Below are positions 1 through 34,153 of a stretch of 34,153 nt of DNA, piece after piece. How positions within the stretch are numbered: position 1 is the stretch's first letter; the number at the start of each line of letters is the position of its first letter. Below the pieces are notes generated by a model. That model did not search any database. It had not been told where the DNA came from and saw nothing but the letters and a program-made list of their open reading frames with translations. The translations under genes and the position numbers were made by a program. Source of the DNA: Deltaproteobacteria bacterium (GTDB taxonomy: Bacteria > Desulfobacterota > GWC2-55-46 > DRQE01); contig JAGLUZ010000028.1 in assembly GCA_023134165.1 (NCBI GenBank), positions 1 to 34,153 on the forward strand, given 5' to 3'.

Positions 1-1
1 T

Positions 2-1276
2 CTTCCTGTAGAAGAAGGAAGTACTTTCCCTTTTTTTGAGGCTCTCTATGCTGATATCGGTGATAGACAAAATATAAGTCAAGATTTAAGTACTTTCTCT
101 GCTCACCTGAAACGAACCGGCGAGGTGCTACGAGTTGCCTCAGAGAAGACGCTCGTCCTAATTGACGAGATTGGCGTTGGCACAGACCCAGCAGAGGGAA
201 GTGTTTTCTCCCTCTCAATTTTGGAGGAGCTTAGGAATAGGGGAACAGTGGCGGTCGTAACGACGCACTTAAATCTTTTAAAGGCTCACGCTGGAATTGA
301 TAAAACTTTCGAAAATGCCTCAGTTGTCTTTGACGAAGAAACACTTAGGCCCAGATATAGCCTTTGTTACGGCGTGCCTGGTGCAAGTCTCGGATTATCA
401 GTTGCAACAAGATACGGCATACCAGATGAGATTGTTTCCAGAGCTAGGGCTCGCCTCAAAGGTGATGAGGGTGCCTTTGTAGATGCTATGCGCATTATTG
501 AATCAAAGAAGGAATCACTTATAAGAACAAATGAAAATTTAGAGAAAAATCTAGCGGAAAAAGAACACGCACTTAAACGACTTAGAGATGATAGAGAAAA
601 ACTTTTAAAGAGTGCTAGAGAGAAAATAAATAAGGTCATAAAAAAATCCAAGGAAGATTTCTCTCTGATTTTAAAAGAAGCTAGGGAAGCAACTCAGAGC
701 AAAGACTTTGAAGAACTGAAGAAGATAAAGAAAAACGCTGGAAAAAAAGAAGAAAAATTAAAAGTAATCTTCTCGGCTGAAGAAAAAAAATACGTACCAT
801 CTGTAGGTGATGAGGTCCTAATCGGTGCAGGTGGTGGGGGCTGCCTCCCTGGGATAGTAACAAAGATAGATAGTACAAAGAAAAGAGCTGAGGTTTTATC
901 AAGAAATCTTAAGGTTTGGAGCGACTGGAAGAGACTTGAGTTTGTTAGGCGAGGGGTTTTAAATTCGAAAAAAATTTCCTCGGAAGTTACTAAACCTGAA
1001 AAAAATAATAATGACACAGAGAACTTTGAGAGTACACTTTCAGGTAGCGTAAATATTATTGGCCTGAGGGCTGATGAAGCGCTAGGCGTTTTAGAGAAAG
1101 CCCTTGATAACGCACACATGGATGGGGTCGGAAGGCTTGAGGTTATTCACGGTGTCGGAACAGGTGCACTAAAGCACGCAGTTGAAGAGTATTTGAAAGA
1201 CAATAAGATTGTTAGAGGTTTTAAGTCTGGTGCTGGAAGTGGAAGCTCTGCCATAACGATTGTTGAGGTTCTTTAA
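2..1276 (+). CDS. mutS2: Endonuclease MutS2, C-terminal portion (5' end outside window)
   Basis: Reading frame is open from base 2 (LPVEEGSTFPFFEALYADIGD...). Walker B/MutS signature LVLIDEIGVGTDPAEGS, a coiled-coil/KOW-like region, and a C-terminal Smr domain (LRADEAL...VIHGVGTGALKHAV...VEVL). Confidence 0.93.
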   Translation, partial: LPVEEGSTFPFFEALYADIGDRQNISQDLSTFSAHLKRTGEVLRVASEKTLVLIDEIGVGTDPAEGSVFSLSILEELRNRGTVAVVTTHLNLLKAHAGIDKTFENASVVFDEETLRPRYSLCYGVPGASLGLSVATRYGIPDEIVSRARARLKGDEGAFVDAMRIIESKKESLIRTNENLEKNLAEKEHALKRLRDDREKLLKSAREKINKVIKKSKEDFSLILKEAREATQSKDFEELKKIKKNAGKKEEKLKVIFSAEEKKYVPSVGDEVLIGAGGGGCLPGIVTKIDSTKKRAEVLSRNLKVWSDWKRLEFVRRGVLNSKKISSEVTKPEKNNNDTENFESTLSGSVNIIGLRADEALGVLEKALDNAHMDGVGRLEVIHGVGTGALKHAVEEYLKDNKIVRGFKSGAGSGSSAITIVEVL

Positions 1277-1293
1277 AAAATAATTATATAGAT

Positions 1294-3075
1294 ATGATAC
1301 CAAAGGAAAAAATAGAAGAGATTCGCATGCGTGCTGATATTGTAGAGGTCGTTTCTTCCTACGTGGCTTTAAAGCGACGCGGTGCAAATCACATAGGACC
1401 GTGTCCTTTTCATAATGAAAAAACTCCGTCCTTTACTGTAAATGAGGACAAAGGAATTTACTATTGTTTTGGGTGCGGCGCTGGAGGGAACGTAATATCT
1501 TTTTTGATGAAGCACGAGGGGCTTGCTTTTCCAGAAGCTCTAAGGTCTCTTGCCAGTCGTTACGGCATTACGATTACTGAGGAAAAGAGGAGTCCTCGCG
1601 CCCAGGCAGAGGCTCGTAAAAAAAAATCAGAAGAAGATTCTATGATAGAACTCAATCGCATTGCGATGGGTTTTTTTAGAGAAAGATTAAGGTCAGAACT
1701 AGGCAACGGAGCCAGAAGTTACTTGCAGGAGCGGGGCTTTACAGGCGATATTGAAGAGGACTTCAGAATTGGACTTGCCCCAGAAGGATGGGAGGGGCTT
1801 AGCGGTTTTTTAAAGAGTAAAGGTTATGATAGAGAGCTTGCTATGAAGGCTGGGCTTCTGGGAAAAAAGGATGCTCGTTTTTTCGACCGCTTTAGAGGGC
1901 GGATAATTTTTCCTATTACAGACTTTAAGGGCAAGGTTATAGCCTTTGGTGCAAGGAGTCTTGATGGTGAAGAGCCGAAATATTTAAACTCACCGGAGAG
2001 TTCGCTCTTTAAAAAATCAGAGACGCTCTATGGGTACTTTAAAGCAAAGGACGAGATTCGAAAAAAGGAATACGTTATTGTAGTTGAAGGTTATTTTGAT
2101 GTCATTGCACTCCACAAATACGGATTTAAAAATTGTGTTGCCACTATGGGAACGGCACTAACGCCGTCTCATATCTCTAGACTTAAGCGGCAAGCAAGGA
2201 AAATTTACCTTCTCTTTGATGCTGACCATGCAGGCAAAAAAGCCGCACTTCGAGGGCTAGAGCTTTTTCTTGAGCAAGAGATAAGTGCAAAGGTTATTAC
2301 TGTCCCAGAAGGTAAGGATCCAGATGATTTTTTAAAGTCCGAGGGGGCTTCAAGTATGGAACGAGCAATCAAAGAAGCTGTACCCTTGATGGAGTTTTTC
2401 CTAAGCGATCTGGGCAGTAAGTTTAACCTAAAGACAGCTGAGGGTAAGGGAGATTTTTTAAATGAAGCCACACCTTTTTTAAAGAAAATAAAAAATGTTG
2501 CAGAGCTTGGACACTACGTAACTCTTGCCTCCTCTATGCTAGGTCTTGACGGAAAAATAATTTATGATTCAATAGGCGGTGAAGGTGTTCAGATTCCTAA
2601 AAGCGGAGACAGTAGGAATACACTTAAGGGGACAAGAAAACCTTCAGTAACAAAACTTGCAGAGCTAACCCTGCTAAAAATAATAATACTTCATCCTGAA
2701 TTTTTTGATGAAGAGGTGAAAGAAATCCGAGGTTTTTTTAATGACGAATTCTTAAAAAAGGTCTCGGATTTTGTTTGGTCGACTCTTGAGGCTTCCAAGG
2801 GTGAGGCGGGTTCAATTTTAGAGAGTGCACTTAGTAAATGTGAAAGTGTCGAAGACGAGGCTGTTAAGGGTTTTATTGCCGAGGCACTAGTTACCGATGA
2901 TAAGGGTTTTATTAATTCTCCAAAAGATATGATTGTTAGTTGCATGGAAAAGTTAAGGGCGGCTAATGGCCCTGGAGTTGTGACAAAAAAACTTTTAAAG
3001 ATATTAGAGGAAGGCGGCAAGGAAGACGTGGCGAGAGACATCATGGGTGAGCGAAAACCCACCTCAAGAAATTAA
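1294..3075 (+). CDS. dnaG: DNA primase
   Basis: CHC2 zinc finger CPFHNEKTPSFTV...YYCFGCGAGGN; TOPRIM motifs VVEGYFDVIAL and LLFDADHAGKKAA. Confidence 0.97.
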   Translation: MIPKEKIEEIRMRADIVEVVSSYVALKRRGANHIGPCPFHNEKTPSFTVNEDKGIYYCFGCGAGGNVISFLMKHEGLAFPEALRSLASRYGITITEEKRSPRAQAEARKKKSEEDSMIELNRIAMGFFRERLRSELGNGARSYLQERGFTGDIEEDFRIGLAPEGWEGLSGFLKSKGYDRELAMKAGLLGKKDARFFDRFRGRIIFPITDFKGKVIAFGARSLDGEEPKYLNSPESSLFKKSETLYGYFKAKDEIRKKEYVIVVEGYFDVIALHKYGFKNCVATMGTALTPSHISRLKRQARKIYLLFDADHAGKKAALRGLELFLEQEISAKVITVPEGKDPDDFLKSEGASSMERAIKEAVPLMEFFLSDLGSKFNLKTAEGKGDFLNEATPFLKKIKNVAELGHYVTLASSMLGLDGKIIYDSIGGEGVQIPKSGDSRNTLKGTRKPSVTKLAELTLLKIIILHPEFFDEEVKEIRGFFNDEFLKKVSDFVWSTLEASKGEAGSILESALSKCESVEDEAVKGFIAEALVTDDKGFINSPKDMIVSCMEKLRAANGPGVVTKKLLKILEEGGKEDVARDIMGERKPTSRN

Positions 3076-3138
3076 CAAGGATGTTTTGGTAACAAAAACT
3101 TGCGCCCTTTTCTGACTGAAAAAAATGGAGGATTTTTT

Positions 3139-3705
3139 ATGGACTGCGGAGTAAAAAAAAATAATCAAAATTCAGGGCGGCTACATATTTACACCGGAGA
3201 AGGTAAGGGCAAGACCACAGCCGCATTAGGCCTTGCTCTTCGTGCAGTTGGTAGTGGTCTTCAGGTTTTGTTTCTTCAGTTCTTTAAACCAGAGGCAGAC
3301 CCTTCTGGGGAGAAAGATTTTTTTAGGGAACATAGTAAGAATATTGAATTTCTAAGGAGTACCTCAAGACATCCTTTTTTTACAGGAAAAAAGACTGATA
3401 AAGAAAAAGTCAGAGTATCTGTGAAGCAGTTATTTGATCAAGCCAAGGAAAAGATTTTTTCCAAAGAAAAAAAGATAGACCTTATTGTTTTTGATGAAAT
3501 TTTAGGTGCATTTGGTGATAATTTTTTAGAGCTTGATGAAGTGGAAAAGTTTTTGGATGAACGCCCTAAAGGTTTAGAGGTTGTCTTGACTGGTCGAGAC
3601 GCCCCAGTGGAACTAGTCCGCAGTGCAGATTACGTAACTGAGATGCTTAAGATTAAGCATCCTTTTGACTCAGGGGTAAAGGCTCGCAGGGGGATTGAAT
3701 ATTGA
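3139..3705 (+). CDS. cobO: Cob(I)yrinic acid a,c-diamide adenosyltransferase (CobO/BtuR type)
   Basis: P-loop YTGEGKGKTTAALGLALRAVGSGL, LIVFDEILGA, VLTGRDAP. ATG at 3139 is preceded by GGAGG; the longer ORF start at 3100 is less likely. Confidence 0.9.
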   Translation: MDCGVKKNNQNSGRLHIYTGEGKGKTTAALGLALRAVGSGLQVLFLQFFKPEADPSGEKDFFREHSKNIEFLRSTSRHPFFTGKKTDKEKVRVSVKQLFDQAKEKIFSKEKKIDLIVFDEILGAFGDNFLELDEVEKFLDERPKGLEVVLTGRDAPVELVRSADYVTEMLKIKHPFDSGVKARRGIEY

Positions 3706-4346
3706 AGGAAGTAAAAGTGACTAGGCTCTATCTAGCCAGACATGGTCAGGTTGAGAACCACCACGAGTTTAGGTATAACGGACACACTGACGTTGACATT
3801 ACCGAGCTTGGTCTTAAACAGATGAACCAACTTGCTGATTTTTTTACTGGTAAAAAAATTACAGCCCTTTATTCAAGTGACCTTATGCGTTCAGTCAAGG
3901 GGGTTGAGATTATAGGCAAAGCGCTCACACTGCCTTTTGAAAAACTCCCAGAGCTTCGTGAGCTTCATCTTGGTCGGTGGGAGGGGCTTACACGATCCGA
4001 AGCAATAGAGCTTTATCCAGATGAGGCGCATATGAATTTCTCTGACCTCGCTAAGAACAAACTGCAAGGCGGGGAAAGTTTCCAAGAGTTGAGTACGCGT
4101 GTTTTACCTGTGATTGAAAAAATAGTTAAAGCTCACGCTGGTGAAGAGGTATGTATTATCGCACACGGCGGAGTGAATAGAATAATCCTGGCTGAGGCAA
4201 TAGGGATGCCACTTGAAAATTTTTTTAGGATTGAACAGGACTATGGTGGCCTAAATATAATTGATTTCTTCTCTGACGGTAATACCGTTGTGAAGATGCT
4301 AAACAGCGGCCCAAATCAAAAAATGGGCGAGACTTTTATTTATTAG
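3702..4346 (+). CDS. cobC: Histidine phosphatase family protein, probable alpha-ribazole phosphatase (CobC-like)
   Basis: LYLARHGQ and AHGGVNR phosphoglycerate-mutase motifs; adjacent to cobO. TTG start at 3702 overlaps the cobO stop; GTG 3717 behind AGGAAG is an alternative start. Confidence 0.8.
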   Translation: MKEVKVTRLYLARHGQVENHHEFRYNGHTDVDITELGLKQMNQLADFFTGKKITALYSSDLMRSVKGVEIIGKALTLPFEKLPELRELHLGRWEGLTRSEAIELYPDEAHMNFSDLAKNKLQGGESFQELSTRVLPVIEKIVKAHAGEEVCIIAHGGVNRIILAEAIGMPLENFFRIEQDYGGLNIIDFFSDGNTVVKMLNSGPNQKMGETFIY

Positions 4347-4350
4347 GGCA

Positions 4351-4387
4351 AGGCCTGTTGAAATCGTAGCATGATTTCAACAGGCCT
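4351..4387. repeat. Perfect 15-bp inverted repeat (hairpin) AGGCCTGTTGAAATC-gtagcat-GATTTCAACAGGCCT
   Basis: Read directly: arms 4351-4365 and 4373-4387 are exactly complementary with a 7-nt loop. No T-tract follows on either strand. Confidence 0.95.
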
Positions 4388-4474
4388 GTAATACGACGGT
4401 TGAGTTTATAAGAGTCGTTTTGGTGTCTATTTTTTATGTTTTAAAGTTAGATTTTTGCAACTCAACGAAAACGT

Positions 4475-4963
4475 CTATGCTCTTAAATCTATTATACATA
4501 CTTTAAATGAGCGCCAAAAAAAGAATAGGCTGGCTATTAGTATAGCTGTAACAACCATAGCTCCAATAAGTGACCACATCGCTGGTTGTGGAATCCAAGG
4601 TATCCATGCACTTAGAGCAATACCAGCCGCTGTTGTGGTTAGTATTCCAGCTGTTAATACTAGGGCCTCTATATTCCTAGTAAAGTTTTGGAATTCACCT
4701 GAGCAAAGGTCTCTGTTCATCTCCTCCTTTGTTAAACCTTCAAGCATACATTCATAATATTTTCTTGCAAAATATACTGCTAACATTAAAGCGATAGTTG
4801 CTATGCCAGAAGCTATTGCCGTAAGAAGCATAAGTGCAGGAGAAAGATAGGCTAACCAGAAAGAGCCATTTAAAAAAGCGGCAACTGTACACAACGCTAT
4901 GGCTACTGCAAATGCTGTTATTGCAGCATATAAAGATAGTTTTAGGCTACTGTCATCACACAT
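4475..4963 (-). CDS. Uncharacterised membrane protein with about four hydrophobic segments
   Basis: 162-aa ORF with a strong SD (AGGAGG upstream of the ATG on the - strand), alternating hydrophobic stretches and a hydrophilic middle loop (EGLTKEEMNRDLCSGEFQNFTRNIE). No family recognised. Confidence 0.75.
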   Translation of the reverse strand: MCDDSSLKLSLYAAITAFAVAIALCTVAAFLNGSFWLAYLSPALMLLTAIASGIATIALMLAVYFARKYYECMLEGLTKEEMNRDLCSGEFQNFTRNIEALVLTAGILTTTAAGIALSAWIPWIPQPAMWSLIGAMVVTAILIASLFFFWRSFKVCIIDLRA

Positions 4964-5077
4964 AAATATTCCTCCTCTATTTAATTAGATAATTATTTTG
5001 GTCTGACTAGACCCGATCTATTAAAAGTTATTATAATTATTGTAAATACAGAAATAAATTAATAAAATACTAAGTTT

Positions 5078-5106
5078 AAGGTACATCTTTAAGCTGAACT
5101 TGTCAA
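5078..5106 (-). promoter_or_regulatory. Candidate sigma70-type promoter for the 4475-4963 gene
   Basis: On the - strand TTGACA (complement of 5101-5106), 17-nt spacer, TACCTT (complement of 5078-5083). Confidence 0.4.
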
Positions 5107-5316
5107 TATTTATAGCTTTTAGTTTAATTCTAATCGAGGGTGATGCTGCATAATTATGAGAATTAACATGTAAGTAATACGGTACTCTAACTATGAGATG
5201 GGAGAGATTTTTATTTATTAATTGAAAAGAACGCTCCTACCTGTTAATATCTTTAAGTAAATATTTCCTTTAATAATTCAAATTAAAATATATTTTATTC
5301 ACCTTAAGGATTATCT

Positions 5317-6852
5317 ATGCATGCAAGGGTTCAAAGTTGTGCACTTCTTGGAATTGACGCATACCCAGTTGATGTTGAGATTGATGTGGCTGGCGGTTTG
5401 CCTACTTTTGCAACTGTTGGTTTGCCAGACAGTGCGGTAAAGGAGAGCAAGGACCGCGTCAGGAGTGCTATAAAAAATTCTGGTTATTACTTTCCAAACG
5501 GTCGTGTGACTGTAAATCTTGCTCCTGCGAATATAAAAAAAGAAGGAACCCTTTTTGACCTCCCAGTTGCTGTTGGCATACTCACTGCCGAGCGAATTAT
5601 AAAATGCAAGAATTTAGATGATTATTTAATCCTTGGTGAGCTTTCGCTTGACGGAAAAGTTCGCGCTGTTAGAGGTGCGCTCTCGGTAGCTGTTACAGCG
5701 GCTCGGACTGGAAAAAAACTCCTACTCCCAAAGGAGAATGCAAAGGAAGCCGCCCTAGTTCAAGGCTTAGAGGTGAGAGGGGTTGAGAATTTATCTGAGA
5801 TCGTTGAATTTCTAAACGGGGATACCGAGATTGAATTAACGAAGGTTGATATAACTTCTTACTTTGAAAGAGAAGATTCTTCGCTCGTAGATTTAAGCGA
5901 AGTTAAAGGTCAAGAGCACGTAAAGCGAGCCCTAGAGGTCGCCGCCGCTGGAGGGCATAATATGCTCTTAATTGGTCCGCCGGGTTCTGGAAAGACTATG
6001 CTCGCACGAAGGTTGCCGGGTATACTTCCTGCGATGAACCTAGAGGAGGCAATTGAAACCACAAAGGTTCACAGCGTTGCTGGGGTTCTAACAAATGGAA
6101 GTGACCTTATTACGGAGCGTCCCTTTCGCTCACCGCACCACACAATCTCAGATGCAGGCCTTATTGGAGGTGGTCAAATCCCAAGACCTGGTGAGGTTAG
6201 TCTCTCAAATAACGGCGTGCTTTTTTTGGATGAAGTCCCAGAGTTTAAGAAAAATGTTTTAGAGGTTCTTCGGCAACCTGTTGAAGACGGCTCGGTTACA
6301 ATATCAAGGGCTGCGATATCACTGACCTATCCCTCAAGTTTTATGCTCATCTGTGCGATGAACCCGTGTCCGTGTGGTTTTCAAGGCACTCCGGGGAAGG
6401 ACTGCACTTGCACCCCGCCGATGGTAAAGCGTTATAGGAATAAATTATCAGGTCCGCTTATTGATAGAATCGATATTCACTGCGATGTGCCTGCTCTGCG
6501 TTTTAGGGAACTTGACGGAAAGAGAAGTGGGGAACCTTCAAAGGCTGTGAAGGAGAGGGTTCTAAAAGCTCGCACAATTCAAGAGAGAAGATTTTTGAAC
6601 GGAAAAGTAAAGGGGATTTATTCTAATAGTGATATGACGGCAAGGCAGATAAAAGAATTCTGCGCAACGGACGCAAAGGGAAGTGCTTTGCTTGAGGTTG
6701 CGGTAAATAAACTTGGCCTCTCGGCCAGAGCATACACGCGCGTCCTTAAAGTTGCCCGCACCATTGCCGACCTAGAAGGCAAAATTAATATCGAGAACCA
6801 CCACTTGTCAGAGGCAATTCAGTACCGAACCCTTGATAGGGAAAATTTTTAG
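5317..6852 (+). CDS. comM: YifB/ComM family Mg-chelatase-like AAA+ ATPase
   Basis: N-terminal FATVGLPDSAVKESKDRVRSAIKNSGY, Walker A GPPGSGKTMLARRLPGILP, SPHHTISDAGLIGGG, NGVLFLDEVPEF. Confidence 0.95.
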   Translation: MHARVQSCALLGIDAYPVDVEIDVAGGLPTFATVGLPDSAVKESKDRVRSAIKNSGYYFPNGRVTVNLAPANIKKEGTLFDLPVAVGILTAERIIKCKNLDDYLILGELSLDGKVRAVRGALSVAVTAARTGKKLLLPKENAKEAALVQGLEVRGVENLSEIVEFLNGDTEIELTKVDITSYFEREDSSLVDLSEVKGQEHVKRALEVAAAGGHNMLLIGPPGSGKTMLARRLPGILPAMNLEEAIETTKVHSVAGVLTNGSDLITERPFRSPHHTISDAGLIGGGQIPRPGEVSLSNNGVLFLDEVPEFKKNVLEVLRQPVEDGSVTISRAAISLTYPSSFMLICAMNPCPCGFQGTPGKDCTCTPPMVKRYRNKLSGPLIDRIDIHCDVPALRFRELDGKRSGEPSKAVKERVLKARTIQERRFLNGKVKGIYSNSDMTARQIKEFCATDAKGSALLEVAVNKLGLSARAYTRVLKVARTIADLEGKINIENHHLSEAIQYRTLDRENF

Positions 6853-6885
6853 GTTTTCGTCTCAAAGCAATCCTGGAGAAAACTT

Positions 6886-7866
6886 ATGAAAGCGATTGTA
6901 TATGAAAGATATGGCTCTCCTGATGTTCTTGAATTAAAGGAAGTAGAAAAACCCACACCAAAGGATTATGAAGTTCTTGTAAAAATCTATGCCGCATCAA
7001 TAAATTCATGGGATTTTGATCTCCTCAGAGGCGTACCTTTTTTGAATCGCTTATTCGGAGGGCTTTTAAAACCAAAGCATAAGATTTTAGGAGCTGACGT
7101 GGCGGGGCGAGTTGAAGCAGTTGGCAAAGACGTAAAAATTTTAAAAGTTGGTGATGAGGTTTACGGCGACTTATGCAAGTCTGGTTGGGGTGCTTTTGCT
7201 GAGTATGTCTCTGCTCCAGAAGACGCATTGGCTAAAAAGCCCGCAGGTTTGACATTTGAAGAGGCCGCGGCCGTACCTCAAGCCGCAGTGATTGCTTTGC
7301 AGGGGTTTCAAGATAAAGGTCAGGTTTATGAAGGACAAAAAGTTTTGATCAATGGTGCGGGCGGAGGTGCCGGCACTTTTTCAGTCCAACTTGCCAAACT
7401 ATTCGGGGCTAAGGTAACTGGCGTAGATAGTGTTGGAAAATTGGATACGATGCGCTCTATTGGAGCTGACGCTGTAATTGACTACACCAAAGTTGACTAC
7501 ACCAAAACAGGGGAGCGTTATGATTTGATCATTGATCATGCGGCATATCACTCAATCTCTGATTATAGGCGTGTTTTAAATCCTAAAGGAATTTTTACTT
7601 TAGTTGGCGGTTCTACGGTTTTAGTCTTTAAAACTATTTTTTTCGGGTTGTTAATATCCATGGTAAGCAACAAGAAGATGGGTGTTCAGATTTATAAGCC
7701 AAAGAAGAAAGATCTTGATTTTTTAAGAGAAAAACTTGAAACTGGCAAGCTTAAACCTGTTATAGACAAAACTTATCCGTTAAATGAGACCTCCAAGGCT
7801 CTTCGTTATTTTGGAACCGGCGACGTTAAGGGAAAGTTGGTTATAACCATAGGGAACGATTTCTGA
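6886..7866 (+). CDS. MDR-family NAD(P)-dependent alcohol dehydrogenase / quinone oxidoreductase-like
   Basis: GADVAGRVEAVGKDVKILKVGDEVYG, INGAGGGAGTFSVQLAKLFGAKVTGV; SD GGAG upstream. Confidence 0.88.
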   Translation: MKAIVYERYGSPDVLELKEVEKPTPKDYEVLVKIYAASINSWDFDLLRGVPFLNRLFGGLLKPKHKILGADVAGRVEAVGKDVKILKVGDEVYGDLCKSGWGAFAEYVSAPEDALAKKPAGLTFEEAAAVPQAAVIALQGFQDKGQVYEGQKVLINGAGGGAGTFSVQLAKLFGAKVTGVDSVGKLDTMRSIGADAVIDYTKVDYTKTGERYDLIIDHAAYHSISDYRRVLNPKGIFTLVGGSTVLVFKTIFFGLLISMVSNKKMGVQIYKPKKKDLDFLREKLETGKLKPVIDKTYPLNETSKALRYFGTGDVKGKLVITIGNDF

Positions 7867-8113
7867 GGTCATTTGTTTTAAGCCTCCTAGGGTATTAATT
7901 TTATATTCGTCAGCCTCCTATCTACTTATCTTAATACTTGATAATATGACAATTATTGATCTTGATTTTTGGGTAAGTACGAGAAAGAAAAACTTAGAAT
8001 TACAAAGATTAAGATACCTAAAGTTGATAAAAAAAGAGATTTGTTTACGTAGAAGATAAGCTAGTGAAGGTGAATTGAGTAGATTTTTATTATTAAGGAA
8101 TAGATGGTATCAG

Positions 8114-8141
8114 GGTCGGCAGTTTTTTGCTGGCCTTTTTT
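8114..8141 (+). terminator. Rho-independent terminator-like hairpin
   Basis: GGTCGGC (8114-8120) pairs with GCTGGCC (8129-8135) using two G-U pairs, followed by TTTTTT. It lies 45 nt upstream of the next CDS. Confidence 0.6.
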
Positions 8142-8186
8142 CTTTGAATTGCAAAGGCTATCTATTTGATGGTAAAGTATTAAGCT

Positions 8187-9317
8187 ATGAAATCAATTTA
8201 TTTAGATAATGGTGCAACGAGTTTTCCAAAACCAGATTGTGTTACTGAAGCGGTAGTAGAGGTTCTCACTAAAAAAGGTGGAAACCCCGGACGTGGTTCA
8301 CACAGGCTAAGTCTGGAGGCAAGTCGCGTTGTATTTAACGCTCGCGAGTCACTGGCAAAACTTTTAAATATCAGTGATTCATCTAGGATTGCATTTACAA
8401 AGAACGCAACAGAGGCTATAAATATTGCCTTAAAAGGTTTACTTAAAGAAGGCGATCACGTCATTACCTCGGCCTTTGAACATAACTCTGTTGCAAAAAC
8501 TTTATTTAGACTAGAAGAGCAGGGCGTTGATATTACCAAGATTAAGGGCAGTGAGAGAGCGGATCTTATCACCGTAAAAGACGTAGAAGCGGCCATAACT
8601 GATAAGACAAAACTTGTAACAATAGTTCATGCCTCAAATGTTTTTGGTACAATACAACCCATTGCTGAAATTGCAAAATTTTGTAGGTCAAAGAATATTA
8701 TCTTTATGACTGATGCTGCTCAGACCGTTGGTGCAGTCCCGGTGGATATTAAAGAACTTGACCCAGATATTCTTGTTGGGACAGGCCATAAGTCGCTCTT
8801 TGGCCCGCAAGGTACGGGTTTTATTTATCTGCGCCGTGGGATTGAGCCGTGGCCACTTGTTGACGGCGGCACTGGAGAGCTTGAAGATGTTTTAGAGGTT
8901 CCAGAGAGGCTTGAGTCTGGGACTATGAATACGCCAGGTATTGGTGGGCTTGGAGCTGGGGTAGATTTTGTCATAACCGAGGGAATAGAAAAAATAAGAA
9001 CCCGTGAGGTAGCCCTACTCAAAAGACTTATCTGCGGGGTTCAAGGTATAGAGGGAACAACTATACTTGGCTCAACAAAGGCCGAAGAGCGAGTCTCGAT
9101 TCTTTGTTTTACTCTTAAAGGGATAACTCCAACTGAGGTCGGTCTTATCCTTGATAGGGATTATTCAATTATGATTCGGTGTGGTACGCACTGTGCCCCA
9201 GAGGCGCACGCCACGGCCAATACTCACCCTTTGGGTGCGATACGAGTTTGCCCTGGATATTTTACAACTGAGGGTGAGGTTGATTTATTTTTAAAAGCTA
9301 TAAGGGAGATTGCCTGA
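8187..9317 (+). CDS. Aminotransferase class V / cysteine desulfurase family protein
   Basis: YLDNGATSFPKP, TSAFEHNSV, VGTGHKSLFGPQGTGF, and C-terminal RCGTHCAPEAH carrying the likely catalytic Cys. Confidence 0.9.
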   Translation: MKSIYLDNGATSFPKPDCVTEAVVEVLTKKGGNPGRGSHRLSLEASRVVFNARESLAKLLNISDSSRIAFTKNATEAINIALKGLLKEGDHVITSAFEHNSVAKTLFRLEEQGVDITKIKGSERADLITVKDVEAAITDKTKLVTIVHASNVFGTIQPIAEIAKFCRSKNIIFMTDAAQTVGAVPVDIKELDPDILVGTGHKSLFGPQGTGFIYLRRGIEPWPLVDGGTGELEDVLEVPERLESGTMNTPGIGGLGAGVDFVITEGIEKIRTREVALLKRLICGVQGIEGTTILGSTKAEERVSILCFTLKGITPTEVGLILDRDYSIMIRCGTHCAPEAHATANTHPLGAIRVCPGYFTTEGEVDLFLKAIREIA

Positions 9318-10363
9318 TGCTCGTCCTTGCTCTTGAATCTTCCTGTGATGATACATCTGTTGCTATCCTTAAGGACGGCTCTTCTGTACTCTCAAATATT
9401 GTTGCATCTCAAGATGATATTCACTCCCTCTACGGGGGCATTGTCCCAGAGCTTGCCTCTAGGAAACACATAGAGAATGTCATCCCTGTGATGGAGACTG
9501 CACTAAAAAAAGCAAATACCACAATTGAAGAGATTGACGCCTTTGCCGTAACCATGAGGCCAGGCCTTGTTGGTTCAATTCTAATTGGACTTAACTTTAT
9601 AAAGTCCGTTGCATATGCAACGGGGAAACCCTACGTTGGTGTAAATCATATCGAGGCGCATGCTCTCTCTGCTTTTCTCTCTAATGAGCGTGAGGCAGAG
9701 GTCACGCCACAAAAGAACTTTGTGGAGTCTAAAGAATTAAAGTTCCCATTTGTCTCCCTTGTTGTTTCTGGCGGACACACGACACTTTTTTTTGTAAAAG
9801 ACTTTGACGATTTAAGTGTCCTTGGGCAGACCCGTGATGACGCCGCAGGCGAGGCCTTTGATAAAGTCGCAAAGCTCCTTGGGCTTGGATATCCAGGGGG
9901 CCCGATTATAGATAAACTTGCAAAAGAAGGAGACCCAAAGGCTTATGAATTTAAGCGGTCTTACATAAAGAAAGGTAATCTTGAGTTTAGCTTTAGCGGC
10001 CTAAAGACCGGGGTCTTAAATGTTGTCAAGGGTATAGAGGCCGCAGGGCGTGTACTTACGGATCTTGATAAAAAAAATATAGCGGCAAGTTTTCAAGAAT
10101 CTGCTGTGGACGTACTTGTAAAGAAGGCACTTTGGGCGGCCGAAGAGGTTGGGGTTACCTCAATTGTCTGTGCTGGAGGAGTTGCGTGTAACTCAAGGCT
10201 TAGAGAAAAACTAAGAGTTGCAACAAAAGAAATAGGTCTCTCACTTTTTATTCCTAAACCAAAGTACTGTAGTGATAATGGTGCGATGATTGGTCTGCTT
10301 GGTTTTGAGTTACTTAAACGCGGCAAACGTGCAGGTCTTGACCTAAACGCAGAACCATCATGA
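9317..10363 (+). CDS. tsaD: tRNA N6-adenosine threonylcarbamoyltransferase
   Basis: LALESSCDDTSVAIL, metal-binding HIEAHALS, VSGGHTTLFFV, AGGVACNSRLR. ATGA overlap with the preceding gene. Confidence 0.97.
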   Translation: MLVLALESSCDDTSVAILKDGSSVLSNIVASQDDIHSLYGGIVPELASRKHIENVIPVMETALKKANTTIEEIDAFAVTMRPGLVGSILIGLNFIKSVAYATGKPYVGVNHIEAHALSAFLSNEREAEVTPQKNFVESKELKFPFVSLVVSGGHTTLFFVKDFDDLSVLGQTRDDAAGEAFDKVAKLLGLGYPGGPIIDKLAKEGDPKAYEFKRSYIKKGNLEFSFSGLKTGVLNVVKGIEAAGRVLTDLDKKNIAASFQESAVDVLVKKALWAAEEVGVTSIVCAGGVACNSRLREKLRVATKEIGLSLFIPKPKYCSDNGAMIGLLGFELLKRGKRAGLDLNAEPS

Positions 10364-11613
10364 TAGAAAAAACAAAAAATCATCTTAAAAAATATAATAG
10401 AATAATAAAGATAAAATATTTTTTTACCTTTTTGGTTCTGGTATTCGTCACTTCTTCTTGTTCTCTTTCTAACATAAAAGGCCAAGAGCTTACCCCTAAA
10501 GTTCCAGAGATAATATCTAAGAAGGAAGTCGTAGTAAAACTAAAACCCAAAGAAAAAGTAAGACCAAAGCCTAAAGAGATTACCCTCCTTGCTTTAGGTG
10601 ATATTATGCTTAGTCGAGGCATCGGGCGTGCAATGGTAAGGAGGGATAATGATTACCCCTTTAAGTTTATGGACGGGTACCTTAAAAAAGGTGATATTGT
10701 CTTTGCAAATCTAGAGAGCATGCTCGGGGAAAGTAAAGACAAAGCAGGTAGAAATAAAAAACCATACTTCAAAAAACCGTATAATTTTTTAGCCACCCCC
10801 GAGGCCTCAAAGGTACTTAAGAAAGCCGGGCTAACGATCTTAAGTCTTGCTAATAATCATGCAATGGATTTTGGCCCCTCCCCCATAGCCGAGACTCGCA
10901 GGCTACTGAGTAAAGAAGGCATTGGTTTTTTTGGAGCTGGGAAAAATCTAAGAGAAGCAAGAGAGGCGGCGTCTGTAAATCTTGGTGACACTAACTTTTC
11001 TTTTATCGGTTATACCATCGCACACCCAGACGTATTTGCAACAAAAGAAAAACCAGGTGCAGCATCCATCTATGAACGTTATGTTATAGATGACGTAAGA
11101 ACACTTAGGAAAAAAACAGATGTTCTGATTGTATCTCTTCACTGGGGTAAGGAGTATAAGGAGCAACCTACAAAGTGGCAACGAGGTCTTGCACGAAAAA
11201 TAATTGACGCAGGTGCAGACATTATAATTGGTCATCACCCGCACGTCTTGCAAGGTGTTGAGTTTTATAAGAATAAACCAATTGCATATAGCCTTGGTAA
11301 TTTCATCTTTGATCAAAAGAGTGGAAGAACCACTGGTGGGGCAATCTTTGAGTATAAGTTTAAGGGTAGTGAACTTTATTCCTTTGGGATAATTCCAATA
11401 TCAAGGGTAAATACGTATTACCCAAAGGTTTCTTCTGGGAAGGCACGTAACGATACGCTTAAAGAACTAATAGAGATATCAACCCCACTAAATAAAGATA
11501 AGACTTATTTGGATGCGTTGAAGTCTTTTTCTGTCTTGCTCGACGATAAAGAGAAGAAAAAGAATTTAGAAAAAAATAAAAACAAAAAAATAAAACAAGA
11601 TATTTTAAATTAA
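10360..11613 (+). CDS. CapA family (PGA_cap metallophosphatase-like) lipoprotein
   Basis: Signal peptide with lipobox-like VTSSC; LLALGDIMLSRGIG, NLESMLG, SLANNHAMDFG, SLHWGKEY, IIGHHPHVLQGVE, YSLGNFIFDQ. Confidence 0.9.
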   Translation: MIEKTKNHLKKYNRIIKIKYFFTFLVLVFVTSSCSLSNIKGQELTPKVPEIISKKEVVVKLKPKEKVRPKPKEITLLALGDIMLSRGIGRAMVRRDNDYPFKFMDGYLKKGDIVFANLESMLGESKDKAGRNKKPYFKKPYNFLATPEASKVLKKAGLTILSLANNHAMDFGPSPIAETRRLLSKEGIGFFGAGKNLREAREAASVNLGDTNFSFIGYTIAHPDVFATKEKPGAASIYERYVIDDVRTLRKKTDVLIVSLHWGKEYKEQPTKWQRGLARKIIDAGADIIIGHHPHVLQGVEFYKNKPIAYSLGNFIFDQKSGRTTGGAIFEYKFKGSELYSFGIIPISRVNTYYPKVSSGKARNDTLKELIEISTPLNKDKTYLDALKSFSVLLDDKEKKKNLEKNKNKKIKQDILN

Positions 11614-11636
11614 TATTTCAAATATTATTAACTGGC

Positions 11637-12509
11637 ATGCCTCCTAAAAAAAAAGAGATAAAAATTTTAGCCAACAAATTTAATGGTGAAAAGGTTGCCA
11701 GTCCAACACCAAAGAAACGTCTTGGTCAGCATTTTTTAATTGATAAAAATATCATCAGAAAAATTGTTTCAGGTGCTGGCGTTGAAGAAGGCGAGCTTAT
11801 CTTAGAGATTGGCCCTGGTACTGGAGCACTCACGGTTGAGCTTCTTCGCTGCGGTGCGCGCGTGGTTGCCCTTGAGGCTGACAAAACTCTTGCAAGTACT
11901 TTAAAAGAACGTCTTTTGGAACTCGGCGTTGGGGTTGATAACCTTAAAATCATTGAAGGGGACGCACTTCGGGTTTCGTACTTGGAGCTCTCAAGAGAAA
12001 ATAAAGGTACCTTTAAGTGTGTCTCAAATCTTCCGTATAATATTTCTGGCCCTCTTATCGCAAAATTCTTTGAAGAGCGAGCGGCCTTTAGCGAACTTTA
12101 TTTAATGATACAAAAAGAAGTTGCTATGCGTCTTCTTGGAAAACCCTCTACAAAAGATTACGGCGGGCTAACTGTTCTTACAAATCTTTATACCAAGTCA
12201 AGTAAACTTTTTGACGTAAGCCCTATGTGTTTTAGGCCTCCCCCAAAGGTCACATCAACGGTCATTGGTCTTCGCATTCTGGATAAACTTGGTGCAGATG
12301 TTGCTGATGAAGTTTTGTTTAAGAAGGTTGTAAGAGGGGCATTTGGACAGAGAAGAAAGACACTTTCAAATGCTTTAAAAGGGGCTGGATTTTCTAACGA
12401 AGCGGTAGCAGAGGCTCTTCTGGATGCTGGGATTGATCCTGGGCGGCGAGGTGAGACACTGGAGCTTGCTGAATTTGCTAAACTTACTGAGGCTCTTTCT
12501 GGTAATTAA
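11637..12509 (+). CDS. rsmA: 16S rRNA dimethyladenosine transferase
   Basis: KKRLGQHFLIDKNI, LEIGPGTGALTVELL, SNLPYNISGPLIAKF, FRPPPKVTSTVI. Confidence 0.96.
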   Translation: MPPKKKEIKILANKFNGEKVASPTPKKRLGQHFLIDKNIIRKIVSGAGVEEGELILEIGPGTGALTVELLRCGARVVALEADKTLASTLKERLLELGVGVDNLKIIEGDALRVSYLELSRENKGTFKCVSNLPYNISGPLIAKFFEERAAFSELYLMIQKEVAMRLLGKPSTKDYGGLTVLTNLYTKSSKLFDVSPMCFRPPPKVTSTVIGLRILDKLGADVADEVLFKKVVRGAFGQRRKTLSNALKGAGFSNEAVAEALLDAGIDPGRRGETLELAEFAKLTEALSGN

Positions 12510-12528
12510 GAAGCATTTTCTCTCACTC

Positions 12529-12557
12529 TTGACTTTTGCTCCGTAAGTAGGGATAAT
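12529..12557 (+). promoter_or_regulatory. Sigma70-type promoter for deoxynucleoside kinase
   Basis: TTGACT (12529-12534), 17-nt spacer, GATAAT (12552-12557). Confidence 0.65.
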
Positions 12558-12571
12558 TACAGATAATAAAT

Positions 12572-13216
12572 ATGGAAAAGCCTCGCTACATTGCTGTTGA
12601 AGGGCCAATAGGCGTTGGAAAGACCTCTCTTGTTGGTTTCTTAGCTAAGGAGCTTGGCGGTAGAACCGTACTAGAAGAGGTTCTGGATAACCCTTTCTTG
12701 CCACTATTTTATAGTGACGTAAAAAAGTATGCCTTTCAGACTCAGCTCTTTTTTCTCCTAAACCGCTATCAACAGCAAAAAGACCTAACTCAGGGAGACC
12801 TCTTTAATACGAGTATTGTCTCTGATTATCTCTTTGCAAAGGATAGGATATTTGCCTACCTAAACTTGGATGAAAATGAACTTGGCCTCTATGAGCAGGT
12901 ATATAAATTACTTGATGAGCGTATCCCTAAACCAGACCTCGTCATTTACCTTCAGGCCTCAAAGGAGGTTCTCTTTAATCGAATTGATAAGAGGAATAAT
13001 GATTATGAATCAAACCTCGACGAGCAGTACTTAGAGAGGCTTGTTCAAGCATATAATAAGTATTTTTTCTACTATACAGAGACGCCCCTTTTGGTGGTAA
13101 ATACCTCTGAGATTGATTTTGTTGAGAACCCTGCTGACTTGGCTAACCTTGTAAAAGAGGTAAGGTCAATTAAGGGCGGCACTCAGCACTACATACCGCT
13201 TGGATCCAAGGCCTAG
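12572..13216 (+). CDS. Deoxynucleoside kinase
   Basis: P-loop VEGPIGVGKTSL; DRIF motif (AKDRIFAYLNL); PDLVIYLQAS; NDYE. Confidence 0.88.
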   Translation: MEKPRYIAVEGPIGVGKTSLVGFLAKELGGRTVLEEVLDNPFLPLFYSDVKKYAFQTQLFFLLNRYQQQKDLTQGDLFNTSIVSDYLFAKDRIFAYLNLDENELGLYEQVYKLLDERIPKPDLVIYLQASKEVLFNRIDKRNNDYESNLDEQYLERLVQAYNKYFFYYTETPLLVVNTSEIDFVENPADLANLVKEVRSIKGGTQHYIPLGSKA

Positions 13217-13257
13217 GTTAATAGGTCAAACGGACTGGGACGGAGATATTGTTTATT

Positions 13258-13321
13258 AACCCCTTAACAATTAGGGCTTGCTAGTACTTTGTTTTTTTCC
13301 TTAGCGAGTTTTTGTTGGGTT
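13258..13321 (+). other. Two-tier RNA stem-loop upstream of panB (candidate leader element)
   Basis: AACCC (13258-13262)/GGGTT (13317-13321) and AACAA (13266-13270)/TTGTT (13312-13316) enclose CTTGCTAG (13277-13284)/CTTAGCGAG (13300-13308). Confidence 0.5.
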
Positions 13322-13347
13322 ATGCCTTTTTTTAAAAAAGGACGCAA

Positions 13348-13374
13348 ACCTCCGCCCAAAGCGGGGGTTTTTTT
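13348..13374 (+). terminator. Rho-independent terminator between the deoxynucleoside kinase gene and panB
   Basis: ACCTCCGC (13348-13355)-ccaaa-GCGGGGGT (13361-13368), 8-bp stem with one G-U pair, followed by a T-run to 13374. Confidence 0.85.
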
Positions 13375-13405
13375 ATTTAAAATAAAGATTTAGGGCGTAA
13401 ATAAT

Positions 13406-14209
13406 ATGGCAGAGAAAAAAATAAGAGTTGATGATTTTTTAAAGTATAAGGAAGAGAAAAAAAAGTTCTCTGTCCTTACGGCATATAATTTTCAAATAGC
13501 AAAGATTCTAGACACTGCGGGTGTGCCGATGCTTCTTGTTGGTGATTCCGTTGGTATGGTCGAGGCTGGTTACGACTCAACCCTGCCTGTAACAATGGGG
13601 GAGATAATCTACCACACAAGATCTGTTCGTAGAGGCGTGAGCAGTGCCTTTGTTGTTGCGGATATGCCTTTTATGTCTTATCAGGCTGGCCTAAGGGACG
13701 CACTAAAAAATGCAGGTCGACTTATTAAAAAAGGCGGAGCTGAGGCGGTAAAGATTGAGGGCGGCCTTTGCGTTGCCCCTACTGTAAGGGCAATGACTGA
13801 GATTGGTATCCCTGTTATGGGTCATATTGGTCTAACCCCGCAGTCTGTAAATGCCCTTGGTGGCTATAAGGTGCAGGGCAAGACCAAGGACGAAGCGAGC
13901 CGTCTCTTGGAAGACGCGCGCGCCCTAGAGAGTGCTGGGATTTTTGCTTTGGTACTTGAAGGTGTACCGGCAACTCTTGCAAGTGAGGTAACAAGAGAAT
14001 TAAAGATTCCAACTATTGGTATTGGAGCGGGTAGCGGCACCGATGGTCAAGTGCTTGTCATTAATGACATGCTTGGGTTAACGCCTGGCAAGCTCCCTAG
14101 ATTTGTAAAAAAATACGCAGACCTAGAAGGCATTATTACCAAAGCAACTACGGGTTTTATAGACGAGGTTAGGGACGGGGAATTCCCAAAGAAGGAGCAT
14201 TCTTATTAA
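13406..14209 (+). CDS. panB: 3-methyl-2-oxobutanoate hydroxymethyltransferase
   Basis: LTAYNFQIAKILDTAGVPMLLVGDSVGMV, VADMPFMSY, GHIGLTPQSVNALGGYKVQGK, GIGAGSGTDGQVLVINDMLGL. Confidence 0.97.
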   Translation: MAEKKIRVDDFLKYKEEKKKFSVLTAYNFQIAKILDTAGVPMLLVGDSVGMVEAGYDSTLPVTMGEIIYHTRSVRRGVSSAFVVADMPFMSYQAGLRDALKNAGRLIKKGGAEAVKIEGGLCVAPTVRAMTEIGIPVMGHIGLTPQSVNALGGYKVQGKTKDEASRLLEDARALESAGIFALVLEGVPATLASEVTRELKIPTIGIGAGSGTDGQVLVINDMLGLTPGKLPRFVKKYADLEGIITKATTGFIDEVRDGEFPKKEHSY

Positions 14210-15065
14210 GATTATAAAGAGTTCCTCTGAGATGGCGGCCTACTCAAGTGAGGCGGCTTCAAAGGGGCGTGGCCTAACTTTTGTTCCAACAATGGGCGGA
14301 CTCCACGAGGGGCATTTAAAACTTACTCAAGAAGGAAGAAGGCTCTCCGCAGATGGAGATCTCCTTGTGGTGAGTATCTTTCTAAACCCTACTCAGTTTG
14401 GGCCGTCCGAGGATTTTTCAAAGTACCCAAAGAACGATAAAGAGGACCTTGCAAAATTAGAGGAGGCTGGGGTTGACCTTGTTTTTATGCCCACAGTTAC
14501 TGATATTTATCCAAAGGGTTTTAAGACCTACGTAGAGGTTGAAGGTTTATCAGATAAATTATGCGGACAAAGTCGCCCGGGACACTTTAGAGGGGTCGCA
14601 ACCGTTGTTGCAAGGCTCTTTGGGATAGTTAAACCAAGGCGGGCAGTCTTTGGCCTTAAGGATTACCAACAATTTGTTATAATAAAGAAGATGACAGAAG
14701 ACCTCATGCTTGGTCTTGATATCTTTGGTTTTAAAACAGTTAGGGAGGCAGACGGACTTGCCATGAGTTCTAGGAACGCCTATCTAACAGAAAAGGAAAG
14801 AGCGGTCGCTGGGCTTTTATCAAAGGCTCTCCTTGCTGGAGAGAAAATTTTCCGTAGAGGTAGTACCTCAGCTAAGGAGATACTCCTCGGGGCAGAGAAA
14901 ATAATAGAGAAGGAGTCCTTGGTTATGGTAGATTACCTTAAGCTTTGCGACCCTTCTTCTCTAGAAGATTTAAGTGTGGTTACAGATAGGGCTGTCCTGT
15001 TGATTGCAGTTAGGATTGGTAAGGCTCGGCTAATTGATAACTGCATCCTAGAGAGAAGACCTTAA
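14205..15065 (+). CDS. panC: Pantothenate synthetase (start shown at a proposed ATT codon; ORF track start is ATG 14232)
   Basis: [75 protein letters not shown]. Confidence 0.96.
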
Positions 15066-15127
15066 AGAAAAAGAATAAAAAAACAAATGAGCAAGCAAAC
15101 TCACGAAAAAAGAGGAGAAAGGAAGAG

Positions 15128-15505
15128 ATGCAAAGAACAATACTAAAGAGTAAATTACACAGGTTAACTGTTACGGATTCAAACCTTGATTATGAGGGTA
15201 GCGTTGCAATTGATAAAACTTTGATGAATACGGCTGGGATGGTTCCGTTTGAGAAGGTTCAGATATATAATATCACCAACGGTAATCGTTTTGAGACCTA
15301 CGCAATAGAGGGTGAAGTAGGGAGCGGTGAGATTTGCATAAACGGTGCGGCCGCACATTTAGCCAAAAAAGGTGATATAGTTATAATCGCAACTTACGGT
15401 ATTTATGATGAGAGCGAGGCTCTCTCGCACTCTCCGGTCTTGGTCTACGTTGACGAGGCTAATAGTGTAGTTCGGATTGGAAAAAAAATAGCCAAGGTTG
15501 TTTGA
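15128..15505 (+). CDS. panD: Aspartate 1-decarboxylase proenzyme
   Basis: [29 protein letters not shown] with the Gly-Ser self-cleavage site; [16 protein letters not shown]. Confidence 0.97.
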
Positions 15506-15515
15506 GGGCAGCAAG

Positions 15516-16148
15516 ATGAGAAGAATTATAAAAAGGTACTTTGTAACTGGACTCCTAATCGTTGTACCCGTCTACATTACAGGGTATATATTTTTCCTGA
15601 TTGTTACCTCGATGGACTCTCTTTTTATGCTCCTTCCTGTGGAGTATAGACCTGAGTCTTATTTGCCTTTTCATATTCCAGGGCTTGGTCTTCTTGTCAC
15701 TATAATAATTGTTTTTCTTATTGGTTTTCTTGCAACAAATTTTCTTGGAAGAAAACTCGTTCAGTTTTGGGAGTGGTTTTTATCAAAGATACCAGTTGTT
15801 AGGTCTATCTATAAGGCCACAAAACAATTTATTGAGACCTTCTTTGTAAAGGATGAAGATAGTTTTAGGCGTGTCGTAATGCTCCAGTTTCCACGGAAGG
15901 GCTTATACGCTATTGGCTTTGTAACCTGCACTACAAAGGGGGAGATTCAGGCTCGCACCCCTGAGCAGACGATAAATATATTTGTCCCAACAACGCCTAA
16001 CCCAACCTCTGGCTTTTATTTTGCCGTACCTGAGGAAGACGTCATACCGCTTAATATGACTGTTGAGGAGGCCTTTAAGGTTATAATGTCTGGTGGCCTC
16101 GTTGCCCCAGAGGTTGATAAAGATTTTAAGACAATCAAAGATTTGTAA
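15516..16148 (+). CDS. DUF502 family membrane protein
   Basis: MRRIIKRYFVTGLLIVVPVYITGYIFF..., IPVVRSIYKATKQFIETF, VFVPTTPNPTSGF (here IFVPTTPNPTSGF). ATG 15516 preferred over the ORF-track TTG at 15498. Confidence 0.88.
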   Translation: MRRIIKRYFVTGLLIVVPVYITGYIFFLIVTSMDSLFMLLPVEYRPESYLPFHIPGLGLLVTIIIVFLIGFLATNFLGRKLVQFWEWFLSKIPVVRSIYKATKQFIETFFVKDEDSFRRVVMLQFPRKGLYAIGFVTCTTKGEIQARTPEQTINIFVPTTPNPTSGFYFAVPEEDVIPLNMTVEEAFKVIMSGGLVAPEVDKDFKTIKDL

Positions 16149-16175
16149 ATTTTTTTATTAAGGGAGATAAATATC

Positions 16176-18206
16176 GTGAGTAGTAATAAAGAAGTTAAAG
16201 GTGATGAGTGTAGAGATTTTGATGCAACAGATGATTTATGTGTTAATACGATACGCTTCTTAGCCGTAGACGGTGTTGAGCGAGCAAATAGCGGACATCC
16301 CGGAATGCCTATGGGGGATTCACCAATGGCTTACGTCCTGTGGTCGCGTTTCCTCAGGCACAACCCAAATAACCCAAAGTGGGCAGGGCGAGACCGTTTT
16401 GTCCTCTCTGCTGGACACGGTTCAATGCTCCTTTATGCCCTCCTCCACCTTACGGGTTATAATTTTTCTATAGAAGATTTAAAGAACTTTAGGCAGTGGG
16501 GGAGCCCGACTCCAGGACACCCTGAGTATGATATTGACCGAGGCATAGAATTAACGACCGGTCCTCTTGGGCAAGGAATATCAACAGGCGTTGGAATGGC
16601 AATGGCTGCTCGTTATATGTCTAACCGTTATGATAAACCTGGGTTTTCATTCTTTGATTATAATATTTTTGCTATCTGTGGTGATGGTGACTTGATGGAG
16701 GGGGTCTCTTATGAGTCTGCTTCCTTGGCTGGTCATCTCGCATTAGGTAGCCTTGTTTACCTGTACTCAGATAATAAGATTACCATAGAGGGTTCAACAG
16801 ATAAGAGCTTTACTGAGGATGTCTCTGCTCGGTTTGAGGCCATGAAATGGCACGTACAAAAAGTTGACGGCAATAACCTAACAGAGGTTGCCAAGGCCAT
16901 AAGCCTTGCAAAAGCAGAAAAGAAAAGACCCTCAATAATAATATCCCGCACAAATATTGGTTTTGGAAGTCCTGCAAAACAAGACAGTGCTTCAGCTCAC
17001 GGCTCTCCGCTTGGTAAGGATGAGATAAAGATTACAAAAGAAAAACTCGGTTGGCCTGATAGTCCAGATTTTTTTGTCCCAGAAGAAGCTCTAGCAAGAT
17101 TTAGTGAAGCAACTGTAAGGGGCGATGACTTAGAGGCCGTGTGGAATAAAGACATTAAGGAGTACGAGGTAAAGCACCCAGAGCTTGCAAAGGAGCTTGG
17201 GTTGCTATTAAACGGCGGACTCATCAAAGACGCTTTAGAGACCTTGCCAACCTTTAACCCAGAAGACGGCGGCGTAGCAACGAGAAGTGCTTCAGGGAAG
17301 GCTCTAAATGCAATGGCAAAAAAAGCACCTTTTTTAATTGGTGGCTCAGCTGATCTTGCCCCTTCTAATAATACTTGGTTAGAGGATGCTGGGGAGTTTG
17401 CCCCAGCTGAGAGCGGACAAAATATCCACTACGGTGTGCGTGAGCATGCCATGGGTTCAATCATGAATGGCATAGCCCTTAGTCGAGCATTAATTCCTTT
17501 CGGTGGAACATTCCTTGTTTTTTCTGATTACATGCGAGGTGCAATACGTATGGCGGCTCTCTCTGAGCTTCCTCTGGTTTACGTCTTTACGCACGACTCT
17601 ATTGGTCTTGGTGAGGACGGACCTACGCATCAACCAATCGAACACTTAGCTTCTCTTAGGGCAATCCCAGGACTTCTGGTGCTTCGTCCAGCTGACGCAA
17701 ATGAGACCTCAGAGGCTTGGAGGGTTGCCCTCACAAGTCAAGGGCCAAGTGCACTTATCTTAACGAGACAAAAGCTTAGAACCCTTAATCCAGAGGTTAC
17801 AAAGAATTTTTCTAAGGGTGGTTACGTTCTAGCTGATTCTGGCGGTGTTACACCAGAGGTTATCCTAATTGCCAGTGGCTCAGAGGTGGAGATAGCGATG
17901 GATAGTTTTGATGAGTTAAAGGGTAAGGGAATAAAGGTTCGCGTTGTGAGTATGCCGTGCTTCGAGTTATTTGACGCTCAAAGCGAGGGCTATAAAGAAG
18001 TGGTTCTTCCAAGTGGAGTCTCTGCTAGGGTAGCGATAGAGGCGGCCTCACCTCAGGGCTGGCACAAATATACGGGTAGTAAGGGTATTGTGATGGGGAT
18101 TGAACACTTTGGTGCCTCAGCTCCGCAAAAGACAATTTACAAAGAGTTTGGGCTAACCTCAGAGGAACTGACTGCTCAAGCGGAGAGACTTCTAGGAAAA
18201 TCTTAA
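16176..18206 (+). CDS. tkt: Transketolase
   Basis: NTIRFLAVDGVERANSGHPGMPMG, DRFVLSAGHGSMLLYALLHLTGY, GDGDLMEGVSYE, THDSIGLGEDGPTHQPIEHL. GTG start. Confidence 0.97.
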   Translation: MSSNKEVKGDECRDFDATDDLCVNTIRFLAVDGVERANSGHPGMPMGDSPMAYVLWSRFLRHNPNNPKWAGRDRFVLSAGHGSMLLYALLHLTGYNFSIEDLKNFRQWGSPTPGHPEYDIDRGIELTTGPLGQGISTGVGMAMAARYMSNRYDKPGFSFFDYNIFAICGDGDLMEGVSYESASLAGHLALGSLVYLYSDNKITIEGSTDKSFTEDVSARFEAMKWHVQKVDGNNLTEVAKAISLAKAEKKRPSIIISRTNIGFGSPAKQDSASAHGSPLGKDEIKITKEKLGWPDSPDFFVPEEALARFSEATVRGDDLEAVWNKDIKEYEVKHPELAKELGLLLNGGLIKDALETLPTFNPEDGGVATRSASGKALNAMAKKAPFLIGGSADLAPSNNTWLEDAGEFAPAESGQNIHYGVREHAMGSIMNGIALSRALIPFGGTFLVFSDYMRGAIRMAALSELPLVYVFTHDSIGLGEDGPTHQPIEHLASLRAIPGLLVLRPADANETSEAWRVALTSQGPSALILTRQKLRTLNPEVTKNFSKGGYVLADSGGVTPEVILIASGSEVEIAMDSFDELKGKGIKVRVVSMPCFELFDAQSEGYKEVVLPSGVSARVAIEAASPQGWHKYTGSKGIVMGIEHFGASAPQKTIYKEFGLTSEELTAQAERLLGKS

Positions 18207-18243
18207 AAAAAATTAACTGAAAAATAAAATTAAACCCTCACAC

Positions 18244-18272
18244 TTGACGACTCCTTTTTTTTCAGTTAGAGT
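18244..18272 (+). promoter_or_regulatory. Candidate promoter upstream of pgi
   Basis: TTGACG (18244-18249), 17-nt spacer, TAGAGT (18267-18272). Confidence 0.35.
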
Positions 18273-18316
18273 TTTATTGGCTAGAGTGACTTTTTGCGCT
18301 TTTAATTTTTACTTTT

Positions 18317-20020
18317 GTGCGAGGGAATATGACTCTAAAGAGTACTGAAAATCTATCTTTGGGCGGTTATCTCTCTGCCTTTGATTCTGCTCTAGAGGAG
18401 CTATCCTCTAGGGAGTTTCTGAAAAATCTACACGAAAAAAATTCAATCCTATGGAAAGACACCCCTGAGCATAGACGAATAATTGAGAATTCTTTAGGGT
18501 GGCTTGACCTTCCTCAGTCAATGAGCGAGAAGGCCGCTGAACTAATAGAGTTTTCAAAGGAGATTCACGGTTCTGGTTTTACACGTGTGGTACTTCTTGG
18601 GATGGGTGGTTCAAGTCTAGCTCCTCTTGTCTTCTCTGAGGTCTTTCATCAACCACTAGTACAGCTTGAATTAATTGTCCTAGACTCAACAGACCCGTCT
18701 GCAATAAGTAGCGTATTGGATTCAGTTGACCTCTTAAAGACACTTTTTATTGTTGCAAGTAAATCTGGCTCTACCATCGAGCCTCTCTCACTCTCTGATT
18801 TTTTCTTTGATAAACTCTCAAAATTAACTGACAAACCAGGTGATAATTTTATAGCGATTACTGATGAGGGTTCATATTTGCAAAACCTTGCCCGTGAGCA
18901 GTCCTTTCGTCAAGTATTTGTAAACCCCTCTGATATTGGTGGTCGCTACTCTGCCCTCTCTTATTTTGGTTTGGTTCCAGCGGCCTTAATTGGAGTTGAT
19001 ATTGTGGGGCTTTTAAATTCTGCAAACTCTATGGCACTTGAATGTTCCCATGAGAGTGATGAGTGGGAGAGCCAGGGTGCCAGGCTTGGAGCCGCCCTCG
19101 GTGCATTAGCACTTAAGGGGAGAGACAAACTGACCTTTCTTTTGCCAAAAAAATTAAGTTACTTTGGGCTTTGGCTCGAACAACTTATTGCCGAGAGTAC
19201 GGGCAAGGACGGCAAGGGTATTATCCCCATATCTGGAGAGGCTCAAGCTCTAGGCAAGGATTACTCCGAAGACCGAGTCTTTGTGATAATTGTGGTTAAA
19301 GGGGATAAGAGCTTTGTAAATACTATTAAAGACCTACGTGGGGTAAATTATCCTGTAATTGAGATTGAGATTGAGGATATTTATGAACTTGGTGCTCAAA
19401 TTTATCTATGGGAGGTAGCAACTGCCGCCGCTGGGGTAGTAATTGATATTAATCCCTTTGATCAGCCAGATGTAGAGGAGGCAAAAAAACTCACAAAAGC
19501 AATCTTAAAAGAACTTCCAAATAAAACTGAGAGTGCAGAGCTTACTTTACCTCAGAGCCTCACAAATTCTTTTGATTTTTTAATGATGTCTGGGGGCGAG
19601 GATAGTGCTGACATATATTCAAAGATAGAAAATTTTATAGAAAGTCGTATTAAAGAAGGCGGGTACCTTTCACTTCTCTCCTACACCTCACCCCTGATTG
19701 ATACTGCTACTGACGCTCGGTTTACTTCAATTCAGGATATAAGAACTAAGCTGATGGAAAGATTTAAAGTCCCAACTCAATTTGGTTTTGGCCCAAGATA
19801 TCTGCACTCCACAGGGCAACTTCATAAAGGAGGCCCAAGCAAGGGCATCTTCATTGTTTTTGCAACCCCTCCAACAGGCAGTTCTGAGGACTTAATTCTT
19901 CCAAACGGCGAATTTACCTTTGGTCAATTAATATTCTCTCAAGCCATTGGTGACGCAGAGGCACTCATAACAAAGGGTCGCTCCCTAATATTTATTAATC
20001 TTAGCAAGGTTTCATTGTAG
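18317..20020 (+). CDS. pgi: Glucose-6-phosphate isomerase
   Basis: VVLLGMGGSSLAPLVFSEVF, IVASKSGSTIEPLSLSDFF, FGPRYLHSTGQLHKGGPSKG. Resembles the PGI half of bifunctional transaldolase/PGI proteins. Confidence 0.88.
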   Translation: MRGNMTLKSTENLSLGGYLSAFDSALEELSSREFLKNLHEKNSILWKDTPEHRRIIENSLGWLDLPQSMSEKAAELIEFSKEIHGSGFTRVVLLGMGGSSLAPLVFSEVFHQPLVQLELIVLDSTDPSAISSVLDSVDLLKTLFIVASKSGSTIEPLSLSDFFFDKLSKLTDKPGDNFIAITDEGSYLQNLAREQSFRQVFVNPSDIGGRYSALSYFGLVPAALIGVDIVGLLNSANSMALECSHESDEWESQGARLGAALGALALKGRDKLTFLLPKKLSYFGLWLEQLIAESTGKDGKGIIPISGEAQALGKDYSEDRVFVIIVVKGDKSFVNTIKDLRGVNYPVIEIEIEDIYELGAQIYLWEVATAAAGVVIDINPFDQPDVEEAKKLTKAILKELPNKTESAELTLPQSLTNSFDFLMMSGGEDSADIYSKIENFIESRIKEGGYLSLLSYTSPLIDTATDARFTSIQDIRTKLMERFKVPTQFGFGPRYLHSTGQLHKGGPSKGIFIVFATPPTGSSEDLILPNGEFTFGQLIFSQAIGDAEALITKGRSLIFINLSKVSL

Positions 20021-20054
20021 TAATTTTTTTTTTGAAAAGCATGGAGGTTTTAAG

Positions 20055-20990
20055 ATGCATATTGGAATGATTGGTCTTGGAAAGATGGGTATGAATATGA
20101 CGAGGCGTCTCCTAAACGGTGGCGAAGAAAAAGGGAGTGGCGTTGGTCATAAGGTCTCTGTCTTTGCGAGGGGCAAAGAGGCCGTTACTGAGGCCGAAGG
20201 GTACGGAGCAATTGGCACGGCCTCAGTTAAGGAACTTGCAACGAGTTTGCCAAGTCCAAAGATAATATGGTTAATGGTTCCTGCTGGGCGAGTTGTTGAC
20301 GACCTTATAAATGAGTTAAAGGGGTATCTCTCTAAGGGGGATATTATAATTGACGGTGGAAATACTTTTTATAAGGATGACCTACGTCGCTTCAAAGAAC
20401 TTGAAAAACTTGGGATAAGGTACCTTGATATTGGAACAAGCGGTGGAATCTGGGGTTTAAGTGTTGGGTATTGTCTTATGATTGGTGGTGCAAAGGAAGA
20501 TTTTGAGGCGTTACGTCCAGTGCTAAAGACACTTGCTCCGCCTAATGGGTTTATGTACTGCGGCCCAAGTGGGGCAGGTCACTACGTAAAGATGGTGCAT
20601 AACGGAATTGAGTACGGGCTTATGGAGGCCTACGCTGAGGGCTTTGAATTACTTGACGCCTCTCGCTATGGCAAGGGGATTGATATGAGTAAACTTTCTA
20701 ATCTCTGGAATCAGGGCAGTGTTGTACGCTCTTGGCTTTTAGAACTTATGGAGGATGCATTTAAAAAAGACATCTCTGGGGTTAGGGGTTATGTTGAGGA
20801 TTCCGGCGAAGGTCGTTGGACTGTTACCGAAGGCGTTGACCTTAGGATACCCTTGCCTGCTATAACAGCGTCTCTTCATAGAAGGTTCCGCTCAAGGCAA
20901 AGTGATAGTTTTGGTGAGAAAGTCTTGGCCGCACTAAGGGGCGAGTTCGGTGGTCACGGCGTAAAGAACCTTGATGGAGATGATAACTAA
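20055..20990 (+). CDS. gnd: 6-phosphogluconate dehydrogenase, decarboxylating (short, about 310-aa type)
   Basis: IGMIGLGKMGMNMTRRLL, DGGNTFYKDDLRR, DIGTSGGIWGLSVGYCLMIGG, GAGHYVKMVHNGIEYGLMEAYAEGF. Confidence 0.93.
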   Translation: MHIGMIGLGKMGMNMTRRLLNGGEEKGSGVGHKVSVFARGKEAVTEAEGYGAIGTASVKELATSLPSPKIIWLMVPAGRVVDDLINELKGYLSKGDIIIDGGNTFYKDDLRRFKELEKLGIRYLDIGTSGGIWGLSVGYCLMIGGAKEDFEALRPVLKTLAPPNGFMYCGPSGAGHYVKMVHNGIEYGLMEAYAEGFELLDASRYGKGIDMSKLSNLWNQGSVVRSWLLELMEDAFKKDISGVRGYVEDSGEGRWTVTEGVDLRIPLPAITASLHRRFRSRQSDSFGEKVLAALRGEFGGHGVKNLDGDDN

Positions 20991-22011
20991 GGTGAACAAA
21001 CAGATTGAAAAAGTTATTCTTGCTGGCGACATGGGTGGGACAAAGACAGAGCTTGCTATTTTTAGAGTCTCTAAAAAAGGACTTGCAGGAGAGATCTTTT
21101 CTTCTACATACATAAACAGAGATTTTGAGACACCAGAGAATCTCTTAAAGGAATTCTTCAAAAAAGCGGACTTTCCAGCCACCTCTCTCTCAGCTACTGT
21201 CTTTGGGGTTGCCGCCCCAGTTCATGAGGGTAGACGCACAGCTTTAACTAATATTGATTGGACAATAGAGACTGATGAGTTTCAAGGTCTTTTTGGCCTT
21301 AAGAATTTCAAACTCATAAATGACATGGCTGCAAATGCCTACGGAATATCTGTCCTTGGTGATGAGGATTTTTTCACTCTCAACAAAGGAGTAAAACGCC
21401 TTGGAAATTCTGCTATCATCTCTCCAGGCACAGGGCTTGGTGAGGCGATAATCTACCTCGATGGTGAGACGAGAAAGCCAATTGCCACCGAGGGTGGTCA
21501 CGCTGACTTTGCCCCAGTAAACACTGTTCACATTGGCCTGTATTGTTTCCTTCGAGAAAAGTACGGTCACGTTAGTTATGAGAGAATCTTATCTGGGTTA
21601 GGGATAAAAAATATCTTTGATTTTTTGGCCTCATATGATGAGGTCTCAAAAAATGTGACAAAGCGTCTAGATAAAGGCGAGGATCCAGCCCTTGTTATCT
21701 CAACAGAGGCTATGGGTGATAAAGAGAGCGGAGTTTGCAAAGAGAGCATGAAGTTATTTGTTTCAATCCTCGGTGCAGAGGCAGGCAACCTTGTTTTGAA
21801 GAGTATGGCAACAGGGGGACTTTTTATTGGTGGTGGTATAGCACCTAAGATATTAGATATTCTTAAAGGCGAGGATTTTTTAAAAGCATTTACGGCCAAG
21901 GGAAGGTTTAAGAACTTTTTATTTGAGGTGCCTGTAAAGGTTATTCTAAATAATAGAACAGCACTTCTGGGTGCGGCCAAATACGGTGCTGATATTATTA
22001 ACTCCAAGTAG
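20971..22011 (+). CDS. glk: Glucokinase
   Basis: LAGDMGGTKTELAIF, LINDMAANAYG, ISPGTGLGEAII, EGGHADFAP. The true start may be slightly downstream of 20971. Confidence 0.9.
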   Translation: MMEMITKVNKQIEKVILAGDMGGTKTELAIFRVSKKGLAGEIFSSTYINRDFETPENLLKEFFKKADFPATSLSATVFGVAAPVHEGRRTALTNIDWTIETDEFQGLFGLKNFKLINDMAANAYGISVLGDEDFFTLNKGVKRLGNSAIISPGTGLGEAIIYLDGETRKPIATEGGHADFAPVNTVHIGLYCFLREKYGHVSYERILSGLGIKNIFDFLASYDEVSKNVTKRLDKGEDPALVISTEAMGDKESGVCKESMKLFVSILGAEAGNLVLKSMATGGLFIGGGIAPKILDILKGEDFLKAFTAKGRFKNFLFEVPVKVILNNRTALLGAAKYGADIINSK

Positions 22012-22099
22012 GTTGTTTGAAAAAAAGACTTTTCAAAAAAAAACTTAACTGAAAAAAATAGTTGAATACGGTTTTTACTAATTCCAACTGTAACTGCTT

Positions 22100-22837
22100 A
22101 TGGATATTCGTGTATTTAAAAACCCTGATGATTTGGCCAAAGGTGCGGCCAAGTTATTCTTTGAGAGACTCTTGTCTAGCAGTGGAAAATGTTTCTCCGT
22201 TGCTTTAGCTGGCGGGAATACCCCGCTAAAACTTTATCAAGAAATCTCAAAGACGGCTTCTTCCGTAGAGGATAATTTACCTTTTACTCAGTGGGAGAAG
22301 GTGCACTTTTTTTTTGGAGACGAAAGGTGCGTTAGTCCAAGTAGTTCTGAGAGTAATTATAAATTTGCTAGAGACGAATTAACCTCAAAGATTAGAATAA
22401 CTGAGAATCAGGTTCACAGGATTAAGGGCGAGCTAGGTGCTGTGGATGGTGCTAAGGAATACACGAGAGAACTTAGTGGCTTTTTTGCTCCAAAGAAAGT
22501 TAGCTTTGATATTGTTTTTTTAGGGCTTGGCACTGATGGTCATACTTTGTCTGTCTTTCCAGGCTTTGATTCTAATAACTACGACGAGAGTGAACTTGTT
22601 GTTAGTACCACCTCGAAATCACATAAATACGATAGGATTACGCTTACCCCAGAGGTTGTAAATAACTCAAATCTTACTATTTTTTTGGTCTCAGGTGAGA
22701 GTAAGGCTACAGCCCTAAAGGAAGCACTTGAAGGTGATTTAAAGACCAAGGATTTTCCTGCAAAATTAATACACCCCAAAAATAACAATCTAATATGGAT
22801 GGTCGATAAAGAAGCCGCGTCTTTGTTAAGCCTTTAA
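22100..22837 (+). CDS. pgl: 6-phosphogluconolactonase
   Basis: VALAGGNTPLKLYQ, VHFFFGDERCVSPSSSESNYKFARDEL, FLGLGTDGHTLSVFPG. Confidence 0.94.
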   Translation: MDIRVFKNPDDLAKGAAKLFFERLLSSSGKCFSVALAGGNTPLKLYQEISKTASSVEDNLPFTQWEKVHFFFGDERCVSPSSSESNYKFARDELTSKIRITENQVHRIKGELGAVDGAKEYTRELSGFFAPKKVSFDIVFLGLGTDGHTLSVFPGFDSNNYDESELVVSTTSKSHKYDRITLTPEVVNNSNLTIFLVSGESKATALKEALEGDLKTKDFPAKLIHPKNNNLIWMVDKEAASLLSL

Positions 22838-23047
22838 TTTGGTAGTTTTCCTGCTGTTTTAAAAGTTTAGTATTATTATTTGGATAAGACAAGGGTGAGG
22901 GCAAGGTGATTTTTTTAGTGGGTTAGATTGCTATTTACCCGACACGCTATGCTGTCCCTACTTCTAAAAGAAAGGAAATGATTTGCGTAGAAAGTTTTTT
23001 TATTTGAAGTGTATGGCAGGAAGGGAAATAGAAGAAAATTAAAAAAA

Positions 23048-23077
23048 GGTAAGGACGGCTATTTAGCCGCCCCTACC
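23048..23077 (-). terminator. Rho-independent terminator of the cytochrome operon (- strand)
   Basis: - strand GGTAGGGGCGGC-taaata-GCCGTCCTTACC-TTTTTTT: 12-bp stem with two G-U pairs plus T-tract. Confidence 0.85.
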
Positions 23078-23409
23078 TGTGTATGGCATTTAGAGCATTG
23101 ATACATTGGAAAAGCAACGGTGCTATCATGACAAGCTCCGCAGTGTTCTCCGTCCATATTTTTTTTCATGGACATATCATTTGCTCCTCGTTTTTCGATG
23201 AAGATATCTGGATGACACTCAGCACACTTAATTGTATTCTCGTGTGTTGTGTGAGAAAAGATTACTGGACCTACCCCAGCTTTTTTCATACTCTCAATTT
23301 TGTTGTCAAAGGTCATCTCTCCGAGCCCGGCCGCTGCAGCTGGCTTTGGACTTATGGCTAGAATCATGAAGACCGCAATTATCAAAGATGGCAATAATAA
23401 TCTTTTCAC
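23059..23409 (-). CDS. c7-type triheme cytochrome (exported)
   Basis: GTG start at 23409 gives signal peptide VKRLLLPSLIIAVFMILAISPKPAAAA; three CxxCH motifs CAECH, CGACH, CSKCH. Confidence 0.88.
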   Translation of the reverse strand: MKRLLLPSLIIAVFMILAISPKPAAAAGLGEMTFDNKIESMKKAGVGPVIFSHTTHENTIKCAECHPDIFIEKRGANDMSMKKNMDGEHCGACHDSTVAFPMYQCSKCHTQVGAAK

Positions 23410-23416
23410 GTTTTTT

Positions 23417-24031
23417 TTACCTCTTTGCTTTCTTTGGTATGGTGTGACACCTGTTGCAATCAGCAAGTGGGAAGGCAACTTTTCCGTGACATCTACCACA
23501 CCATTTGCCCTCGGCTATCTCAACCATACTTATTGGGTTTGCACCTGCGCCCATCTCAAAGATGGCAGGGTGGCAGTTCTCGCAACTTAACCAGTAAGTG
23601 TGAATTTGATGAGGATACTTTACGTCTTTAACATAATCGCCCTTTGAGTGGATTACAACATCAACATCAAGGGGTGGTAATTCGTCTTCGTCTTCGTCTA
23701 GGGAATGTAGTGGTTCAATTGAACCATCGTTTACAAGCTTTGCCCAGTCAACCAAGCCGTAGCGATCCTTTGGAAGGCCTTCGGATTGAAGTGCCTGAGG
23801 ATGCCAGCCCTGACCTGCCTTAAATGCTTCACTAACTGGTTTTGATGAGCTACCTGTGCCAGCCAACTTCCCTCTTGAGTCAAGATATAGGGAGCTTTTT
23901 GGATCACTTGGATCCAAGGTTGGCTTTGCACCTGCGGCCTGAGCTTCTTTGATCTGCCATGTAGTAGTAAAAGCTACAATGGCCGTAACGCAGAAGAGGA
24001 AAATAAGATATTTGTAAGTCGTGGGTTTCAT
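23417..24031 (-). CDS. c7-type triheme cytochrome with long N-terminal extension (exported/membrane-anchored)
   Basis: N-terminal hydrophobic segment; CENCH, CGRCH, CNRCH. Shares IFxxGxGAN...M...G.WCGRCH...VAFP with its neighbours. Confidence 0.88.
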   Translation of the reverse strand: MKPTTYKYLIFLFCVTAIVAFTTTWQIKEAQAAGAKPTLDPSDPKSSLYLDSRGKLAGTGSSSKPVSEAFKAGQGWHPQALQSEGLPKDRYGLVDWAKLVNDGSIEPLHSLDEDEDELPPLDVDVVIHSKGDYVKDVKYPHQIHTYWLSCENCHPAIFEMGAGANPISMVEIAEGKWCGRCHGKVAFPLADCNRCHTIPKKAKR

Positions 24032-24068
24032 TTTTGTTGCTCCTCCTTGATTAGGGTAGTGTAGCTAA

Positions 24069-24410
24069 TTAGTTACCTTGATGGCTATGACATCTGTCGC
24101 AGTATAGGGCTTCCCATGCAACGAGACCGTCATGGCAAGTACCACAAAATTCTCCGTCCATTATGAGCCCCATATTGATGTCATTTGCGCCTTTTTTCAT
24201 GATAAAAATATTTTCGTGACATACTTTACATTTAAAACGAATACGGTGAAACCAGTGAGGGAAGACAACCGCAGGGACGCCGGCTTTTTCCATACTGTCC
24301 ATCTTGCTGTCTAAAACGATATCTCCATACTCAGCAACTGCTGGAGTTGGCAATAAAAAAGCCAAGGAGAAAACCGTCAGGAGGACAGCCGCTAAACCAA
24401 TCTTAATCAT
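24069..24410 (-). CDS. c7-type triheme cytochrome (exported)
   Basis: ATG 24410 with GGAGG upstream; signal peptide MIKIGLAAVLLTVFSLAFLLPTPAVA; CKVCH, CGTCH, CDRCH. Confidence 0.9.
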   Translation of the reverse strand: MIKIGLAAVLLTVFSLAFLLPTPAVAEYGDIVLDSKMDSMEKAGVPAVVFPHWFHRIRFKCKVCHENIFIMKKGANDINMGLIMDGEFCGTCHDGLVAWEALYCDRCHSHQGN

Positions 24411-24476
24411 TATTTTTTCCTCCACTCTTGCTTTTTTTGAGTTTATCTTAAAAAAAATTAATCTAAACACAGGCTT

Positions 24477-24507
24477 ATTATAATCAGGAAAAGGGGCTAT
24501 TTGTCAA
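24477..24507 (-). promoter_or_regulatory. Candidate promoter for the cytochrome operon
   Basis: - strand TTGACA (24502-24507) and TATAAT (24477-24482), both perfect hexamers but with a 19-nt spacer. Confidence 0.5.
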
Positions 24508-24539
24508 GGTAAAAAAGGAAAAAAACAGTTATCAAAGAA

Positions 24540-24568
24540 TTGTAATGACATGGCGTCTGTGTTATAAA
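24540..24568 (+). promoter_or_regulatory. Candidate extended -10 promoter for aspS
   Basis: TTGTAA (24540-24545), 17-nt spacer ending TGT, TATAAA (24563-24568). Confidence 0.55.
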
Positions 24569-24632
24569 ATTAAACTATCTAAATTGTATGGAATTGTTTA
24601 TAGTTCCTTAAATTACCGACGGAGGCAAGTTC

Positions 24633-26432
24633 TTGAAAGATAAGGAAAAAAGTAAAAGAAGTTATTACTGTGGTCAGATTACCAGCACTCAAATCGGAGA
24701 GGTCGTTACTGTAAAGGGGTGGGTACAACGCAGACGCGACCACGGGGGGTTAATCTTTGTTGACCTAAGAGACCGCACAGGAATTGTTCAGCTTGTCTTT
24801 AATCCCGAAGAGAATAAGGATATTCACAGTGAGGCTCACAGCCTCAGGAGTGAATTTGTATTAAGTATTAGGGGGGAGGTTCTTGCCAGACCAAAGGAGA
24901 CAGAGAACCCAGACCTAAAGACTGGTATGGTCGAGGTTAAGGTCTCAGAGCTCGAAATCTTAAATCGTTCAGAGGTGCCTCCGTTCTTAATTGAAGATGA
25001 TACAGATGCTGGTGAGGATATTCGCCTAAAGCATAGGTACTTGGATCTTAGACGTCCAAAGCTTCTCGCTAATTTTGTACTTAGGCACAAGGTGAGCATG
25101 GCCGCAAGGGAGTATTTTTCCTCTGAAGGTTTTCTTGAGGTAGAGACTCCTATGCTTACAAAGAGCACGCCCGAGGGTGCACGCGATTATCTTGTGCCTT
25201 CTAGGCTAAATCCTGCGCATTTTTATGCACTCCCTCAGTCGCCTCAAATATTTAAGCAAATACTGATGGTCTCTGGCTTTGATAAATACTTTCAAATCGT
25301 AAAATGTTTTCGTGATGAAGACCTTCGAGCAGACAGGCAACCAGAGTTTACTCAGATTGATGCAGAGATGAGTTTTGTTGATGCCGACGATGTTATGGAG
25401 TGCATGGAAGGTCTCATTAAAAATATATTTAAAAAAGCCCTTGATACAGAGGTGGAGAATTTTCCAAGGATTACTTACGCCGAGGCAATGAGGAGATATG
25501 GCCTTGATGCCCCGGACACTCGGTTTGGCCTAGAGTTAAAGGACTTAACCAGTATTGTTGCGGACTCAGGTTTTAAGGTCTTTGCTGATATCGCAACGAA
25601 AGGCGGAAAGATTGCCGCTATAAATGCAAAAGGGTGTGCGACTTACTCACGTAAAGACTTGGACGACTTAACGGCTCTGGCTGGAACCTACGGTGGTAAG
25701 GGGCTTGCTTGGGTTAAGCTAAACGAAGAAAAAGACGGCGACGGTGGGTGGCAGTCCCCGATTGCAAAGTTTTTGAGTGATAAAGAAAAAGCAGATATTG
25801 CCTCTAAACTTGACGCTACCGTTGGAGACCTTCTTCTTTTCTCTGCTGATACTACGAGTGTGGTTAATACTGTACTTGGTAGAGTTCGCTTGGAGCTTGG
25901 TAAACGACTGGATCTTATTCCAAAAGAAGGGTTTAACTTTGTATGGGTTACAGATTTTCCGCTCCTTGAGTACGACGCTGAGGCGCGTCGCCATATTGCA
26001 ATTCATCATCCCTTTACTGCCCCACTTGATGAGGATATGGATAAACTTGACTCAGCCCCAAGTGAGGTTCGCTCCAAGGCCTACGACCTTGTCCTAAACG
26101 GCGTAGAGATTGGCGGCGGATCAATTAGGATACACACAAAAGAGCTTCAAGCAAAACTCTTTGAAAAACTTGGCATAAGTGATGAGGAGGCTAGCGAGCG
26201 TTTTGGGTTTTTACTTGAAGCCCTCTCTTACGGGACGCCCCCTCACGGCGGTGTGGCCTTTGGCCTTGATAGGATTGTTGCCATCATGACGGGGTCAGAA
26301 TCTATTCGCGACGTCATAGCGTTTCCAAAGACACAGAAGGCTTACTGTCCAATGAGCGAGGCTCCTTCTGTGGTTGATAAAAAACAGATGGATGAGCTTT
26401 TTTTAAGAACCATGAAGAAGAGTAAGGAGTAG
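24633..26432 (+). CDS. aspS: Aspartate-tRNA ligase
   Basis: [40 protein letters not shown]-like [61 protein letters not shown] start. Confidence 0.97.
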
Positions 26433-26498
26433 ATTAAAGCGGTTTTCTTTTGCTTTTTTTCATTAGATTTTAGTAGGTTTTTTTATTACAGAGGTTTC

Positions 26499-26963
26499 AT
26501 GAGAATTTTTGCAAAAAACATAAAACTTGCCTCTACTCGTCTTGTTTATTTTCTGGTTTTTTTCTTTCTTGTTATTGGTCTTTTTTCTTGCGTAAAAGAA
26601 GGTGCATTGCCAAGTACCCCTTCAATTGACAACCCCCTTGACTTGCCTGTAAAGTACGGTCTTTGGGAGGTGCGTTTTGAGACTGGTACTCTACCCGTAA
26701 CCCTAACCCATTGCCTAACAAAAAACTCTCTCTTTGACGTTGCTTGGGGTTATGACGGAAAGGGGTGCATTATGAATGAGAAACTCTCCGCTGGTGGTAA
26801 GATATCCTGGAAGGGAGGTTGTACCGGAGGCTCTATCTTTACAGGAACTGCAACTTATAATGGGTCTACTATGAGTGGGCAGTACCGTATGGTAGATAAA
26901 AGGTTTAATATGAATATAGAGACCAAAGTTACTGGCAAGTATATCGGTGCGTGTGAGCAATAG
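26499..26963 (+). CDS. DUF3617-like putative lipoprotein
   Basis: Signal peptide with FSC lipobox-like end; GLWEV...CLT...CTGG...G.Y.G.C pattern typical of DUF3617. Confidence 0.65.
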   Translation: MRIFAKNIKLASTRLVYFLVFFFLVIGLFSCVKEGALPSTPSIDNPLDLPVKYGLWEVRFETGTLPVTLTHCLTKNSLFDVAWGYDGKGCIMNEKLSAGGKISWKGGCTGGSIFTGTATYNGSTMSGQYRMVDKRFNMNIETKVTGKYIGACEQ

Positions 26964-27000
26964 AATTAAATAATTTTTTAAAAAAAAAGGAGAAAAAATA

Positions 27001-27657
27001 ATGAGAAAAAATCTAAGTTTTTTAATTATAGTTCTTGGGCTGTTTTGTTTTTCTGTACTTGGTTGCGGCGGAGGCCCAAGTGGGGTAAGTAAGGCAAATG
27101 CTACAGGTGGGACAGAGAGGTTCTCAAACCAAATGACTGGTTTTTCATTTGAAAAACCAAGTGGTTGGGTTTACTTAAGTGCAGAAACCATCTCAGAGAA
27201 CCGTGCAAATATTCGTCTTAAGGATAAGGAACTTGAGAACTACATTCGGGAGCGTGCAAATGTACCGCTCGTAGTTGTGGCAAAGTATCAGGAGCCTTAT
27301 GAAACTTTAAACCCTAGTGCTCAGGTGATGTTTCAGCCCCTTGGTGCGGCCAAGGGAATAAGTGCTATTGACCTACTAAAGGGTACAGTAAAGGTCTTGG
27401 AGGGTTCTTTTGCAGACTTCACTCTTGTTGATGGTATTAAAGAGGTGAAGGTTAGTGGGCTAACAGGAGCATACGTAAAGGCAAAGTACACAGTTGCTAA
27501 TGCCGAGGGGCGCGAATTTAAGACCATCTCAAGCACATGGTTAATTCCAAGAGGGGATTTTTTGTTTATAATTAGCATGTCAGCCCCACCAGAAGGTGAG
27601 GACTTTTCAGAGAAAGAATTTAAAGAAATATTCTCCTCAATAAAGATAGAAAAGTAG
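27001..27657 (+). CDS. Putative lipoprotein (PsbP/DUF1795-like fold suspected)
   Basis: Lipobox VLGC; MTGFSFEKPSGWVY start of a PsbP-like domain; strong SD AAGGAG. Confidence 0.65.
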   Translation: MRKNLSFLIIVLGLFCFSVLGCGGGPSGVSKANATGGTERFSNQMTGFSFEKPSGWVYLSAETISENRANIRLKDKELENYIRERANVPLVVVAKYQEPYETLNPSAQVMFQPLGAAKGISAIDLLKGTVKVLEGSFADFTLVDGIKEVKVSGLTGAYVKAKYTVANAEGREFKTISSTWLIPRGDFLFIISMSAPPEGEDFSEKEFKEIFSSIKIEK

Positions 27658-27739
27658 CTTTTATTTTTGGAGCAGATCCCTTTTTTATATAGTCATCTTT
27701 ATTTAAACTTTGATTATGAAAGAAAGGGATGTGTTCTGT

Positions 27740-28828
27740 CTATTGTTTTACGTACCCATACATAAGTAAACCCACGGCAAGGTAGAGAACGTCTGGGAAG
27801 GTTGCGGCAATAATTGGCGGGATAATCCCGCTTGTGCCAAGGGATTTTGTCATGCCAAAGATTATCCAGTAACTAAATCCAATAGAGACGCTAATGACAA
27901 CGCCTGGGCCAAGCCCGGTATTACGTCCGCTCCTTAGTGCAAATGGGATGGCAATTAGCACCATTATGAAGTTTACAAAAGGAAACGAGAGCTTTGAGTA
28001 AAGCTCGACCCTGTACCTAGAGGTATCATAGCCGTCTTTCTCTAAGCCTCTGATAAAACCCCTAAGCTCTGTAAAATCCATCTGCTCGTAGTGACGCTTA
28101 GCACTCAGAATGCTCTCGCTATCACGTAGAGACTTAAAGACGTAATCTTTCACTTTTTTCTCTCTAAAGCGTTTTCCCTCAGTAAAATCCGTAATGAAAG
28201 CTTCAGCGGTAATCCACTCGTTGTCTTTCCACTCGGCCTCTCTGGCTCTTATCTTTCTCTTAAGTCCTGAGGGTTTTTCCTTATCCTCGCTTAGTTCATA
28301 TATGGTTATGCCACTTATGGTCTCTTCCTCCAGGTTCATCCGCCTGATATTATAGAAGACCTCGCTGGATCTTCCCCACAGCCCGTCTCTGCCAAAGTGC
28401 TCAACCTTGGTCTTGGTCAGCCACTTTCCTTCAATGTTCTCGACAATCCTATTTGCAGGAGGTGCGGCCGTCTCGCTTATAAAGATAATAACGAGTGTTA
28501 TTACAATCCCGGCGAGAAAGAGAGGGGCAAGTGCGGTAGTGATGCTAATCCCACTTGCTTTTATAGCTGAAATCTCGCCGTGTCTATTTAAGAGGCCAAG
28601 CGATAGGAGGACACTTAAAAGGACTGATATTGGTGAAATTTGACAAATTATTGCAGGCACCTTAAAGAGGAAAAAACTTACTGCTACCTTAAGCGGGACG
28701 CCGTGCTCCAGTAACTCATCACCTTTCTCAACGATATCAACGAGGAGGAAGAGTGTCACAAGCGAGAGTGTTGTAAGTAAAAAGACCTTAACAAACTCAA
28801 GGAGTATGTATTTTCTTAAGATAGTCAT
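27740..28828 (-). CDS. lptG: LPS export permease LptG (YjgP/YjgQ family)
   Basis: Hydrophobic N-terminus MTILRKYILLEFVKVFLL; GEISAIKASGISI; VELYSKLSFPFVNFIMVLIAIPFALRSGRN. Confidence 0.88.
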   Translation of the reverse strand: MTILRKYILLEFVKVFLLTTLSLVTLFLLVDIVEKGDELLEHGVPLKVAVSFFLFKVPAIICQISPISVLLSVLLSLGLLNRHGEISAIKASGISITTALAPLFLAGIVITLVIIFISETAAPPANRIVENIEGKWLTKTKVEHFGRDGLWGRSSEVFYNIRRMNLEEETISGITIYELSEDKEKPSGLKRKIRAREAEWKDNEWITAEAFITDFTEGKRFREKKVKDYVFKSLRDSESILSAKRHYEQMDFTELRGFIRGLEKDGYDTSRYRVELYSKLSFPFVNFIMVLIAIPFALRSGRNTGLGPGVVISVSIGFSYWIIFGMTKSLGTSGIIPPIIAATFPDVLYLAVGLLMYGYVKQ

Positions 28829-30102
28829 CCTTGATTATTTTTATCCTTATTGTCTTTTTTTAAATTCTGAGCCTTTTTCTTTAAAAAACTCGCAATTTGT
28901 CGTAGCTTTTCCATTAGCCACATAACTGAAAAGTTATCCCTATCCCTTGCGGCCCTAGTTATCATGACAACTCCAATTACGGCGAAGACTATATTTGAAC
29001 CCCAAGCCGCTAGGATTGGATTAATGCTTGAGTTTTCTCCGAGGGCTTCAAAGGACTTTGAAATTACGTAGTACCCAAGAATAACGCCAAGGGCAAGGAC
29101 AAAGCCTGTGAACTTTGGAGAGCGAACCCTTTGGATACCAAGCGGGATTCCAATTAGAGCAAAGAGGATGGTCGAGGCTGGAAGGGCAAATCTCTTGTGA
29201 AGGTCAGTTGTGAGTCTTGCAACCCTATTTTTTTGCCCCTCATATTCCTTAATTCTTTCAATAAGTTCCCACGTATATAATTCTCTACTGGATTTAACTC
29301 GCCTTCTCTTTGGAGTACTACCTGTGTCCTTAGATTTAATTCCAGCACCGCCCATATCAAGCTCCATTGTATAGCTTGAAAACTCAACGATGTGGTAGGT
29401 AGCGTCATTTTGATTTTTTCTGTGTATTGTGCCGTCCTCAAGTTTGAGAAGAATCATAAGCTCCTCACTACTTGGCAGAAAACTCCCATTTTTTGCAAAG
29501 ATTAACTGCGTCTCTCCGGCTGTATTTTCTTTAGATATAAAAATACCGCTCATCTTTGATGCGGGGTCTTTGTCAACACTCTTATCTTTTATAACAGGTA
29601 TGTGGTCAATATATATGACAACACCTGGAAACTCGCTATAAAAGGTTTTCTCCTCTATCCCAGAGGTTGTCTTTGTGCGAGCCATCTCAAAGAGGAGTTC
29701 CTTTAGGTTTTGGTTTCCGTAAGGATACAAGTAAAGTGTTAGTGCAAGGGTTAGGGTAGTAGCAAGTGCAGCTAGAAAAAAGACTGGACGAATAACACTA
29801 TAGAGGCTAAGCCCGCTTGCCTTCATAGCAATAATCTCATTATCAGAGCTAAGCCGTGTAAGAGCAATAAGGACTGCCACAAGGAAGGAGGACGGAATAA
29901 TGTAGATCATAAAAGAGGGAATAATAGAGAGAACAAAGCCAAAGATAAAGACAAAGCTAACGTCGTGCGTCAAGAAAAGCTCTACGAGTTTAAGCACCTT
30001 CCCAAGCAGTACTGTTAGGGTTAGGATAACGGTGGTCATAAAAAATGGGACCGTCATTTCTCTGATGATATAAGAGTTTAAGGTTTTAGATACACGTGAC
30101 AT
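28825..30102 (-). CDS. lptF: LPS export permease LptF (YjgP/YjgQ family)
   Basis: MSRVSKTLNSYIIREMTVPFFMTTVIL; SSDNEIIAMKASGLSLY; DLHKRFALPASTILFALIGIPLGIQ. ATG 30102 preferred over ORF start 30162; ATGA overlap with lptG. Confidence 0.87.
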   Translation of the reverse strand: MSRVSKTLNSYIIREMTVPFFMTTVILTLTVLLGKVLKLVELFLTHDVSFVFIFGFVLSIIPSFMIYIIPSSFLVAVLIALTRLSSDNEIIAMKASGLSLYSVIRPVFFLAALATTLTLALTLYLYPYGNQNLKELLFEMARTKTTSGIEEKTFYSEFPGVVIYIDHIPVIKDKSVDKDPASKMSGIFISKENTAGETQLIFAKNGSFLPSSEELMILLKLEDGTIHRKNQNDATYHIVEFSSYTMELDMGGAGIKSKDTGSTPKRRRVKSSRELYTWELIERIKEYEGQKNRVARLTTDLHKRFALPASTILFALIGIPLGIQRVRSPKFTGFVLALGVILGYYVISKSFEALGENSSINPILAAWGSNIVFAVIGVVMITRAARDRDNFSVMWLMEKLRQIASFLKKKAQNLKKDNKDKNNQG

Positions 30103-30291
30103 CAAAGTCATATTACTACAAAACCACATCACTGAGCAACCATCAAAGATGGCTGATATCACATTGAAAAAATTAAGGGCAATAAAAAGGCTCAGAGCAA
30201 GTAAAGATGGGAGAAAATTATAAAAATCCTTGCAGGTCTTTGTATTAACTGGTAAATTTTAAGTATATGGAACGAATTTGGATTTTTTGTA

Positions 30292-31506
30292 ATGATAAAT
30301 AAAAAAAGACGATTCTTTGTAATCGTACTAGATAGCCTTGGTATTGGCGAGTTGCCAGACGCACACCTCTATAATGACGCGGGCTCTAACACACTGGGTA
30401 ATATCTCTAAGGCTACAGGTGGGCTTCACCTCCCTAACTTGGAGGCCCTCGGCCTTGGTAATATTGAGGGTGTTGAGGTTCAAAGTCCTTCAACTTTTCC
30501 CAAGGCATCGTATGGTCGTATGAGTGAGGCCTCTGTTGGTAAGGACACAACCACAGGGCACTGGGAAATGGCTGGCATCATAACGGACCCCCCATTTGCA
30601 ACCTACCCGGAAGGTTTCCCACTAGAGATGATGGAGCGTTTTAATGAAGTAACTGGATACGGGTGGCTCTTTGCCAAGGCCGCTTCTGGGACAAGTATTA
30701 TTGAAAGTCTTGGTCCTCAGCACATAAAAGAGAAGAAGCCTATTGTATATACCTCAGCAGATAGCGTATTCCAGATTGCGGCTCATGAAGGGGTAATCCC
30801 CCTAGATGAACAATACGAAATATGCAAAAAAACCAGAATATTGATGGACGAGTATAATGTCTGCCGTGTAATAGCTAGGCCTTTTGTAGGTAGCGTCAAG
30901 GACGGCTTTGAGCGTACAAAAAACCGTAGAGATTTTGTAATTTCCCCAAAGAGTAAGACAATGCTTGAGACCTTAAATGACTCTGGCATTGATGTTATTG
31001 GAATAGGGAAGATTCCTGATATCTTTTGTCATTTAGGTTTATCTCTTGAGCTTAAGGCCAGCGGAAATGCAGAGACACTTGATAGGGTTATGGATATAAT
31101 TCAAGGTAAAATACAGATAAAAGAAGAGAAAAGTGCCAATCAGGGTACATTTGTCTTTGCCAATCTAATTGATTTTGATATGCTTTATGGTCACCGAAAT
31201 GATACGCAAGGTTACGCAGGTGCCTTAGAGGAATTTGATAAAAAAATCCCTGCACTTTTGAGTAACCTTGAGGAAGAAGATATCCTTATATTCACAGCAG
31301 ATCACGGGTGTGATCCAACTACCTCCTCGACGGATCACTCAAGGGAATATGTGCCGCTCCTTGTATGTGGCAAAGGGATAAAGAGTGGTGTTAATCTTGG
31401 CACAAGGAATACCTTTGCTGATATTTCCAAGACAGTCTTGGAGTACTTTGGTGTGGAGAACGAAGGCGGCCTTGGAACTTCTTTTATCTCAGAGGTGATT
31501 AGATGA
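30292..31506 (+). CDS. deoB: Phosphopentomutase
   Basis: FFVIVLDSLGIGELPDAHLYNDAGSNTLGNI, GKDTTTGHWEMAGI, FTADHGCDPTTSSTDHSREYVPLLVCGK. Confidence 0.95.
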   Translation: MINKKRRFFVIVLDSLGIGELPDAHLYNDAGSNTLGNISKATGGLHLPNLEALGLGNIEGVEVQSPSTFPKASYGRMSEASVGKDTTTGHWEMAGIITDPPFATYPEGFPLEMMERFNEVTGYGWLFAKAASGTSIIESLGPQHIKEKKPIVYTSADSVFQIAAHEGVIPLDEQYEICKKTRILMDEYNVCRVIARPFVGSVKDGFERTKNRRDFVISPKSKTMLETLNDSGIDVIGIGKIPDIFCHLGLSLELKASGNAETLDRVMDIIQGKIQIKEEKSANQGTFVFANLIDFDMLYGHRNDTQGYAGALEEFDKKIPALLSNLEEEDILIFTADHGCDPTTSSTDHSREYVPLLVCGKGIKSGVNLGTRNTFADISKTVLEYFGVENEGGLGTSFISEVIR

Positions 31507-31661
31507 AAAAAGCCAGAACCCCTGTGATAAAGAGAGGGGATTTATTTAAGAAACTTAGGAAACCCATACCAGCACCAACAAAGACCCATGAGACGCAGAA
31601 AAAGGTCTCAAAGAAGAAGATACTGGAAGAGGCCTTTAAGGAGTTTGAGAGTGAAGAGTAA
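31503..31661 (+). CDS. Small basic protein, 52 aa, unknown function (absent from ORF track)
   Basis: ATG 31503 overlaps the deoB stop (ATGA); open to TAA 31661: MKKARTPVIKRGDLFKKLRKPIPAPTKTHETQKKVSKKKILEEAFKEFESEE. Confidence 0.7.
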   Translation: MKKARTPVIKRGDLFKKLRKPIPAPTKTHETQKKVSKKKILEEAFKEFESEE

Positions 31662-32649
31662 GAAAGAAAAAAAGTGCGGTTTTAATTCAAATCTATCCAC
31701 TGCCTCTGGCATTCCAAAGCCCCCAGAGATAGATGCAAAACTCAAGGGTCGTTTGAAGATAGCGGTATTTTTTACAGCTCTTATCTTTTTTGCAGAACTT
31801 ATTGGCGGTCTCCTTACCAATAGCCTTGCCCTACTCAGTGACTCTGCCCACGTCTTTATGGATGTTCTTGCTCTCTCGCTTAGTCTTCTGGCTATTTATG
31901 CCTCAGAACGCCCACCAACCTCAAACCGCACTTTTGGCTTGCACAGGGTCGAGGTCTTGGTTGCCCTTATAAACGGAATAAGTATTGTCTTGATGGCTCT
32001 CTTTATTTTTTATAAGGCCTACTTTAGGTTAATCAACCCAGAAGAGGTCGAGAGCGTTGGGATGCTGGTCGTCGCGTTGATTGGTCTTATCGTAAACCTT
32101 GGGGTTGCCTTTTATTTGATGCGGTATGCAAAGAATGACCTTAATATTAAGAGTGCTTTCTTGCACGTCCTTGGAGATGCCGTAGCCTCTGTTGGTGTAA
32201 TAATCGGTGCTGTTGTTATTTACTATACTGGTTACTATGCAATAGATGCAATGATAAGCGTGTTTATTGGGTTTATTATCTTCTTAGGGGCAACTAGAAT
32301 CATTGGTGAGGCCGCTCATATACTTCTTGAAGGTGTCCCAAAAGAGGTTAGTTTGCCGCGTGTTGTTGATGACATAACAGACCTCGAAGGGGTAGCAGGA
32401 GTCCATAGCATTCATATCTGGAGCATATGCCACAATGTTTATGCCCTAAGTGCCCACATTGAGGTTACGGAAGGTATTGATATTAGCCGAAATGAACAGG
32501 GATGCCTAATTAGTGATATTAACGAGATGCTAGCTGACACACACCACATAACATATACGACACTTCAGCTTGATTGTAGTCGCTGTGAGAGGGGCAAACT
32601 CTTTAGGACAATGGTTCATGAGGATCACGGTCACGGTCATTCGCACTGA
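31651..32649 (+). CDS. Cation diffusion facilitator family transporter
   Basis: GLLTNSLALLSDSAHVFMDVLAL; HVLGDAVASVGVIIGA; His-rich C-terminus HEDHGHGHSH. GTG 31651 preferred over the ORF-track ATG 31588, which reads through the small ORF out of frame. Confidence 0.92.
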   Translation: MKSKKEKKCGFNSNLSTASGIPKPPEIDAKLKGRLKIAVFFTALIFFAELIGGLLTNSLALLSDSAHVFMDVLALSLSLLAIYASERPPTSNRTFGLHRVEVLVALINGISIVLMALFIFYKAYFRLINPEEVESVGMLVVALIGLIVNLGVAFYLMRYAKNDLNIKSAFLHVLGDAVASVGVIIGAVVIYYTGYYAIDAMISVFIGFIIFLGATRIIGEAAHILLEGVPKEVSLPRVVDDITDLEGVAGVHSIHIWSICHNVYALSAHIEVTEGIDISRNEQGCLISDINEMLADTHHITYTTLQLDCSRCERGKLFRTMVHEDHGHGHSH

Positions 32650-32669
32650 AATATTTAAAGAAAGTTTAC

Positions 32670-33326
32670 GTGAAAAAGGATAAGAATTTTAAGATGCTAG
32701 TAAGTGAGATTTTTTTAAGTATTCAGGGTGAGTCCTCATACTCTGGGTGGCCTTGTGTTTTTATAAGGTTAGCTGGGTGTAATTTGTCTTGTGACTGGTG
32801 TGATACTGATTATGCCAGAGGTAGCGAGGGTGGTACAGAGATGACAATTGATGAGGTGCTAACTAAGGTCTCTAAATTTGAGGTCTCACTCGTTGAGGTA
32901 ACAGGTGGCGAACCTTTGTTTCAAGATGAGACAATTAGACTCACAGAGAAACTTATTAATGCTAATTATGAGGTGCTTCTTGAGACAAATGGCACAAAAA
33001 GTTTTAAAGGACTTTCTGAAGAGGTAGTAAAGATTGTTGATATAAAGTGTCCTTCAAGTGGGCAGGAAGGAAGTTTTGAAAAAACCAATCTAGAGTTAAT
33101 TAATCCCAATGATGAGGTTAAATTTGTTATAAAGGACAGGGTTGATTACGAGAGTGCAAAGGATTTTACTGAAAAATATATCCTAAGTAAGACCAAGAAT
33201 ATACTCTTTGCCCCAGTCTCACCAGAGCTTAAGCCGGAAACCCTTGCGCAGTGGATTCTAAAGGACAGACTAAAGGTGAGGCTTCAGCTTCAAATACATA
33301 AGTATATCTGGGCAGGAAAAAAATAG
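32670..33326 (+). CDS. queE: 7-carboxy-7-deazaguanine synthase (radical SAM)
   Basis: EIFLSIQGESSYSGWPCVFIRLAGCNLSCDWCDTDYA; VEVTGGEPLFQ; ETNGTKSF; VDIKCPSSG. GTG start. Confidence 0.95.
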   Translation: MKKDKNFKMLVSEIFLSIQGESSYSGWPCVFIRLAGCNLSCDWCDTDYARGSEGGTEMTIDEVLTKVSKFEVSLVEVTGGEPLFQDETIRLTEKLINANYEVLLETNGTKSFKGLSEEVVKIVDIKCPSSGQEGSFEKTNLELINPNDEVKFVIKDRVDYESAKDFTEKYILSKTKNILFAPVSPELKPETLAQWILKDRLKVRLQLQIHKYIWAGKK

Positions 33327-33376
33327 TACTTTAGAGTTTTTTTTTTACTTTGTTTTTTTTGATGGAGATTAATTTT

Positions 33377-34153
33377 ATGAAATATTTTTTAATCAGTGCA
33401 TTTGTAATATATGCCTTGGCTTTTTTGCTTGTATTAATTTATAGTTTTTCAAAGAAAGGAGTACTCGAAAAGCTATCTAGGTATATGTTGACCTTTGGGC
33501 TTTTCTTGCACCTAATCGCCCTTGGAATTCGTACCAGTGAGACAGGACACTTGCCGATGTTTAGCATGTACGAGACCCTTCTTCTCTATAGTTTCACAAC
33601 CATACTTGTAAGTGTCATCGTAATTTTCAGATATAATGAGCGAGTAACCGAGCTTATAACGATACCTATCTCACTCATTGCCATGGTCGTTGCCTTTATA
33701 AATGAATCACCAGGTAGGGAGCTTCCACTTGTCTTGCAGACTCGTTGGTTTGAGTTCCATGTCTCTACTTCTTTTGCGGCATACGCACTCTTTACCCTAG
33801 CTTTTTCAGGGGCTGTTTTTTACTTGCTTGCCAGAGTTCGAGGAGTTAAGGATGATACCTCTACCGACTCTGCTTGCCCTGCTTCGGATGAGAGCATCAG
33901 TGATGATGAGGCCTTAAATAATCAAAGCGTACTTGGGGACTATCAAGACATTGCAGGGCGAGGGATTGTATGGGGGTTCTTCTTTTTCTCTGCCTCTATG
34001 TTCTCAGCCGCTGTGTGGGCGTATCTTGCTTGGGGAATATACTGGCTCTGGGAGCCAAAGACGCTTTGGTCTTCAATTGTTTGGTTCTGGTTTGCTGGAG
34101 CCATGCATGCGTGGCATGTTAAAGAATGGAGAGGGGTTGGCCTAAGTATCGCA
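33377..34153 (+). CDS. Cytochrome c assembly protein, CcsA/CcmC-like (truncated by window end)
   Basis: ATG 33377, open to the window end (MKYFLISAFVIYALAFLLVLIYSF...), with the heme-handling motif WGIYWLWEPKTLWSSIVW. Not in the ORF track because no stop is present. Confidence 0.9.
   Translation, partial: MKYFLISAFVIYALAFLLVLIYSFSKKGVLEKLSRYMLTFGLFLHLIALGIRTSETGHLPMFSMYETLLLYSFTTILVSVIVIFRYNERVTELITIPISLIAMVVAFINESPGRELPLVLQTRWFEFHVSTSFAAYALFTLAFSGAVFYLLARVRGVKDDTSTDSACPASDESISDDEALNNQSVLGDYQDIAGRGIVWGFFFFSASMFSAAVWAYLAWGIYWLWEPKTLWSSIVWFWFAGAMHAWHVKEWRGVGLSIA

Follow-up and report, generated by a model that had tools for sequence, protein, structure and literature searches.

Which role can be attributed to three small exported multiheme cytochromes that are encoded side by side and are not adjoined by any redox enzyme? 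This question is raised by a locus within the window, i.e. the complete analysed stretch of 34,153 nucleotides from a Deltaproteobacteria bacterium, in which three consecutive genes on the minus strand, termed A, B and C, each code for one exported triheme c7 domain. The features of the locus are the following:

Gene A, 24069-24410, minus strand: exported triheme c7 cytochrome of 113 aa, UetD-like
Gene B, 23417-24031, minus strand: exported triheme c7 cytochrome of 204 aa, UetE/UetG-like, with a conserved N-terminal module at about residues 84-126
Gene C, 23059-23409, minus strand: exported triheme c7 cytochrome of 116 aa with a GTG start
pgl, 22100-22837, plus strand: flanks the set beyond C
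aspS, 24633-26432, plus strand: flanks the set on the side of A
Terminator-like hairpin, 23047-23078, minus strand: at the end of gene C, 14 pairs followed by six T, from a consensus scan
Promoter-like site, 24480-24507, minus strand: upstream of A, TTGACA followed by GATTAT, or by TATAAT at a longer spacing, from a consensus scan

Organisation of the triheme gene set

The arrangement agrees with an earlier note on this DNA, which had described three consecutive minus-strand genes with three CxxCH motifs each. Exactly three such motifs and an N-terminal signal-like segment are directly visible in the sequences of A, B and C, which supports the predicted total of nine c-hemes. The leader block reported to be shared by A and C was found in both of them (GDIVLDSK..SMEKAGV / GEMTFDNK..SMKKAGV). 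C begins 7 bases past B. The region contains four terminator-like sites versus a mean of 1.9 in shuffled sequences, and the hairpin at C is by far the longest of them. The promoter-like site upstream of A includes a perfect TTGACA and constitutes weak evidence, such sites being as numerous in the shuffled sequences as in the region. Localization of the flanking genes confirmed the described position between pgl and aspS; with these two as neighbours in the window, no redox enzyme adjoins the set, and neither a porin nor an oxidase nor a multiheme conduit is found beside it.

Family assignment and predicted heme ligands

The proposed affiliation with the c7-type triheme family was corroborated by HMM searches, in which all three proteins passed both models applied. 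A, B and C score 63.4, 68.3 and 70.6 bits, respectively, against the c(7)-type cytochrome triheme domain TIGR04257 (curated cut-off 40 bits), with three heme motifs per domain, and 46.7-51.7 bits against PF14522 (cut-off 24.8 bits; A reaches 51.7 bits), values which are far beyond chance. A literature search for TIGR04257 by name yielded no paper. Judged from their family, A, B and C are close to certainly exported c7 electron carriers, and their signal-like leaders suggest a periplasmic location.

The best solved relative of C is GSU1996 (pdb-code: 3OV0; E 2.4e-35), the dodecaheme "nanowire" cytochrome of Geobacter sulfurreducens. C shares with it the c7 domain type and a methionine conserved at the place of its axial ligand; however, GSU1996 consists of four domains in one chain, whereas A, B and C are three separate one-domain proteins, with B carrying an extra N-terminal module. 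The residues of GSU1996-type domains are conserved, and the alignments of the A, B and C orthologues revealed five invariant histidines and one invariant methionine at matching positions. The methionine aligns with Met209 and Met287 of GSU1996, which are axial ligands according to NMR (PMC10138318). Because of the five conserved histidines and the alignment of the single methionine with the axial methionines of GSU1996, A, B and C should each coordinate two of their hemes by bis-His and one by His-Met ligation, as predicted from the alignment. The AlphaFold models are of low confidence (mean pLDDT of 47.9 for B and 61.6 for C) and too weak to be used.

The Geobacter proteins PpcA-E resemble A, B and C as exported c7 trihemes of ca. 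10 kDa which occur several per genome and serve as periplasmic carriers. Periplasmic triheme proteins of the PpcA type are, however, all bis-His (PMC10138318), whereas one His-Met heme per domain is predicted for A, B and C, and PpcA-E also differ in that the A, B and C types stand in one fixed cassette. The six conserved histidines and the clear PpcA similarity that characterize the PpcA family were not found in A, B and C, which contain five histidines and one methionine at these positions. Geobacter cytochrome c7 (pdb-code: 3h33) was matched only weakly (E 0.03).

Conservation of the A-B-C cassette

All 39 genomes searched, the own one and those of 38 relatives from its family or order, contain domains of the TIGR04257 type. 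In each of the 20 opened loci of same-order relatives, A, B and C follow each other in the same order on one strand; aspS adjoins A in 16 of these loci, and in 17 of them pgl or glk is located on the far side of C. One relative (G022, L055) contains the set at another location, without aspS and without pgl or glk, and A-B-C is accompanied by unrelated neighbours in a genome of the same class (G208) and in one of another class (G081). Since the set persists where the neighbours differ, A-B-C is evidently maintained as a unit in its own right. The notion of a self-contained unit is thus supported by the gene order in the relatives; within the order the genes were found neither unlinked nor always embedded in a known reductase complex.

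Among 297 sampled genomes of the phylum, all nine members of the order (own genome included) and only four other genomes contain A orthologues, which score at least 179 bits; everything else stays at or below 115 bits. In two gammaproteobacterial MAGs (L039, L040), C follows a gene in which A and B are fused, and A and B are also present there as separate genes. Searching plasmids with A gave no match. The closest named record to the cassette is "Deltaproteobacteria bacterium CSMAG_1753" (L038), which belongs to the same family and represents the same contig as G004. A, B and C constitute three distinct types in fixed order and orientation throughout an uncultured order, and outliers occur in genomes of other classes and in two of the Gammaproteobacteria. 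This pattern is opposite to that of the periplasmic Ppc-type trihemes of Geobacter, which have been described as difficult to assign as orthologues (PMC12977616), and it makes A, B and C traceable markers. The cassette also offers a compact set for testing how single-domain trihemes split the work of crossing the periplasm.

Relationship to the Uet cluster

On the basis of sequence comparison, the closest described system to A-B-C is Uet of "Ca. Tenderia electrophaga" and some Gallionella, which is composed of the tetraheme protein UetA, the PPIase UetB, the porin UetC, the triheme proteins UetD, UetE and UetG, the NHL proteins UetHI and the undecaheme protein UetJ (PMC10734462). A TPR gene is positioned between the triheme genes, and on a cathode the expression of all three triheme genes ranks among the highest in Tenderia (PMC5371394). 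The Uet arrangement is present in the gammaproteobacterial genomes G569, G534, G456 and G532. In G569 and others, the order tetraheme, PPIase, 613-aa ORF, D, E, F, G, H, NHL and undecaheme matches the published cluster; in G569 the PPIase and NHL proteins were confirmed by Pfam and the porin (the 613-aa ORF) was assigned by position only.

Uet and the window have in common three exported single-domain triheme c7 proteins encoded in one cluster. The domain of A is 58% identical to UetD and that of B 55-58% identical to UetE/UetG, and B shares the N-terminal module of the latter two. No counterpart of C was detected in the five Uet genomes searched. Uet combines a single A-type triheme and two of the B type, with a TPR gene in between, whereas the window contains one UetD-like protein (A), one UetE/UetG-like protein (B) and, with C, a protein of another type. 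Moreover, the operon of the Uet trihemes also encodes porin, PPIase, NHL and undecaheme proteins, whereas porin, PPIase, TPR, NHL and undecaheme genes adjoin the cassette neither in the window nor in the loci of the 20 relatives. B-like proteins, NHL propellers and multiheme proteins do exist in the genome of the window and in its relatives, but elsewhere in the genome. The reading of A-B-C as a stand-alone relay accordingly holds with respect to the absence of an adjacent partner, but it overlooked that the nearest relatives, UetD, UetE and UetG, belong to a porin-multiheme conduit operon. A, B and C belong to a known domain family and differ from Uet in the third member and in standing alone. 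This shows that the trihemes of a Uet-like pathway can occur without its porin-conduit part.

Candidate partners encoded elsewhere

The earlier note had found no partner next to the cassette, which is correct, but had missed the separate multiheme/NHL loci of the own genome as possible partners. Three further TIGR04257 domains are present in this genome outside the cassette. Two of them belong to a double-domain protein (contig C157 of the own genome, G000; L036) in the vicinity of NHL/OmpA and six-heme proteins. The third belongs to a B-like triheme lipoprotein (G000:C52, L037:3-2212) which is encoded behind an NHL propeller and a paired-CxxCH multiheme protein, the latter being cut by the contig end (the contig is truncated at 4.7 kb, and the genome is 84% complete). 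The complete versions of this locus in relatives (L062, L063, L065, L073) additionally contain a PPIase as well as 26-heme and 15-heme proteins. In G006 (L062:2826-8978), for example, genes for a PPIase and an NHL propeller are combined with those for the B-like triheme lipoprotein, a lipoprotein with 26 hemes and a protein with 15 hemes. Such loci likely represent an electron conduit that differs from the Uet genes as published.

Uet-like loci occur in further members of the order (L068:2771-7995, L071:7814-13077 and L075:6696-12178) and encode two tetraheme proteins, one undecaheme protein and a hexaheme A-B fusion, with a PQQ-type propeller nearby. In G209 (L081:8631-15780), genes for a tetraheme protein, an A-like triheme protein, a nonaheme protein built from three c7 domains and an undecaheme protein stand in one run together with two long non-heme ORFs; this is a fused-domain variant of a Uet-like cluster.

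Homologues of bc-type cytochrome b and of NapC/CymA are absent from most genomes of the family, and an NrfD-type protein is present in seven of nine genomes. That of the own genome resembles DsrP and is located beside a DsrO-like protein and a tetraheme cytochrome; the locus (L106, G000:C9) consists of a DsrO/DsrP-like Fe-S and NrfD-type membrane pair followed by the tetraheme cytochrome. This NrfD/DsrOP-like complex with its tetraheme subunit is one candidate for the quinone-side partner. In one relative only (G006, L045:7460-8632), a b-type cytochrome with one added CxxCH motif is encoded just upstream of A-B-C, which might possibly act as quinone-side partner there.

Functional implications

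Based on homology to the Uet trihemes and on co-presence with the multiheme loci, we favour, as a reasonably probable function, that A, B and C are stand-alone periplasmic carriers which serve multiheme conduits encoded elsewhere in the genome and thereby participate in extracellular electron transfer. In this scenario, which is modelled on the role that UetD, UetE and UetG are thought to play in "Ca. Tenderia electrophaga", the three proteins would be produced from a single gene unit and would connect quinone-linked complexes of the inner membrane, from which they accept electrons or to which they donate them, with one or several multiheme conduits of the outer membrane. We infer the partners, the direction of flow and the operation of all three proteins in one chain, and A, B and C may jointly form a nine-heme relay or complex.

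Alternatively, A-B-C might constitute a general periplasmic electron pool which feeds soluble or inner-membrane reductases, such as an NO reductase of the NorB/NorC type, and is not dedicated to extracellular transfer. The own genome encodes a subunit of the heme-copper oxidase family (443 aa) with a small cytochrome c subunit next to it; inspected by eye, the pair resembles NorB/NorC and would need a periplasmic electron donor. A 136-aa fragment of the oxidase family is encoded in G000:C105. The cassette is, in addition, unlinked from any conduit, and the periplasmic triheme carriers of Geobacter are reported to lack specificity in the title of a work cited in PMC12977616. This possibility nevertheless appears rather unlikely to us, as the closest relatives by sequence and gene set reside in porin-conduit operons and the oxidase-family genes vary across the family, with one genome devoid of them, whereas A-B-C is constant.

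In a more specific version of the carrier scenario, the three proteins would assemble one-to-one and build a defined bridge of nine hemes in the periplasm, to which C, absent from Uet, would contribute as dedicated docking partner; within one uncultured order, this bridge would serve several different conduits of the outer membrane. We consider this arrangement unlikely and put it forward as speculation.

A function mainly as periplasmic electron store, which buffers the cell when acceptors run out, would be in line with nine hemes in three small proteins and with the domain type and ligand pattern of GSU1996, described as a capacitor (PMC10138318). It is judged improbable, given that three distinct and separately conserved types point to specific contacts over mere capacity; storage would, besides, be compatible with the favoured relay function.

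Origin of the three types and the N-terminal module of B

The domains of A, B and C in the window are 42-48% identical to each other, while the identities to their orthologues in the order amount to 64-73% for A, 48-66% for B and 42-68% for C. In a tree of 117 domains (65 columns), C forms one clade (support 98/82), the group of A also includes UetD, GSU1996 and, from fused proteins, their N-terminal halves (97/93), and UetE and UetG are sisters outside B (99/78); many forks of this tree are left open, and the B domains are not recovered as a single clade. From these sequence relationships, A, B and C are old paralogues. A recent tandem triplication into redundant copies with no division of labour, as three adjacent genes of one family with a common scaffold might suggest, is very unlikely and was rejected, each domain being nearer to its orthologue across the order than to its window neighbours and the tree contradicting it with the clade of C and the grouping of A with UetD.

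The extension of B had been regarded as unrelated, which did not hold. Its block LPKDxYGLxDWAK..I.P..SLD is a conserved module common to many homologues, and the alignment indicates that EGLPKDRYGLVDWAKLV...I.P..SLDE is kept in the B orthologues. A profile of residues 84-126 of B, a region free of heme residues, ranked fused A-B proteins, B-like lipoproteins, UetG and also some double-domain proteins above background; UetE was found more weakly, still above background. The background consisted of 654 unrelated ORFs and shuffled copies, and all true matches lie above both. As judged from this profile, the extension is a module typical of B-type trihemes; an unrelated insertion was thereby rejected. 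A lipobox is absent from the window copy of B and present in some of its orthologues.

The second heme motif of C is CX4CH (e.g. CGSPNCH) in most relatives (e.g. L042, L045-L060) and CxxCH in the window and in three family members (L041, L043, L044). The unusual heme-attachment motif of C thus changes within one orthologue group.
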